Source: Hymenobacter sp. YIM 151500-1
Lineage (GTDB): Bacteria > Bacteroidota > Bacteroidia > Cytophagales > Hymenobacteraceae
NCBI RefSeq assembly: GCF_025979885.1
Contig: NZ_CP110139.1
Coordinates: forward strand, 3,363,501 to 3,427,500
DNA length: 64,000 bases
Direction: 5' to 3'
Position numbers and translations under genes: made by a program. Below are positions 1-64,000 of the stretch, in pieces; within the stretch, counting starts at the first letter, position 1; the number at the start of each line of letters is the position of its first letter. The notes under the pieces were generated by a model. The model did not search any database and was not told the origin of the DNA. It saw only the letters and a list, made by a program, of their open reading frames with translations.

Positions 1-474
1 GGCGTTGCGGCGGGCCACGGCCAGCGCTTCGCCCGACACGTCCACGGCCGTTACCTGGCTGCCGGGCAAGGCCAGCGCCAGGGCTACGGCTATGCAGCCC
101 GAGCCGGTGCCCACATCCAGTACGTGCAGGCCGGAGCGGCCCTGCTGCTCCTGCACCAGAAGCTGCACCAGCTCTTCGGTTTCGGGGCGCGGAATAAGGG
201 TGGCGGGTGTTACTTCCAGCTCCAGGCCGGCAAAGTGGGCTGTGCCCAGCACGTATTGTAAAGGCTCGTGGCGCAGCAGCCGCTCCCGCAGGGGCGCCAG
301 CTGCGCTAGTATTTCCTCGGGCACGGGCTCCTGGGCCTGCATACGCCGTTGCAGGGGCGTGAGGTGCAGCAGGTGCTCCAGCAGCTGCCCCGCCATGGCC
401 TCGGCTTCCGGCCGGGGGTAGAGCGGGGTGAGGGCAGCGGCAACGGAGGCCGTGAGCTGGCGCAGAGTGGGCAT
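1..474 (-). CDS. prmC: Peptide chain release factor N5-glutamine methyltransferase (partial, N-terminal part)
   Basis: Methylates the glutamine of the GGQ motif of release factors RF1/RF2 in the cytoplasm, using S-adenosylmethionine. The first 158 codons are visible; the C-terminal half, where the NPPY catalytic motif should be, lies beyond the left edge. Residues 1-80 form the helical N-terminal domain; IPRPETE (94-100) and the SAM-binding motif DVGTGSG (120-126) are diagnostic of the PrmC/HemK family. The ATG at 474 gives the usual N-terminus. The gene is divergent from the secreted protein at 695, so both promoters should lie in the 220-bp gap, but I see no clear TAnnTTTG box there. Confidence 0.9.
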   Translation of the reverse strand, partial: MPTLRQLTASVAAALTPLYPRPEAEAMAGQLLEHLLHLTPLQRRMQAQEPVPEEILAQLAPLRERLLRHEPLQYVLGTAHFAGLELEVTPATLIPRPETEELVQLLVQEQQGRSGLHVLDVGTGSGCIAVALALALPGSQVTAVDVSGEALAVARRNA

Positions 475-694
475 GTGTCTGAGGTTGAGAGTGGCAGCCA
501 GCCGCCGCGGGCCGCACGGCAAAAGTCGGAGTTTTCGGTTAGGCGCCGGGCTTCCGTCCTGCGGCAGCTTAGTGCCACGCAGCCATTGAAGGTGGCTTGG
601 TTGCCGCAAGCAGTGGCCGGTTTTTGACGGCAGAAGTAGAGCTGAGACCTCTGCACCACTTATTTTTAGCCACTGCTACTTACTTGCTTGTTCT

Positions 695-2125
695 ATGCTT
701 TCTGTTTCGATTAGCCGCCGGCCTCTCTCGGGGCTGTTGCTGATCTGCGGGCTTTTGGCGCTGCTTTCCTCTCCTCCGGCCCAGGCCCAGGGAGTGCATC
801 TTCTTTCAACCAGCAAATTTGCGCCGCCGCCCGCCGCTCGGGCCTTTCACGTGGGCCAGGTGCTCGACCTGCGCCCCGACCGCAGCCGCCTTGGCGTGGT
901 GCACCTGGGCCTCGACAACCGACCAGTGCCCGCCAACTTTGAGCACCCGCTTGACGAAACGCTGAGCGGTTGGCTGCGCCGCGCTACGCCGGCCGACGGC
1001 AGCCGCCCGGTGGTGCTGCGCATTCATGCGCTGCGGCTCGAAGAACTGTGGGGCAACGCTGAAATAGCCGCTGCCGAGCTGGTGGCCGACTTCCTGATTG
1101 AGCGGGAGCCCGGCAACTATTATTTCCTGCTGCCAGTGGGCGAACTGGTGGAACAGCGCGGGCTGGAAGTCACCCGGAAGCATGAGCCCAACCTTGAGCG
1201 GGTGCTGCAACAGGCCCTGACGCAACTGGCGGCACTGCCTGCCACGGCAGAAGGCACCGGGCCGGCCCTCAGCTGGGCCGACGTCCAGGCGGGGCGGGGC
1301 GGCATTACCACGATGCGCTACCCCATTCAGAAGCCTCCCCTCCAGCGTGGGGTCTACCGCTCGTTTGCCGAGTTTCGGGCCAATGCGCCGTCGGGCCAGG
1401 GGGAGCCGTTTACCATCATCCGCCGCCCGCGTACCGCCAAACAATGGGCCGGCACCGATGCCATTGACGCTGAGTATCTGTACCTGAGCCCCGACAAGCC
1501 CCGCCGGCCCGTGCGCAGCAACGTATGGGGGCTTTCCGACGGAACCATGGCGTACTTCTTTCACCGCGGCGCTTTCTATGAGCTGCGGCCCGACTCGGCC
1601 CGCGCCGCGTACACCTTCACCATTCCGGCGCCGGCTACTCCCGATGATGTGGCACTGGGCGCCGTGCTGGGCGGTCTGATTGGGGCTGGCATAGCCGGCG
1701 CCATATCGGGTGGCGACCCACTGCCGTGTGTTCTGCACCTAGCTTCCGGCCGGATTGAGCCCCAGCCTACACCGCTACTCGCCCCCGGCAGCCCCGCAGA
1801 TTCGGCCACGGTTTACCTGTACCGCCGGCCGGATGCGGCGCCGGACCACTCCATAACCGTGCTGCTCAATGGGCAGGAAGTAGGCACCCTGGCCAGTGGC
1901 AGCTACCTCAGGCTGCGCTGGGGCAGCCGGCGCCAGGACATGAACGTGTGCTTGCGCCTGCCGGCCGGAGCCGAACACTGCCACCGCTTTGTACCCAGCT
2001 TCAGCAGCCCCTCCTACCTGCAATGCAGTGTACCCACGGCCGTCGATGCCCGCCCAACGCTGACCATGGCGCCGGAAAAGGAAGGCGTATTCTACGTCAA
2101 GAAGTACCGGCTCCGCCAGCGTTAG
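695..2125 (+). CDS. Secreted protein of unknown function (476 aa)
   Basis: I do not recognise a family. Residues 1-31 are a signal peptide with a long hydrophobic core ending PPAQAQG, so export to the periplasm or outer membrane is likely. Around residues 319-342 there is a small-residue hydrophobic stretch (LGAVLGGLIGAGIAGAISGG) resembling a glycine zipper, which could insert into or pack on a membrane. The rest has no obvious motif; the tail reads as beta-rich. It stands alone, divergent from prmC and convergent with the gene at 2158, leaving only 32 bp between stop codons. Codon use matches its neighbours. Confidence 0.75.
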   Translation: MLSVSISRRPLSGLLLICGLLALLSSPPAQAQGVHLLSTSKFAPPPAARAFHVGQVLDLRPDRSRLGVVHLGLDNRPVPANFEHPLDETLSGWLRRATPADGSRPVVLRIHALRLEELWGNAEIAAAELVADFLIEREPGNYYFLLPVGELVEQRGLEVTRKHEPNLERVLQQALTQLAALPATAEGTGPALSWADVQAGRGGITTMRYPIQKPPLQRGVYRSFAEFRANAPSGQGEPFTIIRRPRTAKQWAGTDAIDAEYLYLSPDKPRRPVRSNVWGLSDGTMAYFFHRGAFYELRPDSARAAYTFTIPAPATPDDVALGAVLGGLIGAGIAGAISGGDPLPCVLHLASGRIEPQPTPLLAPGSPADSATVYLYRRPDAAPDHSITVLLNGQEVGTLASGSYLRLRWGSRRQDMNVCLRLPAGAEHCHRFVPSFSSPSYLQCSVPTAVDARPTLTMAPEKEGVFYVKKYRLRQR

Positions 2126-2157
2126 GCTCTTCTTCCTCAGCTGAAAACCCAGGCGTC

Positions 2158-2493
2158 CTAGTCAGCAGCTGGTAGCCCTGGCACTTCTTCCACCCGAAAC
2201 AGCCCGCCCACCGATAGCACCCGAAGTAGCTCCTGCTTTGGCAATACTGCCTCGTCGTAGCTGACGGTGGCCAGGCTGGTGCGCGGGTTGATGGTGCAGG
2301 CGGCCACGCCCGGCACGGCGGCCACTTGCTCCTGCAAGCGCCGGGCCTGCACCAGAGCGCCCACCCCTTCTACCCGGAGCACCACTGTACTCAGGCTATT
2401 CCCAGGCCGGGGCCGGACCACCCACCAAGCGGCCAGCACTCCCAGCAGCAATAGGAGAAGCGTCCCGCGTCTTCTGTTGAGAGTAAAAAACAT
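2158..2493 (-). CDS. Membrane-anchored HMA-like small protein (111 aa)
   Basis: A short protein with one N-terminal membrane segment (about residues 10-27) followed by a ferredoxin-like beta-alpha-beta-beta-alpha-beta fold (about 37-105). The pattern CTINPRTSLATVSYDE resembles the second half of heavy-metal-associated (HMA) domains, in which a beta strand after the first helix is followed by the TV-Y sequence. The metal-binding CxxC is absent: the equivalent loop reads VEGVGAL. It may therefore be a structural relative rather than a metal carrier. It lies downstream of the CHRD gene on the same strand but is separated by a strong 21-bp hairpin, so it is probably not in the same transcript. 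Confidence 0.6.
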   Translation of the reverse strand: MFFTLNRRRGTLLLLLLGVLAAWWVVRPRPGNSLSTVVLRVEGVGALVQARRLQEQVAAVPGVAACTINPRTSLATVSYDEAVLPKQELLRVLSVGGLFRVEEVPGLPAAD

Positions 2494-2512
2494 GCGTGGT
2501 AACGAATACTAC

Positions 2513-2558
2513 AACGCCAGTCAGTTGCAGCTACGGGTAGCTGCAACTGACTGGCGTT
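2513..2558. terminator. Perfect 21-bp inverted repeat, probable terminator
   Basis: Arms 2513-2533 and 2538-2558 are perfect reverse complements with a 4-nt loop (CGGG). The hairpin sits 22 bp beyond the CHRD gene stop and 19 bp before the next minus-strand start. There is no long U-tract, so it could instead be an RNA-stability hairpin or a protein site. Confidence 0.6.
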
Positions 2559-2580
2559 GAGGCACAAAAGAAAAGGGCTG

Positions 2581-3042
2581 CTACTTAACCGTTACGTTGC
2601 CGCGGATTTCTCCTTTCGGGTATGCCTGCGTGTGCAGGTTCACGTACAGGCCGCCGTTCAGCAGGCTGGCCCCGTCTGCTGGGTCGAGCGTGGCCGTGCT
2701 TGAAATGGGTGAAGTCGTTACGTTCGGGAACGTGACAATAGGATTGCCATTCACCCCCGGAGCGCCCTGGTGGAAGTGGCCCATGGTGGGAGTAATGCCC
2801 TGGTAGGTGACGGTGTACGTCAGCACCCGCGTGGTTTTGTCGTAGGTGCCGGTCATGGTACCGGTGGCCGTGGAGGGATTGGCAGGCACCTGCTGCTTGC
2901 CGTCAAGGCTGGCCGTTACCTGCACGGTGTTGGTTGGAGCAGCCGGGGTATTGTCGTCGTCATCGTTGTTGCAGGAGGAGGTACCCGCCCACAGAGCAAC
3001 CATAACCATACACCAAGTGGTAGCTTTTACTTGCATACGCAT
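2581..3042 (-). CDS. CHRD domain lipoprotein (153 aa)
   Basis: A predicted lipoprotein: the lipobox TSSC places the acylated cysteine at residue 24, followed by an acidic NNDDDDN stretch typical of exported Bacteroidota lipoproteins. The remainder (about 40-150) is a single CHRD domain, a beta-rich domain first named in chordin, seen in features such as MGHFHQGAPGVNGNPI and the terminal YPKGEIRGNV. Its biochemical role in bacteria is not established. It is the last gene of a minus-strand group (cytochrome c, YceI, DUF5777, CHRD) with a 57-bp gap to the DUF5777 gene, so it may be co-transcribed. Confidence 0.85.
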   Translation of the reverse strand: MRMQVKATTWCMVMVALWAGTSSCNNDDDDNTPAAPTNTVQVTASLDGKQQVPANPSTATGTMTGTYDKTTRVLTYTVTYQGITPTMGHFHQGAPGVNGNPIVTFPNVTTSPISSTATLDPADGASLLNGGLYVNLHTQAYPKGEIRGNVTVK

Positions 3043-3099
3043 GAAAAAAAGAGAAGAAAAAAGAAAGGGAAAAGAGAAAGTGTGAAGCAGCTGCTGATG

Positions 3100-4038
3100 C
3101 TACTTGCCCTTGCGGAACTCGGCCTTGGGGCGTAGCGTGAAGTTGCGGTTCACGTTGAAGCCGAAGTACAGGTCGCCCTTGAAGAAGTTGCCGCGGGTTT
3201 CGCTCACGAAGAACTTCTCAACCATCCCCTGCGAGTTGGTGACGTGCAGCTGGAAAATGTGGCCCCCGGTTTCAATATCAAACCCCACGGCCAGGGAGTT
3301 GCGCAGGCCCGAGGGCCGGGTGTTGGGCAGCAGGTAGTAGTACTCCACGTTGAGGGAGGTGCGCTTGGTCAGCTTGTGGCGCCCACCCGCCCCAATGGCG
3401 TACACATCATTCGGCCCCCCGCCCATTTCCGTCAGGTTGCGGTGCACCAGCGTCGGCATGAGCTGCAACGACAGGTTGGAATTGAACTTGCGCGCAATCA
3501 GGGCCTGGTACGAGTGCGTCAGGCGGCGCGTCAGCGTCCGGTCGAGGGTGGTGCCGGGAGGGTCGCGCTGGGTAACCAGGGCTGTGCTGGCAAACAGCGT
3601 GACGCTGGCGGGGAATCCTCCGGAGCCGGCGCGTTGGCGCAGGGCCCGGTATTTCACAAAGCCGTCGAAGGTTTTTTGGTGGGAGCTGCGGCCGACACCC
3701 ACTTCCAGGTCGTCGGTGAGGGCATACTCCAAGCCGAGCCGGATGGTGGCATTGTCGAGGCCAAAAAGCTCGTAGGCCCCGCTGTTGAGCGTGCCGAAGC
3801 GGTGCGAAATCAAAAACACCATCGTGCCCTGGCCGGGCGTTTCTACGGTGTGGCCGTTGATGAGGCGGGTGCTTTTAAAGGTGGCGTTCACGGCCTCGGG
3901 CGTGGTGGGCTTGGGCGTCTGGCTTTCCAGCTGGTTGAGCAGGTCGTCGTCCTGGGCCTGCGCTGGCCGGGCCCAGCCGGCGGCCAGCAGACACGCCAGC
4001 GCCAGGCAGCCTCCGTAGCGGGTAAAAAGTTGCTTCAT
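3100..4038 (-). CDS. DUF5777 family outer-membrane beta-barrel protein (312 aa)
   Basis: Signal peptide at residues 1-28 (cleavage after ARPAQA), then a long run of alternating amphipathic beta strands, consistent with an outer-membrane barrel. Features such as LISHRFGTLNSGAYELFGLDNATIRLGLEYALTDDLEVGVG, here read as separate strands, match the DUF5777 family. The family is often found beside YceI-like and c-type cytochrome genes in Bacteroidota, as here. The substrate is unknown. It follows yceI with a 54-bp gap and probably belongs to the same operon. Confidence 0.85.
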   Translation of the reverse strand: MKQLFTRYGGCLALACLLAAGWARPAQAQDDDLLNQLESQTPKPTTPEAVNATFKSTRLINGHTVETPGQGTMVFLISHRFGTLNSGAYELFGLDNATIRLGLEYALTDDLEVGVGRSSHQKTFDGFVKYRALRQRAGSGGFPASVTLFASTALVTQRDPPGTTLDRTLTRRLTHSYQALIARKFNSNLSLQLMPTLVHRNLTEMGGGPNDVYAIGAGGRHKLTKRTSLNVEYYYLLPNTRPSGLRNSLAVGFDIETGGHIFQLHVTNSQGMVEKFFVSETRGNFFKGDLYFGFNVNRNFTLRPKAEFRKGK

Positions 4039-4092
4039 AGAACAAGAAAACGTGGGCCGCCCGGCTCTTCACTTGTGCCGGGCCGGCGCAGA

Positions 4093-4695
4093 TTACGGTT
4101 TGACAATCGTCAGTTGGGAGGCCAGTTCGCAGGTCATTATCACCTTGATACCCACTACCTTGGCAATGTTTTCGCGCACGAGCAGCGGCACCTCGATGTT
4201 GTAATCGGCTGGCGCCACGCTGAAGTAGGCATTCACCAATAGCGAGCCTTTGTTCAGCTCCAACGCACCCGGCACGGTTACGCGCCGGGTTACGCCATGA
4301 ATGGTCAGGTCGCCTTCCACGGTCACGCGCTGGGGGCCGCCCTTCAGGAAGGCATCCGGGTCGAATTCCAGCAGCTTCCCTTTAAAGGTTGCTTTCGGGT
4401 ACTTCTCCGACTCCATGTAGTTCTCGTTGAAGTGCTCCTGCATGAGGGTGCGCTTAAATTGGAACGACTTGATGGGAATGGACAGCGCCAGCTGGCGGGT
4501 TTGCAGGTCGATGATGGCCCCGGCCTGCTCCGTGTGCGCTTCAATATCTTCGATGATGCTGGTGGAGAAAAAGCTGACGGCGCCCTTCTGAGTCAGGTAC
4601 CGGCCTTGGGCGTGCCCCAGCCCGCTGGCCCAGCAGCTTAGCGCCCAGACCAGCACCCACCGGCGCAGGGTTCGAGTAATCCGTAGCCGCCCCAT
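4093..4695 (-). CDS. YceI family periplasmic protein (200 aa)
   Basis: YceI proteins are periplasmic lipocalin-like barrels that bind isoprenoid-type lipids such as polyprenyl quinones. A signal peptide (1-29, ending GLGHAQG) precedes the YceI domain (about 34-195). Recognisable parts include the early strand GAVSFFSTSIIEDIEAHT, the SEKYPKATFKGKL block and the DLTIHGVTRRVTVPG block. The start codon abuts the cytochrome c stop codon with no gap, so the two are surely co-transcribed and perhaps translationally coupled. The cytochrome neighbour suggests a role in envelope redox chemistry, but this is inference. Confidence 0.9.
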   Translation of the reverse strand: MGRLRITRTLRRWVLVWALSCWASGLGHAQGRYLTQKGAVSFFSTSIIEDIEAHTEQAGAIIDLQTRQLALSIPIKSFQFKRTLMQEHFNENYMESEKYPKATFKGKLLEFDPDAFLKGGPQRVTVEGDLTIHGVTRRVTVPGALELNKGSLLVNAYFSVAPADYNIEVPLLVRENIAKVVGIKVIMTCELASQLTIVKP

Positions 4696-5055
4696 CTAGT
4701 TCTTCGGCGCCCCGGCGTCAACCCATTTCTGCAATAAGGCAATGTCACAGTCCGAGAGCTTGGCTGCACCCTTTGGCATGGGTTTATAGCCCGGCAGGTG
4801 CTTGATATTGCCCAGAAAAATGCCGTTGTCGACGTAGCGCTTCAGCACCGTGAAGTCGTCTAGGTTTACGCCGGCCGTTTGCTGCACCGCATCGTGGCAG
4901 CTCCGGCAGTTACGGTCGAGCAACGGCGACACCGACTGCGCATAGGATACCACGGCGGGCGTGCCGCAGTCCTTGGGGGCGGGGGTAATGTCTTCGGCTT
5001 TATCGTAGGCACAGCTGCTGAGTACTACCAGCAAAAAGAGGAAAAGTCGAACCAT
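4696..5055 (-). CDS. c-type cytochrome lipoprotein (119 aa)
   Basis: A short mono-haem cytochrome c. The N-terminus has a lipobox ending LSSC (Cys15), so it should be membrane-tethered. The haem-binding CRSCH motif occupies residues 50-54 and a likely axial methionine lies at residue 93 (KPMPKG). The start at 5055 was chosen because it leads directly into the lipoprotein signal; an upstream in-frame ATG at 5094 would add 13 unlikely residues. It is the first gene of the cytochrome / YceI / DUF5777 / CHRD cluster. The 758-bp gap upstream must contain its promoter. Confidence 0.88.
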   Translation of the reverse strand: MVRLFLFLLVVLSSCAYDKAEDITPAPKDCGTPAVVSYAQSVSPLLDRNCRSCHDAVQQTAGVNLDDFTVLKRYVDNGIFLGNIKHLPGYKPMPKGAAKLSDCDIALLQKWVDAGAPKN

Positions 5056-5813
5056 ACGGAAAAAATGAAAAGCAACAAGCGTAGTGCAAACCAACCTGCC
5101 TGGGCCGCGGGACTACTCCGTGACCAGACATTACCAATACTAGCTCACCCGCAGAGCCTGGGGGTTGAAATCCGACCGGCATTTGCTTGTGCTCGAAGTG
5201 AAGCCGCCCCAGGCAGCTGTAAAAGAAAAAAGGAAACCGAGCTTATTAGGTATGAAAAACTGCGCCCCGTGGTACCGTACGCAGACAAAAACGAGCAGGT
5301 GAAACTTTGGCCGGCTGGCTTCAGGCTGGTGCTTCTGCTCAGCGACACTACGCAGCACCCCAGAAAAAGCCTACGAGGAGAAAGGAAGGGAAAGAGAAAA
5401 AGGGAAACGCGCTATTCACGGACTTAAAGAGCGGCAACCACCCAGGATAGACAACATCTTCGCGACTGGCGTAAACCCAATCCGGGGGTGGAGCGCTACA
5501 GCTACGACAGCATAACCTGCACGGTTTGGAAAAAGTAAATTTTTCTCAGCCGAACCAGCAAAATCGCTCGACTGAGGCCAAAAACCATCCGATTAAAGGT
5601 ACATTCACCGATTGTATTTCTGCAAGGTATTAGTAGAATTTTTTTACCAGCCTAGCTATAGCCCTGACCGGCTTTGCGCCGCTATCTTCAAATCTGACCA
5701 TTTGTCGTTGGTCAGGGCTAGTATAGAGTAAGGCTGGTATAGATGAGTATGCAGCTACACATGGTCCGGCAGCTTAGTATCTTGACCTCCGGTTACCTTC
5801 TCCCGCCCCACCC
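5056..5813. other. 758-bp intergenic region with one imperfect long inverted repeat
   Basis: No convincing gene on either strand. The region separates the divergent cytochrome operon and ribD and is less GC-rich than the genes, especially 5540-5645. An imperfect inverted repeat joins 5647-5669 to 5710-5737 (shared core GGTCAGGGCTA) around a 40-nt loop, about 75 bp before ribD. It could be an RNA leader or a terminator. I could not match it to an FMN or other riboswitch. Confidence 0.4.
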
Positions 5814-6854
5814 ATGCCTTCCTCTGATTTCGACCAGTTGATGATGCGCCGCGCCCTGGACCTGGCCCGCCTAGGCACTGGCTACGTGCGGCCCAACCCT
5901 TTGGTGGGCTGCGTCATCACCCACGAGGGCCGGGTAATTGGGGAAGGCTGGCACCGGCAGTACGGCGGCCCCCACGCCGAAGTCAACGCCGTAGCGGCCG
6001 TGACCGAGCAGCACTTGCTGCCCCGAAGCCGCGTGTACGTGACGCTGGAGCCCTGCGCCCACTTCGGCAAAACGCCCCCTTGTGCCGACCTGCTCGTGGA
6101 AAAAGGCGTGGCCGAAGTGGTAGTCTGCAACCTCGACCCCAACCCGCTGGTGGCGGGCCGCGGCCTGCACAAGCTGCGCGACGCCGGCATTCAAGTGGAA
6201 ACCGGGGTGCTGGAACCGGAAGGGCGCTGGCTAAACCGGCGCTTCTTCACGGTGCAGGAGAAGAAGCGGCCCTACGTGGTGCTGAAGTGGGCCGAAACCG
6301 CCGACGGCTACCTGGCCGGGCCCTACCACCAGCCAGTGGCCATCAGTGGGGAACTGGCCCGCGTGGCCGTGCACCAGTGGCGCGCCGACGAGCACGCCAT
6401 CCTGGTGGGTACGCGCACGGCCCTGCACGACAACCCCCGCCTGAACGTGCGCGCCTGGCCCGGCCCCGACCCCATCCGCGTCGTCATCGACAAAAACCTG
6501 AGCCTGCCGCCCACCCACCATCTCTTTGACCAGAGCCAGCCCACGCTGGTGTACACGTACCGGCAGCGGGCCACCACCGGCAACCTGGGCTACATTACCC
6601 TGCGGGAAGCCGAGGACCTGCTGCCGCAGATGCTGCAAAACCTCCAGCAGCGGCAGGTGCAGTCGGTGCTGGTGGAAGGCGGCCCCACGGTGCTCAACTC
6701 CCTGCTGAAAGACGGCCTCTGGGACGAGGCGCGCGTTATCCGCAGCCCGCGCCGCCTGGGCGGCGGAGTGGCCGCGCCCCGCCTGGGCCTGGCCGGCCTG
6801 CACGAGCAGTTCCGCCTGGGCGAGGACGAGGTGTTTGTGTTTCGGAATGAATGA
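5814..6854 (+). CDS. ribD: Bifunctional riboflavin deaminase/reductase RibD (346 aa)
   Basis: Catalyses two consecutive steps of riboflavin synthesis: deamination of the pyrimidine intermediate, then NADPH-dependent reduction of its ribose. The N-terminal deaminase carries the zinc site HAE (54-56) plus Cys81 and Cys90 in PCAHFGKTPPC; the reductase domain runs from about 150 to 346, and its substrate-binding region is seen in KWAETADGYLA and VLVEGGPTVLNSLL. Length is normal. No other rib gene is adjacent. The stop TGA (6852-6854) lies within the first unit of a GAATGTGG-type repeat array that fills the gap to msrC. Confidence 0.95.
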   Translation: MPSSDFDQLMMRRALDLARLGTGYVRPNPLVGCVITHEGRVIGEGWHRQYGGPHAEVNAVAAVTEQHLLPRSRVYVTLEPCAHFGKTPPCADLLVEKGVAEVVVCNLDPNPLVAGRGLHKLRDAGIQVETGVLEPEGRWLNRRFFTVQEKKRPYVVLKWAETADGYLAGPYHQPVAISGELARVAVHQWRADEHAILVGTRTALHDNPRLNVRAWPGPDPIRVVIDKNLSLPPTHHLFDQSQPTLVYTYRQRATTGNLGYITLREAEDLLPQMLQNLQQRQVQSVLVEGGPTVLNSLLKDGLWDEARVIRSPRRLGGGVAAPRLGLAGLHEQFRLGEDEVFVFRNE

Positions 6855-6990
6855 GAATGTGGGAAATGGAGTGGAATGTGGAGAATGTGGAAATGAGGGT
6901 TGTCCTCAACTGTAGCTACCGCCTCTAGCAGTTACCTTTGGCGCTTATTTCCCCTTCTCGCCTCTTACCTCCGACTCCTCACCTCTATAA
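6852..6990. repeat. Degenerate repeat array with loose inverted partner, ribD-msrC gap
   Basis: The left block (6852-6899) is a run of units like GGAATGTG and GAGAATGTG, beginning in the ribD stop codon. The right block (6948-6990) is pyrimidine-rich (CTCTTACCTCC, CTCCTCACCTC) and partly complementary to the left in character. Weakest member of the inverted-array class described in this window. Confidence 0.45.
6933..6940 (+). promoter_or_regulatory. Candidate -7 promoter element for msrC
   Basis: TACCTTTG is a perfect match to the Bacteroidota -7 consensus TAnnTTTG and lies 52 bp before the msrC start. No TTG is visible at the expected -33 position, so the call rests on the -7 box alone. 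Confidence 0.45.
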
Positions 6991-6991
6991 A

Positions 6992-7474
6992 ATGGCTGAA
7001 GAACTCCATCTCGATACCACCGTTTCCAAAGCCGAGCAATACCGCCAGCTTCTGCCCCAGATTGAAGCCCTGACTACCGGTGAACCGGACCTCGTAGCCA
7101 ACTTGGCCAACACCGTGGCGGCCCTGCGGCAGGCGTTTGGTTTTTTTTGGGTGGGCTTCTATCTCGTGAAAGACGACGAGTTGGTGCTGGGGCCGTTTCA
7201 AGGCCCTATTGCCTGCACCCGCATCCGGCGCGGCCGGGGCGTGTGCGGCACCAGTTGGGCGCAGGCCGCCACCATCCTGGTGCCCGACGTGGAGCAGTTT
7301 CCCGGCCATATTGCCTGTAGCTCCGAGAGCAAGTCGGAAATTGTGGTGCCAGTGCTCAAAAACGGCCAGGTGGTAGCCGTGCTTGATGTGGACAGCGACC
7401 AGCTCAACGACTTCGACCACGACGACCAGCAAGCCCTGGAGCAGCTTATGCCGCTGGTGGCCCGGTGGTTCTGA
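6992..7474 (+). CDS. msrC: GAF-domain free methionine-(R)-sulfoxide reductase (160 aa)
   Basis: Reduces free L-methionine-(R)-sulfoxide to methionine in the cytoplasm, using cysteine chemistry with thioredoxin-type electron donors. The protein is one GAF domain. The three family cysteines are present: Cys75 (GPIACTRI), Cys85 (GRGVCGTSW) and Cys109 (GHIACSSES). The FWVGFYL strand and the VLDVDSDQLNDFD segment also match. The ATG at 6992 gives the usual start; an in-frame ATG at 6938 would add residues coded by the repeat region. The last sense codon and stop (TTC TGA) fall inside the left 77-bp inverted repeat of the GxxExxY module. Confidence 0.92.
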   Translation: MAEELHLDTTVSKAEQYRQLLPQIEALTTGEPDLVANLANTVAALRQAFGFFWVGFYLVKDDELVLGPFQGPIACTRIRRGRGVCGTSWAQAATILVPDVEQFPGHIACSSESKSEIVVPVLKNGQVVAVLDVDSDQLNDFDHDDQQALEQLMPLVARWF

Positions 7475-7576
7475 ATCGCGGATTACGCGGATTTTAGGAT
7501 TGCGCGGATTTTGGTGACGAGTGGCGGCCCCGGATGGAGCCGCTCTGCCGAACTGCTACTTAGGATCAACTTCTGG

Positions 7577-7990
7577 TTATTGCTGTGGCGAGTGGTTCGT
7601 TTTGCGGCTTTGCTGGCTTTTAACAAACCGTTTTATGCGTAGGCTTGGCTCACCAAAATTGAGCAGCAAGCCTACCTCTAATTCATAAGCATTGAGATAA
7701 TTGATGACCTGTGCGTAATGGCTGTCGTTGATTTCAGTAAGAGCTTTCAGTTCAACCAGTACGCTTTCTTCCACCAGAAAATCAACTCGTCTGGCTCCTA
7801 CTTCGTGGCCATCATAGAACAGAGGCATCTCTACTTCACGTGCAAAAAGCAATTGTGCCTTTTCCATTTCTATGGCCAAACAGCGCTGATAGATTACTTC
7901 TTGGAAGCCACTTCCCATCTTACCATGCACCCGTAAGGCACAACCAATTATCTTTTCAGTAATCGGAGTGAATCGACTATCTAAGGGCAT
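7577..7990 (-). CDS. GxxExxY protein, PD-(D/E)XK nuclease-like (137 aa)
   Basis: Member of the GxxExxY family (Pfam PDDEXK_3 type). The naming motif reads GFQEVIY at 28-34. The nuclease-like signature is Asp70 in RVDFLV and ELK at 80-82 (spaced D...ExK), and the family tail NFGEPSLRIKRF is at 111-122. No family member has a settled function to my knowledge. The start at 7990 begins the conserved MPLDSRFTPITEKI region; an in-frame ATG at 8068 would begin inside the inverted repeat. Base composition and codon use are clearly more AT-rich than psd and msrC on either side, which suggests transfer. It sits alone in its module. Confidence 0.88.
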   Translation of the reverse strand: MPLDSRFTPITEKIIGCALRVHGKMGSGFQEVIYQRCLAIEMEKAQLLFAREVEMPLFYDGHEVGARRVDFLVEESVLVELKALTEINDSHYAQVINYLNAYELEVGLLLNFGEPSLRIKRFVKSQQSRKTNHSPQQ

Positions 7991-8050
7991 ACTTTGCGCT
8001 ATCTGGATTAGATGTATGACCACGACAAGTTCAAGCCAATTCGTATAGAA

Positions 8051-8078
8051 AACAAAAAGCGGCCCCATCCGGGGCCGC
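8051..8078 (-). terminator. Hairpin plus U-tract inside the inner end of the right arm
   Basis: Arms GCGGCCCC (8059-8066) and GGGGCCGC (8071-8078) form an 8-bp stem with a 4-nt loop. On the minus strand it is followed by TTTTTGTTTT, a good intrinsic terminator. It would stop psd transcripts before they enter the GxxExxY gene. The matching hairpin in the left arm (7524-7543) has one mismatch and no U-tract. Confidence 0.7.
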
Positions 8079-8127
8079 CACTCGTCACCAAAATCCGCGC
8101 AATCCTAAAATCCGCGTAATCCGCGAT

Positions 8128-8808
8128 TCAGAACAAGCCAGGGCTTTCGGTTTTGAGCTGGGCGATGATGGTTTGGCCGCCCTTTACTTTTTCGCCAATC
8201 TGCACTTTTACTTCGGTATCGACGGGCACGAAGATGTCGACGCGGGAGCCGAACTTGATGAAGCCGAACTCCTCGCCCTGGCTTACTTCGTCGCCCTCGT
8301 TCACGTACCACACGATGCGGCGGGCCATGGCCCCGGCAATCTGCCGGAACAGCACAAACGGCCCGGCTTCCGACTCCACGACTACCGTGGTCCGCTCGTT
8401 TTTGGTGCTGCTCTTGGGGTGCCAGGCCACCAAGTAGTTGCCGGGGTGGTACTTGAAGTAACGCACGATACCCGAAATCGGGTTGCGGGTGATGTGCACG
8501 TTAATCGGCGACATGAAGATGCTGATTTGCTTGCGCACGTCGTCGAAGTACTCCGGCTCGTGCACGTCCTCTATCACCACCACTTTGCCGTCGGCCGGGG
8601 CAATAACCAGGTCTTCGTGCGTGAATAGCCGCCGGGCCGGGCTGCGGAAAAACTGCAGCAGCGCCAAAAACACGACGACCGAAATTCCGGCGAAGACCTT
8701 GTTAAATCCCTCGTTGGCGGCGTTGTAGCGAAATAGCAGCAGATTGACGGCCAGCAGGGCCAGCAGGGTAAAGAACAGGATGCGTCGTCCTTCCTTATGA
8801 ATCTTCAT
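8128..8808 (-). CDS. psd: Phosphatidylserine decarboxylase, short type (226 aa)
   Basis: Converts phosphatidylserine to phosphatidylethanolamine at the inner membrane. It is the short, archaeal-type Psd: two N-terminal hydrophobic segments (about 10-26 and 38-54), then the decarboxylase domain. The self-cleavage site is Gly187-Ser188 in FIKFGSRVD, where the serine becomes the pyruvoyl cofactor. Length is normal for this subtype. The terminal Phe codon and stop are supplied by the GxxExxY-module arm, and the start codon is directly followed upstream by another repeat relic, so psd is hemmed in by repeats on both sides. Confidence 0.93.
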   Translation of the reverse strand: MKIHKEGRRILFFTLLALLAVNLLLFRYNAANEGFNKVFAGISVVVFLALLQFFRSPARRLFTHEDLVIAPADGKVVVIEDVHEPEYFDDVRKQISIFMSPINVHITRNPISGIVRYFKYHPGNYLVAWHPKSSTKNERTTVVVESEAGPFVLFRQIAGAMARRIVWYVNEGDEVSQGEEFGFIKFGSRVDIFVPVDTEVKVQIGEKVKGGQTIIAQLKTESPGLF

Positions 8809-9076
8809 GAATCGCAGATTTTGCAGATTACACGGATTTCGCTGATTCAGGCGTCCGGTTAATCAACCTAACGGGCAAAAGAACTGCCCGGATGAAATGG
8901 AGGTACTCTAACTCACAAAGATAGCCCGAGCCACCGGCCCGGGCTATCCGAAAGCAAATATACGGAGTGGAGGCTTACGCTCCAGCACCAACAGCGCGCC
9001 AGCAACGGAACAACTACTGCCTATTCAGGGGTGCCTGAATCAGCGAAATCAATTCAATCTGCGCTACTCTGCAATT
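8809..9076. repeat. Gene-less relic related to the GxxExxY module arms
   Basis: The whole psd-gdhA gap. The left part (8809-8852) reads as GCAGATT / GCTGATT units like those of the 7468 arm. Its inner 18 bp (8835-8852) recur in perfect inverse at 9033-9050, and the similarity continues outward, with substitutions, to 9076. It reaches from the psd start codon to the gdhA stop codon. It has no gene inside, only the hairpin at 8920-8948. Confidence 0.6.
8920..8948. terminator. Hairpin downstream of gdhA
   Basis: GATAGCCCG (8920-8928) pairs perfectly with CGGGCTATC (8940-8948) across an 11-nt loop. It lies about 130 bp past the gdhA stop on the minus strand and has no strong U-tract. Likely terminator of gdhA. 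Confidence 0.55.
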
Positions 9077-10366
9077 TTAGAAGCCGCCACGGTACCGGTA
9101 GGTCTGGGCTACTTTGTCGATGGCTACCACGTAGGCGGCAATGCGCATCGGGATGTTATGTTTTTGCGAGGTGGCGTACACTTTCTCGAAAGCGTCGCTC
9201 ATGATACGCTCGGCGCGCTCATTCACCATGTCCTCGCTCCACTTGTAGCCCAGGCGGTTCTGCACCCACTCGAAGTACGACACCGTTACGCCGCCGGAGT
9301 TGGCCAGGATGTCGGGCACCACCATGATGCCCTTCTCATTGATGATGGGGTCGGCGGAGGCGGAGGTGGGGCCGTTGGCGCCTTCCACAATCAGCTTGGC
9401 CTTGATGTCGTGGGCGTTGTGCTCGGTGATGACGTCCTCCACGGCGGCGGGCACCAGCACGTCCACGTCGGCCAGCAGCAGGTCGTCGGCGTTGTCCAGG
9501 AGCGTAGCGCCGGTGTAGCCTTCCAGGCGGCCCTGGTGGGCGTTCTTATAGGCAACGGCCTCGTCGATGTTGATGCCGTTGTCGTTCCAATAGGCGCCCG
9601 AAATGTCGCTTACCCCTTTGATTTTCACGCCTTTGTCGGCCAGCAGCTTGGCGGCCCAGGAGCCCACGTTGCCGAAGCCCTGCACCACGGCCGACACCTG
9701 CGTAGGCTCCAGGTTCAGCTTCTTCAAAGCCGCCAGCGCCGACACCATTACGCCGCGGCCCGTGGCCTCGGTGCGGCCCAGGGAGCCGCCCATTACCAAG
9801 GGCTTGCCCGTTACCACGGCCGGGGAAGTGGCGCCGGTGGTCTTAGAAAATTCGTCCATGAGCCAGGCCATTTCGCGGGGACCGGTGCCCATGTCGGGAG
9901 CCGGAATGTCGCGGTCGGGCCCGAACACGTCCTTCATGGCCAGGGTGTAGCCGCGGGTGAGGCGCTCAATTTCGCCGGCGCTCATGGTGGTCGGGTCGCA
10001 GATGATGCCGCCCTTGGCCCCACCGTACGGAATATCTACTACGGCGCACTTCCAGGTCATCCAGGCGGCCAGGGCCTTCACCTCGTCGAGGTGCACGTTT
10101 TTGTCGTAGCGGATGCCGCCCTTGGAGGGGCCCAGAATGGTATTGTGCACCACCCGGTAGCCTTCAAACACGCGAATCTTGCCGTTGTCCATCGTCACCG
10201 GAATGCTGACGATAACCTGCTTGTCGGGCGCCTTGAGCACGTTATACGTTTCGTCGTCCAGACCGAGGATTTCGGCCGCGACGTTGAAGCGCGACATCAT
10301 GGATTCCAAGGGATTTTCGCGGTCCACAATGGGAGCCGGCTCTTTGTACACCGTGGTGGCAGCCAT
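9077..10366 (-). CDS. gdhA: Glu/Leu/Phe/Val dehydrogenase, probable glutamate dehydrogenase (429 aa)
   Basis: Oxidatively deaminates glutamate to 2-oxoglutarate, or the reverse, with NAD(P). The N-terminal substrate domain has the lysine-rich GGIRYDKNVHLDEVKALA and PYGGAKGGI blocks; the C-terminal Rossmann domain has GFGNVG (in VQGFGNVGSWAAK). The 429-aa length is that of the hexameric bacterial type. It has its own strong promoter (10451-10480). The window codes for three members of this superfamily; this one is closest to classic GDH. Confidence 0.9.
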   Translation of the reverse strand: MAATTVYKEPAPIVDRENPLESMMSRFNVAAEILGLDDETYNVLKAPDKQVIVSIPVTMDNGKIRVFEGYRVVHNTILGPSKGGIRYDKNVHLDEVKALAAWMTWKCAVVDIPYGGAKGGIICDPTTMSAGEIERLTRGYTLAMKDVFGPDRDIPAPDMGTGPREMAWLMDEFSKTTGATSPAVVTGKPLVMGGSLGRTEATGRGVMVSALAALKKLNLEPTQVSAVVQGFGNVGSWAAKLLADKGVKIKGVSDISGAYWNDNGINIDEAVAYKNAHQGRLEGYTGATLLDNADDLLLADVDVLVPAAVEDVITEHNAHDIKAKLIVEGANGPTSASADPIINEKGIMVVPDILANSGGVTVSYFEWVQNRLGYKWSEDMVNERAERIMSDAFEKVYATSQKHNIPMRIAAYVVAIDKVAQTYRYRGGF

Positions 10367-10450
10367 ACGGGTAAAGGGGTTTGGGGTGGGTGGAAACTAA
10401 ACCGTGGGCTTCAGCGGTGGGAAACCGAAGCCGCGCGAAAAATAAGTCGT

Positions 10451-10480
10451 CAAAGGTAGTAGGATTCCGGCTTACGCAAA
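10451..10480 (-). promoter_or_regulatory. Bacteroidota-type promoter of gdhA
   Basis: On the minus strand TTTG (10477-10480) is followed after 18 nt by TACCTTTG (10451-10458), a full match to the TTTG / TAnnTTTG consensus. It is 85 bp upstream of the gdhA start. The repeat array upstream begins at 10481, exactly outside the -33 box. Confidence 0.8.
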
Positions 10481-10754
10481 GGTGAGTGTCGAGGTGATGA
10501 AATGGTGAATGAGTAGATGAGTGGATGCGTGAATGCGTGTAGAACAACCAGCCCCAGCGAGGCAACATAGCGGTAGAGAGCAGCAGGTTTAAGTAGGGTA
10601 AAAGCCCCAGCGAGGCGACACCTGGCCGTGCTGACGGTAGGTGCCGCCCCGCTGGGGCTTTATACTTCTAGACGTTGGCTGTTCTACCGACACGCCGCCC
10701 CGCCGGGGCTGTCATTCCGTAGGCACTCACTACTCGCCACCCATCATTTCACCG
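10481..10754. repeat. GATGAGTG-type inverted arrays enclosing GCCCCAGCG repeats
   Basis: Outer arms: 10481-10541 (units such as GGTGATGA, GAATGAGT, GATGAGTG) and the loosely complementary 10726-10754 (CACTCACTACTCGCC, CCATCATTTCACC). Inside lie four copies of a REP-like unit with core GCCCCAGCGAGGC, two direct (10552 and 10602) and two inverted (10641 and 10692). The pair 10601-10622 / 10640-10661 folds into a 22-bp stem with two mismatches and probably terminates cdsA. The right arm ends at the cdsA stop. Confidence 0.55.
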
Positions 10755-11648
10755 CTATCCTACCAGCAGCTGCAACAGCGCCAGCACCGGCAGGATGAAC
10801 AGGAAGGCGTCGAACCGGTCGAGGAGGCCGCCGTGGCCGGGCATGATACGGCCGGAATCCTTGACATCGACGCTGCGCTTGAGCATGGATTCGGCCAGGT
10901 CGCCGAGGGGGCCGAACACGGCTACCACGCCGGCTACTACGAGGCGGTAGGTCAGGGAGAGTTCGGGCAGCAGGTAGCCCAGGGCCCAGCCCATGCCCAG
11001 CGTGAGCAGAAACCCACCGATGGTGCCCTCCCAGGTTTTGCCGGGCGAAATGCTGGGGGCCAGCTTGTGCTTGCCGAAGGTTTTGCCGGCGGCGTACGCA
11101 CCAATGTCAGAGGACCACACCAGCAGCAGCAGGGCCAGCACGCGGCGGGGATCATACGACGTTTCTCCGGCTATCAAACTAAGTAAGCTCATAGGCAAAC
11201 TCACATAGAGCAAGCCTAGCAAGGTAGCGCCTACATTACCGAATGGTGTAGTCGTCTGTGGCCACCTACGCATTTCGCCTATCAGCAGCCACACTGGTAG
11301 CACTAAGAATAACCCAAGTATCCAGACGAAGGAAGAGCTAGGCAGAATTAACGTGTGCCAGCCCGGTGCTCTCCCTATACTTGTTGCGAAATTGATGCTG
11401 TCGAGGTTTATCAACAAAACAAACTTCAAAACAGCTACAACTGCGAATAAGTAGACGCCAGCTCCCAGCCCAATCCACTTCGCCGGCCGGTACCCGGCTG
11501 CCCGCATCATGCGGTAAAACTCCAGTAGCATCTTAGCCTGGATAGCTGCAAACAGCACCGCAAACGTCCAGGCGCTGTACCACACGCACCCCAGCAGCAG
11601 CGCGGCCCCGATAACGGCGAAAATAATCCGCTGGGCCAGGTTGGACAT
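10755..11648 (-). CDS. cdsA: Phosphatidate cytidylyltransferase (297 aa)
   Basis: Makes CDP-diacylglycerol from phosphatidate and CTP in the inner membrane, the branch point to phosphatidylserine (hence psd nearby) and phosphatidylglycerol. About eight membrane segments are visible. The CdsA signature is intact near the C-terminus, in SDIGAYAAGKTFGKHKLAPSISPGKTWEG read in parts, and again in GDLAESMLKRSVDVKDSG. The start at 11648 gives the standard MSNLAQRI opening. The middle (11160-11460, about residues 63-163) is visibly lower in GC than both ends. Confidence 0.93.
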   Translation of the reverse strand: MSNLAQRIIFAVIGAALLLGCVWYSAWTFAVLFAAIQAKMLLEFYRMMRAAGYRPAKWIGLGAGVYLFAVVAVLKFVLLINLDSINFATSIGRAPGWHTLILPSSSFVWILGLFLVLPVWLLIGEMRRWPQTTTPFGNVGATLLGLLYVSLPMSLLSLIAGETSYDPRRVLALLLLVWSSDIGAYAAGKTFGKHKLAPSISPGKTWEGTIGGFLLTLGMGWALGYLLPELSLTYRLVVAGVVAVFGPLGDLAESMLKRSVDVKDSGRIMPGHGGLLDRFDAFLFILPVLALLQLLVG

Positions 11649-11713
11649 GGGCGGCTTACCAGCGGAGGGCTCGGCGGATGGGGGCGCGGGAGAAGTAGAA
11701 GTTGGCAAACGGC

Positions 11714-11844
11714 GTAGGGGCGCGTCGCACGCGCCCGTGGTTAAGGTGAGGACTAGATAACGACGCCGGAAATTACAATTTTGCGCCGTGGCAACGGCTC
11801 CCATCCCACCCCAAACCCGCCGGGCGCGTGCGACGCGCCCCTAC
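11714..11844. repeat. Inverted REP pair (BIME-like), copies 1 and 2
   Basis: Each REP is the tetranucleotide GTAG followed by a palindrome of the type GGGCGCGTCGCACGCGCCC. Copy 1 is 11714-11737 (plus), copy 2 is 11821-11844 (minus), 83 bp apart. The TAG of copy 2 is the stop codon of the CPBP gene. This is the structure of RAYT-associated REPs, and a RAYT gene lies at 15475. Confidence 0.8.
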
Positions 11845-12869
11845 GACCGGGTACTGTCTACGCCGTCGTGGCTGAGGGTGCGGGCCCTTGGTGCCGCGTT
11901 GCCGGACGCGGGGCGGCGCAGGGCTACGCCGTGGCTGCCCAGCGTGTGCATTTCGGTGGGCAGCTGCGCGGGCGTGGGGCCGGCCAGCAGGCGGCGCAGC
12001 TGCCACAGCAGGGCCGCGCACACCACCACCGACAGCACCGCCCAGTACCAGGGCAGGGCCTCGGTGGAATCGGGGTCGAAGTCGGCGGCCGTCCACTCCC
12101 GCTGCTGGGCGTAGAGGAGTGCCAGCTGAAAGGCATTCTGGGCGAAGTGGGCGGCCATGGGCACCAGAATGTTGCCGCTCCACTCGTAAAGGTAGCCCAG
12201 CACCAGGCCCAGCACAAAGCGCGGCACGAAGCCCATAAACTGGAAGTGAGCGGCGCTGAAAATGGCAGCCGCCAGCCAGATACCCGCGTGCCGCCCCGCC
12301 CACTGCACCAGGTTGCGCTGGAATACTCCCCGAAAAAACAGCTCCTCGCCCACGGCCGGCACCACGGCCATTACCAGTAGCGCCACCACAAAGCGCAGGG
12401 GAGAAGAGAAGTTGGTCAACACCTTAAGCAGGTTTTTGGCTTGCTCTTCGCGCTCCAGGGCCCACGCCGGCAGGTCAAGGCTGGCGTTCCAGGCAATAAG
12501 CACCGACATAGCCGGCACGCTCAGCACAATCAGGGCTCCGGCCAGCAGCAGCCAGGAAGCCGGCACCGGCCGGCGCGGCGTCAGGTAGTCGCGCAACTGG
12601 TTGCCGGTGAGAGTAATAAAGGCCACGGCAGCCCCGCCAAAGCCACCCAGCAGCAGCAACCCCTGGCTAATCATGGATATGGTCCAGCCATGCGGATGGT
12701 CGGCCGGGCGCTGCGTAACGTTGCCGATTTCCCGCAGGCCCACTCCAAACAGCAGGTTGGTGCACGCCACAATCAGGAACATAGACAAGCAAAACGCAAC
12801 GAGCAGCAGCACCAGCAGCAGGGCCAGGTTGGCGGCAGGGTGCAGCCGGCTGGAAACGAAACCTTTCAT
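11841..12869 (-). CDS. CPBP family intramembrane metalloprotease (342 aa)
   Basis: Member of the CAAX-protease and bacteriocin-processing (Abi) family: multi-pass membrane metalloproteases. The defining motifs are EELFFRGVFQRN (motif 1, paired Glu and Arg), SAAHF (motif 2, His) and the later PMAAHFAQNAF (motif 3, His and Asn). About eight hydrophobic segments are seen. The 40-residue tail after the last membrane helix is polar and low in conservation. Its stop codon is the TAG of a REP element. In several Bacteroidota a CPBP gene lies next to cdsA, as here; substrates are unknown. Confidence 0.9.
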   Translation of the reverse strand: MKGFVSSRLHPAANLALLLVLLLVAFCLSMFLIVACTNLLFGVGLREIGNVTQRPADHPHGWTISMISQGLLLLGGFGGAAVAFITLTGNQLRDYLTPRRPVPASWLLLAGALIVLSVPAMSVLIAWNASLDLPAWALEREEQAKNLLKVLTNFSSPLRFVVALLVMAVVPAVGEELFFRGVFQRNLVQWAGRHAGIWLAAAIFSAAHFQFMGFVPRFVLGLVLGYLYEWSGNILVPMAAHFAQNAFQLALLYAQQREWTAADFDPDSTEALPWYWAVLSVVVCAALLWQLRRLLAGPTPAQLPTEMHTLGSHGVALRRPASGNAAPRARTLSHDGVDSTRS

Positions 12870-12871
12870 GG

Positions 12872-13041
12872 TTGTTAGGGGCTTAGGGTCTTGGGGACTT
12901 AGAGTCTAAGGGGACGTGCTGCCCCGGTGTAGGCTGTAGCGCGAACTTTATCCTTCAGCTACCTGCTGCGCAGCGAGCTACAAGAGTACTCCAGAACAAA
13001 TCTAAGACCCTAAGCCCCCAAGACCCTACGTCCCTAACTCG
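12872..13041. repeat. Inverted GGGNCTTAG arrays, CPBP-dusB gap
   Basis: Left arm 12872-12912 consists of units like GGGGCTTAG, GGTCTTGG and GGACTTAG; right arm 12999-13037 is its approximate reverse complement. The spacer is about 86 bp. The left arm starts a few bases upstream of the CPBP start codon, and the right arm ends directly before the dusB -7 box. The same unit family recurs at 36299-36455. Confidence 0.7.
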
Positions 13042-13049
13042 TAATTTTG
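13042..13049 (+). promoter_or_regulatory. Candidate -7 element of dusB
   Basis: TAATTTTG matches TAnnTTTG perfectly, 27 bp before the GTG start and immediately after the repeat array. No -33 TTG is visible, so the array end would occupy that position. Confidence 0.5.
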
Positions 13050-13075
13050 CCTAAACTCCAGTAATAGCCTGTCCT

Positions 13076-14065
13076 GTGGTACACATCCGCGACCTTGCCC
13101 TGCCTGATTTTCCGCTCCTGCTTGCGCCCATGGAAGACGTGTCGGACCCGCCGTTTCGGGCCGTGTGCAAGGCCAACGGCGCCGACCTGATGTATACCGA
13201 GTTCATTTCCTCGGAAGGGCTGATTCGGGACGCCGCCAAAAGCAAAAAGAAGCTCGACGTGTTCGACTACGAGCGGCCCATCGGCATTCAGCTGTTCGGC
13301 TCCGACGTGGACACCATGGGCGAGTGTGCGCGCATCAGCACCGCCGCCGGCCCCGACCTCATCGACATCAACTACGGCTGCCCCGTGAAGCAGGTGGCCT
13401 GCCGCGGCGCCGGGGCGGCCCTGCTGCGCGACATTCCGAAGATGGTGCAGATGACGGCCGCCGTGGTACGCAACACGCCCCTGCCCGTGACGGTGAAAAC
13501 CCGCCTCGGCTGGGACGACGGCACTAAGAACGTGGAGGAAGTGGCTGAGCGCCTGCAAGACATCGGCATCGAGGCCCTCACGGTACACGGCCGCACCCGC
13601 GTGCAGATGTACAAGGGCGAGGCCGACTGGCGCCTGATTGCCAAAATCAAGGAAAACCCGCGCATCCGCATTCCCATCTTCGGCAACGGCGACATTGACT
13701 CGCCCCAGAAAGCCCTGGAGTACAAGAACCGCTACGGCGTGGACGGGGTGATGATCGGCCGGGCCAGCATCGGCTACCCCTGGATTTTCCGGGAGGTGAA
13801 GCACTACGTGGCCACCGGCGAGCTGCTGGCCCCGCCCACTGTGGAGGAGCGCGTGAACATGTGTCGGATGCACTTCGACAAGAGCATCGAGTGGAAAGGC
13901 CAGCGCGTGGGCATCTTCGAGATGCGCCGGCACTACGCCCAGTACTTCCGCGGCCTGGAAGGCGCCAAAGCCTGGCGTATGCGCCTCGTCGAAACCGACT
14001 CGGTGGAGGAAGTGCACAGCATCCTTGACGAAATCATTGCCGCCGAGCCGGTGCTGGTGGGGTGA
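13076..14065 (+). CDS. dusB: tRNA-dihydrouridine synthase DusB (329 aa)
   Basis: FMN- and NADPH-dependent reduction of specific uridines in the tRNA D-loop. The TIM-barrel opening PDFPLLLAPMEDVSDPPFR, the NYGCP motif with its conserved cysteine, the VHGRTRVQMYKGEADW block and GNGDIDSPQKAL identify the DusB subgroup. The GTG at 13076 is chosen because the family begins with a short V-x-I-x-x-L strand right before DFPLLLAP. Length is normal and the gene stands alone. Confidence 0.93.
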   Translation: MVHIRDLALPDFPLLLAPMEDVSDPPFRAVCKANGADLMYTEFISSEGLIRDAAKSKKKLDVFDYERPIGIQLFGSDVDTMGECARISTAAGPDLIDINYGCPVKQVACRGAGAALLRDIPKMVQMTAAVVRNTPLPVTVKTRLGWDDGTKNVEEVAERLQDIGIEALTVHGRTRVQMYKGEADWRLIAKIKENPRIRIPIFGNGDIDSPQKALEYKNRYGVDGVMIGRASIGYPWIFREVKHYVATGELLAPPTVEERVNMCRMHFDKSIEWKGQRVGIFEMRRHYAQYFRGLEGAKAWRMRLVETDSVEEVHSILDEIIAAEPVLVG

Positions 14066-14085
14066 GTTCATCTTGTTATCTAATC

Positions 14086-14222
14086 GTCATGCTCCATCTG
14101 GCGTCCGCGCAGGCGCAGCCGTAGTCGAACCGAAGGTCGCCGTAGGCAAGCATCTCTCCCGCTGACTAGCTGATTAGCATTGCAACGAGGCAGTAGAGAT
14201 GCTTCGACAGGCTCAGCATGAC
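14086..14222. repeat. GTCATGCTGAG-type inverted repeat, copy 1
   Basis: Left end GTCATGCTCCATCTGGCGTC (14086 on), right end GATGCTTCGACAGGCTCAGC then ATGAC (to 14222), roughly inverted. Related copies are at 41811-41935 and 45839-46005. This is a repeat type I know to be common in the intergenic regions of Hymenobacter-like and other Bacteroidota. Confidence 0.6.
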
Positions 14223-14260
14223 GTTCCTGTGCCGCTTCTTTTCCCCCTTCTCCCCCACTT

Positions 14261-15217
14261 ATGCCCTCCCCCGCCCCGGCCGTCACGGCCGCTCCTGAAA
14301 ACCCGCCCGTGGCTTCGCCTCCGCCCCACCGCACCCCGGCTTCGGCGTGGGTGCTGCTGGTGGTGCTGGCTAGCATCTGGGGCACGTCATTTATTCTGAT
14401 GAAGAAGGGGCTGGTGGTGTTTTCGGCGCTGGAACTGGGGGCGGCGCGGGTGAGCGTGGCCGCCCTGCTGCTGCTGCCGTTTGCCCTGCGCCACCTGCGC
14501 AGCGTGGACCGGGGCCGGTTTCGGTGGCTGCTGCTGAGCGGGGTGGTGGGCACGCTGGTGCCGGCCTTTCTGTTTGCCTACGCCGAAACCCGCCTGGCCT
14601 CGGGCCTGGCCGGCGTGCTCAACGCCCTCACGGCCGTGTTTACGCTGGTGGTGGGGGCGGCCCTGTTCCGGCAGCAACTCACGGCCCTGCGGGTGCTGGG
14701 TATTGCGCTGGGCTTGGTGGGCACGGTGGTGCTCATGCTGCTGGGCGGCAGCGGCGGCGACGCCACACCCACCGGGGAAAGCAATGCCTGGTACGGCCTC
14801 TACATCGTGCTGGCTACGCTGGGCTACGGCGTCAGCATCAACGTAATTAAGCACCACCTGCACGGCATTCCGGCCCTGGCCGTGACGGGCCTGCTGCTGC
14901 TGTTCATCGGCGGGCCGGCGCTGGCGTTTCTGTTGGTGGGCACCGATTTTCTGCACAAGCTGGCCACCGTGCCCGGCGCCTGGGCGGCCTTCGGCTACAT
15001 TGCGCTGCTGGCCACCATGAGCACGGCCGTGGCCATGGTCTTGTTCAATAAGCTCATTCAGCAGGCTACGGCCCTGTTTGCCGCCTCCAACACCTACCTG
15101 GTGCCCGTGGTGGCCCTGGGATGGGGGCTGCTCGATGGGGAGCAGTTCAACCTGTGGCACCTGCTGGGCATGGTTATCATCCTCGTCAGCGTCGCCATCA
15201 TTCACCGGGCCAAGTAG
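14261..15217 (+). CDS. EamA/DMT superfamily transporter (318 aa)
   Basis: Drug/metabolite transporter with two EamA domains and about ten membrane helices. The opening helix LVVLASIWGTSFILMKKGL is characteristic, as is the second-domain end YLVPVVALGWGLLDGEQFN. The N-terminal 29 residues are Pro/Ala-rich and cytoplasmic. Substrate cannot be told. The stop TAG is followed within two bases by a GAAGTGAGA-type array. Confidence 0.9.
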   Translation: MPSPAPAVTAAPENPPVASPPPHRTPASAWVLLVVLASIWGTSFILMKKGLVVFSALELGAARVSVAALLLLPFALRHLRSVDRGRFRWLLLSGVVGTLVPAFLFAYAETRLASGLAGVLNALTAVFTLVVGAALFRQQLTALRVLGIALGLVGTVVLMLLGGSGGDATPTGESNAWYGLYIVLATLGYGVSINVIKHHLHGIPALAVTGLLLLFIGGPALAFLLVGTDFLHKLATVPGAWAAFGYIALLATMSTAVAMVLFNKLIQQATALFAASNTYLVPVVALGWGLLDGEQFNLWHLLGMVIILVSVAIIHRAK

Positions 15218-15252
15218 AGACCTGAGACAGTGAGAGGTGAGAAGTGAGACGT
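15216..15252. repeat. Solo GAAGTGAGA-type array after the EamA gene
   Basis: Units GAGACCTGAGACAGTGAGAG and GTGAGAAGTGAGAC, starting in the stop codon of the transporter gene. No inverted partner arm is found; instead a truncated acetyltransferase fragment follows directly. The junction sequence GAGACGTTGTTCT resembles the arm-to-spacer junction at 54993-55006. Confidence 0.55.
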
Positions 15253-15261
15253 TGTTCTGCT

Positions 15262-15387
15262 ACCAACGACAACGCCCGACACCTGTACGTTTCCGAAGGA
15301 TTTACGCCTGTGGGCCGGGAGCCTCGCGCCATCAAGTGGGAAGGCCAATACTTCGACGAGGATAAGATGGTGCTGTTTCTGAAGTAG
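15262..15387 (+). pseudogene. GNAT acetyltransferase, C-terminal remnant (about 40 codons)
   Basis: In frame, this reads a typical GNAT end: DNARHLYVSEGFTPVGREP followed by AIKWEGQYFDEDKMVLFLK and a stop at 15385. The order (N-A-x-x-L-Y-x-S-x-G-F, then a basic strand, then D-x-x-x-M-x-L-x-L) is that of the last helix and strands of the fold. Everything upstream is replaced by the GAAGTGAGA array. The stop TAG belongs to a REP GTAG. So a gene has been cut down between two repeats. Confidence 0.7.
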
Positions 15388-15478
15388 GGGCGCCCTACCC
15401 ACGCCCGCACCGGCAGAAGCTTGCCGTGAAACCAACCAGACTAGCCCAGCCTACCGGGCGCGGGCGACGCTCCCCTAC
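15384..15478. repeat. Degenerate inverted REP pair, copy 3
   Basis: Left half-copy 15384-15407 (GTAGGGGCGCCC then diverged) and right copy 15455-15478 (minus; GTAG plus GGGAGCGTCGCCCGCGCCC). The TAG of the left serves the GNAT remnant; that of the right is the stop codon of the RAYT gene itself. Confidence 0.65.
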
Positions 15479-16071
15479 CCCTGATACACATACGGCCAGT
15501 CGTGGAACCGCTCGGGCAGGTTCAGGCGCTGGGGGTGGGCGGCCAGGTAGCTGTGGATGCGGCGTAGCTCGGCGGCATCCTGCACGGGCAGCTCATGGAA
15601 GCCTACCTGCCAGAAGTCGGCTTCCGGGGGCAGCTGGCCGCGCAGGTGGCGGCGGGCCTGGGTGGCGGTGCGCTGGTGCAGCAGCTCCACGGCTTTGTAG
15701 AGCGACAGGCCGGAGCCAGCCGGCAGGTGCAGCACGGCGTGCAGGTGGTTGGGCAGCAGCACGAAGCCCGGCACTCGCAGCCCCTGCTCCTCCAGCATCA
15801 GCAGCTCGCCGGCTACCACTTCGGCCAGCTTCTCCTTTTCCAGGTAGGCCGGGCCTACCGTGCGGGCATCCAGCAGGGCATCGAAGGCGGCAAAGAACTG
15901 CTTCTCGGCGCGGCGGTGGGCCTCGGGAGTGTCAGTGGCGGCCTGGGCTGCTGCGCGCTGCTGGTGCAGCTCCCGCCCCGCCCGCCGCGGCACGGAGCCG
16001 GCCAGGCGGAGAGTCAGCAAGATGGTGTCGCCGGGCGGCAGGCCAGCGGAAAAAGCCGGGAGACTGGACAT
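15475..16071 (-). CDS. REP-associated tyrosine transposase (RAYT, Y1/IS200-like; 198 aa)
   Basis: A Y1 HUH transposase-like protein of the RAYT type, which nicks single-stranded REP DNA. The HUH motif is in VLLPNHLHAVLHL (His109 and His111) and a probable catalytic tyrosine is Tyr175 in HSYLAAHPQRL; the closing DWPYVYQG is the usual RAYT ending. The ATG at 16071 gives the MSSLPAF start. No IS200 ends flank it; instead a REP abuts its 3' end and further REPs with the same GTAG-palindrome lie at 11.7, 37.6 and 58.8 kb. It is thus a good candidate for the enzyme acting on these REPs. Confidence 0.85.
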   Translation of the reverse strand: MSSLPAFSAGLPPGDTILLTLRLAGSVPRRAGRELHQQRAAAQAATDTPEAHRRAEKQFFAAFDALLDARTVGPAYLEKEKLAEVVAGELLMLEEQGLRVPGFVLLPNHLHAVLHLPAGSGLSLYKAVELLHQRTATQARRHLRGQLPPEADFWQVGFHELPVQDAAELRRIHSYLAAHPQRLNLPERFHDWPYVYQG

Positions 16072-16153
16072 AGGAAAATCAAGGTAGGAAACCACAGGAA
16101 ACCACAGGAAACCAGCTGAGGCGTGCGGCCAGGAGTGGGGGTGCCTTACACAA

Positions 16154-16187
16154 AAAAGGTCCTTCCTGGTAGCAGGAAGGACCTTTT
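16154..16187 (-). terminator. Strong intrinsic terminator of the T9SS giant gene
   Basis: A perfect 15-bp stem (16154-16168 with 16173-16187, loop GTAG), followed on the minus strand by TTTTTT. It lies 24 bp after the stop at 16211. Confidence 0.9.
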
Positions 16188-16210
16188 GCGCGTGAGTTAT
16201 TAGCTTGATA

Positions 16211-19200
16211 TTACTGCTTAACCAGGCGCTTCACGAACTGCAAGCCATTGGCACCCCGCACCTGGAGCACATAGGTGCCATTTATTAAGGAGTGCACATC
16301 CAGCGGGTGCGTGTCGCCGCCGGCATAGCGGGTTTCCAGCACCAGGCGGCCCACGGCGTCGTGCAGGCTCACCTGGTAGGTGCCGGCCGGTAGCTGCTGC
16401 AAGTCGAGGCTGACGGTGGCCGTGGCCGGGTTGGGGTACACCACCACCGTGGGTGTCTTCGGCGTCGTGTCCTCGAAGCGCACCACCTGCACCGAGGAGT
16501 AGGTGGCGGTGCCGTCGTGGTCTACCTGCCGCAGGCGGTAGTAAACCGTGGAAGCTTGCTGCGCGACGTTCACGTCCAGGTGCTGATAGTCGGTGAAACC
16601 CGCGTGGGTGCCGCGGCCGGCTACGTGGGCAATGGTGGTGAAGTCCTGGCCGTTGGTGCTGCGCTCCACCTCAAACCGGTCGTTGTGCAGCTCCTGGGCC
16701 GTGCGCCAGGTGAGGCGGGCGTTGCGGCCGGCGGCTTTGGCCTCAAACGCCACCAGCGTTACGGGCAGGGGCCGGTTATCGACGGGAATGGTGTAGGTGG
16801 CGGTGTTGTTGCTGCCGGCGCCGCTTTCGTCGGTGGCGGAGTAGGTGAAGACGGCGTTACCCACGAAGCCCGCCACGGGGTCAAAGAACAGGTTGCCGGC
16901 CTGGTTTACCGGAATTACCTGGCCCGGCACTACGGGCGTGGTGCCCAGGTACAGCACTCCGGCTGTCGAGCTAGGCAGGGTTTGCACCGTAAACGAGCCC
17001 ACGGCCGGCCCGGCCGTGACGGTGGCACTCAGCGAAGGCACGGAGGAAGAAGGCGCTACGTTGCTCATGCCCGGCGCCGTCACGTTATTGGCCGTGAGGC
17101 CGATGGTGCAGGTGCCGATGTACAGGTCGTCGAGGCCGAAGTCGTTGCCGCCCCGCACCTTGTTCACGTCCCGAATCTCGATAACGGCGCTGGTGTTGCT
17201 GCCCGAAAACCACAAGTCCGCAATGCGGGTGTAGTTGGTGGTGCCATCCAGCGTGGTTACAGAGGAGGTAGACTTGCCATTAATAACAAAACCCAACTGC
17301 GCCGGACTACCAGGGTTTACGCTGTTGGCAAAAGCCGCGAAGTTGTAATAGGTATTGGGCCGCACAGTTATCGTTTGCTGATACACCACGGATAAATCCT
17401 GGGAGCCGTTCACAATCATGAAATTGTCGCCGGCCCCATTGCGGCCGGTGCCGGCAAAGTCAGGATGGTAGCTGGCGGCGTTGGCGGCTACGGTGTAGGT
17501 GGCTTCCGGCACCAAGCCGTTGCCGGTTTGCGTCACGTAGGTGTAGGTAGAGGTGAAACCCGTGTTGCCGGCCGTGAAGCTGGGATTTTGCAGCAGGTTG
17601 GTACCCGTACCAATGGTGCACACCAGGGCGGCATCGTACACGTTCAGCGCCACGGTGGAGACGTTGGAAAACTCGGGCGAGCTGCCCGGCACCCGCACGC
17701 GGTACGTAAAGGCATCGGGGCCGAGGTAGCCATTGGTGGGAGTGTAGGTGTAGCTGCCGTTGGCGTTTAGCACCAGTGTGCCGTTGGTAGGATTGGTTAC
17801 CACCTGCACCTCAAAGCCACTATTGGCCAGGTTGGCGGGGTTGTTATCGTTGAGAATGACGTTGCCCGACTTGGCACTGTTGCCCGGCACCTCGTTGCTG
17901 TCGTCGCTGGTCACGAAGAAGTTGCCGGCGGTTACCGTCACGCTCAGCGTGGCTTGGTCGGGAGCTGCATTGGTGCCCTGGCTCGTGCCGGCTCCTACGG
18001 TGCTGATCAGAGAGTTGGCCCCCTGCGTGGTGGGGGAGGTGAAGCTGAACGTGAACGTGTTGGTAGTGCCGCTGGCCAGCACCGGCACCGTGCCAAAGTT
18101 GATGGTATTGGTGGCGCTGCTGTACGAGGCTGAGGCGGGCAGGGCGGCCTGCTGGGCGGCACTCATGGTGGCCCCGGTGGGCAGGCGCACGGTTTGCGTC
18201 ACCTGCGCCGCCGACTGGGGTCCGTTGTTGCTGAACGTCACCGTAAACGTACCCGACGACAAGCCCGCGCCCAGCGTGGCCGGCCCCGCTAGCGTGGTGG
18301 TCACGTCGGCCACCGGCCCTACCACCGGGATGGTGTAGGTGGCCGGTTCGTTGGAGGCAATGCCCGCGTTGTTGATGGCGAAGAACGTAAACGTGGCGTT
18401 GCCGGTGAAGATGGGGTCCGGGTCGAAGCTCAGGTCGGCGGCCTCGGCGGCGGTCAGGGTCTGGCCCACGGTTACGGGCACGGCGCCCAGGCCCAGGTAC
18501 AGCACGCCGCTGGCGGCCGAAGGCAGGCTTGCAATCCGGTAGCTGGTCACGGAGCCGCCGGGGTTGGGGTCGGTGCCGGCCAGGGGCTGAATGGCCGTAG
18601 CCCCGTTGGAGCTGGGCATGGCCGGCGAGTTGGTCACGTTGGTAGCCACGGGCGGCAGGGCGCTGGGGCCGGCGCACAGCACCGAGTTGGGCACCACGCG
18701 GGTACTGAAACCCGCCCCGGCCGTGCTGCTGTACTCCAGAACCAGCGTGTTGCCGCCGCCATTTTCGCCGTAGTACACCAGGATGTTGTGCAGGCCCGCC
18801 GAAAGCGTAACCGTGGCGCTTACCGGCCGGGTGCCGTGGGCGCCGCCGTTGTTGATGGTAGCGTTGGCAATGGTGGGGGCCAGGGCCGCGCCGTCCAGCC
18901 AGAGGTAGGAGGCGTCGTCGGAGCTGAGCGTGAAGGTGTAGGCGCCGGCCGTGGCAATGTAGATGCTGCCGCGGTGCCGGCTCGAAAACAGCTCCGGGTC
19001 GGCCGGATTGCCGCCGTTGGGCGTGGCCGGCGGAATGATGTTGCCCCAGCCGTCGGCGGCCGTAGTGGTGCTGCTCACGAAGTTCAGCTGCGGGTCAATC
19101 CGGCTCAGGCCCGACGCCGTGGTCGAGAAAAACGACAGGTTATCGGCAAAGTAGCCGGGGTAGTAGTCGGCCGATAAGCCGCTGGCGGACGGCCCGCCGC

Positions 19201-20170
19201 CGTACGCCGGTCCGCAACCGGGCGGCGGCCCCGCCGCCACCACCGGAATGGTGTAGGTGGCCGTGTTGGCGCTCAGGCTGCCGTTGCTGTCGGTGGCCGA
19301 GTAGGTGAAGGTTACGTTCTGGGTGGTGCTGCCAGCCGGGGTGTAATACAGCTGGCCCGCCTGGGCGGCGCTGATTACCTGGCCCGCCGCTACCAGCGGC
19401 CCGCTGCTGCTGCCCACGCGCAAGGAACCCACCGTGGGCAGGGTCACAACGGTAAACGACGCCACCGTGGCGCCGCTGGGCCCCGCAATGCTGGCACTCA
19501 GCGGACTGATTTGGGCGCCGCTGATGGCCGCCGCCGTGCTGACCGAGGCCGTCGTTACATTGTTGGCAGTTAGCTGGGAGTTGACCCCGGCAGCCACCAG
19601 GGCCATATCGTCGAGGCCGAAGTCGTTGCCGTTGCCATCGAGGTTGAGGTTGCGCAGGCGAATGGTAAGCTGGGTGCCGGCGCCCGTGCTGATGCTCACC
19701 GTGTTCTGCTGCCAGTTGCCGCCGTCGTTGGGGTTGGAGAAGACCGGCCCCACATCCACCCCGTTGGCCGACACCTGAAGCCGGGCCTTGCTGACCGGAA
19801 ACGTGTTCAGCAGCCAGAAGGAAAACTGGTAGGTGCTGTTGGCCTGCAAGCCGGTAACGGTCTGCTCCCACACCGTGAGGGCCGTGGTGGCGGCATTCAC
19901 AATCAGGTAGTTACCGGTTCCATTGCCAAAGGTATGGTCGGGGTAGCTGGCCTGGAAGTTGGCGTTAAAGGCCCTGTTGTCCTTGCCTACTGTGTAGTGG
20001 CCCGCGCCGGGGTCGGTGCCGGGCGGGGCTACGTACTGGTAGGCCGAGGTGAAGTCGGTGTTGCCGGCCTCAAATCCAGGGTTGGCTATCAGGTTCTGCC
20101 CCCAAGCCGAGCCGGCTCCGAGCAACAGAAGTAGAAACAGTCCGATGTGCGAGAGTATGGTTCTTGTCAT
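16211..20170 (-). CDS. Large T9SS-secreted multidomain protein with PA14 domain (1319 aa)
   Basis: Secreted through the type IX system. Order: signal peptide 1-24; a DUF642-like jelly-roll (25-195) opening NLIANPGFEAGN; a cadherin/CshA-like repeat (197-310); PA14 (about 325-495), a sugar-binding fold; a second such repeat (500-620); a DUF11-like domain (620-755); an Ig-like domain (760-850) with DDSNEVPGNSAKSGNVILND; a second DUF642-like domain (860-1035); a third repeat (1037-1130); a FnIII-like region (1135-1235); and the T9SS sorting domain (1240-1319) opening VVVYPNPATATVSLDL. Likely a surface adhesin or glycan-binding protein; no enzyme domain is seen. It is a one-gene unit with a candidate promoter at 20247. 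Confidence 0.88.
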   Translation of the reverse strand: MTRTILSHIGLFLLLLLGAGSAWGQNLIANPGFEAGNTDFTSAYQYVAPPGTDPGAGHYTVGKDNRAFNANFQASYPDHTFGNGTGNYLIVNAATTALTVWEQTVTGLQANSTYQFSFWLLNTFPVSKARLQVSANGVDVGPVFSNPNDGGNWQQNTVSISTGAGTQLTIRLRNLNLDGNGNDFGLDDMALVAAGVNSQLTANNVTTASVSTAAAISGAQISPLSASIAGPSGATVASFTVVTLPTVGSLRVGSSSGPLVAAGQVISAAQAGQLYYTPAGSTTQNVTFTYSATDSNGSLSANTATYTIPVVAAGPPPGCGPAYGGGPSASGLSADYYPGYFADNLSFFSTTASGLSRIDPQLNFVSSTTTAADGWGNIIPPATPNGGNPADPELFSSRHRGSIYIATAGAYTFTLSSDDASYLWLDGAALAPTIANATINNGGAHGTRPVSATVTLSAGLHNILVYYGENGGGNTLVLEYSSTAGAGFSTRVVPNSVLCAGPSALPPVATNVTNSPAMPSSNGATAIQPLAGTDPNPGGSVTSYRIASLPSAASGVLYLGLGAVPVTVGQTLTAAEAADLSFDPDPIFTGNATFTFFAINNAGIASNEPATYTIPVVGPVADVTTTLAGPATLGAGLSSGTFTVTFSNNGPQSAAQVTQTVRLPTGATMSAAQQAALPASASYSSATNTINFGTVPVLASGTTNTFTFSFTSPTTQGANSLISTVGAGTSQGTNAAPDQATLSVTVTAGNFFVTSDDSNEVPGNSAKSGNVILNDNNPANLANSGFEVQVVTNPTNGTLVLNANGSYTYTPTNGYLGPDAFTYRVRVPGSSPEFSNVSTVALNVYDAALVCTIGTGTNLLQNPSFTAGNTGFTSTYTYVTQTGNGLVPEATYTVAANAASYHPDFAGTGRNGAGDNFMIVNGSQDLSVVYQQTITVRPNTYYNFAAFANSVNPGSPAQLGFVINGKSTSSVTTLDGTTNYTRIADLWFSGSNTSAVIEIRDVNKVRGGNDFGLDDLYIGTCTIGLTANNVTAPGMSNVAPSSSVPSLSATVTAGPAVGSFTVQTLPSSTAGVLYLGTTPVVPGQVIPVNQAGNLFFDPVAGFVGNAVFTYSATDESGAGSNNTATYTIPVDNRPLPVTLVAFEAKAAGRNARLTWRTAQELHNDRFEVERSTNGQDFTTIAHVAGRGTHAGFTDYQHLDVNVAQQASTVYYRLRQVDHDGTATYSSVQVVRFEDTTPKTPTVVVYPNPATATVSLDLQQLPAGTYQVSLHDAVGRLVLETRYAGGDTHPLDVHSLINGTYVLQVRGANGLQFVKRLVKQ

Positions 20171-20246
20171 AGATGCCTGCCAAAATGGGGTATGCGAGAC
20201 AATGGGTTTACCTGATTAATCAATATACTACTATGTACCGATGCGG

Positions 20247-20254
20247 CAAAGTTA
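20247..20254 (-). promoter_or_regulatory. Candidate -7 element for the 1319-aa gene
   Basis: TAACTTTG on the minus strand matches TAnnTTTG exactly, 77 bp before the start at 20170. The surrounding sequence is AT-rich. No clear -33 TTTG at the standard spacing. Confidence 0.5.
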
Positions 20255-20504
20255 TCAAAACATTTTTATATGCTATGCAGCTTGAGTACCATTCCGAAAT
20301 CCTATGGCAGCAAGGCTGGCGACTATGGCGCATTGTTTCTCTCCTTCCTGTACCGGCAAAAGAGCCCTACACCACACGGCTATGCAGCACCCTCTGCGCC
20401 TCTTGCGGCCAACCACCAGCTACCAAGCCGGCCAGCCGCTGGCGCGTATCGGGGGAGAGGCAGCCGAGCAGATGCCCAGCGGCCAGGTAGGCCCATAAAC
20501 GACC

Positions 20505-20545
20505 AGAAGCCAAGCTAGTGGAACCTACCCACCAGCTTGGCTTCT
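20505..20545. terminator. Hairpin downstream of the glycosidase gene
   Basis: AGAAGCCAAGCT (20505-20516) pairs with AGCTTGGCTTCT (20534-20545). It lies 37 bp past the stop at 20582. The U-tract is weak on both strands. Confidence 0.65.
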
Positions 20546-20581
20546 ATTAAGTCAGAGCGCTTCTAGGCGGCGCTTAGTGCT

Positions 20582-22699
20582 CTACTCAACCTTAAGAGTA
20601 AAGGACTGCTTCCGGCCATCGACAGTGGCCTGTATATAGTACATGCCGGGCGCAAACGTGCTGGGTAGGTGAAAGTCCGTTTTGCCGTCTTTCAGCGGTA
20701 CGGTGAGCAAGCTCACGAGTGTGCCCTGCTGGTTATGCACATACACCGTGGTACGCTGCGTTTTATGCGCCTCAAACAATAAGGTAGCGTCGCCGTGGTT
20801 GGGATTGGGGTAGGCCAGCAGGCTGGCATCGGTTTGCGGGTCGTTGCTGCTGGCAAAAGCCGCGCTGGTTCGGGCCGCCGTCGTGCTCACCGCTTCCAGC
20901 TTCCATTGCTGGTTGGCCGCATTGTAGTTGGTCCACTGCTGTACCTTCACACCGTTAGCCGAGGCACCGGTGCCGCCGGCTACATCCAGCACTTTGCCGC
21001 TAGCCACGTTCGTGAGCCTGTAGTAGCCATCGGAAGAGGCTTCAATCTTCCAGCGCTGGGCATTGCTGCCGGTATCATTCCACTGCTGCACCTTAGCACC
21101 ATCGGCCTTGCTGCCGCCGTTCACGTCCAGCACCTTGCCCGAGTGGCGGGCCATCAGCTTGTAGGTGCCATTGCCTTGAGCCGAGATAATCCACTGCTGG
21201 TTGGCGCCTCCAACGTACTCCCACTGGTGCACCTGCGCCCCGGCGGCCGTCGAAACTTCGCTCACGTCTAGCACTTTACCCGAGTGGCGGGCCGTCAGCT
21301 TGTAGGTGCCGCTGAAGGTGGTCGTCGTGGGTGGTGGGGTCACCGGGCCCGACGTCAGCTTCACAATCATGATTCTGTCGGACACGGCCAACGACAGCGC
21401 GCTGTTGCTGATGGCTACGGCGGCGTTGCTCAGGTCGGCGTTGTTGTTGAGTTCGTACTTGGTAGCGGCCGTAATGGAGCTGGGTACGGTCAGCGTCACG
21501 GCTTGGGCAGCGGGGTAGAGGTTCACGTTGGCGTTTACGTCCCAGCTAGGTACCTCCAGCCAGAGCATGAGGTAAAAGTCACCATTGCGCTTCTGAAACA
21601 GCATTTGCCGCACGTTGCTGGTGCTGCCGCTGAGCGTGTAGTTGAGCGAGGCAGGCGTGAAAGCCGCGCCTTTGTCGGATAGCACTGCAATCAGGTTTTT
21701 TACAGCCCGGAACGCAGGCTTCGGCGTCAAGTCCTTGCGCAGTAGCCCAAATGCTTTTTCCTTGTCGCCATCCGTGCCTTGGTTAAGAAGTTCATACTTG
21801 TAAGAGCGTGCAATGCCCCTGCGGAAGAACTCAGCGTACATCCGAGCGGTGTATTTGCCTTCTGCTTCTTCCGACAGGCCTTCTTCGCCTACGTCGTTGT
21901 GGTAGCCGCACTCCGTAGCCTGCACGCGCTTAGCACCGGGCATTTGCTTGCCCACCAGATACGTGAGGTTCCAATCGAGGCTGCCATAGCCTTTGTCGCC
22001 CCAGCCGCCCGTGCCCGGCCAGCGGTCCGACTGATACGGATGGATATTGGCGTAATCAATCCAGGTTTCCAGGTTGCCCACGCTGTTGAAAGCTCCTTCG
22101 CTGGTTAGCGAAGGACCAATCAGCGGCAGGTCTCTCAGCACCGCATCAGCTTTGGCTGTAGTGTAGGTATCCTTCGTGTAGTTCTGAATTTTTGTTACCC
22201 AGTTGCTTTCGCCGCTGCCGTGCGAAATGTCGTACTCATTAGGTGCTTCAAGCGAGGCAATGGCCGCCGTCGTTATGCCGCCCTTCACGTCACTTAGCTC
22301 GGTGCCAATCTGGCCCAGGTCCAGAGGCTGGGGCCAGTTACCGGCGTAGCGTCGGCCTAGCAGCACGTTCGTGCGAATACCGTAGGTGGCATATAGCTCG
22401 TTGTACTTGCCGTAGTTGCTGGTGCCCGAGCCGTCGCGGATGTAGCGGATGCCTGACTCCACGAGCAGGGTCTTCAGGGCTGTATAGTTGCTGTATGTGC
22501 CATACTGCCAGTGGGTATTTATGCCGATGGACTCCACAAAGGAATCGGCGGACTTAGCCGCTATTTGAGCCTGAGCTTGGCCGCCAATAGCCAGGGCCAG
22601 CAGCATAGCTGCTTGCAGCCGCGGGCGTAACCAGCGGCGCGAAGCGGCCCACTTGGAAATGCAGCCGGTGGATGCAGGGTAAGGAAGGAGTTTGGTCAT
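20582..22699 (-). CDS. T9SS-secreted clan GH-A-like glycosidase with ricin-type lectin (705 aa)
   Basis: A secreted glycan-degrading enzyme candidate. The N-terminus has a long signal peptide (1-44). The catalytic part (about 45-330) is a TIM-barrel of the clan GH-A kind: a probable acid/base Glu in SLEAPNEYD and a probable nucleophile Glu in VQATECGYH. A beta-sandwich follows (to about 455), then a ricin-type beta-trefoil (470-605) with three repeats of the type YKLTARHSGKVLDV and QQW. A T9SS sorting domain (about 630-705) begins LLAYPNPNHGDATL. The precise GH family and substrate cannot be assigned by eye. It is a single-gene unit next to the 1319-aa gene; both are surface-secreted. Confidence 0.85.
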   Translation of the reverse strand: MTKLLPYPASTGCISKWAASRRWLRPRLQAAMLLALAIGGQAQAQIAAKSADSFVESIGINTHWQYGTYSNYTALKTLLVESGIRYIRDGSGTSNYGKYNELYATYGIRTNVLLGRRYAGNWPQPLDLGQIGTELSDVKGGITTAAIASLEAPNEYDISHGSGESNWVTKIQNYTKDTYTTAKADAVLRDLPLIGPSLTSEGAFNSVGNLETWIDYANIHPYQSDRWPGTGGWGDKGYGSLDWNLTYLVGKQMPGAKRVQATECGYHNDVGEEGLSEEAEGKYTARMYAEFFRRGIARSYKYELLNQGTDGDKEKAFGLLRKDLTPKPAFRAVKNLIAVLSDKGAAFTPASLNYTLSGSTSNVRQMLFQKRNGDFYLMLWLEVPSWDVNANVNLYPAAQAVTLTVPSSITAATKYELNNNADLSNAAVAISNSALSLAVSDRIMIVKLTSGPVTPPPTTTTFSGTYKLTARHSGKVLDVSEVSTAAGAQVHQWEYVGGANQQWIISAQGNGTYKLMARHSGKVLDVNGGSKADGAKVQQWNDTGSNAQRWKIEASSDGYYRLTNVASGKVLDVAGGTGASANGVKVQQWTNYNAANQQWKLEAVSTTAARTSAAFASSNDPQTDASLLAYPNPNHGDATLLFEAHKTQRTTVYVHNQQGTLVSLLTVPLKDGKTDFHLPSTFAPGMYYIQATVDGRKQSFTLKVE

Positions 22700-22968
22700 G
22701 CGCTAAGAGCTGTTAAAGTGGAAAGGAAGGAGTTTGGTGGAAGAAGTGTCAGATTGCCTGTTCCTAAAGGAAAGTCAAACCTTACCGGTATTTTTCTATT
22801 TCTATTCCACCTGCAAAGAATCGAGGACGAACGGTACCAAAACCTGGACCACGGGTAGGATTCCCGCTCCAGAATCCTTGTATCTATGGGTGGCTGGAAG
22901 AACCTGGGAATACGCTTTTCCGAGCAGGCTCCTCGGCTGTACCTACCTGCTGCTGCTGCCACACCCTT

Positions 22969-25086
22969 ATGCGCATCTTTTTACTTGCACTTCTGAGCGG
23001 GCTTGGGCTCGGCTTGCCGATGGCGGCGCAGGTTACTTCCCCTGCCCAACTCGATAGCCTGCGGCAAACGCTTAACTTCACACACAGCGATACTGCGCGC
23101 GTGCGGGTGCTCCTTCAACTCAGTAGAGCTTATTCGGAAACGGACTCGGCACAAGCATGGGCTTTTGCGCAGCAGTCCCAGGCTCTAGTCCGGCAGCACC
23201 AACTCACGCTGCTGCTACCCGGAGTTTTGAGTAGCCTGGGGCACGTGCTGTACAAACAGAACCGGCTGCCCCAAGCGCTCCGCTACTACCACCAAGCCCG
23301 ACGCCTGAGCCAGCAATTGGGCCTACTTGGGCCGTTGGCTTCGAGTTACCGCAGCATTGCCCAAATCCAAGGCAAGCAAAACCGGGCGTTGGCGGCATTA
23401 CAGTCATACCGGGCGGCGCTGGCCGTATACCGCCGAGTTGGCGACACGCTGGGCATGGCTAAAACGCATAGTGACATAGGCGTCGAATATGAGCGGCAAG
23501 GGGACTACGTGCGGGGCTTGCAGGCCTATCTGACGGCTTTGCGCCTAACTGAGCAGCACGATAACAAAGGCTATGTACGCGTCCGTATTCGCTTGCTACT
23601 TAACATCAGTGCCCTGCATAGTAGGCAGCAGAATACCCAGCAGGATTTGTACTACCTGCAGCAGGCTCACCGTCTCTTACATCGGTATCCCGATCCTCTT
23701 ACGGAGGTGAATGTGCTGACTGATTTGGGGTTGCACCATATTGATGCCAAACGCGACTCGGTGGCGAGGCCCTACTTACTGGCTGCCGAGCGGCTGTGGC
23801 AGCAGTACGGCGGGCAGGCGCCGCGCCGTGAGCCGGCCGATATTTACTTGGGCCTGGGCACGCTTGCGTTGCGACGCCACGCTTACCGCCAAGCTCATGC
23901 CTACTTAAGCCGCGCCGCCGCCTACTACCAACGGATAAACTACAACCTGGAATATCTGGATGTGCTGCACAGTATAGCGGAGGTATACTGGCAGCAACGG
24001 CGCTACGGGGCGGCTACCGCTGTCGTTCGTCAGGCTTTGGCATTGGGCCAGCAGGCGGGCTATGCCAACAGTGTGGCCGATAGTTATAAGCTGCTAGCTG
24101 ACATCAGCGTTACGGCCGGCGACTCAGCGGGCGCGCTTCGTTACCAAACCCGCTACCTGAGCCTGCACGACAGCCTATTCAACCAAGAGAAAGCCCAGCA
24201 GCTGGCTGCGTTGAACACGAGCTACGAAATGCAGAAAAAAGAGGCTCGTATCACGTGGCTCCAGCGCAGCATGGCCCTGCAGCAGCACGCACGCAACTTG
24301 TTGCTTGGCGGCTTGGCCGTTGTGGCCGTGCTGGGCGGCGCAGTGTACTGGCGTTATCGCCGTGAGCACCGCGCCCGCCGCCAACTGCAAGCCAAGGAGC
24401 AGGAGCTAGAGCAGACCCAGCAGCGCCTGCGCCAGTCGCTAGCCGAAAAGGAAGTGCTGCTGAAAGAAGTGCACCACCGCGTCAAGAATAACCTGCAAAT
24501 CATTGCCAGCCGCCTGGCTTTGCAAGCGCTGGAACAGCCGGGCAACTTCGCTGTGGTCGCTGCCTTGCGCGACAGTCAAAGTTGGGTAAAGACCATTGCG
24601 CTGATTCACGAAATGCTCTACCAGTCCGACGACCTGGCCTCGGTGGAGTGCGCGCCGTTTCTGCAGCGGCTTGTGGCGCAGCTCAGCCGGGCGTTTGCCG
24701 GCGCTGGCAGCGCCGGCGCTGTAGCTTGTGAGGTGCAGGCGGCCAGCATTCGGCTGAGCACCGCCACCGCCATACCCCTGGGGTTGATTGTCAGTGAGTT
24801 GCTTTCCAATAGCTACAAGCACGCGTTCCAGAATACAAATGCCGGCCGTGTGTCCATTCGGCTTGACACGGATGAAGTGCGCGGTGACTACAGCCTATCA
24901 GTCCGTGATAACGGCGTCGGTTTGCCCCTGAATTTTTCGCTTGAAGAAACGAATTCTTTGGGCTTGAGCCTGGTACGGGACCTGGCCCGCCAGCTGGAGG
25001 GTTCTTTCGCGGTAGAACGGTTAACGGTCGGCACGAAATTCTGCATTTCTTTTCGGGAAGTGACCGAGCTTCCCCAAGCCGCTTAA
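22969..25086 (+). CDS. TPR-containing sensor histidine kinase, HisKA_2 type (705 aa)
   Basis: Signal peptide (1-20), then TPR-like helical repeats in the periplasm (about 30-400), one membrane segment (about 443-460, LLLGGLAVVAVLGGAVYW), a coiled coil (465-495) and the kinase domain. The phospho-acceptor block is EVHHRVKNNLQIIASRL (about residues 500-515), which is the HisKA_2/HWE-like type; the ATPase N-box is LIVSELLSNSYKHAF and the G-box DNGVGLPLNF. There is no separate ligand domain; the TPRs are the likely sensor. The LytTR regulator begins 41 bp downstream and is its obvious partner. Confidence 0.9.
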   Translation: MRIFLLALLSGLGLGLPMAAQVTSPAQLDSLRQTLNFTHSDTARVRVLLQLSRAYSETDSAQAWAFAQQSQALVRQHQLTLLLPGVLSSLGHVLYKQNRLPQALRYYHQARRLSQQLGLLGPLASSYRSIAQIQGKQNRALAALQSYRAALAVYRRVGDTLGMAKTHSDIGVEYERQGDYVRGLQAYLTALRLTEQHDNKGYVRVRIRLLLNISALHSRQQNTQQDLYYLQQAHRLLHRYPDPLTEVNVLTDLGLHHIDAKRDSVARPYLLAAERLWQQYGGQAPRREPADIYLGLGTLALRRHAYRQAHAYLSRAAAYYQRINYNLEYLDVLHSIAEVYWQQRRYGAATAVVRQALALGQQAGYANSVADSYKLLADISVTAGDSAGALRYQTRYLSLHDSLFNQEKAQQLAALNTSYEMQKKEARITWLQRSMALQQHARNLLLGGLAVVAVLGGAVYWRYRREHRARRQLQAKEQELEQTQQRLRQSLAEKEVLLKEVHHRVKNNLQIIASRLALQALEQPGNFAVVAALRDSQSWVKTIALIHEMLYQSDDLASVECAPFLQRLVAQLSRAFAGAGSAGAVACEVQAASIRLSTATAIPLGLIVSELLSNSYKHAFQNTNAGRVSIRLDTDEVRGDYSLSVRDNGVGLPLNFSLEETNSLGLSLVRDLARQLEGSFAVERLTVGTKFCISFREVTELPQAA

Positions 25087-25126
25087 CGCTGTCCTTAGTA
25101 GTGCGTCGCTCTTTTTTTACAGTCGT

Positions 25127-25876
25127 ATGCCAAGCCATAAAATTCTCATAGTGGAAGACGAATCCACCATTGCCCGGCACCTGAGCCGGGTGCTCGAGCT
25201 CCTCGGCCACCGCGTGACGGGTATAGCCGGCCGCGTGAGTGAGGCCTTAGAAAGCCTACACCAAGAACGCCCCGATCTAGTACTGCTCGACATTAAACTA
25301 CGCGGCGAGTTGGACGGCATCGACTTAGCAACCCGCCTGCGCTCCGAATATCACCTGCCATTTGTGTTCGTGACCTCGCAGGCAGACGCCCGGACCGTGG
25401 AGCGCGCCAAGCTTACCCGCCCCCATGGCTACCTGATCAAGCCCTTCGATGAGAACGACATCTTTGTGGCAGTGGAATTAGCATTGTCTGTTGCGGACGA
25501 TGCCAGCCTGGCGGACCCCATGTCATCTTCCAGCAAAGAAGAGAAAGTTGAGGATTCCCTGTTTTTGCGGTACCGCAAGCAGTTGGTGAAAGTGCGGTTC
25601 ACTGACCTGTGCTGGGTGAGCTCCGACCGCAACTATACCACGCTTCATGCCACCTCCGGTAAGTATACCATGAATTATTCGTTGAAATATGTGGAAGAAC
25701 ATCTGCCGAAAAGCGACTTCTTGCGCGTACACAAATCATATATCGTAGCTATTTCACGCATCACCGCTTTTAATTTCAACGACAACTATGTGGTGGTCGA
25801 CGGAAACGAAATACCTGTCGGGCGGGTCTATCAACCTACGTTGGTCAGCCGGTTTAACTTGCTCAGCGACGAGTGA
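25127..25876 (+). CDS. LytTR family response regulator (249 aa)
   Basis: DNA-binding regulator partnered with the kinase just upstream. The receiver domain (1-120) has the acidic pair at 10-12 (VEDE), phospho-acceptor Asp55 in LVLLDIKLRG and the lysine in GYLIKPFDE. The LytTR DNA-binding domain (about 148-245) contains the typical RYRKQLVKVRFTDLCWVSSD opening, then MNYSLKYVEEHLPKSDFLRV and HKSYIV. It should bind paired sites upstream of its targets; none can be identified here. Confidence 0.93.
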   Translation: MPSHKILIVEDESTIARHLSRVLELLGHRVTGIAGRVSEALESLHQERPDLVLLDIKLRGELDGIDLATRLRSEYHLPFVFVTSQADARTVERAKLTRPHGYLIKPFDENDIFVAVELALSVADDASLADPMSSSSKEEKVEDSLFLRYRKQLVKVRFTDLCWVSSDRNYTTLHATSGKYTMNYSLKYVEEHLPKSDFLRVHKSYIVAISRITAFNFNDNYVVVDGNEIPVGRVYQPTLVSRFNLLSDE

Positions 25877-26021
25877 AGAAAGACTATAGCCTGTTGCTTG
25901 TGCGGTAGCACGGGCAGTACCGTCCAAGGCCCATCAGCAATACGAATGGCAGGAGGATGTTTGGGCCGGAACTTCTGCTTGATAGAACGCATAACCCCGG
26001 CCATGCAGCCGGCAACTCGCG

Positions 26022-27779
26022 CTACTTTCGCAGGCCCAGCTTGCTATGCTTGAAGCCGTAGTTGAAGTACAGGGCCAGCCCGATAATCAGCCAGCCGAAG
26101 AACAGCAGCCAGTTGTTGACGCCCAGCTGGGTCATCAGGTAGAGGTTGGTGAGCAGGCCCAGCACTGGCAGCAAGCTCAGGCGCCGCCGAAACGACAGCC
26201 AGGCCAGCCCCACGCAAAACCCAATGAACACCAGCATGGGGATGTAGTGGCGAAACTCCTCGTAGCCCCCGTCGCCGCGCACGGCGCTGGCAAAGGCTTG
26301 CAGCCCTTCCTGGTTGTACACCACCAGCAGCGCCAGCCCCACCAGCATCACCAGCGGCACCAGGTACTGGCCGTTGATGTAGGGCACTTTGAAGCGGGCG
26401 TTGCTATGGCCGTGGGGGTCGATGACGAGGATGCCGCCGCACACCAGGGCAAAGGCAAAGAGCGTCCCGATAGAAGTCAGGTCAATGACCAGGTCCATGT
26501 TGAGCAGCAGGGCCGGCACGCCCACGAAAAAGCCCGTGACGATGGTGCTGAACGAAGGCGTGTGGAAGCGCGGGTGCACCCGCGCAAACACCGGCGGCAG
26601 CAGCCCGTCGCGGCTCATGGTCATCCAGATGCGGGGCTGGCCAATCTGGAACACCAGCAGTACCGAAGCCATGGCAAAAATGGCCGACACCGCCACAATA
26701 CCCGCCAGCCAGTCCATGCCCAGGCGCTGAAACACAAACGCCAGCGGGTCGCCCACACCCAGCTCTTTGTACGACACCATGCCGGTGAGTACCAGCGTGA
26801 TGATAACGTAGAGCACCGTGCAGATAATGAGGGCGTAAATCATGGCCCGCGGCAGGTCGCGCTGGGGGTTTTTGCACTCCTCGGCCGTGGTGCTGATGGC
26901 GTCGAAGCCGATGTAGGCGAAGAACACCGCCGACACGCCCTTGAGCACGCCTCCAATGCCGTTTGGGGCGAAAGGGCTCCAGTTGGCCGGATTCACGTAG
27001 AACACGCCCACCCCGATAACCAGCGCCACCACCGCCAGCTTGAGCAGCACCAGCAGGTTGGAGGCGTTTTTGGATTCCTTGATGCCCACGTACACCAGGG
27101 CCGTAATGGCCAGGGTAATCAGGCCCGCCGGCAGGTCCACCACCAGGCGCAGCCCGCCCGGCAGCTCCGGCGCCGCCGACCACGCCTTGTAGCCTTCCAG
27201 CTGGGCCGCCGACGCCTCGGCCAGCGGCTTGCCGGCCTGCATCAGGGCCATAACCTCGTGGTAATGCTTGTGGGCGCTCTGCATGCCCATGGTCAGCCAC
27301 ACGGGCAGGTTGACGCCCACCCCCGACAGCAGCCCGGTGAAGTAATCAGACCACGAAATAGCCACCACGATGTTGCCGACGGCATATTCCATAATCAGCG
27401 CCCAGCCGATAATCCAGGCCACCAGTTCCCCAAACGAGGCGTAGGCGTAGGTGTAGGCCGAGCCGCTGACCGGAATAGTGGCCGCAAACTGGGCGTAGCA
27501 CAAAGCCGAAAACGCGCAGGCCACGGCCGTAAACACAAACAGCAAGGACACGGCCGGCCCACCGTCGTGAGAAGCATTGCCGATGGTGCTGAAAATGCCC
27601 GCCCCAATGACGGCCGCAATGCCCAGGGCCGTCAGGTCGCGCACGGTGAGGTGGCGGGCCAGGCCACCCCCGCTGCCGCCGTGGCCCTCGGCGTCGGCGG
27701 GCGGGTTGAGGAGGATGTCGTCGAGTTGTTTGCGGCGAAACAGGCCGCTGCTGCGCGTGGGAGGAAGGGGCTGGGACAA
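26022..27779 (-). CDS. APC superfamily amino acid permease (about 585 aa)
   Basis: Cationic-type amino acid transporter of the APC superfamily with about 12-14 membrane segments. The first helix carries ALGIAAVIGAGIFSTIG, the substrate-binding GAGIF motif; the VFFAYIGFDAISTTAEECKNPQRDLPRAMI block is typical of the CAT/YhdG branch. The start is uncertain: the only in-frame ATG (27956) adds a non-homologous lead, whereas a TTG at 27779 opens MSQPLPPTRSSGLFRRKQLD, which resembles the family N-terminus (SxLFRxKxLD). I use the TTG. Substrate probably basic or neutral amino acids. Confidence 0.85.
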   Translation of the reverse strand: MSQPLPPTRSSGLFRRKQLDDILLNPPADAEGHGGSGGGLARHLTVRDLTALGIAAVIGAGIFSTIGNASHDGGPAVSLLFVFTAVACAFSALCYAQFAATIPVSGSAYTYAYASFGELVAWIIGWALIMEYAVGNIVVAISWSDYFTGLLSGVGVNLPVWLTMGMQSAHKHYHEVMALMQAGKPLAEASAAQLEGYKAWSAAPELPGGLRLVVDLPAGLITLAITALVYVGIKESKNASNLLVLLKLAVVALVIGVGVFYVNPANWSPFAPNGIGGVLKGVSAVFFAYIGFDAISTTAEECKNPQRDLPRAMIYALIICTVLYVIITLVLTGMVSYKELGVGDPLAFVFQRLGMDWLAGIVAVSAIFAMASVLLVFQIGQPRIWMTMSRDGLLPPVFARVHPRFHTPSFSTIVTGFFVGVPALLLNMDLVIDLTSIGTLFAFALVCGGILVIDPHGHSNARFKVPYINGQYLVPLVMLVGLALLVVYNQEGLQAFASAVRGDGGYEEFRHYIPMLVFIGFCVGLAWLSFRRRLSLLPVLGLLTNLYLMTQLGVNNWLLFFGWLIIGLALYFNYGFKHSKLGLRK

Positions 27780-27986
27780 GGCGGTAGAGGAGAGTTTAGA
27801 GGGGCAAAAGATACAGAATAATGCGCCGGGGCTACACCGCAGCGCCCGTTTGCCGTGGAGAGCCGCACGAGAAACCAGGCTGCTGCGTGGCGGCTTACTC
27901 ACGAGATACCCTATTTCTTCTGTAACTCGCGTGTGGAATCCGACCCAGCTCCGCATCTACCAGGTCGACACCAAATCAAACCCGCT

Positions 27987-28706
27987 ATGCCGCGCCCCGT
28001 CATCACCATTTCCAGTCCTTGCCACGAGAGCTGGGCCGCCATGACGCCCGCCGCCCAAGGCCGGCATTGTGCCGCTTGCGACAAAGTAGTAACCGACTTC
28101 ACCCGTATGACTGATGCCGAGATGCTGGCGTGGCTGCAGCACCCGGCTGCGCCTACCTGTGGCCGGTTTCGCGCCGACCAGTTGCACCGGCCACTGGTGG
28201 TTCTGGCTCCGGCACCCCGGTGGCGACAGTGGCTAGGGGCCGGGGTGGCAGTGCTGGGAATAGGAGTAGCAGGGCCTACTGCGGCTCAGGTAACACCCAT
28301 GGCGCAGGTTGCGCAACAGAGTGCAACCGATGGTGTAGTAAACACCTCCGCAGTGCCTGAGAAACTAGTGCTACCCTCGCGTTTAATCAGGGGACGTGTG
28401 ACGGATACTCAAACTGGTGAAGGGCTGCCAGGTGTGACAGTATTGGTGAAAGGGACCCATACGGGAGTAACTTCTAATATGGACGGCACCTTTGAACTAC
28501 TCGTTCCTGAAGCCCTTACCAACCAGCAGGTTATTACCTTTTCCTCAGTAGGGTATATCGAAGAAGAGAAGAATATCGGTACGCTGGTCGCGCAAAATGG
28601 CCTGGCTGAAATACACTTGCATGGTGCTGTGACAGGTGGCATTTTTTATCCTGTATATACTCTCCGTGGCTTGTGGCAGCGCCTGATGCGTCCGTTCCAG
28701 CGGTAA
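27987..28706 (+). CDS. Cys-motif membrane protein with carboxypeptidase-regulatory-like domain (239 aa), paralogue A
   Basis: N-terminal cytoplasmic Cys motif (about 9-60): CHESWAAMTPAAQGRHCAAC followed by DKVVTDFTRMTDAE and CGRFR, a pattern recurring in Bacteroidota proteins of unknown role and suggestive of metal binding. One membrane helix follows (about 80-100), then a carboxypeptidase-regulatory-like beta-sandwich (about 130-215, IRGRVTDTQTGEGLPGVTV). The end is the cationic tail RGLWQRLMRPFQR. It has no signal peptide. The paralogue at 28853 has the same layout and tail, so this is a tandem duplication. Confidence 0.75.
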   Translation: MPRPVITISSPCHESWAAMTPAAQGRHCAACDKVVTDFTRMTDAEMLAWLQHPAAPTCGRFRADQLHRPLVVLAPAPRWRQWLGAGVAVLGIGVAGPTAAQVTPMAQVAQQSATDGVVNTSAVPEKLVLPSRLIRGRVTDTQTGEGLPGVTVLVKGTHTGVTSNMDGTFELLVPEALTNQQVITFSSVGYIEEEKNIGTLVAQNGLAEIHLHGAVTGGIFYPVYTLRGLWQRLMRPFQR

Positions 28707-28852
28707 AGGCGGCGTCCTCTTTAGTTCCTAACCGGCCTTCTGCATTGCCAACTCGGCCGACTATCTGGGCACTCAGCAGATTTTTCCTCCCGCTTCGTGT
28801 GGAATCGGCATTGAGGGCGCATCAACTCAGCACACCAACCTGCTGAGCCCTT

Positions 28853-29602
28853 ATGCCGCACCGCCCCACCGTCACCATTCCGCAGCCCTGCCACGAAAGC
28901 TGGGCCGCCATGACGCCCGCCGCCCAAGGCCGCCACTGCGCCGCCTGCAACAAAGTAGTAACTGACTTTACCCGCATGACCGACGCCGAGGTAGTGGCCT
29001 GGCTGGCGCAGCAGTCCGGTTCGTCGTGCGGCCGGTTCCGCCAAGACCAGCTGCATCGGCCGCTGCATACTGCGGCGCCCGAAGCAACCCTGTGGCGCAC
29101 GTGGCTGGCTGCTGCCTCGGCGGTGCTGGGGTTTGGTGCTGTGGCTGCTCCCGCTGCTCAGGCTCAGCAAAAAGAGCGAGTGGAAACGCACGTAACCGTG
29201 GGCATGGTAGCTACCCCAAAGCCCCCGCAACCCCTATTGCTGCCGCCGCCAGTGGTGCGCGGCGTGGTGCTGGACTCTGCCACGCGGGAGCCGCTGCCGG
29301 GCGTGACGGTGCTGGTGAAGGGCACCACTATTGGTGTTTATACGAATGCGGATGGGTCGTTTGAGCTGGTATTGCCGGAGGAGTATCGGGATAATAGCTC
29401 AGTAGAGCTAACGTTTAGCTCTATCGGCTACGTCAATCAGTTCCACAGAGCCATTCGCAACGAATCCCTCACGATAGTTCTGGCACCCGACCACCGCGAA
29501 CTTGGTGGCTTAATGGTTGTTGCGGGCGGTTACTATGTTTCTCCCTGGTACACCCCTCGCGGCCTGTGGCAGCGTCTGATGCGGCCGTTTCGGCGGTGGT
29601 AG
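28853..29602 (+). CDS. Cys-motif membrane protein with carboxypeptidase-regulatory-like domain (249 aa), paralogue B
   Basis: Same order as the gene at 27987: N-terminal CHESWAAMTPAAQGRHCAAC and NKVVTDFTRMTDAE, CGRFRQDQL, a membrane helix (about 82-103), a beta-sandwich (about 137-225, VRGVVLDSATREPLPGVTV) and the C-terminal RGLWQRLMRPFRRW. The N-terminal motif is nearly identical in the pair while the linker between helix and sandwich has diverged. The 146-bp gap between them has no terminator, so they may be co-transcribed. Function unknown. Confidence 0.75.
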   Translation: MPHRPTVTIPQPCHESWAAMTPAAQGRHCAACNKVVTDFTRMTDAEVVAWLAQQSGSSCGRFRQDQLHRPLHTAAPEATLWRTWLAAASAVLGFGAVAAPAAQAQQKERVETHVTVGMVATPKPPQPLLLPPPVVRGVVLDSATREPLPGVTVLVKGTTIGVYTNADGSFELVLPEEYRDNSSVELTFSSIGYVNQFHRAIRNESLTIVLAPDHRELGGLMVVAGGYYVSPWYTPRGLWQRLMRPFRRW

Positions 29603-29654
29603 CCGCCTCCCCCCCGGCCCCGCAACTGCTCCATACGCAGTATCCCGTGGACAG

Positions 29655-30017
29655 GGAGAGCTGGACGTAACAGTTCTACACCGCCCCTTTGGCTACCGTC
29701 TCCGGAGCTGCTACAGCTTGTATTCGCACAGGGGGCCACGTAACGGTTGAAGAATTGTAGCAGCAACACGAGAAAAAAGCCCAGTGCCGCGTAGCAGTGC
29801 CAGACACGTTCAAATTGTTTCTTGCACCGCTACGCGGCACCGGGCCTTCTCTTCGTCTATCTACAATCCTCCAGGCCGCTACGCGGCTACTCAACGACAC
29901 TTGGCTGCTCAACTGGGTAGCCGTACTGGAGGCGGGAGCCGACAGGGCGGCGTCGAACGACCCGGAACTGGCTCCCCCTCTCCACGGGAGAGGGGGCCGG
30001 GGGGTGAGGCTAAACCT
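29655..30017. repeat. Composite intergenic repeat, copy 1 (with degenerate mirror half)
   Basis: The half 29781-30017 contains, in order, a palindrome around ACCGCTACGCGGCACC (29781-29842), a GGCCGCTACGCGGC block, and an end of the CCCTCTCC-hairpin-GGGGTGAGGC type. It aligns along its length with 34186-34405 and with the reverse complement of 34016-34246. A more degenerate inverted half lies at 29655-29780. Nothing else is seen in the 29603-30047 gap. Confidence 0.6.
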
Positions 30018-30047
30018 TTCCACCCTCAAAACCCTTATTCCGGCAGT

Positions 30048-31157
30048 ATGAAAAACTTACTGCTGGCACTTACTATCCTCCTCGGCACGGCTTCCAGCTG
30101 TGCCCTCAAGCCCACCAACAAGCACGACGTATTCACGGAGCGGGCCCAGCTGCCCCAGGAAGAAGCCGTGCACCCGCGCAACTCCCTGGAGTGGTGGTAC
30201 TTCACCGGCCACCTGCGCGACAAAGCCACCGGTGAAATGTTCGGGGTGGAGTACGTGTTTTTCCACTTCAACATCACGGGCAAGAAGGACTGGCAGATGG
30301 TCAACTTTGCCCTCACTGACCCGCAGCGCCAGCAGTTCCGCTATGACTATAGGGTGGAGCGCCTGCCCCGGCTGCTGGCCTCGGCCCTGCCGCTCAACCT
30401 CAGCACTCAGAAGAAAGACCAGCGCTGGACCCTCACCGGCCAGGAAGGCACCTACCACCTGCAAGGCCGCATGGCCCAGCACCGCGGCCACGCCATCAAC
30501 CTGCGCACCCAGCCCCTGAAGCCCGTGCTCCTGCACAGCGGCACCGGCTACGAAAACTACGGCGACGTGGCCCGCGCCGGCTACTACAGCTACCCCCGCC
30601 TGACCACCACCGGCACCCTCGAAATCGACGGCAAGGTGCGCGAGGTGGAAGGCCAGCTCTGGTACGACCGGCAGTGGAACTGCAACTCCGTCACCAACAA
30701 AGGCATCGGCTGGGACTGGTTTTCTCTGCAACTTGATGAGCCGGCCGTGACGGCGGGCGGCGCGGCCCCCACGGCCCCGGTCCAGCACGAAATCATGGCC
30801 TACCTGCTGTTCGACCGAAACTCCAGCCGCACCGTGAGCGGGGGCACCTACAGCGGCCCCGGCCAGGCCGTGGACCTCAAAGCCCAGGACTTTCAGCTCG
30901 ATGTGCTCAGCTACTGGACCAGCCCTCACTCCCGCCTGCGCTACCCCAGCAAGTGGCGCCTGCGCATTCCCAGCCAGGGCTACGACCTCACCATCACGCC
31001 CCTCGTGCCCGACCAGGAACTGACCCTTAAGCTATTTGCCGGCATCAAAATGCACTACTGGGAAGGCATGTGCCGCGTCGAAGGCACCCACCACGGCCAG
31101 CCCGTGCAGGGCAACAGCTACGTGGAGCTGACGAATCGGGGGAAATCGGAGAAGTGA
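30048..31157 (+). CDS. CrtC/AttH-like lipocalin-domain lipoprotein (369 aa)
   Basis: Lipoprotein: the signal ends GTASSC (Cys18). The rest shows the two-lipocalin-domain fold of the AttH/carotenoid 1,2-hydratase (CrtC) group: the opening HPRNSLEWWYFTGHLRD, the VEYVFFHFN strand, the central EGQLWYDRQW and WDWFSLQL block. The CrtC-like family contains hydratases and many of unknown activity; no carotenoid genes are nearby, so I do not assign the hydratase function. The stop codon TGA is the TGA of the first GAAGTGAGA unit of the array that follows. Confidence 0.85.
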   Translation: MKNLLLALTILLGTASSCALKPTNKHDVFTERAQLPQEEAVHPRNSLEWWYFTGHLRDKATGEMFGVEYVFFHFNITGKKDWQMVNFALTDPQRQQFRYDYRVERLPRLLASALPLNLSTQKKDQRWTLTGQEGTYHLQGRMAQHRGHAINLRTQPLKPVLLHSGTGYENYGDVARAGYYSYPRLTTTGTLEIDGKVREVEGQLWYDRQWNCNSVTNKGIGWDWFSLQLDEPAVTAGGAAPTAPVQHEIMAYLLFDRNSSRTVSGGTYSGPGQAVDLKAQDFQLDVLSYWTSPHSRLRYPSKWRLRIPSQGYDLTITPLVPDQELTLKLFAGIKMHYWEGMCRVEGTHHGQPVQGNSYVELTNRGKSEK

Positions 31158-31262
31158 GATGGTGAGACATGAGACTATGAGACATGAGAGGTGAGACTTT
31201 CGTGCTGACGGCCGCGCCGCTAGAACATCGTCTCACCTCTCACTTCTCAAAGTCTCAGGTCT
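31149..31262. repeat. Inverted GAAGTGAGA arrays between two convergent genes
   Basis: Left arm 31149-31200 (units GAAGTGAGAT, GGTGAGACAT, GAGACTATGA, GAGGTGAGAC), short spacer, right arm 31226-31262 (TCGTCTCACCTCTCACTTCT). The left arm contains the stop of the lipocalin gene; the right arm ends five bases from the stop of the kinase gene. The spacer end AGAACATCGTCTCAC also occurs at 55025-55039. Confidence 0.75.
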
Positions 31263-31267
31263 AATCA

Positions 31268-32452
31268 CTACTCCTCCCTCAATATTACCCGGAACGTGGT
31301 GCCGCGGCTTACTTCGCTCCACTTCACGAAGAGGCGGCCCTGGTGGTAGTTTTCGATGATGCGCTTGGCCAGGGCCAGGCCCAGGCCCCAGCCTCGCTTT
31401 TTGGTGGTGTAGCCCGGCAAAAACACGCTTTCTAGCTTACTCTTCGGAATACCCTTGCCGGTGTCGGTGATGTCGATGGCAATCTGGGTTTTGTTGCGCA
31501 CGGGGCGGCGCAGGTGAATGGTGATGGAGCCGCGGCCGTCCATGGCGTCCACGGCGTTTTTGCAGATGTTTTCGATAACCCAGTCAAACAGCGGCACATT
31601 CACCAGGGCGGGCGTGTCCAGGGGCAGGTCGGTTTTGATGGTGAACGTCACCTTCCTCGATACCCGGCTTTGCAGGTAGCTGATGGCGTTCTGCGTGACG
31701 CGCAGGATGTTTTCGGGCTTGAGCACCGGCACCGAGCCGATGTTGCTGAACCGCTCGGTAATAATCTGTAGGCGCCGGATGTCCTTGCTCAGCTCCTCCA
31801 CGATGGGCTCGTCCCGAAACCGCTCACTCTCGCTCAGGTAGCTCTGCCAGGCCATCAGGCTGCTCAGGGGCGTGCCCAGCTGGTGGGCCGTTTCCTTGGC
31901 CAGGCCTACCCACACCCGGTTCTGCTCGGCCCGCCGCGAGTAGCTGAACGCGAAGTAGGCAATAACCGCCAGGCACCCGATAATTGCCAGCTGCACCAGC
32001 GGGTAGTAGCGCAACTGCGTCAGTAAGGCCGACTCCTTATAATACAGGTAAGAGCGCAGGCCGGCCCCCAGCTCAATCACAATGGGCGGGTGCTGCTCCT
32101 TCATCACCTCCACCTGCTCCCGCAGATACTTTTCCTGCTGCTGGGGCGTGAGGCCCTGGGGCATGTTCAGGTTCTGAGCGTCCACGGGGTAGCCTTCGTC
32201 GTTCACCCAGATAACCGGAATGGTCTTGTTGGCCTCCACAATTTCGGTCATCAGAAACGACACGTTCGACTCTTCCTCCGACGTAACCAGGTAGCGCTGG
32301 GTGCGGGCGTAGAGGTCAATCTGCTTCTGCTCCCGCTCGGCCAGGCGCCGCACCAGGATGTTGGTGTAAATAACGGTGGCGGCGGCCACCAGCAAGGCCA
32401 CGCCCACGATAATGAGCTTGATACGGGACTTTTGGTCGTAAATCGGAATCAC
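31268..32452 (-). CDS. Sensor histidine kinase (394 aa)
   Basis: Two membrane helices (11-34 and 151-172) flank a periplasmic sensor region (35-150) without a recognised domain. The phospho-acceptor is His190 in AKETAHQLGTPLSSL, which is the HxLxTPL pattern of HisKA kinases; then N-box ENICKNAVDAMDG, G1 DTGKGIPKS and G2 GWGLGLALAKR. The start codon is GTG (MIPIYDQKSRIK). No response regulator gene is adjacent, so it is an orphan here. It is divergent from hemA with about 290 bp between, a layout I have seen in related Bacteroidota. Confidence 0.9.
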   Translation of the reverse strand: MIPIYDQKSRIKLIIVGVALLVAAATVIYTNILVRRLAEREQKQIDLYARTQRYLVTSEEESNVSFLMTEIVEANKTIPVIWVNDEGYPVDAQNLNMPQGLTPQQQEKYLREQVEVMKEQHPPIVIELGAGLRSYLYYKESALLTQLRYYPLVQLAIIGCLAVIAYFAFSYSRRAEQNRVWVGLAKETAHQLGTPLSSLMAWQSYLSESERFRDEPIVEELSKDIRRLQIITERFSNIGSVPVLKPENILRVTQNAISYLQSRVSRKVTFTIKTDLPLDTPALVNVPLFDWVIENICKNAVDAMDGRGSITIHLRRPVRNKTQIAIDITDTGKGIPKSKLESVFLPGYTTKKRGWGLGLALAKRIIENYHQGRLFVKWSEVSRGTTFRVILREE

Positions 32453-32708
32453 GCGGAGGAAGACAGCAGGAACAACAACGCGGAGCCACGGCTCCCCGGC
32501 GAAGATACGGCCGCCCCGCCGGGAAGTGTCAACTCCTCCGCCCTGGCCTGGTACTTTTCACCAACCATGGGGGCATTGCATAATTTTTATCCGGCTTCAG
32601 ATGATTCAAACAGCTGTTCGTCCGTGTAATCGGCCTTTTTGTCATCAATCCCGTTTAGTGCGAACCTGAGGCGGGGTGCTACTGTTTTTACCCTAGCAAT
32701 TTCTAGCG

Positions 32709-32716
32709 TATTTTTG
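32709..32716 (+). promoter_or_regulatory. Candidate -7 element of hemA
   Basis: TATTTTTG matches TAnnTTTG and lies 28 bp before the hemA ATG. At the -33 position only a T-run (32685-32689) is seen. Confidence 0.55.
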
Positions 32717-32743
32717 CCTCCTGTTTTTGCACTAGCTCCCGCT

Positions 32744-34015
32744 ATGCTCTATCCATTCAAGGCCGTTAGTCTCTCCTACAAGAAAGCTCCGCTAGCCATT
32801 CGGGAGCTGATTGCCTTGGATGAGGCTGCCTGCCGCCGCTTCCTGCACACCCTGCACCACAACCTGGGCCTTACCGACCTGCTCGTGCTAAGCACCTGTA
32901 ACCGTACCGAAGTCTACTACTCGGCGGAGCGCGACCAGAGCCCGGTTATCATCGAAGCCCTCGGCCAGCTTAAAGGCCTAGCCCATATTGCCGAACACTT
33001 TCCCTACTTCGACGTGCTCGACGAGCACGCCGACGCCGTGCGCCACCTGTTTGAAGTTGCCATGGGCCTCGATGCCCAGGTGGTCGGCGACCTGCAAATC
33101 AGCAACCAGGTGAAGCAGGCCTACCAGTGGTCGGCCGATGCCGACGCGGCCGGGCCCTTCCTGCACCGCCTGCTGCACACGGTGTTTTTCACCAACAAGC
33201 GCGTGCAGCAGGAAACCGCCTTCCGCGACGGCGCCGCTTCTACTTCCTACGCCGCCCTCGAGCTGGTAGAGGAGCTAACCGCCGACGTGGCCAACCCGCG
33301 CGTGCTGGTGGTGGGCCTGGGCGAAATCGGGGCCGATGTGTGCCGCCACCTCGGCGACAGTAAGCTGTTCCCGGACGTTACCATCTGCAACCGCACCCGC
33401 AGCAAGGCCGACCTCCTGGCCCAGGAGTGCGGCCTGAAAGTGCTCGATTTTGAATACTTGGTGCAGGGCCTGAAAGAGGCCGATGTCGTTATCAGCAGCA
33501 TCGCCCGCGACGAGCCCTTCTTCACCCGCGACATGGTAGAGCGCCTCGAAGTGCTGAGCTACAAGTTCTTCATCGACCTGTCGGTGCCGCGCAGCATTGC
33601 TTCCGATGTCGAAACCGTGCCTGGCGTACTAGTCTACAACATCGACGCCATTCAGAGCAAAGCCTCGGCCGCTCTGGAGCGCCGCCTGGCCGCCGTGCCG
33701 CAGGTGCGGGCCATTATCGAGGAAAGCATGGCCGGCCTCCAGGACTGGACCAAGGAGATGCTGGTGTCGCCGACCATTCAGAAGCTGAAGAACGCCCTGG
33801 AGCAGATTCGGCAGGAGGAAATGGACCGCTACCAGAAGAAGCTGAGCGCCGAAGAAGCTAAGCGCCTCGACGACATCACTCGGTCCCTGATGCAGAAGAT
33901 TCTCAAGCAGCCCGTGCTCCAGCTCAAAGCCGCCTGCAAGCGCGGCGAAGCCGACCAGCTCATCGACGTGCTCACCGACCTCTTCGACCTGGAGCGCCAG
34001 CCCGATGTGGCGTAA
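32744..34015 (+). CDS. hemA: Glutamyl-tRNA reductase (423 aa)
   Basis: First committed enzyme of the C5 pathway to tetrapyrroles: reduces glutamyl-tRNA to glutamate-1-semialdehyde with NADPH. The catalytic Cys52 is in the conserved STCNRTEVYY block; the Rossmann domain holds VVGLGEIGADV; the C-terminal dimerisation helix is present. The ATG at 32744 matches the conserved MLYPFKAVSLSYKKAPLAIRE start; upstream in-frame starts would overlap the promoter. No other hem gene is adjacent. Confidence 0.95.
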   Translation: MLYPFKAVSLSYKKAPLAIRELIALDEAACRRFLHTLHHNLGLTDLLVLSTCNRTEVYYSAERDQSPVIIEALGQLKGLAHIAEHFPYFDVLDEHADAVRHLFEVAMGLDAQVVGDLQISNQVKQAYQWSADADAAGPFLHRLLHTVFFTNKRVQQETAFRDGAASTSYAALELVEELTADVANPRVLVVGLGEIGADVCRHLGDSKLFPDVTICNRTRSKADLLAQECGLKVLDFEYLVQGLKEADVVISSIARDEPFFTRDMVERLEVLSYKFFIDLSVPRSIASDVETVPGVLVYNIDAIQSKASAALERRLAAVPQVRAIIEESMAGLQDWTKEMLVSPTIQKLKNALEQIRQEEMDRYQKKLSAEEAKRLDDITRSLMQKILKQPVLQLKAACKRGEADQLIDVLTDLFDLERQPDVA

Positions 34016-34405
34016 GCTTTAGCCTCACCCCCCGGCCCCCTCTCCTGCGGAGAGGGGGAGCCAGTTCCGGGTCGTTCTACGCTGCCCTGTCGGCTACCGC
34101 CTCCAGAACGGCTACCGGATTGTAGTGGCACGGTAGCCGCGTAGGGGCCTACAGGTTTGTAGATAGATGGGGAAAGAACAGGCTAGCACCGCGTAGCGGT
34201 GCCAGAGACGCCCGAACGTTTCTTGCACCGCTACGCGGCGCTACATTCTTCTACGTGTGGTTTCTACACTCCTTTAGCCGCTACGCGGCCACTGTGCTAC
34301 TACAAGCAGGTAGCCGTCCTGGAGGCGCTAGCCGACAGGGCGGCGTAGCACGACCTGGCGTCAGGCTCCCCCTCTCCGCGGGAGAGGGGGCCGGGGGGTG
34401 AGGCC
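34016..34405. repeat. Composite intergenic repeat, palindromic copies 2 and 3
   Basis: About 230-bp units in opposite orientation, 34016-34246 and 34186-34405, share a central palindrome (34186-34246, AGCACCGCGTAGCGGTGCC and CACCGCTACGCGG). Each outer end is a CCCCCTCTCC-type hairpin preceded or followed by a GAGGC/GCCTC sequence. The whole forms a large foldback between hemA and the ArsR-type gene. The same composite is at 29655-30017. Confidence 0.65.
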
Positions 34406-34415
34406 CTACAACAAG

Positions 34416-34450
34416 AAAGCCCGCTCCGGCTGTCCGGGGCGGGCTTTTCT
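34416..34450. terminator. Terminator after the ArsR-type gene
   Basis: AAAGCCCGC (34416-34424) pairs with GCGGGCTTT (34439-34447), extended by an inner CCGG pair, with TTTT on the plus side. It lies about 31 bp beyond the stop at 34481 and also bounds the repeat region on the right. Confidence 0.75.
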
Positions 34451-34480
34451 GGACCGGTACGGCGCCGGCTAACGCATGCG

Positions 34481-34789
34481 CTACATCGTGTCGCAGCAAT
34501 CCTCCAGCGAGTCGATAACGTCGAGCAGCTTGGGGATAGACAGGGAGTAGTAGATTTTGGTACCTACTTTAAACGAGGACAGCACGCCACGGTCTTTGAG
34601 CGTGATAAGGTGCTGCGAAGCAATGGCCTGGGGCAGATCCAAGGAGCGGTAGATTTCGGTTACCGTCATCTTCTCCTCTTTTCCCAGCAAGTCCACAATG
34701 GCCAAACGCTTGGGGTGGGCCAGTACTTTGAGCATGGCCGCTGCTTTATCAACTTTTTTCGATTCTACGCGCGAAAGCAAGGGTTTCAT
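34481..34789 (-). CDS. ArsR/SmtB-type winged-helix regulator (102 aa)
   Basis: Small DNA-binding regulator. The winged helix runs from LKVLAHPKRLAIVDLL (helix 1) through EIYRSLDLPQAIASQHLITL (recognition helix region) to VGTKIYYSLS (wing). The C-terminal EDCCDTM has two adjacent cysteines that could take part in metal or thiol sensing; the usual alpha-3 metal site (CxC) is missing. It is not next to a transporter, so its targets are unclear. It is divergent from the dehydrogenase at 35069. Confidence 0.88.
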   Translation of the reverse strand: MKPLLSRVESKKVDKAAAMLKVLAHPKRLAIVDLLGKEEKMTVTEIYRSLDLPQAIASQHLITLKDRGVLSSFKVGTKIYYSLSIPKLLDVIDSLEDCCDTM

Positions 34790-35021
34790 ATGTCGTCTGA
34801 CAAGGGTGGTACGAAGGTAGAGGGGGCATCTAGAATATGCGTAGTACGATATTTTACCCCTTCAAAGTTCCTCCCAGCGGGACAATAGCCAAAAAATTTT
34901 ACAAAACAGGGCAATCCGCCCTCCGGCGCCTTTGTACGCAGCTGGGGGTGCAAGAGACAAACTGGACGATGGAAAGGACGCTTCCACTGGCAAACAAACC
35001 TGCCGAAACGGACGGGCTACG

Positions 35022-35029
35022 TACCTTTG
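35022..35029 (+). promoter_or_regulatory. Candidate -7 element of the second dehydrogenase
   Basis: TACCTTTG is a perfect TAnnTTTG match, 40 bp before the start at 35069. No -33 TTG is visible. Confidence 0.5.
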
Positions 35030-35068
35030 GCCCACATTTTCCATCTTTTTCCGTCTACTCTCCCGCTA

Positions 35069-36298
35069 ATGAAAGACCTGCTGGCCACCTTTGAAAACAA
35101 GCGTCCCGAAATCGTTTTTGAGTGGAAAGACGCCGAAACCGAGGCCGAAGGCTGGGTGGTCATCAACTCCCTGCGCGGGGGCGCGGCCGGCGGCGGCACC
35201 CGCATGCGCAAGGGCCTCGACAAGCGCGAAGTGGAAAGCCTGGCCAAAACCATGGAAGTGAAGTTTACCGTTTCGGGCCCGGCCATCGGCGGGGCCAAGT
35301 CGGGCATCAACTTCGACCCCCAGGACCCGCGCCGCCGCGGCGTGCTGGAACGCTGGTACCGGGCCGTAATTCCGCTGCTAAAAAACTACTACGGCACCGG
35401 CGGCGACCTGAACGTGGACGAGATTCACGACGTCATTCCCATCACCGAAGACTACGGCCTGTGGCACCCGCAGGAGGGCATCGTGAACGGGCACTACCGG
35501 GCCACCGAGCCCCAGAAGATTCAGAAGCTGGGCCAACTGCGCCAGGGCGTGGTAAAGGTGCTCGAAGATGCCGCCTACTCCCCCGCCCTCAGCCGCAAGT
35601 ACACCGTGGCCGACCTGATTACGGGCTACGGCGTAGCCGAGGCCGTGCGCCACTACTACGCGCTGTGGGGCAGCCGCCCGGTGCCGGGCAAGCGGGCCGT
35701 GGTGCAGGGCTGGGGCAACGTGGGCGCCGCGGCGGCCTACTACCTGGCCGCCCAGGGTGTGCGCGTGGTGGGCATCATCGACCGGGCCGGGGGGCTGATT
35801 CGGGAAGACGGTTTCTCGCTGGAAGAAATTCGGGACTTGTTCTTGCGGCGCGAAGGCAACGCCCTCACGGCTGATAATCTGCTGCCCTTCGAGGAAGTAA
35901 ACCGCCGCATCTGGTCGGTGGGCGCCGAAATTTTTATTCCGGCGGCGGCCTCGCGCCTGGTGTCGCGCCAGCAGATAGAGCAGCTGGTGGGCGCCGGCCT
36001 GGAGGTGATTAGCTGCGGGGCCAACGTGCCCTTCCAGGACCCGGAAATTTTCTTCGGGCCCACCGGCGAGTTTGCCGACGCCCACGCCTCCGTCATTCCC
36101 GACTTCATTGCCAACTGCGGTATGGCGCGGGTGTTTGCCTACCTGATGGAGTCCGACGCTGAAATCACCGACGAGGCCATTTTCCAGGATACCTCCCGCA
36201 TCATCCGCGCGGCCCTGGAGCGCACCCGCCAGCAAAGCGACTCCTGCACCGGCATTGCCCAAACGTCGTTTGAAATGGCGCTGCGGCAGTTGGTGTAA
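35069..36298 (+). CDS. Glu/Leu/Phe/Val dehydrogenase family protein, second copy (409 aa)
   Basis: NAD(P)-dependent amino acid dehydrogenase superfamily. The substrate domain has GGGTRMRKGL and GPAIGGAKSGINFDP (catalytic-lysine region), the nucleotide domain has GWGNVGAAAAYYLA and a C-terminal ISCGANVPF block. It differs strongly from both gdhA (9077) and leucine dehydrogenase (51709), for example by the insert GDLNVDEIHDVIPITEDYGLW read in parts, so its substrate may differ. The ATG at 35069 (MKDLLATFE) was chosen over 35027 because the latter overlaps the candidate promoter. The stop TAA touches the array at 36299. Confidence 0.85.
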   Translation: MKDLLATFENKRPEIVFEWKDAETEAEGWVVINSLRGGAAGGGTRMRKGLDKREVESLAKTMEVKFTVSGPAIGGAKSGINFDPQDPRRRGVLERWYRAVIPLLKNYYGTGGDLNVDEIHDVIPITEDYGLWHPQEGIVNGHYRATEPQKIQKLGQLRQGVVKVLEDAAYSPALSRKYTVADLITGYGVAEAVRHYYALWGSRPVPGKRAVVQGWGNVGAAAAYYLAAQGVRVVGIIDRAGGLIREDGFSLEEIRDLFLRREGNALTADNLLPFEEVNRRIWSVGAEIFIPAAASRLVSRQQIEQLVGAGLEVISCGANVPFQDPEIFFGPTGEFADAHASVIPDFIANCGMARVFAYLMESDAEITDEAIFQDTSRIIRAALERTRQQSDSCTGIAQTSFEMALRQLV

Positions 36299-36455
36299 AG
36301 GGTCTTAGGGACTTAGGGGCTTGGGGTCTTAGTAACTTAGCTTTGTGCCGAATTGCTTTTTCCCTTTTCATCAGTCTGATTTTGCGAAGAATTAGAACGA
36401 GCACCAAATCCATAGGAAAATCTAAGCCCCTAAGACCCCAAGCCCCTAAGACCCT
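36299..36455. repeat. Inverted GGGNCTTAG arrays, dehydrogenase-mscS gap
   Basis: Left arm 36299-36341 (AGGGTCTTAGGGACTTAGGG and so on) starts at the base after the TAA stop; right arm 36419-36455 is its approximate inverse and ends five bases before the mscS ATG. The spacer is AT-rich (about 77 bp) and may hold the mscS promoter. Same unit family as 12872-13041. Confidence 0.75.
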
Positions 36456-36460
36456 ACCCA

Positions 36461-37600
36461 ATGTCCCTTCAAGAATTTCTCGACTACCGCTTTTTGGGTA
36501 ATGATGTGCGGGCCTATTTGTGGTGCCTGGGCATTCTGCTGTTCGGGTACGTGTTCAAAACTCTGTTTTCGCGGCTGCTGTCCCGGTTGGCGTACCGGTT
36601 TATCGGCAAGCGGACGGAAGGCGTCACGGAGGAGCAGTTTCAGGCCCTGCTGATCCGGCCAGTGTCCGTCGTGGTATTTCTGGTGACGGTGTATCTGGCC
36701 TTTCAGGTGCTGGATTACCCCGTGCGCAGCGCCGAGCTGGGGCACGACGAGCCCTGGCCGCAGGTGGTGCTGTTTCGGCTGTATCAGGTGAGCATCATCT
36801 GGGGCGTGGCCTGGATTGCGCTGCGGCTGGTCGATTTTGCGGTGCTGGTGCTTCAGCGCCGCACCAGTACGGCGGGCGGCTTGCAGGCTGAGCTGGTGCC
36901 CTTCGCCAAAGACCTCGTGAAGGTGCTCATTGTGATTCTGGCCTTCCTGGGCATTTTAGGCAAGGTGTTCAATGTCAACGTGACGGCCCTGATTGGGGGC
37001 CTGGGCATCGGCGGGCTGGCCGTGGCGTTTGCGGCCAAGGAAAGCCTCGAAAACCTGATTGCTTCGTTCACCATCTTCCTCGACCGGCCCTTCGGCGTGG
37101 GCGACCTGGTGACGGTGGGAGGCATTACGGGCACGGTGGAAAAAGTAGGCTTTCGGAGCACGCGCCTGCGCACGGCCGAGAAAAGCTACGTCACCGTGCC
37201 CAACAAAAGCATGATTGACAAGCCCCTGGACAACCTCTCCCTGCGCACGGCCCGGCGCGTAGGCTTCACCCTGGACCTGAGCCACAACACCACCAGCGAA
37301 CAGCTGCGTGCCATCACCGACGAGGCCCGCGCCACCATCCAGGCCCACCCCCTCGTCACCGACGAAGCCCAGGTGAAGTTTGCGGCCCTGACGCCAACAG
37401 CCAAAGAAGTTACCGTGCAGTACTTCATCGAAACGGCCAGCTACGATGAGTACCTCGACGTGAAGGAGGAGCTGAACTACCGCCTGATTGAGCTGGTAGA
37501 AAAGCACGGCGGCTCGTTTGCCAATGCCGGCACCACGGTAGTGCAGCTGGCTAACCCGATGGCCACCACCGCCGGCAACCCCGCGCCCGCCGCCGTGTAG
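36461..37600 (+). CDS. MscS family mechanosensitive ion channel (379 aa)
   Basis: Small-conductance mechanosensitive channel that releases solutes under hypo-osmotic stress. There are about four N-terminal membrane helices; the pore helix region is NVTALIGGLGIGGLAVAFAA, rich in Ala/Gly as in MscS TM3, followed by KESLENLIASFTIFLDRPFGVGDLV and the cytoplasmic beta domain. The tail after residue 365 is Pro/Ala-rich. Its stop codon TAG is the TAG of a REP GTAG tetranucleotide. Confidence 0.92.
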   Translation: MSLQEFLDYRFLGNDVRAYLWCLGILLFGYVFKTLFSRLLSRLAYRFIGKRTEGVTEEQFQALLIRPVSVVVFLVTVYLAFQVLDYPVRSAELGHDEPWPQVVLFRLYQVSIIWGVAWIALRLVDFAVLVLQRRTSTAGGLQAELVPFAKDLVKVLIVILAFLGILGKVFNVNVTALIGGLGIGGLAVAFAAKESLENLIASFTIFLDRPFGVGDLVTVGGITGTVEKVGFRSTRLRTAEKSYVTVPNKSMIDKPLDNLSLRTARRVGFTLDLSHNTTSEQLRAITDEARATIQAHPLVTDEAQVKFAALTPTAKEVTVQYFIETASYDEYLDVKEELNYRLIELVEKHGGSFANAGTTVVQLANPMATTAGNPAPAAV

Positions 37601-37620
37601 GGGCGCGTTGCACGCGCCCG
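37597..37620 (+). repeat. REP element, copy 4 (single)
   Basis: GTAG followed by GGGCGCGTTGCACGCGCCC, a perfect 8-bp stem with a 3-nt loop. It overlaps the mscS stop codon. No inverted partner is found within the following 150 bp. Confidence 0.8.
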
Positions 37621-37750
37621 GCCACCGAACGGCTACATCGGGAGCTTCCCAGGAGAAGTAGCACGCAGTGGTACTTTGCGAGGCACCAGAATGACCCCTG
37701 CCCGGCGTCGTTCCAGTGCCTCCCCAATCACCACTTCGCGTTATATCCAA

Positions 37751-37788
37751 ACACAAAGCCCTGACTGGCACCAGTCAGGGCTTTGTGT
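37751..37788. terminator. Strong bidirectional terminator, 18-bp stem
   Basis: ACACAAAGCCCTGACTGG (37751-37768) is perfectly complementary to 37771-37788, with a 2-nt loop. It lies between the convergent mscS and TerB-like genes and can serve both. Confidence 0.85.
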
Positions 37789-37807
37789 TGAGAATCAGCA
37801 GATAACC

Positions 37808-38713
37808 TTACCGGCCGCCCAGCAGACCACCGAGCAAGCCACCCATGCTGCCGCCGCCCAGCAGACCGCCGAGGCCACCGCCACCGGCGCTGCGCGGCGC
37901 CGAGTGGGGCTGGCCACCCAGGCCGCCGAGAATAGAAACCAAGGAGCCCAGGCCGCCGCTGCCCACGTGCGTGCCTTGCTGCGGATAGTTGCCGTAGGCG
38001 CCGGCCTGCTGGCCACCGCCCATCATGCCACCCAGCAGGCCACCGCCGAGCAACCCGCCCAGCAGACCGCCCAGCGAGCCGCCTCCGCCGCCCATGGCGC
38101 CGCTCATCAGGCCACCCAGGGAGCCACCGCCCATCATGCCGCCCATGGGAGAGCCGCCGCGGTTGCCGCCTACTACTTTTGAAATCACCATCGGGGCCAC
38201 TACGCCCAGCAAGCCGGCCATCAGGGCACTTTTGGGAATGCCGGCGCTTTCCAGCTTGTCGGTGATGCCGCCGAAGAAGCTTTGCTTGGCCGGGTCGTTG
38301 GCATCGTGGGGTACCTTGGCTGCTTGGTCTACTACCTGCTCCAGGGTGTGCGTTTGCTGCTGGCTAATGCCGAGGTAGGCCGCAATTTTGTTCACCATTT
38401 CTTCCTCCGTGTTGGAGTAAGCACCGTCGGCGCGGGCAAAGCTAATCAGGTCGGTTACCAGGGAGAAGCGCAGGTCGCTGGAGCGCAGGGCTTCCAGATT
38501 CTGCTGCACGCTCTGGTTGGTAGCGTCTTTGGCCGCCGACAGCACCTGCTGGGTGGCTCCGCCCGACAGGCCGGCTTGGTGCGCCAGTTGTTGCAGGAAC
38601 TCGATTTCGGCGGCGGAGGCTTCCCGGTCGGCCGAGGCCAGGCTGGCAATAACGCTCAGGTAGGCCGCTTTTTCTTGCTCCGAGTAATTCTGCAGGAGTT
38701 GGGTATCGTTCAT
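37808..38713 (-). CDS. TerB-like protein with Gly/Met-rich C-terminal half (301 aa)
   Basis: The N-terminal part (about 10-135) resembles the helical TerB/DjlA domain: repeated acidic helices such as SLASADREASAAEIEFLQQL and SFARADGAYSNTEEEMVNKI with conserved D/E at metal-like positions. After a hydrophobic patch (about 163-178, LMAGLLGVVAPMVISKVV) the second half is a Gly/Leu/Met-rich low-complexity region with many LGGLLGG repeats, probably aggregation-prone or membrane-associated. The role is unknown; tellurite resistance should not be presumed from the domain alone. Confidence 0.75.
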   Translation of the reverse strand: MNDTQLLQNYSEQEKAAYLSVIASLASADREASAAEIEFLQQLAHQAGLSGGATQQVLSAAKDATNQSVQQNLEALRSSDLRFSLVTDLISFARADGAYSNTEEEMVNKIAAYLGISQQQTHTLEQVVDQAAKVPHDANDPAKQSFFGGITDKLESAGIPKSALMAGLLGVVAPMVISKVVGGNRGGSPMGGMMGGGSLGGLMSGAMGGGGGSLGGLLGGLLGGGLLGGMMGGGQQAGAYGNYPQQGTHVGSGGLGSLVSILGGLGGQPHSAPRSAGGGGLGGLLGGGSMGGLLGGLLGGR

Positions 38714-38850
38714 GGGTGAAGAGAGTTCGGGGGTGGAAAAAAGAATCTGAAGCCCTTAACGCGAAGCTCCTCCTCTAGGTTAGCGCTGTTTTCTGCCCCC
38801 AGCCCGGCCGGCAGCTACCGCCCAAACTTCTCCCGGCGGCCTGACCCGCT

Positions 38851-41394
38851 TCAGAAATCAAAGTACTCGCCGGTCTGCGGCTGGGCCGGCTGCTTTTTCT
38901 CCGGCTTTTTCAGCTCGAATACCTTGCGCGGCGCGGCCGGCGCCGTAGCAGCTGCCGGCGCCGGCCCAGCTGGTGGCAGAGCGGTCCGGGCCACAGCCGT
39001 CCGGGCCGGTGGCTCCGGGGTGGTGGGGCCAGCCGGGCCGGCGCCCCGCTCGTAGCGCACGGCAAAGTCCTGCTCGGTGCCTTGAATGGACAGGCGCAGC
39101 GCCGGGCCGGTGGCGCGGGCCGCCGCGCGGGGCAGCAGGCCCGGCAGCAGCGGAATGCTCACGTGGTAGTCCATCTGCTGGTCGAAGGTATGGGTGCCCG
39201 TAACGCGCAGCAGGGAGGCGGCCCGCACGTTGGAGCGCACCTCCATTTCGGGAATGTACACCGTGCGGCTCTGCACGTACAGGCGGTTTTGCAGCTCCGC
39301 AAACTGCAAATGGCGCAGTGTGGCGCGGCTGGCCACGAAGCTGAGCTTTTGCAGGGGCTCGAAGTTGAGCAGCTCGCCCTGGCGCACGGTGGCGTGCACT
39401 TCGGCCTCCAGCCGGTCGGTCAGGGGGCTCAGGTGCTGGTCGAAGTAGGTGTCCGACTCGGCCGTGGCCGTGAGCGTGCCGCGCAGGTGGCGGGCCGTAA
39501 TAAAGCGCTGGCCAAAGTCCTCAAACACGTAAAACAGGCTGTCGAGGCGCAGTTGCCGGCAGCTGGCTACAGTGGTGGCTTTCAGCAGCGTAGGCTGGCG
39601 CGCATCCAGGGTGCCGCGCAGGCTGGCCTGGCCCCCGGCGGCCGTGAGCGTGAGGCCCGGCGAGCTAAACACCTGCCCGTGCAGACGCAGCGTGCCGCGC
39701 AGGTCGCGCCCGCGCAGGCGGCGGTAGCGCACCCGCCGGGCCGTGGCTTGCAGGTCCAGGGCCACGGTGGGCGGCACCCGCACCCCGCTGCCGGCCCGGC
39801 CCGCCGCATTGCCTGGGCCGCCGCCGGCTCCCGCGGGCTGGTAGAGGTAGAGCAGCTCGTTGAAGTCGAGCACCTGCGAAGCCACCGCAGCCTCCAGGCG
39901 CACCGGCTGCCCCGGCAGCAGCACGGCCCCCAAGCCGTTGCGCAGCGTGCCATTCACCACAAAGTCGGAGCCGCCCACGCGGCCCCGCAGGCTGCGCACG
40001 GCTACATCGTGGCGGTGCAGGGCCAGGGTGCCGGTGAGGGCGGTGAAGGGCTGGCGGAAGTCGCGCAGAAGCAGGTGCACGTTGTGCAGCTCCAATTCGC
40101 CAGCGGCCTGCACCGGCGCCGTAGCCGGCCGGGCCCGGAAGGCCCGCCAGTTGTCGGCGAAGGTGAGGCGCAGGCGGGCGTCGCCGCGGGCTTGGCGCAC
40201 GGCGGCCACCGGGAAGAACTGCACGGCCCGCGCTACGTCCACGTCGGCCTGCAAGTCCAGGCGAAGAAAAGGATTGTCGAGGTTATCGAGCTGCAAGTTG
40301 CCCGCAAACGGCCGCCCGCCCAGCTTTCCGCGCACCCCTTGCAGGCGCAGCGTAGCCGTGCGCGCCGCCCGCGCCGCGCCATTGCCGAAGCTGCCGGTCA
40401 GGAACACGTGCCGCACGGCTTGGCCCGTGGCCGGGTACACAAACGAAGCGTCGCGGCAGCCGAAGCGCAGGGCCACCGCCGGGTTGCGCCGCCCCGACAG
40501 CTCGCCCTGCACCGTGCCGGCAAAGTACACCGCACCCCGGCTCCGATACGCCCCCATGCGCCGGGCAAGGCGGGGCGGCAGCAGCGCCACCACCGACTGC
40601 ACCGTGGTGCGGCGGCCCGCCACCCGCAGATTCAGCTGGGTAGCCCGCCGGTAGTCCACGGTGCCCGCCACCGTGTAGGCCGCCGGCCCCACCCGCACTT
40701 CAGAAGGCTCGATGGTGAGCTGCTGCCCCGGCCGGTCCACGAGCAGGCGGGTGGTCAGGGTTATGTCTTTCTGCTGGAAATAGTCGTCGGAGCCTAGGCG
40801 CACGGTTTGCACGCGGGCGTTGCCCTCGGCCGTAATGGCTACGTGCGCCGGAGTTACGGCCAGCTCGGCGCGCAGCTGGGGCGTGCGCACGGCCACGTGC
40901 TGGCGCCGGCCCGCGTCGTCGTAGCGCACTTCTACCCGTTCGAGCCGAATGTCTTCCAGTTGCAGCCGAAAGGCCTGGTCGGGCGGCGGGGCCGTGGTAT
41001 CGAAGCGCAGGATGTGGTAGTTGGGCCGGCCCTGCGCGTCGAGGCGCACCTGCACGCGGGCGTCGGCCAGCATTACGGCCCGGATGCGGTAGCGCCCGGC
41101 CAGCAGGTCCCAGGCATCGAAGGCGCAGTACAAGCGCCGGGCGCGGGCCAGCTTGGCCGTATCCTGGGGCAGCGAGCCACTGACCACCACGTCGTGCAGC
41201 GTGATGGAGAGGCGCGGAAACTGGTCGAGCACCGACACGTCGAGGCGGCTGGTTTGCACGGGCACGCGCAGGTAGCGGTTCAGTTCCTGCACGAAGCGGG
41301 CCAGCAGACGGTCTTGCCCCAGCCACAGGCCCGCTGCCAGGCCCCCGACCAGCACCACTACGCCCCCTACTATCGTTTTTAGTGTCTGACGCAC
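38851..41394 (-). CDS. AsmA family protein (about 847 aa)
   Basis: AsmA-like proteins are large inner-membrane-anchored, periplasmic beta-rich proteins thought to help phospholipid movement to the outer membrane. Here one N-terminal helix (TIVGGVVVLVGGLAAGLWLG) is followed by the AsmA opening QTSRLDVSVLDQFPRLSITL with VVVSG, then a repetitive beta domain and the AsmA C-terminal region around residues 650-780; the tail is Pro/Ala-rich. The start is uncertain: no ATG is available. GTG at 41394 yields a conventional MRQTLKTIVGG; TTG at 41475 would add 27 residues and include a palindrome (41453-41471). I prefer the GTG. Confidence 0.82.
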   Translation of the reverse strand: MRQTLKTIVGGVVVLVGGLAAGLWLGQDRLLARFVQELNRYLRVPVQTSRLDVSVLDQFPRLSITLHDVVVSGSLPQDTAKLARARRLYCAFDAWDLLAGRYRIRAVMLADARVQVRLDAQGRPNYHILRFDTTAPPPDQAFRLQLEDIRLERVEVRYDDAGRRQHVAVRTPQLRAELAVTPAHVAITAEGNARVQTVRLGSDDYFQQKDITLTTRLLVDRPGQQLTIEPSEVRVGPAAYTVAGTVDYRRATQLNLRVAGRRTTVQSVVALLPPRLARRMGAYRSRGAVYFAGTVQGELSGRRNPAVALRFGCRDASFVYPATGQAVRHVFLTGSFGNGAARAARTATLRLQGVRGKLGGRPFAGNLQLDNLDNPFLRLDLQADVDVARAVQFFPVAAVRQARGDARLRLTFADNWRAFRARPATAPVQAAGELELHNVHLLLRDFRQPFTALTGTLALHRHDVAVRSLRGRVGGSDFVVNGTLRNGLGAVLLPGQPVRLEAAVASQVLDFNELLYLYQPAGAGGGPGNAAGRAGSGVRVPPTVALDLQATARRVRYRRLRGRDLRGTLRLHGQVFSSPGLTLTAAGGQASLRGTLDARQPTLLKATTVASCRQLRLDSLFYVFEDFGQRFITARHLRGTLTATAESDTYFDQHLSPLTDRLEAEVHATVRQGELLNFEPLQKLSFVASRATLRHLQFAELQNRLYVQSRTVYIPEMEVRSNVRAASLLRVTGTHTFDQQMDYHVSIPLLPGLLPRAAARATGPALRLSIQGTEQDFAVRYERGAGPAGPTTPEPPARTAVARTALPPAGPAPAAATAPAAPRKVFELKKPEKKQPAQPQTGEYFDF

Positions 41395-41490
41395 GCGCTT
41401 CTCCTCCGCTGAAATTTCTGAGTGGTAACGAGTTGACCCCGCCAGGGCGTCTGCGGCCGAAATTTCTTCGGCCAAAGATGGCAGAAAGAG

Positions 41491-41521
41491 TTGCGTTTTC
41501 GAAAAGGACCCGCCATATTTG
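41491..41521 (+). promoter_or_regulatory. Promoter of the tRNA-Val pair
   Basis: TTG at 41491-41493, then 20 nt, then CATATTTG at 41514-41521 (one mismatch to TAnnTTTG). The first tRNA begins 24 nt after it. Confidence 0.65.
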
Positions 41522-41544
41522 CCATCCCAAACGGGATACGCCTT

Positions 41545-41619
41545 GGGAGATTAGCTCAGCTGGTTCAGAGCATCTGCCTTACAAGCAGAGGGTCGGCGGT
41601 TCGAACCCGTCATCTCCCA
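41545..41619 (+). tRNA. tRNA-Val (UAC), copy 1
   Basis: A 75-nt cloverleaf: acceptor GGGAGAT / ATCTCCC, anticodon loop CTTACAA with anticodon TAC, T-loop TTCGAAC. CCA is not encoded. It is identical to copy 2, which starts 22 nt downstream. Confidence 0.95.
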
Positions 41620-41641
41620 CTTTTCGTTTTTTTACTTCTTC

Positions 41642-41716
41642 GGGAGATTAGCTCAGCTGGTTCAGAGCATCTGCCTTACAAGCAGAGGGTCGGCGGTTCG
41701 AACCCGTCATCTCCCA
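41642..41716 (+). tRNA. tRNA-Val (UAC), copy 2
   Basis: Base-for-base identical to copy 1 over 75 nt, but followed by a genomic CCA (41717-41719). Both copies are transcribed from the upstream promoter and end at one terminator. Confidence 0.95.
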
Positions 41717-41726
41717 CCATCCCGTT

Positions 41727-41755
41727 AGGACAGCCCAATCAGGCTGTCCTTTTTT
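41727..41755 (+). terminator. Intrinsic terminator of the tRNA-Val operon
   Basis: AGGACAGCC (41727-41735) pairs with GGCTGTCCT (41742-41750), followed by TTTTTG. Classic rho-independent form. Confidence 0.93.
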
Positions 41756-41810
41756 GTTGTGAGTTATGAACGGTGGTGAAAAGCGGCTGTGCTGACGTTG
41801 CAGTAGTATT

Positions 41811-41935
41811 GTCATGCTGAGCCCAGCTTGTCATGCTGAGCTTGCCGAAGCATCTCTACCGCTTCGTCCGCACAATTGAGAGTAGCCAGAGGGAGAGATG
41901 CTTCGACAAGCGGACGCCAGATGGAGCAGGACGGT
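41811..41935. repeat. GTCATGCTGAG-type inverted repeat, copy 2
   Basis: Two direct GTCATGCTGAGC starts on the left (41811 and 41830) and the inverted GAGATGCTTCGACAAG end on the right, which continues into GCGGACGCCAGATGGAGCA. The latter is the reverse complement of the left end of copy 1 at 14086. The rest of the 41756-42080 gap holds nothing I can name. Confidence 0.6.
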
Positions 41936-42080
41936 TAGCATCTAGCGTCAGCACGCAGGATGCTTTGACTTTGGCGGTGCCTACGCGCAGCAGGACAACA
42001 CCTCGGCAACATCAGCATGCGAAACGACTTAGTTGCGGGAGGAATGTTGAATTTAGGGGCTGATTCCTGCTCTTCCCTGC

Positions 42081-43727
42081 ATGCCTTTGCCCGATCTGCT
42101 TGCCCGTTTGCGCTTGCCCCATACCGCCCGCCGCTGGGTGGTGCCGCTGTTTTTCGGTGGCTTGTTTGTGCTGGGGGCTCTGCTGCACCGCGACTATGGC
42201 GTGTCGTGGGATGAGCCCACCGACCACCTCAACGGGCTGGTAAACGTGAAGTATGTAGCGGGCCTGGTGATGCCGGAGCGGGTGCGGCAGGAGCCTTCCA
42301 GCCACCTAATTCCGGAGTTGGAAGGCTACCGCGACAATGACCACGGCGTCATCTTCGAGGTGCCGCTGAGCGTGCTGAGCTACCTGCTGGTGCATCACGA
42401 CTCGCGGGCCTACTTTTTTCTGCGGCACTTCCTGATTTTCGGGGTGTTTCAGCTGGGCGTGTGGGCGGTGTACCGCATTGGGCGCACCTGGCTGGGCGAC
42501 TGGCGCTGGGGGCTGCTGGCGGCCGGGCTGCTGGTGTTGTCGCCGCGCCTGTTTGCCGAGTCCTTTACCAATGGCAAAGACATCCTGTTTCTGGGGCTGT
42601 TTGCCTTCGGGATGAGCACGCTGGTGTCCTTCACCACCGCTCCGTCTGCGGGGCGGGCCGCCGGGCACGGCCTGGCTACGGCCCTGGCTACCGATGCCCG
42701 CATCCTGGGTGTGCTGCTGGTGGCTTTTACGGTGGTGATGGTGGGGCTGGACCTGCTAGACCGGCCAGCCGTGGAGCGCGGGCGGCGCCTGCGCCTGCTG
42801 GGCCTGTATGTAGCAGTGGCGGCGGCCGGTACGGTGGTGGGCTGGCCCTACCTTTGGGCCGACCCCGTGGGCCACTTCGTAGCGGCTTTTCGCAGCATGG
42901 GCCACTACCGCTGGCCCTTCACCAACCTCTACCTGGGCCAGTACTACAGCCCTTATACTCTGCCCTGGCATTACGCGCCGGTCTGGATACTCATCACCAC
43001 GCCCCTGCCCTACGTGCTGGCGGCGCTGCTCGGGCTCGGGTTCAGTGCCCGGTCGGTGCTGCGGGCCCGGCCCTGGCTGGCGGGCCTGGGCCTGCACCGC
43101 CTCGACCTGCTGATAGCCGGCTGGCTGCTGGGGCCGCTGCTGCTGGTTATTGCCCTGAACTCCAGCCTCTACGACACCTGGCGCCACCTCTACTTTGTGT
43201 ACCCGGCCCTGGTGCTGCTGGCGGCTCGTGGCGTGCAGGGCCTGGCCAAGGCCGCCAGCCCGGCAGCGCCGGGGCCCTGGCTGCGGCCCGCCGCCACGCT
43301 TTTGCTGCTGGGCGCTTTGCTGGAAACCGGCCGCACGGCCGGGCGCATGGTGCAGCTGCATCCGTTTCAGCACCTGTACTACAGCTTTCTGCCCGCCGAG
43401 CAGGCCGAGCGGCTGTTCGACCGGGACTACTGGGGGTTGTCGGTGCGCCAAGGGCTGGAGTGGCTGACGCGCCAGCAACCCACGGGGCCGCTTCGCATCC
43501 ATGTGCGCTGGCCTATGCACAACCCGCTGTACAACAACAGCCTGATGCTGCCCCCGGAGCAGCGCCAGCGCATCCGCTACGTTCCGGCCGACTCGGCCGA
43601 CTATTTCCTGACCACCTACCGCTGGCACCCGCAGCCGTTTGCCGACTCCGTGGGCACCGAAATCTACACGGTGCGGGCCGAGGGCATCCGGATCCTGTCC
43701 ATCTTTCGCAAACCGCCCACGCCGTAA
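42081..43727 (+). CDS. GT-C fold membrane glycosyltransferase, GT39-like (548 aa)
   Basis: A multi-pass (about 11-13 helices) lipid-phosphosugar-dependent glycosyltransferase of the ArnT/PMT-like group. The first loop motif GVSWDEP (40-46, Asp44-Glu45) corresponds to the catalytic D-E of GT-C enzymes, and the second acidic/aromatic loop is around NGKDILFLGLFAFG. Acceptor and donor are unknown. A GNAT-like gene follows at 47 bp, possibly in the same transcript. Confidence 0.82.
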   Translation: MPLPDLLARLRLPHTARRWVVPLFFGGLFVLGALLHRDYGVSWDEPTDHLNGLVNVKYVAGLVMPERVRQEPSSHLIPELEGYRDNDHGVIFEVPLSVLSYLLVHHDSRAYFFLRHFLIFGVFQLGVWAVYRIGRTWLGDWRWGLLAAGLLVLSPRLFAESFTNGKDILFLGLFAFGMSTLVSFTTAPSAGRAAGHGLATALATDARILGVLLVAFTVVMVGLDLLDRPAVERGRRLRLLGLYVAVAAAGTVVGWPYLWADPVGHFVAAFRSMGHYRWPFTNLYLGQYYSPYTLPWHYAPVWILITTPLPYVLAALLGLGFSARSVLRARPWLAGLGLHRLDLLIAGWLLGPLLLVIALNSSLYDTWRHLYFVYPALVLLAARGVQGLAKAASPAAPGPWLRPAATLLLLGALLETGRTAGRMVQLHPFQHLYYSFLPAEQAERLFDRDYWGLSVRQGLEWLTRQQPTGPLRIHVRWPMHNPLYNNSLMLPPEQRQRIRYVPADSADYFLTTYRWHPQPFADSVGTEIYTVRAEGIRILSIFRKPPTP

Positions 43728-43774
43728 GTTTTTCTTTTCTTCATCTGCGGCTTCCGCTAGCCGCTTCTCGTCTT

Positions 43775-44947
43775 ATGCCGCTTCTCGAAGTTTCCTCCCG
43801 CCAGCAGGTGCGGCACTTTCTGGACCTGCCCGCCCGCCTCTACCACGACCAGCCCCAGTGGATTTCGCCCCTCGACCACGAAATAGAGACCGTTTTCGAC
43901 CCCAGGCGCAACCCTAATTTCGCCCACGGCGAGGCCATTCGCTGGGTGCTCACGGCGCCTGATGGTACGGTTATCGGGCGGGTGGCGGCTTTTGTGAACC
44001 AGGCCACCGCCTTCACCGATGCCACGCTGCCGGTGGGCGGCATGGGCTTTTTTGAGTGCATCAACGACCAGGCCGCCGCCACCGAGTTGTTTGAGGCCTG
44101 TCGCGCGTGGCTGGCCGAGCGGGGTATGCAGGCCATGGATGGGCCCATCAACTTCGGGGAGCGGGACCGGTTCTGGGGGCTGCTCACGGCGGGCTTCACC
44201 GAGCCCAACTACGGCATGTTCTACCATCTGCCTTACTACCAGCAGCTATTCGAGAACTACGGCTTTCAGACCTACTTCAAGCAGTACACCTGCTACCGCG
44301 AGGTGGCCGCGCCCCTGCACGATACCTTTCACCGGGCCGCCGAGCGCTACGCCCTGGAGCACCCCGAATTTCGCTTTACGTACGCCGACAAGCGCAACCC
44401 CGAGAAGCTGGCCCGCGACTTTCACCACGTCTATAACCTGGCCTGGGCCAACCACAGCGGCGTTAGTGCCATGCCCCTGGACAAGGCCCGGGAGCTGGTG
44501 CGGCAGATGAAGCCCGTGCTGGACGAGCGGTTGCTCTGGTTTGCCTACGCCCACGATGAGCCGGTGGCCTTCTTCGTGAGCTTGCCCGAGCTGAACCAGC
44601 TATTCAAGCACGTGGGCCGCAACTTCAACCTCTGGAACAAGCTGCGCTTCCTGTGGGAAAAGCGCCGCTACGAGCAGCGGCCCGACAAAAAGCTGTTCGG
44701 CGTCATCTTCGGGGTGGTGCCGGCTTGGCAGGGCAAGGGCGTAGAAAGCGCCCTGATGGTGCACGCCCGCGCCGAGTTTATGCGCGCCGGCTACACCGAC
44801 ATCGAGATGAACTGGATTGGCGACTTCAACCCCCGGATGTTGGCCGTCACCCGCTCCATCGGGGCCCGCATCTACAAAACCCACACCACCTACCGCTACC
44901 TTTTCGACCGCACCCGTCCCTTCGAGCGCAGCCCGATTATTCGGTAA
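43775..44947 (+). CDS. GNAT-like acyltransferase domain protein (390 aa)
   Basis: An uncharacterised family common in Bacteroidota, with two GNAT-like halves. The C-terminal half has a CoA-site-like block FGVIFGVVPAWQGKGVESALM, i.e. the V-x-P-x-x-Q-x-x-G pattern of GNAT motif A; the N-terminal half has the conserved MDGPINFGERDRFWGLL. The ATG at 43775 is 47 bp past the GT stop. A very long open frame upstream, overlapping the glycosyltransferase out of frame, is a GC artefact and not part of this protein. Confidence 0.82.
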   Translation: MPLLEVSSRQQVRHFLDLPARLYHDQPQWISPLDHEIETVFDPRRNPNFAHGEAIRWVLTAPDGTVIGRVAAFVNQATAFTDATLPVGGMGFFECINDQAAATELFEACRAWLAERGMQAMDGPINFGERDRFWGLLTAGFTEPNYGMFYHLPYYQQLFENYGFQTYFKQYTCYREVAAPLHDTFHRAAERYALEHPEFRFTYADKRNPEKLARDFHHVYNLAWANHSGVSAMPLDKARELVRQMKPVLDERLLWFAYAHDEPVAFFVSLPELNQLFKHVGRNFNLWNKLRFLWEKRRYEQRPDKKLFGVIFGVVPAWQGKGVESALMVHARAEFMRAGYTDIEMNWIGDFNPRMLAVTRSIGARIYKTHTTYRYLFDRTRPFERSPIIR

Positions 44948-44955
44948 GTGCCTCT

Positions 44956-45180
44956 GTCATTGCGAGCCGAAGGCGAAGCAATCCGTCCTTTCCTCTGCGC
45001 CGAGCGTCTGAACTCTCAAAAGTTCCTGACGTGTGTGCCTCACCCCCAGCCCCTTTCCGGGAGAGAGGGAGCCGGACAAGACAGCAGGCCCCTGACACCA
45101 AGCAGACTGCAGGGGCTTGCAGAGTTCGAATGCTTCTGCCCTGAGAAGGACGGATTGCTTCGCCTCCGGCTCGCAATGAC
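44956..45180. repeat. GTCATTGCGAGCCG inverted repeat with a CCTCACCCCC insert
   Basis: Arms 44956-44990 (GTCATTGCGAGCCGAAGGCG, AAGCAATCCGTCC) and 45146-45180 are near-perfect inverses. Between them, at 45039-45075, is a CTCACCCCCAGCCCC hairpin repeat. Such elements are widespread in bacterial intergenic DNA. Confidence 0.7.
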
Positions 45181-45194
45181 AGGCTTTAAACTTT

Positions 45195-45788
45195 CTAACC
45201 TATAAACTCCTGATGCAGCTTCAGCACCTGCGGGATGAGCAGGTGGGCGTCGTCGTTGTGGATGACGTGCTCGGCGCGCTGCATTTTCTCTTCTTCGCTG
45301 AGCTGCTTGCCCATGATGTTTTGGATGTCGTCGGCGGTGCGGTGCGGGTCGCGGCGCAGCACGCGGGCCTGGCGCACGGCGGCGGGGGCGTACACGGTAA
45401 TAATCTGGTCGAGCTGGCGGTAGGCGCCCGATTCGTAGAGCAAGGCGGCTTCTTTGAGTGCGTAGCGGTGGCCTTCGGCTTGGCGGGCGGCGGCCCACTG
45501 CTCGAAGTCGCGCCCCACGTGGGGGTGCACCAGGGCGTTGAGGCGGGTTAGCTGCGCGGGGTTGGGGAAGGCCACCCGCGCTAGGTAGGTGCGGTTAAGC
45601 TGGCCCTGAGCGTTAAAGGTTTCGGAGCCGAAAGCGGCCGTTAGCTCCTCCCGCAGCCGGGCATCGTGGCTCATCACCCACTTCGCCCGCGCATCCGAGT
45701 CGTACACCGGCGCCCCCAGCACCTGAAACAGGCGGCACACCACGCTTTTGCCCGAGCCAATTCCGCCAGTGATTCCGATTTTGAGCAT
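45195..45788 (-). CDS. coaE: Dephospho-CoA kinase (197 aa)
   Basis: Last step of coenzyme A synthesis: ATP-dependent phosphorylation of dephospho-CoA. The P-loop GITGGIGSGKS is at 5-15, the substrate motif DSDARAKW around 31-38, and the lid with PHRTADDIQNIM further on. Length is normal. It follows ybbR in the usual Bacteroidota order. The start ATG (45788) is bordered upstream by a GAAGTGAGG array and the stop TAG is within a GTTAGAAAG sequence. Confidence 0.95.
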   Translation of the reverse strand: MLKIGITGGIGSGKSVVCRLFQVLGAPVYDSDARAKWVMSHDARLREELTAAFGSETFNAQGQLNRTYLARVAFPNPAQLTRLNALVHPHVGRDFEQWAAARQAEGHRYALKEAALLYESGAYRQLDQIITVYAPAAVRQARVLRRDPHRTADDIQNIMGKQLSEEEKMQRAEHVIHNDDAHLLIPQVLKLHQEFIG

Positions 45789-46054
45789 GAAGTGAGGAAG
45801 TGAGATGGTGAGTAGTGAGGTAGTGAGTGGAAAAGAGTGGTCATGCTGAGCAAAGGCGCAGCCAGAGGCGCAGTCGAAGCGTCTCTCCCGCTTCGTTGCA
45901 GTGGTATTGTCATGCTGAGCTTGTCGAAGCATCTCTACCGCTTCGTTGAGCAAGCGTTAAGAGTTAGCCAGCGGTAGAGATGCTTCGGCTGCGCTCAGCA
46001 TGACAATACCATTCACACAGCAGCACGTCAGCTCACCTCCGCCACCTCACTATT
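45786..46054. repeat. Inverted GAAGTGAG arrays enclosing GTCATGCTGAG repeats, copy 3
   Basis: Outer arms: 45788-45838 (AAGTGAGGAAGTGAGATGG and more) and 46028-46060 (CTCACCTCCGCCACCTCAC, TTTCACTTC). Between them (45839-46005) are two direct and one inverted copy of the GTCATGCTGAGCTTGTCGAA repeat. The arms fill the gap from the coaE start to the ybbR stop, which lies inside the right arm. Confidence 0.7.
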
Positions 46055-47012
46055 TCACTTCTTTTGCCCGCACGCCAGGGGTGAGAACGAGGAAGCCACG
46101 GGCCTGGGCGGGCTTTTGGGCCAGGAAGGGCTGGAGGCTGGAGTCGCTGTTGGTGAACTGGCCGTAGTGAAGCTGCACCCGCACCTGCTCGGGGCGGAAG
46201 GCGGCGGTGTCTTCGGGGAAAAACTCCAGCTGCACACGCACGGTGGCGGGCGTGAGCTGGTAGCGGCGGCCGGGCGGGGCGTCGAGCAGCTCGGGCACCA
46301 CCTGCACCGGCACCCGGATAACCTGGCGCGGCACCAGCCGCACGCGCACGTCCTGCACGTTGGTCGTCACCAGCTCGGGCCCGCCGATGGGCACACGGAT
46401 GTCGCCGGCGGTGCTGCCGGCTGGTGCCTGGGGCAGGTGTACCAGGTAGGGGCTGGGCAAGCTTCTGACCTTGCCGGCCGGCCCCCGAAACACCACGCTG
46501 GCCGGCTCAAACTGCGCCGCGTAGGGCAAGGCCGCGCCCGAAGCCGCCGGGCTCAGGGCCAGCGGCAGCCGCCGGCTAATCAGCTCATCAAACGCCACCC
46601 ACAGCGTGTCGGTGAGCAGGTAGTTGAGCTGGAGGCCGTCCATGCTCTGCTGCAACGCCGGCCGCAGCATACGGGCCGTCACAAAGCGGGTGGCGGGCAA
46701 GTCGGTCACGGTCAGCTCGGCGGGCTTCAGGTCGAGCTGCAACTGGCGGCGCAGCAGCTTCCAGCCCCGGCCCGTCACGTTCACGGGTACCTCCGTGGGC
46801 AAAGGGTGCACCGGCACGTAGCGGCTTTCGTTGTAGCGCCACGCCACGGGGTAGGTGATGCGCGTGGTGTAGGTTTTGCCCAGAGCATTAAGCAGCCAGA
46901 ACGTGCTGGCCGCCAGAAAGCATGCCGTCACCGCCCGCCAATAGCTCCGCTCCTGCCCGTAAAACGGGCTGAAAAACCAGCGCAGCAACCGGGCAGGACG
47001 AGCAAGCGGCAC
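46050..47012 (-). CDS. YbbR-like domain protein (320 aa)
   Basis: One N-terminal membrane helix (about 26-46), then tandem YbbR-like beta domains. In Firmicutes the homologue CdaR regulates the c-di-AMP cyclase CdaA; in Bacteroidota the role is not settled. The ybbR-coaE adjacency downstream of yajC is a conserved order in this phylum and supports the call. The start is GTG (MPLARPARLLRW). The stop TAG falls in a GAAGTGAAATAGTGAGG array. Confidence 0.8.
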   Translation of the reverse strand: MPLARPARLLRWFFSPFYGQERSYWRAVTACFLAASTFWLLNALGKTYTTRITYPVAWRYNESRYVPVHPLPTEVPVNVTGRGWKLLRRQLQLDLKPAELTVTDLPATRFVTARMLRPALQQSMDGLQLNYLLTDTLWVAFDELISRRLPLALSPAASGAALPYAAQFEPASVVFRGPAGKVRSLPSPYLVHLPQAPAGSTAGDIRVPIGGPELVTTNVQDVRVRLVPRQVIRVPVQVVPELLDAPPGRRYQLTPATVRVQLEFFPEDTAAFRPEQVRVQLHYGQFTNSDSSLQPFLAQKPAQARGFLVLTPGVRAKEVK

Positions 47013-47061
47013 AAATACAGAAAGTGAAAGGTGATGAAGAAATGTAGGTGCGCAAGTGGGA

Positions 47062-47335
47062 CCTCACCCCCTAGCCCCCTCTCCAAAAGAGAGGGGGAAC
47101 TAGTTTTAGTTGCCTCACCCCCACCCCTCTCCGAAAAGGAGAGGGGCTCTAGCGCTAGTTTTTAGCTGATGCTCTATCAGCCTACTGCTCAACTACCATC
47201 AACCACCCCTAGCCTCTCCAATTAAGGGACTCTAGCTCTAACGAACTAGAACTAGAGCCCCTCCCTTTTGGGGAGGGGTTGGGGTGGGGTTGCTAGTCCC
47301 CCCTCTCTTCTAGAGAGGGGGCTAGGGGGTGAGGT
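47062..47335. repeat. Inverted CCTCACCCCCTAGCCCC-type hairpin repeats
   Basis: Four hairpin units: 47062-47100 and 47112-47150 (plus), 47245-47280 and 47296-47335 (inverted), each with a purine/pyrimidine stem such as CCCCTCTCC / GGAGAGGGG. They fill most of the ybbR-yajC gap. This repeat type is common across many phyla; two more sit inside the composites at 30.0 and 34.0-34.4 kb. Confidence 0.7.
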
Positions 47336-47644
47336 TCACGCCGTCTTGCTGGCTACCTCCCGCGCAATGGCCGACCGGTCGAAGCGCAGGCGCACACCCT
47401 TGTCTACTTCTACGGTTACGGTGTCGTCGCTCAGGTCCACCACCTTGCCGTGCAGGCCCCCGATGGTCACCACGTTGGCGCCCTTGGCCAGCGCCGCCCG
47501 AAACTTCTTGGCCTCGGTAGCGCGGCGCTGCTGGGGCCGGATCAGAAAGAAGTACATGACCACTACCATGAGGACGAGTGGCAGGTACTGGAACAGGCCG
47601 CCCGCTCCGGGGGCCGCCGCTTGCAATAATAGAGTTGACAACAT
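47336..47644 (-). CDS. yajC: Preprotein translocase subunit YajC (102 aa)
   Basis: Accessory membrane subunit of the SecDF-YajC complex. A single N-terminal helix (about 18-36, YLPLVLMVVVMYFFLI) is followed at once by the signature RPQQRRATEAKKF and the VVTIGGLHGKVVDL strand pair. The ATG at 47644 (MLSTLLLQAAAPG) fits the family; an ATG six codons earlier is less likely. Neighbours DUF1573 and ybbR are as usual. Confidence 0.95.
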   Translation of the reverse strand: MLSTLLLQAAAPGAGGLFQYLPLVLMVVVMYFFLIRPQQRRATEAKKFRAALAKGANVVTIGGLHGKVVDLSDDTVTVEVDKGVRLRFDRSAIAREVASKTA

Positions 47645-47693
47645 AACGCGGGGTTCTTGCAATGATTCTACGAGTTGCGGGCCGCAAAAGCCA

Positions 47694-47740
47694 GAAAGTT
47701 GGGCTGGGGCGGGCTGTACCCACTCCCCGGCCCAACTTTC
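47694..47740 (-). terminator. Terminator of the DUF1573 gene
   Basis: GAAAGTTGGGC (47694-47704) pairs with GCCCAACTTTC (47730-47740), extended inward by CCCC/GGGG. On the minus strand TGGCTTTTGC follows. It lies 26 bp past the stop. Confidence 0.75.
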
Positions 47741-47766
47741 CGTAACTGCCGTGCGGCGCGTAATGC

Positions 47767-48288
47767 TTACTGCCGCACCGGGCCGTTCTGGCCGTCGGGC
47801 AGGATGTTGGTTTTGATGGTCACCTTGGTGATGCTCGGCTGGGTGTTGGCCTGAATGGCTACCTCCTTGTTCTGAATGCCGGTTTTGCCGTGGCTGTCGA
47901 ACTGCACTTCGATGGTGCCTTTCTGGCCGGGCTGCACGGGCTCCTTGGTCCAGTTGGGGGTAGTGCAGCCGCAGGAAGCCGTGGCCGTTTCAATCAGCAG
48001 CGGCGACTTACCTGTGTTCGTAAACTCAAACGTGTGCTTTACCACCTCGCCCGGCTTGATGTCGCCGAAATCGTGCTCGGCTTTCGCGAAGGTCATCACC
48101 GGGGCGTTGGGGTTAGGCGCTTCGGTTTCGTTGGTTACGTTGGGGTTGTCTACCACCGGGTTAGCCGCCGCGGCCGTAGCGGCGGCGTTCATGCCCTCGG
48201 CGCCCACTTCGGCGGCCTTGTTGTTGTTGCAGGCCCCCAGCAGCAGCGTGCCGGAGAGCAGGAAAGCAGAAAATAGCGTGCGTTTCAT
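47767..48288 (-). CDS. DUF1573 lipoprotein (173 aa)
   Basis: A lipoprotein (lipobox LLLGAC, Cys20) with an Ala/Asn-rich linker and a DUF1573 beta-sandwich (about 65-165): EHDFGDIKPGEVVKHTFEF, the ASCGCTTPNW cysteine block and the final VTIKTNI strand. DUF1573 proteins are abundant in Bacteroidota envelopes, with no proven function. The ATG at 48288 gives the signal peptide directly. Confidence 0.88.
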   Translation of the reverse strand: MKRTLFSAFLLSGTLLLGACNNNKAAEVGAEGMNAAATAAAANPVVDNPNVTNETEAPNPNAPVMTFAKAEHDFGDIKPGEVVKHTFEFTNTGKSPLLIETATASCGCTTPNWTKEPVQPGQKGTIEVQFDSHGKTGIQNKEVAIQANTQPSITKVTIKTNILPDGQNGPVRQ

Positions 48289-48402
48289 AACAAGAGGAAA
48301 AAAGCCGGCGCAGCGGCCAGTGAAATCCAGAGAAAGTACGTTGCAGCGGCGAAGGTACGGCATAATCTGCCACCGGTAAATACCTGAGTGGCAGGCCCGC
48401 CG

Positions 48403-49407
48403 CTACTTGCCCAGGTTGCCGATAACAGCCTGCGCAAACTCGCCCGTGGAGGCCGGGCCGCCCAGGTCACCGGTGCACTTCGACTTATCTTGCAGGGTCA
48501 GGTCCAGGGCCTTCTCGATGGTGGTAGCGTACTCATGCTCCCCGATGTGGCGCAGCAGCATCAGGGCCGAGCGCAGCAGGGCTGTGGGGTTGGCCTTGCC
48601 CTGGCCCGCAATGTCGGGGGCCGAGCCGTGCACGGCCTCGAAGATGGCCATGTCGTCGCCCACGTTGGCGCCCGATACCACGCCCAGACCGCCCACCAAG
48701 CCGGCGCACAAGTCCGAGAGGATGTCGCCAAACAGGTTGGTGGTTACTACTACGTCGAACTGCTCGGGCTTCACTACCAGCTGCATACACATGTTGTCGA
48801 TGATTTTATCCTCGAACACGATGTGCGGAAACTCGGCAGCCGCTTCCTTGCAGGCGTCCAGCATCAGCGTGCCGGCCATCTTCAGAATATTGGCCTTGTG
48901 AGCTAGGGTCACCTTTTTGCGGCCGTGCTTGTCGGCGTAGGCGAAGGCGGCGCGGCAAATCTTGCGCGAGCCTTCCTTGGTGATGCGGTTAAACGAGTCG
49001 GCAATGCCCAGGCGCTCATCGTACACCTCCAGGCCCGAGTACAGGCCCTCAGTATTCTCCCGAAACAGCACCAAGTCCACGCCCGAGTAGCGCGTCTGAA
49101 TACCAGGCGTGGTTTTAGCCGGCCGCACGTTCTGGTACAGGTCGTACTTCTGGCGCAAGGTCACGTTGATGGAGCGGAAGCCCTTGCCCACGGGCGTGGT
49201 GATGGGGCCTTTCAGGGCCACGCGGTTTTTCTCCAGCGAAGTCAGCAGGGCCTGCGGAATCAATTCGCCCGACTGGTCAAACGTGGTCTGGCCGGCATTC
49301 TGCTCCTCCCACTGCACGGGCACCTGGGCGGCGGCAAAAATGTCGGTTACTGCTTTGGTGATTTCCGGCCCGATGCCGTCGCCGGGAATGAGGGTGATAT
49401 GGTGCAT
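48403..49407 (-). CDS. NAD-type isocitrate dehydrogenase family protein (334 aa)
   Basis: Oxidative decarboxylation of isocitrate (or a related 2-R-hydroxyacid) to 2-oxoglutarate. The start MHHITLIPGDGIGPEI is typical; the substrate loop is ALKGPITTPVGKGFRSINVTLR with the metal-binding Asp residues later in NLFGDILSDLCAGLVGG. The lack of 3-isopropylmalate-specific features and the SINVTLR loop favour IDH over LeuB. No leucine genes are near. The 5' end touches a GAATGAGT array. Confidence 0.88.
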   Translation of the reverse strand: MHHITLIPGDGIGPEITKAVTDIFAAAQVPVQWEEQNAGQTTFDQSGELIPQALLTSLEKNRVALKGPITTPVGKGFRSINVTLRQKYDLYQNVRPAKTTPGIQTRYSGVDLVLFRENTEGLYSGLEVYDERLGIADSFNRITKEGSRKICRAAFAYADKHGRKKVTLAHKANILKMAGTLMLDACKEAAAEFPHIVFEDKIIDNMCMQLVVKPEQFDVVVTTNLFGDILSDLCAGLVGGLGVVSGANVGDDMAIFEAVHGSAPDIAGQGKANPTALLRSALMLLRHIGEHEYATTIEKALDLTLQDKSKCTGDLGGPASTGEFAQAVIGNLGK

Positions 49408-49410
49408 TAT

Positions 49411-49511
49411 CTTGAATGAGTGATTGAGTGAATGAACGAATGAGTGAATGAATGACCACTACTTCCGGGTTGGAACGGCCACTCATTCACTCATTCGCTC
49501 ATTCACTCATT
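49411..49511. repeat. Inverted GAATGAGT arrays between idh and ytxH
   Basis: Left arm 49411-49456 is made of 4-nt GAAT/GAGT steps (GAATGAGTGATTGAGTGAAT and on); right arm 49480-49511 is the inverse (CACTCATTCACTCATTCGCT). The spacer is only 23 bp. The pair fills the gap from the idh start to within 7 bp of the ytxH stop. Confidence 0.75.
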
Positions 49512-49518
49512 AAAAAAA

Positions 49519-49830
49519 TCAGGCTGTCTTGCGGGAGTTGATTTGGTTGATGAGCTGGTCGACGTCGCCGAGCAGCTGCTCGGCCTTGCTCTTGGCGTCC
49601 TGAATCACGCGCTGGCCTTCGCTCTTGGCCGAGCTGGGGCCCTGGTCGGCGCGGCTGGTCACCAGGTTTTCGGTGAGGTCGGCCAGGGTTTCGCGGTATT
49701 TCTCCAGCTTGTAGCTGAGCCAGCTGCGGGTTTCGCGGCCCTTCTCCGGGGCATACAGCAGGCCGATAGTAGCTCCGGCCAGGGCGCCGCCCGCGAAGCA
49801 CAGAATGCCGGTAGTGGTTTTGCTACCCAT
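49519..49830 (-). CDS. YtxH domain-containing protein (103 aa)
   Basis: Small protein with an N-terminal Gly/Ala helix (about 8-27, GILCFAGGALAGATIGLLYA) directly followed by APEKGRETR, the YtxH hallmark, and a long charged helix. It is thought to be membrane-associated and stress-related in other bacteria. It is located between nusB and idh. The flanks are repeat arrays on both sides. Confidence 0.88.
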   Translation of the reverse strand: MGSKTTTGILCFAGGALAGATIGLLYAPEKGRETRSWLSYKLEKYRETLADLTENLVTSRADQGPSSAKSEGQRVIQDAKSKAEQLLGDVDQLINQINSRKTA

Positions 49831-49833
49831 ATG

Positions 49834-49984
49834 TTGGAAGTAAGTAGTGAGTATTAGGTATTAGGAAACCCAAAACATCTGCAAGTACGGAGAAATTACG
49901 GTGGAGGTAACACTCAGTGCTTTCAGGCAAGGCGCCGCCTTCACCCACCAGCATCTTACTACCAATTACCTGCTACCACCTACT
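49834..49984. repeat. Inverted GGTAGTA-like arrays between ytxH and nusB
   Basis: Left arm 49834-49867 (GGAAGTAAGTAGTGAGTATT, AGGTATTAGG); right arm 49953-49984 (TCTTACTACCAATTACCTGC, TACCACCTACTGG), approximately inverted. The nusB stop codon TAG is in the right arm. Confidence 0.6.
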
Positions 49985-51164
49985 GGTTGTCCAGCAGCCC
50001 GCGGCCCGACTTGCGGATGGCGCCGCTGGCCGTCAGGTCCTGGGCCAATTTATCCAGAATCCCGTTCACAAACTGCTTGCTCTTGGGCGTGGAGTACATC
50101 TTGCTGATTTCGATGTACTCGTTGATGGTCACTTTCACCGGAATGGCCCGGAACAAGTGCATCTCGCACAACGCCATCTTCAGCAAAATCTTGTCGGTAA
50201 GCGCCACGCGCTCCACGTCCCAGTTCTGCACCGACTCGGCAATCAGCTTCTCGTACTTCTCGTCGTCCTGCAAGGTCTGGCGGTACAGGCTTTCGGCAAA
50301 CTCCTTGTCTTCCTGCCAGTTTGCCGACAGCGACATGAGCACCAGCTTCTCGTCGGCGGCCTCGTCGAGCATCTTGATGGTTTTCACCACCAGGTTTTTC
50401 ACAATGGGCCGGTTTTCCTCCCAGTTCAGGTCGTCTTCCTCGATGTAGGCCGGCAGGCTGGTGCCCTTGAACACGTACGTCTTGTAGAGGTGCTTCAGGA
50501 TTTCCTGGTCCTCCGGGTAGTTGCCGGCCGGGGCCGCCAGGTAGCTTAGCAGCTCCGGGTCCTGCTTTATTTCGGTGCGCCACGCGGTGCGTAGAGCTTC
50601 CATCTCGGCCTCGCCGTGCCACTTCAGCGAGCGGCGAATGGTGAGGTCCTGGAGCTGGAGGTTGCCCATGAGCTTCTCAATCACGGGGTTCTGCTCCAGG
50701 CGGGCGGTGTCCAGCAGGGGCTCCTTGGCGGCCGTGAGGCGGCGGGCAGCCCGTTCCTTTTCGTCCTCAATCACCTGAAGCAGCGCCTCCGGAATGTTGA
50801 GCAGGTGAATGTACTGGTCGTGGATGCTCTCGGCGGCGTGCACCATCTGCCCGCCGTAGTAGGTGGCGTCTTTGGCCACGGCTTTCTGGTAAAACTTGAT
50901 GGCGTCCTGCACGGCGTCGTTTACGTCGGCGTCGTCGGTTTTTTCTGGCTCCTGGCCGGTTTTGTGCCATTCTTTAAAGATTACCTCGGCCAGCTTGCGC
51001 TGCCCTTGCAGCTGCCGCCGGTCCTGGGGCTCGGGCGAGTTCAAATCGGGCGCGAAGGCATCCGCAATCCGGTCAACGGCCAACAGATAATCCGACCCCA
51101 CCGCCTGATGGTAGGCGTACAGGGCCTGCATGACCTTAATGCGAAGCGTGCGACGGTTGAGCAT
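49980..51164 (-). CDS. nusB: Transcription antitermination factor NusB, long Bacteroidota form (394 aa)
   Basis: RNA-binding factor of the rRNA antitermination complex. The NusB fold is in the C-terminal half (about 255-370): DVERVALTDKILLKMALCE and FRAIPVKVTINEYIEISK with the final VNGILDKLAQ helix. The N-terminus MLNRRTLRIKVMQALYAYHQ is also conserved; a long middle segment is typical of Bacteroidota NusB compared with about 140 aa in E. coli. The stop codon lies in a GGTAGTA array, the start next to a GAAGTGAG array. Confidence 0.92.
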   Translation of the reverse strand: MLNRRTLRIKVMQALYAYHQAVGSDYLLAVDRIADAFAPDLNSPEPQDRRQLQGQRKLAEVIFKEWHKTGQEPEKTDDADVNDAVQDAIKFYQKAVAKDATYYGGQMVHAAESIHDQYIHLLNIPEALLQVIEDEKERAARRLTAAKEPLLDTARLEQNPVIEKLMGNLQLQDLTIRRSLKWHGEAEMEALRTAWRTEIKQDPELLSYLAAPAGNYPEDQEILKHLYKTYVFKGTSLPAYIEEDDLNWEENRPIVKNLVVKTIKMLDEAADEKLVLMSLSANWQEDKEFAESLYRQTLQDDEKYEKLIAESVQNWDVERVALTDKILLKMALCEMHLFRAIPVKVTINEYIEISKMYSTPKSKQFVNGILDKLAQDLTASGAIRKSGRGLLDNQ

Positions 51165-51235
51165 GGAATAGAAGTGAGTACAGAGAAGTGAGAAGTGAGA
51201 CTTCTTCCGACCCTTGGTGATGTTGGTAAGCGTAA

Positions 51236-51592
51236 TTAGTCGTTCAGGGATTTTCGTAACCCATAAATCATGCGTTGCAATTCCCCTAAGCGGCTACAGA
51301 TTTCTTCGGTAGCCGCGGCACTGATGTAGCCAAATGATTCGGCCAGCAGAAATTGTGTTTCCAATTCGTATGATGAGCCGTTGGAAACAGACAAGAAATG
51401 CTGAAACTCCTTTGCTGAATCTCGCCCGGCTCCTTCTGCCACATTCGATGGTATCGAAACCGCAGCGCGGCGCATCTGCGAAATCAGTCCAAATCGTTCA
51501 TCATCCGGAAAGCCCGCGCAGCTCGTGTAAGTCAGCCGCGCTATTTCCATAGCTTTCTGCCAGACTTTAAGTTCTCTGAACCGGTGTTTCAT
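51236..51592 (-). CDS. Four-helix bundle protein, S23/IVP family (118 aa)
   Basis: Belongs to the 23S rRNA intervening-sequence protein (S23/IVP) family, also related to the bAvd accessory protein of diversity-generating retroelements. The family pattern is intact: FRELKVWQKAMEIA, FGLISQMRRAAVSIPSN, VAEGAGRDSAKEFQHFL and YELETQFLLAE. The family's function outside retroelements is not known. No reverse transcriptase or variable repeat is in the window. Base composition is more AT-rich than the neighbours, and the gene is flanked by repeat arrays, suggesting insertion. Confidence 0.9.
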   Translation of the reverse strand: MKHRFRELKVWQKAMEIARLTYTSCAGFPDDERFGLISQMRRAAVSIPSNVAEGAGRDSAKEFQHFLSVSNGSSYELETQFLLAESFGYISAAATEEICSRLGELQRMIYGLRKSLND

Positions 51593-51638
51593 TTGAGTAG
51601 AAGTGAGAGGCTAGATATGAGAAGTGAGATACATAGTT

Positions 51639-51670
51639 TAAAACTACTGGTCTGGATGCTAGCAGCGCAA
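51639..51670 (-). promoter_or_regulatory. Candidate promoter of the four-helix-bundle gene
   Basis: On the minus strand TTG (51668-51670), a 21-nt spacer, then TAGTTTTA (51639-51646; one mismatch to TAnnTTTG). It lies between the two arrays upstream of the gene. Confidence 0.5.
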
Positions 51671-51708
51671 AAAAAGTCTCACTTCTCACTTCTAACCTCT
51701 CACTTCTA

Positions 51709-52797
51709 TCAATAGGTTGATTTAACCTTGCCGATGGCAGCGATGCGCTCCTCGGCCTGGCGGATGGCGGCGGCCTGCGGGTGGGTACCTTCCTGCTCGG
51801 CCTTGAGCAGCACCTGGGTGGTGAAGTCGTAGATTTTCTCGGTCTGCGTGAGGGCCGACTGGCGGCTGCCCCCGATTACCTCCGAGTACACGTTGATGAG
51901 GCCGCCGGCGTTGATAAGGAAGTCGGGGGCGTATACGATGCCGCGGTCCACGAGGGCGGGGCCGTGCACGTTTTCCTCGGCCAGCTGGTTGTTGGCGCAG
52001 CCCGCAATTACCTGGCACTTCAGGCGCGAGATGGTGTCGTCGTTGATGGTGGCTCCCAGGGCGCAGGGCGAGTAGATGTCCACATCCTGGTCGTAGATGT
52101 CGTCGAGGTCCACGGCCGTGGCGCCGAAGCGGGCGGCGGCCTGCTGGGCGCGTTCCGGGTAGTAGTCGGTCAGCACCAGCCGGGCGCCTTCTTTCTGCAG
52201 GTATTCCAGCAGATAGGTGCCCACGTGGCCCACGCCCTGCATGGCCACGCGCTTGCCCTGCAAGGAGTCGGAGCCGAAGGCCCGCTTGGCGGCAGCCTTC
52301 ATGCCCATGTAGGTGCCGTAGGCCGTAACCGGCGACGGGTCGCCGGAGCCGCCCATGCTCTCGGGCAGGCCCGATACGTGCTTGGTTTCCATGCGGATGT
52401 ATTCCATGTCCTTGGTGGTCATGTTCACATCCTCAGCCGTGATGTACTTGCCGTTGAGGTTCTGCACGAAGCGCCCGAACTTACGCAGCAGGGCTTCGGT
52501 CTTGAGGCTTTTGTCGCCGATGATGACGGCCTTGCCCCCGCCCAGGTTCAGCCCCGAAATGGCCGCCTTGTAGGTCATGCCGCGCGAGAGGCGGAGCACG
52601 TCGTGCAGGGCTTCGGCGTCGGAGGCGTAGTGCCACAGGCGGGTGCCGCCCAGGGCCGGCCCCAGCACCGTGTTGTGAATGCCGATGATGGCGCGCAGGC
52701 CGGTTTCGTGGTCGTGGCAGAACACTACCTGCTCGTGCTGATACTCGGCAATCTGCCCAAAGACCGACGTGTCGGCCAACGCTTTCGTTTCAACCAT
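51709..52797 (-). CDS. Leucine dehydrogenase-like Glu/Leu/Phe/Val dehydrogenase (362 aa)
   Basis: NAD-dependent deamination of branched-chain amino acids. The short 362-aa length, HNTVLGPALGGTRLW, the catalytic-lysine region MTYKAAISGLNLGGGKAVI and the nucleotide motif GVGHVGTYLLEYL point to the leucine dehydrogenase branch. The ATG at 52797 (MVETKALADTSVFGQ) is preferred over 52863. A TACTTTTG box on the minus strand at 52970-52977 may be the promoter, giving a roughly 160-nt leader. Its stop directly precedes a TAGAAGTGAGAG array. Confidence 0.87.
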   Translation of the reverse strand: MVETKALADTSVFGQIAEYQHEQVVFCHDHETGLRAIIGIHNTVLGPALGGTRLWHYASDAEALHDVLRLSRGMTYKAAISGLNLGGGKAVIIGDKSLKTEALLRKFGRFVQNLNGKYITAEDVNMTTKDMEYIRMETKHVSGLPESMGGSGDPSPVTAYGTYMGMKAAAKRAFGSDSLQGKRVAMQGVGHVGTYLLEYLQKEGARLVLTDYYPERAQQAAARFGATAVDLDDIYDQDVDIYSPCALGATINDDTISRLKCQVIAGCANNQLAEENVHGPALVDRGIVYAPDFLINAGGLINVYSEVIGGSRQSALTQTEKIYDFTTQVLLKAEQEGTHPQAAAIRQAEERIAAIGKVKSTY

Positions 52798-53020
52798 TCG
52801 GATGCGGGAAAAAAGAGGTGGGTGGGGGTGGGTTGTCGTACCTTTGCGGGGCTGCTGCCGCACCGGGCGCCCGCACCTCGCTGAACGATTGACGATGCCA
52901 CTAGGCTATTTCCCGTCGTTCAATGAATTCGCGCAGTCCGGCCACCGGCACACTCCCGCAATGCGGGTGCAAAAGTAGCCGGTTTTTCCGATTTCAGCCA
53001 GCTCCACGCAGTCTTTTCCT

Positions 53021-53154
53021 GGGAGTTTAGAGGTTTGGAAGTTAGAAAGTTAGAAAGTGGTTTTGCCTGGTTGAGGTCGGTTTCCCGACCAGCTGCCGAA
53101 ACCCTTCCGTAGTCTTTTAACTTTCTAACTTCCAAACTCCTAAACTTCCCAACT
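53021..53154. repeat. Inverted GTTAGAAA arrays upstream of the ABC exporter
   Basis: Left arm 53021-53060 (GGGAGTTTAGAGGTTTGGAA, GTTAGAAAGTTAGAAAGTGG); right arm 53115-53154 (inverse: TTTTAACTTTCTAACTTCCA and on). Spacer about 54 bp. A single related arm occurs at the coaE 3' end (45184-45212). Confidence 0.7.
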
Positions 53155-53161
53155 CGCATCT

Positions 53162-54946
53162 GTGCGCGCCCTATCTGCTACCAATAAATACCTGTTGCGC
53201 TACAAGTGGCACTTCCTCGGCGGGGTGCTGTTTGTGGCCCTGAGCACGCTGCTGGCCATCTTCCCGGCCCAAATTGTGCGCTACGCCTTCGACCTGGTGG
53301 GCGAGGGCATCGACCTCTACTATCTGTACGCCGGTACGCCGGCCCAGAGCGGGGTCTACAGCCTGTTCGGGCGCAACATCCTGCTCTACGGGGTGCTGAT
53401 TCTGCTCATGGCTCTCTTGCGGGGCATCTTCTTGTTTTTCATGCGCCAAACGCTCATCGTAATGAGCCGGCACATCGAAAACGACCAGAAAAACGAGGTC
53501 TACGAGCACTACCAAAGCCTGCCGCTGAGCTTCTACCGCCGCAACAGCACCGGCGACCTGATGTCGCGCATTTCGGAGGACGTGGGTCGGGTGCGCATGT
53601 ACATTGGGCCGGCCATCATGTACTTCTTGCAGCTGGTTATTCTGTTCGTGCTCATCGTGCCGCTCATGCTTATGGTCAACGTGAAGCTGACCTTGTACAC
53701 GCTGCTGCCCTTGCCCATTCTCAGCATTAGCATCTTCTACGTCAACAACCTGATTGAGCGGAAGTCCGACGAAATCCAACGCTCCCTGGCCGGCATGACC
53801 ACCTTTGTGCAGGAGGCGTTTTCGGGCATTCGGGTTCTGAAGTCGTTTGTGCGCGAGGAAGACTCGCACCGGCAGTTCACGCTGGCTTCGGATGAGTACA
53901 AGCAGAAGTCCCTGAGCCTGAACTTCGTCAACTCCCTGTTTTTCCCGCTCATCCTGTTTCTGGTGGGCCTGAGCACCATCATCACGGTTTGGATTGGGGG
54001 CCAGGAGGTGATTCGCGGCACCATCACCACGGGCAGCATCGCCGAGTTTCTGATTTACGTGAACCTGCTGACCTGGCCCGTTACGGCTCTGGGCTGGACC
54101 AGCTCCCTGGTGCAGCGGGCCGAGGCCTCCCAGGCCCGCATCAACGAGTTTCTAAACCAGAAAACCGACATCGTCTCGCGCCAGAACCTGGAAGTGGAAT
54201 TGCAAGGCGACATCGTGTTCGACCACGTGTCCTTCACCTACCCCGACACCGGTATTCAGGCCCTGCGCGACGTGAGCTTCCGCATCCGGCCGGGCCAAAC
54301 GCTGGCCATCATCGGCAATACCGGCTCGGGCAAAAGCACTATTGCCGCCCTGCTCTGCCGCCTCTACGACGTAACCCAGGGCCGCATCCTCCTCGACGGC
54401 CACGACCTGCGCGACTTGTCCCTGCGTACCCTGCGCAGCCAAATCGGCTACGTGCCCCAGGACGTATTTCTGTTCTCCGATACCATTCGCAACAACATCA
54501 ACTTCGGCCTGGAAAACCCCACCGAGGAGCGCATGATTCAGGCCGCCAAGGATGCTAACGTGTACGACAACATCGTGCAGTTTCAGGAAGGCTTCGACAC
54601 CAAGCTGGGCGAGCGGGGCATCACCCTGTCGGGCGGCCAGAAGCAGCGCGTTAGCATTGCCCGCGCTCTGGTCAAGGAGCCCAAGATTCTGATTTTGGAC
54701 GACGCCTTGTCGGCCGTGGACACCAACACCGAAAACGCCATCCTGGGCGCCCTCCAGCGCATCATGCACAACCGCACCAGCCTCATCATCAGCCACCGCG
54801 TGAGCAGCGTGAAGCTGGCCGACGAAATCCTGGTCCTCGACGACGGCCAAATCGTGCAGCACGGCACTCACGAAGCCCTCATGCAAGACCAGGACGGCCT
54901 CTACCGCGCCCTCTACGAGCGGCAGCTGCAAAGCGAAGAAGCCTGA
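53162..54946 (+). CDS. ABC exporter half-transporter, MsbA-like (594 aa)
   Basis: Six membrane helices (about residues 20-320) fused to an ATPase domain. Walker A is IGNTGSGKST, the signature ITLSGGQKQRVSIARAL, Walker B PKILILDDALSAVD, and the H-loop ISHRVS. The homodimer would export a lipid or drug; the substrate cannot be told. The start is GTG (MRALSATNKYLLRYKW), matching the family opening, seven bases after the repeat arm. Confidence 0.92.
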   Translation: MRALSATNKYLLRYKWHFLGGVLFVALSTLLAIFPAQIVRYAFDLVGEGIDLYYLYAGTPAQSGVYSLFGRNILLYGVLILLMALLRGIFLFFMRQTLIVMSRHIENDQKNEVYEHYQSLPLSFYRRNSTGDLMSRISEDVGRVRMYIGPAIMYFLQLVILFVLIVPLMLMVNVKLTLYTLLPLPILSISIFYVNNLIERKSDEIQRSLAGMTTFVQEAFSGIRVLKSFVREEDSHRQFTLASDEYKQKSLSLNFVNSLFFPLILFLVGLSTIITVWIGGQEVIRGTITTGSIAEFLIYVNLLTWPVTALGWTSSLVQRAEASQARINEFLNQKTDIVSRQNLEVELQGDIVFDHVSFTYPDTGIQALRDVSFRIRPGQTLAIIGNTGSGKSTIAALLCRLYDVTQGRILLDGHDLRDLSLRTLRSQIGYVPQDVFLFSDTIRNNINFGLENPTEERMIQAAKDANVYDNIVQFQEGFDTKLGERGITLSGGQKQRVSIARALVKEPKILILDDALSAVDTNTENAILGALQRIMHNRTSLIISHRVSSVKLADEILVLDDGQIVQHGTHEALMQDQDGLYRALYERQLQSEEA

Positions 54947-54948
54947 AT

Positions 54949-55060
54949 GTAGAAGTGGGAGGTTAGAAGTGAGACGATGAGAAGTGAGAGGTGAGACTTT
55001 TGTTCTATCGAGCCTGATGCCTTCAGAACATCGTCTCACTTCTCATCGTCTCACTTCTAC
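54949..55060. repeat. Inverted GAAGTGAGA arrays between two convergent genes
   Basis: Left arm 54949-55000 (TGTAGAAGTGGGAGGTTAG, AAGTGAGACGATGAG, GAGGTGAGAC); spacer with TGTTCT / AGAACA; right arm 55029-55059 (CATCGTCTCACTTCTCATCG). The ABC gene stops two bases before; the stop TAG of the oxidoreductase is inside the right arm. Closest relative: 31149-31262. Confidence 0.78.
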
Positions 55061-56199
55061 GCACCACTCATCATCTGCGCCGCCTGCCAACCCGTGCCGG
55101 CGCCCATGGCCACGCCCATGCCATTGCAGCGCAGCGCCCCGAATACCCCCGGCGCCAGCGGCCGGATGATGGGCGCCAGCTCGGCGCCAAAGGCCATAAC
55201 CCCGCTCCACCGAAAATCAATGTGGGGCCGGCGGCCGGGCAGAATGACGGTGTGCAGCAGGTCTTCCAGATAGTGCTGCACCACGGGCGTAAGGCCGGGC
55301 TCGGTGGTGGCTTCGGTGGCCGGGTCGAGGTGGCGGCCGCCGCCCAGCAGCAGGCGCTGCCCCACCTGCCGGAAGTAGGTGTAGCCTCGGTCGTAATGAA
55401 ACGTGCCGGGCAGGTGCAAGTCGGGCAGCGGCTCCGTTACGAGCACCTGCCCACGACCCGGCGCCACGTCCAGTTCCGGAAAAAACTGCCGGCTGAAGGC
55501 GTTGGTAGCCAGCAGCACCTGCCCGGCTTCCAGCTGGCCCAGCGGCGTATGAACTCGTACGAATCCACTGCCGGGCTCCAGCGCCGTTACCGGCATACCG
55601 TGCAGCACCACCACGCCGGCCGCCCAGGCCCGTTGGAGCAGAGCCAGCATAAGGCGGCCCGTATCCAGGGCGCCTTCAGCGGTATTTTCCAGCATGTGCT
55701 CCACGCCCGCCAAGCCCAGGCCAGGCAGGCGGTGGGTGGCGTCGCGGAAAATGTCGGGGCGGCCGATGATGGGTGCCAGCAGCTCGTTCAGGTAAGGCAG
55801 CTGCCGGTAGCATTCCGCCGCCAAGGCCGCATCCTGGAACCGAAACAGCTCGAAGCCACCCACCGGCTGGTAGTCAAGCGCCTCATCCCCGAGCAGCTCC
55901 CGCAACCGGCCCAGCCCCTGCCACCGGGCCCGCACTACTGCCTGCAAGGCCGCTGCACCACCGCGCCGCTGCTGCTCCAGCAGCTCCGACGCGGAGCCAA
56001 AGCAGGCAAACCCGGCGTTTTTGGTGCTGGCCCCGTTGGGCAGCGTGTCGCGCTCCAGCACGCACACGCGGGCCGTAGGCCGCAGCTGCCGGGTGTAGAT
56101 GGCCGCCGTCAACCCCACAATACCCGCCCCCACAATCACCACATCGTACCCCGACAGAAAAGTGTGGTGCTCCCAGTAGGAAACCGCCGTGTGCGCCAT
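55057..56199 (-). CDS. FAD-dependent oxidoreductase, DAO family (380 aa)
   Basis: Glycine/D-amino-acid-oxidase-like flavoenzyme. The dinucleotide motif YDVVIVGAGIVGLTAAIY is near the N-terminus (18-35); LPNGASTKNAGFACFG is the conserved FAD-contact loop. The C-terminal MAFGAELAPIIRPLAPGVFG and CNGMGVAMGAGTGW close the FAD site. Substrate (an amino acid or other amine) is unknown. It is convergent with the ABC exporter. Confidence 0.88.
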   Translation of the reverse strand: MAHTAVSYWEHHTFLSGYDVVIVGAGIVGLTAAIYTRQLRPTARVCVLERDTLPNGASTKNAGFACFGSASELLEQQRRGGAAALQAVVRARWQGLGRLRELLGDEALDYQPVGGFELFRFQDAALAAECYRQLPYLNELLAPIIGRPDIFRDATHRLPGLGLAGVEHMLENTAEGALDTGRLMLALLQRAWAAGVVVLHGMPVTALEPGSGFVRVHTPLGQLEAGQVLLATNAFSRQFFPELDVAPGRGQVLVTEPLPDLHLPGTFHYDRGYTYFRQVGQRLLLGGGRHLDPATEATTEPGLTPVVQHYLEDLLHTVILPGRRPHIDFRWSGVMAFGAELAPIIRPLAPGVFGALRCNGMGVAMGAGTGWQAAQMMSGA

Positions 56200-56247
56200 G
56201 CAGTGTATGCTCTCCGCAGCCGTAGCCGCAGTCGTTAATCAAAGAAA

Positions 56248-56275
56248 ACGCCTTCTACCGGGCGGCAGAAGGCGT
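56248..56275 (-). terminator. Terminator after the secreted 153-aa gene
   Basis: ACGCCTTCT (56248-56256) pairs with AGAAGGCGT (56267-56275). On the minus strand TTTCTTTGATT follows. It lies 36 bp past the stop at 56312. Confidence 0.78.
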
Positions 56276-56311
56276 CTGTCTACACCTATCGGGCGTTCAG
56301 CCGCAGACCGG

Positions 56312-56773
56312 TTACTGGCCCAGCAGCACCCGTTTCATGCCGCGCCGCTCGCCCGAGGAGCACTGCACAATGTAAGAGCCGGGCGGCAGGTTGCTCACGT
56401 CGAGCACGGCGGCATCAGTGCCCACCATTATGTCGCGGGTAAGCACGGGGCGGCCTTCCGGGTCGTTTACCTCTACGCGGGTAGGGCCGGCGGCATCGGT
56501 GCGCACCGTGAGGCGCTTGGTCAGGGGGTTGGCGTCCAGGCGCACTTTCAGCGGACCGTTGTTTGGCGCGGGGTCCGCCATCTTGTCGGTGATAAGAGCG
56601 GGCGGGGCCGCCGCGACCATAGGAGCCGCAGGAGCCGGGGCCGCCGGCTGAGCCGAGCTAGGGGCCGACTTAGCGGCGTCGGGCTTGGCCGGGGCCTTGG
56701 TTTGCGCGTACACCGGCTGGCATAGCACGGCAGCTAGCAGAAACACGAGAAGAGTAAATGTTTTCATACGCAT
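56312..56773 (-). CDS. Small secreted protein with T9SS sorting-like C-terminus (153 aa)
   Basis: Signal peptide (1-24, ending QPVYAQ), an Ala/Pro/Lys-rich low-complexity stretch (25-60), then a compact beta domain (about 73-153) ending RVEVNDPEGRPVLTRDI and LDVSNLPPGSYIVQCSSGER, the layout of T9SS type A sorting domains (strand, turn, then LPxGxYxV). There is no separate cargo domain, so either the domain alone is exported or it has a binding role. Two ATGs are possible (56773 and 56767). Confidence 0.7.
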   Translation of the reverse strand: MRMKTFTLLVFLLAAVLCQPVYAQTKAPAKPDAAKSAPSSAQPAAPAPAAPMVAAAPPALITDKMADPAPNNGPLKVRLDANPLTKRLTVRTDAAGPTRVEVNDPEGRPVLTRDIMVGTDAAVLDVSNLPPGSYIVQCSSGERRGMKRVLLGQ

Positions 56774-57053
56774 TCAGACAGGGTGTGTGAATCATACGGG
56801 GAGGGTAAAGATAAACATTTCCGCGGCTAAGTGGCTGTCCTTGACGAAAGAAGAAACCACGTTACCCTCAGTATAGGCCCTACGAAGGGCACAGGAAATA
56901 AAATTTATCTTGTTACCGGTTCTCAGCTCACCGTTTTTAACCGCCACTAAACGAAGCATCTACCTGCTTATTGTTCTGCTTGCACGAGTTTTCTACTTGC
57001 TTGCGCAGAATAAAATCCGCTGCTAAAGCTTGCGGAATACGGGGCGGCGTGCT
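56774..57053. other. Intergenic region upstream of the tRNA-Pro pair
   Basis: Relatively AT-rich. It should carry the promoter of the 153-aa secreted gene on the left and the tRNA promoter (57029-57061) at the right end. No gene and no array structure seen. Confidence 0.5.
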
Positions 57054-57061
57054 TACCTTTG
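57029..57061 (+). promoter_or_regulatory. Promoter of the first tRNA-Pro
   Basis: CTTG at 57029-57032, then 21 nt, then TACCTTTG at 57054-57061, a full -7 match. The tRNA begins 15 nt later. Confidence 0.75.
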
Positions 57062-57075
57062 TCCCACAATTCTAT

Positions 57076-57149
57076 CGGGGTGTAGCGTAGCCTGGTATCG
57101 CGCCAGCATGGGGTGCTGGAGGTCGTAGGTTCGAATCCTGCCACTCCGA
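57076..57149 (+). tRNA. tRNA-Pro (UGG)
   Basis: A 74-nt cloverleaf: acceptor CGGGGTG / CACTCCG (one G-U pair), anticodon stem CCAGC / GCTGG around ATGGGGT, anticodon TGG. CCA is not encoded. Followed by its own terminator. Confidence 0.95.
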
Positions 57150-57167
57150 CAGAACAGATTCCTGTCG

Positions 57168-57202
57168 AAAAAGCCGCTGAACTTAGGTTCGGCGGCTTTT
57201 TT
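57168..57202 (+). terminator. Terminator of tRNA-Pro (UGG)
   Basis: AAAAAGCCGCTGAAC (57168-57182) pairs with GTTCGGCGGCTTTTT (57187-57201, one G-U), then T-run. Strong. Confidence 0.93.
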
Positions 57203-57255
57203 AGGCAGTAGCAAGCCAGAATACCTCGTGTGTGCCCAGGCCAGCACAGTTTAAT

Positions 57256-57329
57256 CGGGGTGTAGCGCAGCCCGGTAGCGCGCTACGTTCGGGACGTAGA
57301 GGCCGTAGGTTCGAATCCTGCCACCCCGA
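57256..57329 (+). tRNA. tRNA-Pro (CGG)
   Basis: A 74-nt cloverleaf: acceptor CGGGGTG / CACCCCG, anticodon stem CTACG / CGTAG around TTCGGGA, anticodon CGG. CCA is not encoded. It shares the D-stem and T-arm with the UGG gene 107 bp upstream, so both likely come from one duplication. Confidence 0.95.
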
Positions 57330-57349
57330 CTCAGGTATTCTACTATCTC

Positions 57350-57385
57350 AAACCGCCCGCTGAACCCAGTTCGGCGGGCGGTTTT
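57350..57385 (+). terminator. Terminator of tRNA-Pro (CGG)
   Basis: AAACCGCCCGCTGAAC (57350-57365) pairs with GTTCGGCGGGCGGTTT (57369-57384), then TGTTTTT. Similar in stem sequence to the terminator at 57168. Confidence 0.93.
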
Positions 57386-57481
57386 GTTTTTGGCTATATA
57401 ATTCTGAAGCTATCCTTCGTTATTGCCGGGCTTGGCAAAATCGTTTATCCAATCATTTCACTTTTTCCTTCTCTACCCCCC

Positions 57482-58171
57482 ATGCAAAAATTAGTGGCCG
57501 GCATCAGTGTATGCGCTTTAAGTGTGGCTGCCATTGCAGCCTCCGCCCAAATTACGAAAGGTGTTAAGCTCCTGGGTGGTTCTGTTGGCTACAACGCCTA
57601 TTCTGTTACAGAGGATTTTGACACGAAGTTTACGCCCGAGAAAAGAAGCAGCTTCTCTGCTGCTCCTGCGGCAGGCTTTTTCATTGCTGACAATGTAGCT
57701 GTTGGTATTTCCCCAGGTTTTTCAACTAATAAGACTGTACTGAAAGAGGGAGTTCTGAATGGACCGAATAGCCCTGTTGTGGTGACACGAACTGATAAGG
57801 AACATTCCGTTTCTATTGCTCCTTTCTTACGGTATTACTATTTGCCAATCGAGAATTTTGGCATATACGGACAGGTATCGGCTGGGTATGCTCTTGGGCG
57901 GTTTGACAGGGATATCGATCAATCCTCAAATGTATTCAGTGCAAACACCCGTGAGGTATTTGCGGCTATTACCCCAGCGCTGGTTTTCTTTCCTATCAAT
58001 AAGCTTGGGCTTGAGTTAACCTGCGGTTCAGTTGGCTATAGTCGCGCTAAAAGAATACCGCAAAACCTACCCGTTGACTTTGAAGGAGACGGTTTTATTA
58101 CTTCCCGCTTTGGGGCCAGCTTTGGCCTTAGTTCTTTAGCCTTAGGAGCTTCTTACTACATAGGCCGTTAA
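57482..58171 (+). CDS. Outer-membrane beta-barrel-like protein (229 aa)
   Basis: Signal peptide (1-23, ASAQ), then strands with aromatic girdles typical of small eight-stranded barrels: LLGGSVGYNAYS, FSAAPAAGFFIADNVAVGIS, SIAPFLRYYYLPIENFGIYG and a terminal LGASYYIGR with the C-terminal aromatic. It is visibly more AT-rich than its surroundings and lies directly after tRNA genes, a common insertion place, so recent acquisition is possible. Function unknown; adhesion or small porin are both possible. Confidence 0.75.
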   Translation: MQKLVAGISVCALSVAAIAASAQITKGVKLLGGSVGYNAYSVTEDFDTKFTPEKRSSFSAAPAAGFFIADNVAVGISPGFSTNKTVLKEGVLNGPNSPVVVTRTDKEHSVSIAPFLRYYYLPIENFGIYGQVSAGYALGRFDRDIDQSSNVFSANTREVFAAITPALVFFPINKLGLELTCGSVGYSRAKRIPQNLPVDFEGDGFITSRFGASFGLSSLALGASYYIGR

Positions 58172-58195
58172 CTGACGCAGACTGCCGCCAAGCAT

Positions 58196-58232
58196 GAAAA
58201 AGCCCGACAGATAATTTCTGCCGGGCTTTTTC
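58196..58232. terminator. Bidirectional terminator
   Basis: GAAAAAGCCCG (58196-58206) pairs with CGGGCTTTTTC (58222-58232). It lies between the barrel gene (+) and the gene at 58250 (-) and serves both. Confidence 0.9.
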
Positions 58233-58249
58233 GTGTCCATAGTCCACTT

Positions 58250-58774
58250 CTACTTCACCACCGCAAACACCTCTGGCTCGCCTTTATCCGGGAACCGCTC
58301 CAGGTACACGTGCTGCAAGGTGAGCTTCTGGGCGGCGGCGTAGTCTTTGATGCCGGCGTACAGTTTCTCGGGAGCCACCAGGTAGCTGGCGTCAATGCGG
58401 GCGTGGAGCACGCGCTGCCCGGCCGGGAACGTGCGGTACGTGTAGCCCGCCGGCAGCTTCTGCGCCGTGGTATCGGCCACTACGACGCCCACAAACACCT
58501 TGGCCGCGTCGCGCGAGGATTCGGGGCTGTTGTAGAAGATGTTGCCAAAGTCGCCGCGGAGCTGGCCGCTGCTGCGCAGCTTGTAGGCCTCGCGGGTCAG
58601 GTCGCCGAAAGCCTGGTCGTTGGCGGGGCCTTCATAATAGCGCCCGGCCACGAAGATGGGCTGGCTGGTGGTTTGCGCAGCAACGGTAGCGGCCCGAAAG
58701 CCACCCATGCGCCAGTAGGCCACCGTAAACCCAAGGCCCAGCAGCAGGGCTAGTGCCAAAAATACTTTGTTCAT
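58250..58774 (-). CDS. Membrane-anchored GyrI-like protein (174 aa, tentative)
   Basis: One N-terminal helix (about 3-20) anchors the protein. The remainder resembles the GyrI/AraC effector-binding fold: a middle strand GNIFYNSPES, the VGVVVADTT block and the final LERFPDKGEPEVFAVVK, where Glu and aromatic residues usually form the ligand pocket. Assignment is by overall pattern only. The ATG at 58774 lies just outside a REP element. Confidence 0.55.
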   Translation of the reverse strand: MNKVFLALALLLGLGFTVAYWRMGGFRAATVAAQTTSQPIFVAGRYYEGPANDQAFGDLTREAYKLRSSGQLRGDFGNIFYNSPESSRDAAKVFVGVVVADTTAQKLPAGYTYRTFPAGQRVLHARIDASYLVAPEKLYAGIKDYAAAQKLTLQHVYLERFPDKGEPEVFAVVK

Positions 58775-58777
58775 GTG

Positions 58778-58910
58778 GTAGGGGCGCGTTGCACGCGCCC
58801 GGTCGTGGGGGAATAGTTGACGCAAAGCTACGCGGCAGCGGGGCATCCGCTCGGCTTTCTGTGGACAGGCGGCACGGCTTCGGCGGGGGGCGCGTGCGAC
58901 GCGCCCCTAC
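58778..58910. repeat. Inverted REP pair, copies 5 and 6
   Basis: Copy 5 is 58778-58801 (plus, GTAG then GGGCGCGTTGCACGCGCCC); copy 6 is 58887-58910 (minus). The gap is 85 bp, almost equal to the 83 bp of the pair at 11714-11844. The TAG of copy 6 is the stop codon of the ABC gene at 58907. Confidence 0.82.
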
Positions 58911-60685
58911 GATGACAGTACATCCTTGTATTGCATCTGATAAAGGTTGGCGTAGTAGCCGTGCAGTTGCAGCAGCTCCTCGTGAGTGCCGGATTCCTTG
59001 ATTTCGCCCCGGTCGAGCACGATAATCTGGTCGGCTTTCTGGATGGTGCTGAGCCGGTGGGCAATAACCAGCGACGTGCGCCCCTGCATCAGCCGCTCAA
59101 TGGCCTGCTGAATCAGCTCCTCCGTCTCCGAATCAACCGACGACGTGGCCTCGTCCAGAATGATGATGCGCGGCTGGTACACCATGGCCCGCACGAAGCT
59201 GATAAGCTGGCGCTGCCCCACCGACAGCGTAGCGCCACGCTCCATTACCTGGTAGTCGAGGCCGCCGGGCAGCCGCTCGATGAAGCGCCGGGCCCCTACC
59301 AGGTCGGCGGCTTCCCAGATTTGCGCGTCGCCGATGTCCGGCTTGCCCAGGGTGATATTGTCGCGGATGGTGCCCGCAAACAAGAACACGTCCTGGAGCA
59401 CCACCCCAATGTGGCGGCGCAGCTCCTTGAGGTCGTACTCGCGCAGGTCGTGGCCGTCGATGCGAATAGTGCCTTTGTTGATTTCGTAGAAGCGGCTAAG
59501 CAGGTTGATGATGCTGGTTTTGCCGGCCCCGGTGGCTCCCACGAAGGCGTAGGTCTGCCCGGCTTTCACCGAGAAGTTCACGTCACGCAGCACCCATTCT
59601 TCGTCGTTGTAAGCAAACCAGACATGCTCAAAGTCTACGTCGCCGCGCAGGTCGGCGGGGGCGTAGGTGCCGTTGTCGGCAATCAACTCCTTGCTGTCGA
59701 GCAGCTTCAGGAGGCGCTCCGTGCTTACTAGGCCCAGCTGCAAGGTATTGAACCGGTCGGCAATCTGGCGGATGGGCCGGAAGAACAGGGCGTTGTATAG
59801 GATAAAGGCAATGAGGGCGCCTTTGGAAATGGTACCTTCAATCTGCCCCTGGGCTGCGTACCATACCAGCAGGCCTACGCCTGCGGCGGCCAGCACCTCG
59901 GCCACCGGGAAGTAGATGCTGTAATAGAGCACCGAGCGGATGTTGGCGCGGGTGTGCTCCTGGTTGATGGCCTTGAACTTGCGCAGCTCCCGCTCCTCAT
60001 TATTGAAAATCTGCACCACGTTCATGCCGGTCAGGTGCTCCTGCACAAAGGAGTTCAGGTTGGCCACGGCCGTGCGCACCTCCTGAAACGACTTCTTCAC
60101 CTTTTCCTTGAACACATAGGTACTGAACAGCAGGGGCGGAATCACTGACAGGCTAACCAGCGTCAGCCGCCAGTCCATGTAAAACATGAACCCGATGATG
60201 AACACCAACTGCAGAATGTCGCCAATCATGGCGGCCAGCCCTTCGCTAAACACGTCGGACAGCGTTTCTACGTCGGAAATGTTGCGCGTAACAAGCACGC
60301 CAATGGGTGTCCGGTCGAAAAACTTCAGCCGCAGGTTCAGGATGTGCTTGTAGAGGTCCACCCGAATGTCGCGCACAATGTACTGGCCCAGCCAGCCCCC
60401 AAAGTAGGTTTGCAGGTAGCTCACAATGGCGTGAGCCACAAGCAGCACCGCCAGCCAGCCAAACATGCGGTTCAGCCCGGCCCAGTCGCCCTGCTCAATG
60501 GTTACATCTACCACCCGCTGAATCAGGAAGGGCCGCAGCGTGCCCAGCACGGCGGCGGCTATGGTCAGGAAAATCAGAAAGTAAAATACCCGCCGGTAGG
60601 GCCGCACGTAGGCCACCAGCCGGCGCAGCACCTGCCAGTCGAAAATATTGCCGCTTTTGGTGGCCGTTGTAGCTTGTTGCTCCAT
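58907..60685 (-). CDS. ABC exporter half-transporter (592 aa)
   Basis: Six-helix membrane domain (about 25-320) and ATPase: Walker A FVGATGAGKTS, signature LSVGQRQLISFVRA (Val replaces the usual Gly), Walker B PRIIILDEATSSVD, H-loop AHRLS. It is a different subfamily from the exporter at 53162 (multidrug/lipid MdlB-like). The ATG at 60685 (MEQQATTATK) is chosen over 60721. The stop codon is provided by a REP. Confidence 0.92.
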   Translation of the reverse strand: MEQQATTATKSGNIFDWQVLRRLVAYVRPYRRVFYFLIFLTIAAAVLGTLRPFLIQRVVDVTIEQGDWAGLNRMFGWLAVLLVAHAIVSYLQTYFGGWLGQYIVRDIRVDLYKHILNLRLKFFDRTPIGVLVTRNISDVETLSDVFSEGLAAMIGDILQLVFIIGFMFYMDWRLTLVSLSVIPPLLFSTYVFKEKVKKSFQEVRTAVANLNSFVQEHLTGMNVVQIFNNEERELRKFKAINQEHTRANIRSVLYYSIYFPVAEVLAAAGVGLLVWYAAQGQIEGTISKGALIAFILYNALFFRPIRQIADRFNTLQLGLVSTERLLKLLDSKELIADNGTYAPADLRGDVDFEHVWFAYNDEEWVLRDVNFSVKAGQTYAFVGATGAGKTSIINLLSRFYEINKGTIRIDGHDLREYDLKELRRHIGVVLQDVFLFAGTIRDNITLGKPDIGDAQIWEAADLVGARRFIERLPGGLDYQVMERGATLSVGQRQLISFVRAMVYQPRIIILDEATSSVDSETEELIQQAIERLMQGRTSLVIAHRLSTIQKADQIIVLDRGEIKESGTHEELLQLHGYYANLYQMQYKDVLSS

Positions 60686-60858
60686 GCAGGAGAGAAGATG
60701 AGTAGCAGAAAGATAAAGCACCGCCGCGCAAAAAGCCGGCCTGCCTAAGCGTTATTCCTGGCTTGGCAAAAAGCCTTGCGAGTGAAATTCACACAATTAC
60801 AAACCCCAGCCCGCAAGAGGCTATGCTTTGTATGACAGGTAAGCTGGAGCAATGTTGC

Positions 60859-61650
60859 TTACGCGCCGGAGAAGTACGGCAATCCGGTTGGTAGCCGTGC
60901 TTCTGTTACCAATTCCTCCGGATATTCTACCCGGCACAGAAACAGCCCGTTGGCCAAAGCCGCCCCACTGGCATGTACCCGGTCGAGGCTGCGGAAGATT
61001 TCCCCAAACTCCTGCGGACTCATCTTGCCGCGCCCCACCGTGAGCAGCGTGCCAACTACCAGCCGCACCATGCCCCGCACAAACCGGTTGGACCTAATGC
61101 GGAATACCAGTCCGCCCGGCACCTCATGCCAGCCCGCTTCCAAGCAAGTGCAGACGTAGTGTTTCTCGCTGCCCTTCACCTTCGAGAAGCTGGTAAAATC
61201 GTGGGTTCCGAGCAGCAGCGCCGCGGCTTCGTTCATGGCCGCCACATCGGGGGCTCGGTCCAGGTATAAGCTGAAGCTGGGAGCGAAGGGGTCGGGCACG
61301 AGGCGCACGTGGTACTCGTAGGTGCGGGCCGTGGCATCGTAGCGGGCGTGGGCCGTATCGGGCACTGGATGCAGGGCCTGGGCCCGAATGTCGCGGGGTA
61401 AGGCCCGGTTCAGCCGGTACAGCAGCGTAGACAGGTCCAGGCCAGCGGGTATATCAGCATCGAAATGCGCCACCTGATGGCTGGCGTGCACGCCCGAGTC
61501 GGTGCGGCCACTGCCCAGCGAATACACCGCCTGCCGCAGCACCTGCGACAAGCAACGGTCCAGCTCCTGCTGCACCGTAAGCACGCCCGGCTGCATCTGC
61601 CAGCCGTGGTACTGGGTGCCGTCGTACGCCAGATGAAGAAAATAACGCAC
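60859..61650 (-). CDS. truA: tRNA pseudouridine(38-40) synthase (263 aa)
   Basis: Isomerises uridines 38-40 in the anticodon arm of many tRNAs. The catalytic Asp51 is in SLGSGRTDSGVHA; the opening RYFLHLAYDGTQYHGWQ and the RIRSNRFVRGMVRLVVGTL block are conserved. The start is GTG. Normal length. Confidence 0.95.
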   Translation of the reverse strand: MRYFLHLAYDGTQYHGWQMQPGVLTVQQELDRCLSQVLRQAVYSLGSGRTDSGVHASHQVAHFDADIPAGLDLSTLLYRLNRALPRDIRAQALHPVPDTAHARYDATARTYEYHVRLVPDPFAPSFSLYLDRAPDVAAMNEAAALLLGTHDFTSFSKVKGSEKHYVCTCLEAGWHEVPGGLVFRIRSNRFVRGMVRLVVGTLLTVGRGKMSPQEFGEIFRSLDRVHASGAALANGLFLCRVEYPEELVTEARLPTGLPYFSGA

Positions 61651-61685
61651 TCGGTTGTAGCTAACAGCTGCGAAAATAGTTCCGA

Positions 61686-62231
61686 TTATTTCTCCTCTAC
61701 CAACGCGTAGAGCAAGGAATCCAACATTTGGCCATCCTTCACCACGCTGCGGCGCATACGAGCTTCCAGCTCGTACCCCGTCTTTTCCAGCACCCTTCCC
61801 GACGCCAGATTAGTGGCAAATACCACCGCGTACAGCCGGCACACGTCAAAGCTAGCCAGCACGTAGCGCGACACCTCCTGCACGGCGGCCGTAGCCACGC
61901 CCTTGCCCCAGTGCTTCCGGGACAGCCAGTAGCCAATTTCGCCCGACCGGCGCCGCACATCCGACTTGAAATGAACTCCAATACTGCCCACTGCTTCCCC
62001 ATCTACCTCAATGGCCAGGTGCAGGTCGCGCTGGCTGTCGGCCACTAGGCATAGAAAGAACTCTGCATCCTGAGCCGTGTAGGGGTAAGGAAAGGTGTCG
62101 CGCAGATTTTGCCAGATGGCCCGGTCGTTGGCGTGGTGGGCCAAGGCCGCGGCATCCGGAAACCGCCAAGGCCGCAGCCGCGCCCCTGGCAGCGGCAACG
62201 CAAGCGTAGGAGTCAGCCGCGGGTCAGTCAT
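61686..62231 (-). CDS. GNAT N-acetyltransferase, RimJ/RimL-like (181 aa)
   Basis: Single GNAT domain of the RimJ/RimL group: LRPWRFPDAAALAHHAND (start), VGSIGVHF, IGYWLSRKHWGKGVATAAV (acetyl-CoA loop, R-x-x-G-x-G-V/A type) and ATNLASGRVLEKTGYE. The acceptor (ribosomal protein or small amine) is unknown. The ATG at 62231 is chosen for MTDPRLTPT; a start at 62249 is possible. It is 35 bp from truA on the same strand. Confidence 0.88.
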   Translation of the reverse strand: MTDPRLTPTLALPLPGARLRPWRFPDAAALAHHANDRAIWQNLRDTFPYPYTAQDAEFFLCLVADSQRDLHLAIEVDGEAVGSIGVHFKSDVRRRSGEIGYWLSRKHWGKGVATAAVQEVSRYVLASFDVCRLYAVVFATNLASGRVLEKTGYELEARMRRSVVKDGQMLDSLLYALVEEK

Positions 62232-62302
62232 GGGTGAGCACAGCAGCACACCAGAAATGCCTCCAGCCGTCGGATAACTCCACCGCCTGTGGGCATTTCT
62301 GA

Positions 62303-63502
62303 CTACAGCTTCTCATAGATAACTGCGGCGCCTTGCCCTACGCCCACGCACATAGTAGCCAAGCCGTAGCGCACGTTGTCGCGCCGCTGCATCTCGTGCA
62401 GTAGCGTAGCCGTAATGCGGGAGCCACTGGCTCCCAGCGGGTGCCCAATGGCAATAGACCCACCGTTTACGTTGACCTTCTCCGGGTCCAGGTTCAGGTC
62501 CCGGATGCAGGCAATGCTTTGCGCCGCAAACGCCTCGTTCAGTTCAATCAGGTCGATGTCCTGTATCGTTAGGCCAGCCCGCTGCAGCACTTTTTGCGTA
62601 GCCGGCACCGGCCCAATGCCCATGTACGCTGGGTCTACACCCGCCACCGCCGAAGCCACCACCCGCGCCATGGGCTTTAGGTTGTAGCGCTTCAGGGCTT
62701 CCTCGCTCACCAGCAGCACGGCCGCTGCCCCATCGTTGATGCCCGCTGAGTTGCCTGCCGTTACCGTGCCATCGGCTTGGAAAGCTGGCTTCAGCGTGGC
62801 TAGCTTCTCCATGCTCGACAAGCGTGGGGGCTCGTCCTGGTCAAACAATGCAGTGTCGCCCTTAGGCTGCGGGATAAAAACCGGTACGATTTCGCGGCGG
62901 AACCGTCCTTTTTCAAATGCACGCTGGTATTTGCGCTGGGAGTTAAAGGCAAACTCGTCCTGCTCCTCGCGGCTGATACCATACTTGCGGGCTACATTCT
63001 CGGCTGTTTCCCCCATGGCATACGGGTGGTGCAGCTTCGATAGTCTCGGGTTGACAAAGCGCCATCCCAGCGTAGTATCATGGGCCGTAAAGTCGCGAGC
63101 AAACGCCGTTGCCGACTTTGCCATTACGAATGGCGCCCGGGTCATGCTTTCCGAGCCGCCAGCCAGGTACACGTCACCTTCCTCGGCACGAATAGCTCGG
63201 GAAGCATCCATAATGCTTTGCAGCCCCGAGGCACACAAGCGGTTCACGGTGTTGCCCGGAATTGTGGTGGGCAAGCCAGCCAACAGGGCAGCCATACGGG
63301 CTACGTTGCGGTTGTCTTCCCCGGCTTGGTTAGCGGCCCCAATAATTACATCTTCAATGGCCGCTTTGTCCAGCGCGGGTGTACGCCGCATCAACTCCCG
63401 CAACACGTGAGCGGCCATATCATCGGGGCGGACGCTGCTCAGTGCCCCACCAAATTTACCAATAGGAGTGCGGACCGCGTCCACAATGTATGCTGTAGGC
63501 AT
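62303..63502 (-). CDS. Acetyl-CoA C-acyltransferase (thiolase, 399 aa)
   Basis: Catalyses the last step of beta-oxidation, or acetoacetyl-CoA formation. The catalytic triad is Cys90 (NRLCASGLQS), His354 (GHPLGASG) and Cys385 (CVGVGQG). The length and the GLTIQDIDLIELNEAFAAQ block are standard. It might be 3-ketoacyl-CoA thiolase (FadA) or PcaF-like; no FadB or Pca genes are nearby to decide. Confidence 0.93.
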   Translation of the reverse strand: MPTAYIVDAVRTPIGKFGGALSSVRPDDMAAHVLRELMRRTPALDKAAIEDVIIGAANQAGEDNRNVARMAALLAGLPTTIPGNTVNRLCASGLQSIMDASRAIRAEEGDVYLAGGSESMTRAPFVMAKSATAFARDFTAHDTTLGWRFVNPRLSKLHHPYAMGETAENVARKYGISREEQDEFAFNSQRKYQRAFEKGRFRREIVPVFIPQPKGDTALFDQDEPPRLSSMEKLATLKPAFQADGTVTAGNSAGINDGAAAVLLVSEEALKRYNLKPMARVVASAVAGVDPAYMGIGPVPATQKVLQRAGLTIQDIDLIELNEAFAAQSIACIRDLNLDPEKVNVNGGSIAIGHPLGASGSRITATLLHEMQRRDNVRYGLATMCVGVGQGAAVIYEKL

Positions 63503-63591
63503 TGTACGTAGTGCAAGTATTCCAGTGGTTGTTGGCTACTTTTGCCAACCAAAATGCGGCGTTTTGTCCGCCGAACTATCAAAACACAAAG

Positions 63592-64000
63592 ATGATACAA
63601 AGAATCCAAAGCGTGTTCTTGTTGTTGCTGGCGCTGGCTATGCTCAGCGTCTTGTTCCTCCCTATCTGGAGCAAAACAGACCCCGCAACCCAACAAACTC
63701 TAGTGCTCTCAGCCACGAAGCTAGCCAGTTCATCCGCTAGCCCCACCTCACCAGCCCCGGTTAGCACATGGCCCATTGCCGCGCTGGCCGCCGCTTCAGC
63801 AGCAACAGCCCTCTTCGAAATTTTTCAGTATCGGAACCGGTTCACCCAGCTCAAACTTGGCGTTGTAAACTTTCTACTAATTGTCGCCACCATCGGAGCA
63901 GGATTCTACTACTCCAGCATAGGTGAAAGGCTACTCAACATCAAGATGCCTGGGACGTTTGAAGCTGGCTTCTATTTACCAACCCTCGCCTTGCTACTCA
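63592..64000 (+). CDS. DUF4293 family membrane protein (partial, N-terminal)
   Basis: The first 136 codons; the end is beyond the right edge. The start MIQRIQSVFLLL, then further helices (SPAPVSTWPIAALAAASAAT, LGVVNFLLIVATIGAGFYY) match the four-helix DUF4293 family found only in Bacteroidota. Function unknown. Divergent from the thiolase gene. Confidence 0.87.
   Translation, partial: MIQRIQSVFLLLLALAMLSVLFLPIWSKTDPATQQTLVLSATKLASSSASPTSPAPVSTWPIAALAAASAATALFEIFQYRNRFTQLKLGVVNFLLIVATIGAGFYYSSIGERLLNIKMPGTFEAGFYLPTLALLL

What the first reader, a model, noticed from the sequence alone, without database searches (positions are those of the whole stretch)
51169..51712. An S23/IVP four-helix-bundle gene is the cargo of a GAAGTGAGA module
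The gene is enclosed by arrays 51169-51203 and 51676-51709, with a third array just upstream and a plausible own promoter between arrays. The same plan as the GxxExxY module, but with different units and a different small protein. Two unrelated small orphan families each in the same kind of cage suggests that these proteins belong to the elements. Known: S23/IVP relatives include the retroelement accessory protein bAvd, which binds nucleic acid.
Basis: partly seen in the sequence, partly recalled or inferred. Interest (0 to 1): 0.77.

Follow-up and report, generated by a model that had tools for sequence, protein, structure and literature searches.

The report
S23 genes caged by five-unit arrays
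A small ring-forming protein, known until now mainly from insertions in ribosomal RNA genes, turns out to live across many bacteria inside pairs of mirror-image repeat arrays of about five units each, with the repeat "word" changing along with the protein and with copies scattered through the same genome, which suggests an unrecognised type of self-perpetuating repeat system.

Summary
The window gene (51236-51592, -) is S23/IVP (PF05635). In 61 genomes of its genus 68 of 75 PF05635 genes sit between inverted arrays, against 10 of 339 control genes, three of which are the window's own S23 and GxxExxY genes or overlap the latter. In named genomes across phyla it is 59 of 79 by shuffle test, with 13 of 624 cleaned controls over the score threshold. 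S23 arms have a regular anatomy: modally five short cores spaced 7 (or 8) nt, about 32 nt in all, G-rich on the 5' side. S23 proteins form pentameric rings. Similar proteins at unrelated sites carry similar units (Spearman 0.40, p<5e-4; flanking DNA shows no such trend), and genomes carrying an S23 with a given unit hold many more copies of that unit (188, 60, 58, 45 against a median of 0). Empty hairpins of the same make are scattered between genes. So the gene is probably not passive cargo but the resident protein of a hairpin-repeat family, as RAYTs are for REPINs. What S23 does to the arrays (spread, maintenance or regulation) is inferred, not shown. GxxExxY cages are real but built differently.

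The parts
51236..51592 (-). S23/IVP four-helix-bundle gene, 118 aa
   Evidence: PF05635 E 9e-36; TIGR02436; AlphaFold pLDDT 96, Foldseek 2gsc TM 0.94, bAvd 4dwl TM 0.80
51166..51206 (+). outer array downstream of the gene, GAAGTGAGA-type units
   Evidence: inverted partner of 51671-51709, 39 nt 85% complementary
51595..51629 (+). inner array directly upstream of the start codon; five cores at 7-nt spacing (AGAAGTG AGAGGCT AGATATG AGAAGTG AGA)
   Evidence: 91% complementary to the outer upstream array; five cores in each arm
51630..51676 (.). 47-nt spacer between inner and outer upstream arrays (loop of the 'empty-type' hairpin); holds an untested TTTG..TAGTTTTA promoter-like pair on the - strand
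   Evidence: sequence; no sigma-70 match
51671..51709 (-). outer array upstream of the gene, inverted units, abutting the stop codon of the leucine/glutamate-dehydrogenase-like gene
49980..51164 (-). flanking NusB-like gene (neighbour, not part of the element)
   Evidence: synteny
51709..52791 (-). flanking Leu/Glu dehydrogenase-like gene (neighbour)
12874..13038 (.). empty array hairpin, AGGGTCTT-type unit (same unit as the S23 gene of L001)
   Evidence: period 8, 5 and 5 cores
36306..36456 (.). empty array hairpin, AGGGTCTT-type
49413..49511 (.). empty array hairpin, AATGAGTG-type (unit of the S23 gene of L006)
31148..31277 (.). empty array hairpin, GAAGTGAGA-type
54951..55059 (.). empty array hairpin, GAAGTGAGA-type
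53021..53149 (.). empty array hairpin, GAAGTTAG-type

Best explanation
The S23 gene is the resident protein gene of a hairpin-repeat family. Each arm is a binding array for S23 itself: usually five short cores at 7- or 8-nt spacing, one per subunit of the pentameric ring. Arms come as inverted pairs; one pair holds the gene, many others are empty and lie between genes. S23 would bind its own arrays in trans and, with host replication/recombination enzymes doing the chemistry, cause hairpins of its own unit to spread, replace other hairpins at favoured intergenic spots and stay homogeneous, as RAYTs are thought to do for REPINs. Shown by computation: caging, five-core modal anatomy, strand polarity, co-divergence of unit and protein, co-occurrence of S23 with a population of its unit, and block exchange of gene plus arrays at one site. 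Inferred: binding, one core per subunit, and any active role in spread.
For: Caging 68/75 in the genus vs 10/339 controls; 59/79 by shuffle test in named genomes, cleaned controls 13/624 at score >=28. Array span median 32 nt, IQR 30-35 nt; core count mode 5 in both arms; solved relatives 2gsc and 2rld have five chains, and XCC0516 is reported as a homopentameric toroid (PMC4990558). Left arm G-rich in 63 of 68. Unit similarity follows protein similarity at unrelated sites, r 0.40 (n=33 sites, p<5e-4); flank DNA r 0.02; 100 loci over phyla, partial r 0.21, p<0.002. Unit counts in carriers vs others: GGGNCTTN 188/60/58/45/8 vs median 0, p 6e-5 (the 8 belongs to an S23 broken by a stop); GTGAGAN 103/51 vs 0, p 6e-4; TTAGCTN p 0.005. 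Gene plus both arrays differ as a block between two genomes whose flanks are ~92% identical up to the array edge. RAYT genes, the known analogue, score caged 20/28 with the same detector.
Against: S23 has no known catalytic site. Array hairpins also occur in genomes without a detected S23 (G042, G056), and two non-carriers have many units (G008 89 GTGAGAN, G016 76 TTAGCTN). Most S23 copies sit at old syntenic sites, one per site, so movement is rare at best. Within the main S23 subfamily inside the genus alone the co-divergence test is weak (r 0.14, p 0.10, n=16). No target duplication or young insertion was found. A regulator with co-evolving operator sites would give much of the same pattern.
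Confidence: 0.5

Rival explanations
1. S23 is a stationary regulator. Its ring binds five-core arrays in 5' leaders or DNA, represses its own gene through the array at its start codon, and controls genes next to the scattered hairpins; units and protein co-evolve as operators and regulator.
For: The array often ends 10-25 nt before the start codon (median 24.5, lower quartile 10). MacGregor proposed translational regulation for TAACTGA heptamers just upstream of start codons (PMC4679880). Co-divergence fits.
Against: Arrays are inverted pairs alike in register (0.88 vs 0.75 shifted; 57 of 62 loci), which single operators do not need; a downstream arm is regularly present; the orthologous LeuDH-nusB site carries hairpins of many different units in different species, odd for a conserved regulon.
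Confidence: 0.27
2. Intergenic array hairpins are host features or hotspots (for example mRNA-end structures) made by slippage and arm-to-arm conversion; S23 and GxxExxY genes are passive passengers that land in them.
For: 22 of 28 S23-less LeuDH-nusB sites still have an array hairpin of period 7 or 8; hairpins nest inside one another (L112:7172-7423).
Against: Random small genes are almost never inside such arrays (13/624), and the S23 and GxxExxY families keep different arm designs. The unit follows the protein at unrelated sites and unit number follows the matching S23.
Confidence: 0.12
3. The unit of function is an RNA stem-loop, as in 23S rRNA intervening sequences: the arms pair in the transcript, the gene sits in the loop, and RNase III cuts the stem, making insertion between co-transcribed genes harmless.
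For: Same protein family and layout: Coxiella IVS is 428-444 nt with an S23 ORF in the loop of a 28-bp terminal stem cut by RNase III (PMC4990558); elements here have median length 483 and arms of about 32 nt.
Against: Mismatches between arms do not lean to G-U pairs on the sense strand (56 vs 51, p 0.70), so no trace of selection on the RNA stem. No locus was shown to lie in an rRNA gene.
Confidence: 0.1

Closest known systems
REPIN-RAYT systems (PMC3116915)
   Same: A distinctive single-copy resident gene per repeat type, flanked by its own inverted repeats; many gene-free hairpins of that type between genes; gene and repeat thought to co-evolve.
   Different: RAYTs are Y1 (HUH) transposases and REPs are short palindromes; S23 is a four-helix bundle with no known catalytic site and the arms are five-core tandem arrays.
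23S rRNA intervening sequences encoding S23 (Coxiella, Leptospira; PMC4990558)
   Same: S23 ORF in the loop between terminal inverted repeats, similar length.
   Different: Here the elements lie between protein genes, arms are tandem 7-8-nt units, and each has a genome-wide population of empty copies.
Intergenic TAACTGA heptamer repeats (MacGregor 2015, PMC4679880)
   Same: Seven-base direct repeats between genes in Bacteroidetes, cyanobacteria and Beggiatoaceae, proposed to bind an unknown protein; the same heptamer type occurs in S23 arms L093 and L097 (TCAGTTA/TAACTGA).
   Different: No S23 gene and almost no inverted pairs were reported there; one unit only.
DGR accessory protein Avd (4dwl, 8ub-series RNP structures)
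   Same: Same fold (Foldseek TM 0.80) and weak profile relation (NF033474, E 8e-5).
   Different: No reverse transcriptase is needed: PF00078 is found in 13/61 genus genomes, S23 in 50/61.

Membership tests
S23/IVP protein family (PF05635) | profile match over the curated cut-off and four-helix-bundle fold | tested here: met
   122.7 bits vs cut-off 33.8; four helices, 2gsc TM 0.94
S23/IVP protein family (PF05635) | homopentameric ring | not testable with these tools
   only by relatives: 2gsc and 2rld with five chains each, toroid reported for XCC0516
23S rRNA intervening sequence (IVS) | lies inside a 23S rRNA helix | tested here: not met
   between NusB-like and dehydrogenase genes; Rfam finds only tRNAs in the window
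23S rRNA intervening sequence (IVS) | ORF in the loop of terminal inverted repeats | tested here: met
23S rRNA intervening sequence (IVS) | excised by RNase III | not testable with these tools
   needs RNA data
REPIN-RAYT | gene encodes a Y1/HUH transposase | tested here: not met
   the only Pfam match is PF05635
REPIN-RAYT | resident gene flanked by its own repeat type in inverted orientation | tested here: met
REPIN-RAYT | population of gene-free hairpins of the same type in the genome | tested here: met
REPIN-RAYT | transposition demonstrated or excision intermediates seen | not tested
   no reads or time series available
Diversity-generating retroelement | cognate reverse transcriptase | tested here: not met
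   RT absent from most array-rich genomes, e.g. G016, G027, G030, G035, G060

The most novel reading that the evidence does not exclude
S23 rings read a five-word address, one word per subunit, and drive a whole class of hairpin repeats through bacterial genomes without a transposase; rRNA intervening sequences are just the copies that landed in ribosomal RNA, and the protein and its word co-diverge fast enough to give each lineage its own repeat dialect.
Probability: 0.3. Interest if true: 0.95.

Novelty: new variant of a known kind. Interest (0 to 1): 0.84.

Why it matters
S23/IVP proteins are common (157 of 198 sampled genomes of the phylum) and still have no known function (stated in PMC4990558). 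The arrays give them a concrete, testable ligand with a countable prediction (five cores, five subunits), link them to the unexplained heptamer repeats reported in several phyla, and suggest that the RAYT-REPIN arrangement is one case of a wider pattern in which at least four unrelated small protein families (S23, GxxExxY, DUF559, RAYT) each sit inside their own inverted repeats.

Tried and rejected
RNA-stem selection: arm mismatches show no sense-strand G-U bias. Reverse-transcriptase partner (Avd-like action): RT too rare in the genus. Simple 'each copy jumps' model: most copies are at shared old sites. Composition artefact behind co-divergence: flanking DNA shows no correlation within the genus, and a partial correlation survives across phyla. 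Contaminated controls: many apparent caged controls in named genomes turned out to be further S23 paralogues and were removed. Literature: no paper found that ties S23 or GxxExxY to flanking arrays (open-access library only). My first strandless scan was superseded. A first tally of occupied LeuDH-nusB sites in my notebook (24/28) was too high; recounting one search gives 22/28.

Full report
WHAT IS THERE. At 51236-51592 on the minus strand is a 118-aa gene that matches PF05635 (23S_rRNA_IVP) with E 9e-36 and TIGR02436. Its predicted structure (pLDDT 96) is a four-helix bundle closest to 2gsc (TM 0.94) and 2rld, then to the DGR protein bAvd, 4dwl (TM 0.80). Around it are three arrays: 51166-51206, 51595-51629 and 51671-51709. 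Read on the gene's strand the order is array >, array <, gene, array <: an ordinary-looking hairpin upstream of the gene plus one more inverted array downstream.

IS IT MORE THAN CHANCE. I fetched 75 PF05635 genes and 30 PF13366 (GxxExxY) genes from 61 genomes of the same genus and scored the best inverted match between the 400 nt before and after each gene. At score 28 or more, 68/75 S23 and 29/30 GxxExxY genes are caged, against 10/339 genes of the window's own genome; at 32 or more the controls fall to 3, two of which are the window's S23 and GxxExxY genes themselves (the third is the DUF559-like gene described below). In 80 loci from named genomes of many phyla, 59 of 79 scorable S23 genes are caged at p<0.01 by shuffling. 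Many of the apparent control hits there proved to be further S23 paralogues; after removing them, 13/624 controls reach 28 and 4/624 reach 34.

ANATOMY. S23 arms have period 7 (58/67) or 8 in the genus. Counting cores gives a mode of five in the left arm (34/67) and in the right arm (34/67); with a different core definition over all S23 loci, five is again the mode (105 of 250 arms, next 6 with 44 and 4 with 36). Independently of the arm alignment, the self-similar stretch has a median of 4.57 units, about 32 nt, with an interquartile range of 30-35 nt in the genus: four spacers and five cores. Examples: TCA ATTA TCA GTTA TCA TTCA TCA ATTA TCA (L033), five AATT in L083 and L091, five AG in the window's own arm. 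The counting is crude and 4 or 6 also occur. The two arms agree better in register (0.88) than shifted by a unit (0.75; 57 of 62 loci), so spacers are matched too. The 5' arm is G-rich in 63 of 68 S23 and 27 of 29 GxxExxY cages. GxxExxY arms are different: 0.93 in register and only 0.47 when shifted, i.e. long terminal repeats with loose 9-10-nt repetition.

THE UNIT FOLLOWS THE PROTEIN. Units differ widely between loci. For pairs of S23 genes at unrelated sites, protein identity predicts unit similarity (Spearman 0.38; one locus per site, n=33, 0.40, p<5e-4); for GxxExxY r 0.37, n=14, p 0.0045. DNA just outside the arms shows no such relation (0.02 and -0.04). Much of the signal within the genus comes from the split between a subfamily with AATT/CATTT-type units and the rest: without it r is 0.14, p 0.10, n=16. 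With 100 loci over several phyla r is 0.26, partial 0.21 after allowing for flank composition, and 0.32 in the main subfamily alone, all p<0.002; some of those pairs may share a site.

A POPULATION OF EMPTY HAIRPINS. The 464-kb sample of the genome holds gene-free hairpins of the same make, many with five cores per arm. Counting 19-base unit patterns in 61 genomes: GGGNCTTN occurs 188, 60, 58, 45 and 8 times in the five carriers of an S23 with that unit, median 0 and at most 22 elsewhere (p 6e-5); the 8 belongs to the genome whose S23 reading frame has a stop. GTGAGAN: 103 and 51 in carriers, median 0 elsewhere but 89 in one non-carrier (p 6e-4). TTAGCTN: carriers 64, 54, 17, 10, 0; one non-carrier has 76 (p 0.005). 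Overlapping matches in long arrays inflate these counts, and the genomes are related, so the p values are indicative.

SITES. Between the same two neighbour genes (LeuDH-like and NusB-like), 22 of 28 genomes without S23 have an array hairpin of period 7 or 8, with unit types changing between species. S23 itself is there only in G000 and G016. At another site, between fadB- and fadA-like genes, 8 of 30 genomes carry S23; G003 and G035 share about 92% identical flanks up to the array edge but carry different gene-plus-array blocks. Most S23 genes are otherwise at shared, old sites.

HOW IT PROBABLY WORKS. Shown: caging, five-core anatomy as the mode, co-divergence, and co-occurrence with a unit population. 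Known from others: a relative of this protein is a homopentameric toroid (cited in PMC4990558). Inference: each ring binds one arm, one core per subunit, and acts on the hairpins in trans. Whether that action is spread and maintenance of the hairpins (my preferred reading, 0.5) or regulation of neighbouring genes (0.27) is open. RNA-stem function as in rRNA intervening sequences is possible, but arm mismatches show no sense-strand G-U preference (56 vs 51). A reverse transcriptase is not needed.

COMPARED WITH WHAT IS KNOWN. It works like REPIN-RAYT (PMC3116915) but is not a member, since the gene is no Y1 transposase. It resembles the S23-bearing intervening sequences of 23S rRNA (PMC4990558), but lies outside rRNA. 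The heptamer TAACTGA repeats of PMC4679880 look like the same class of arrays, seen without their protein. With the same detector, RAYT/Y1 genes are caged in 20/28 and DUF559 genes in 24/28 loci of this genus, so S23 may be one of at least four unrelated small protein families with this lifestyle.

LIMITS. Everything here is sequence comparison. Binding, oligomeric state of this protein, transcription, movement and any effect on neighbours were not measured. The literature search covered an open-access library only.

Noticed in passing
window 7470-8130 (gene 7628-7963, -): GxxExxY (PF13366) gene between near-perfect 77-nt terminal inverted repeats built on CGCGGATTTT units; 29 of 30 genus copies are caged, but by long irregular arms rather than five-core arrays.
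   Followed up: partly
L119:10246-10672 (-), L188:15254-15632 (-), L296-L325: DUF559 (PF04480) endonuclease-like genes lie between large palindromic CCTCACCCCC..GAGAGGGGG arms in 24 of 28 scorable loci of the genus; the same palindromes occur gene-free, e.g. window 47061-47335 and 34022-34404.
   Followed up: partly
L332-L353; L229:13187-13763: RAYT/Y1-transposase genes in this genus are caged by REP-like hairpins (20 of 28), while IS200-type 142-aa copies L326-L330 are not; useful positive and negative control for the detector.
   Followed up: partly
L127-L155 (LeuDH-nusB intergenic region): The same intergenic site holds an array hairpin in most species but with a different unit in each lineage; in the close relatives G006 (L148) and G055 (L151) the outer edge of one array still shows the other's unit.
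   Followed up: partly
L112:7172-7423: Two array hairpins of different unit (AATGAGTG outside, GTGACAGG inside) are nested symmetrically, as if the younger had entered the loop of the older.
   Followed up: no
L093, L097, L011, L032, L074, L095: Some S23 genes have a complete hairpin on one or both sides (> < gene > <) rather than a single pair of arms.
   Followed up: no
L225: A Planctomycetota MAG S23 gene is flanked by inverted arrays longer than 230 nt of GGACGGT/GGACAGT-type heptamers, far beyond five units.
   Followed up: no
L027, L073, L094: S23 genes broken by one in-frame stop; the genome of L027 also has an unusually low count of its unit for a carrier.
   Followed up: partly
G008 and G016: Many arrays of a unit with no matching S23 detected, possibly left over from a lost or replaced S23 (at one shared site a divergent S23 with another unit is present).
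   Followed up: no
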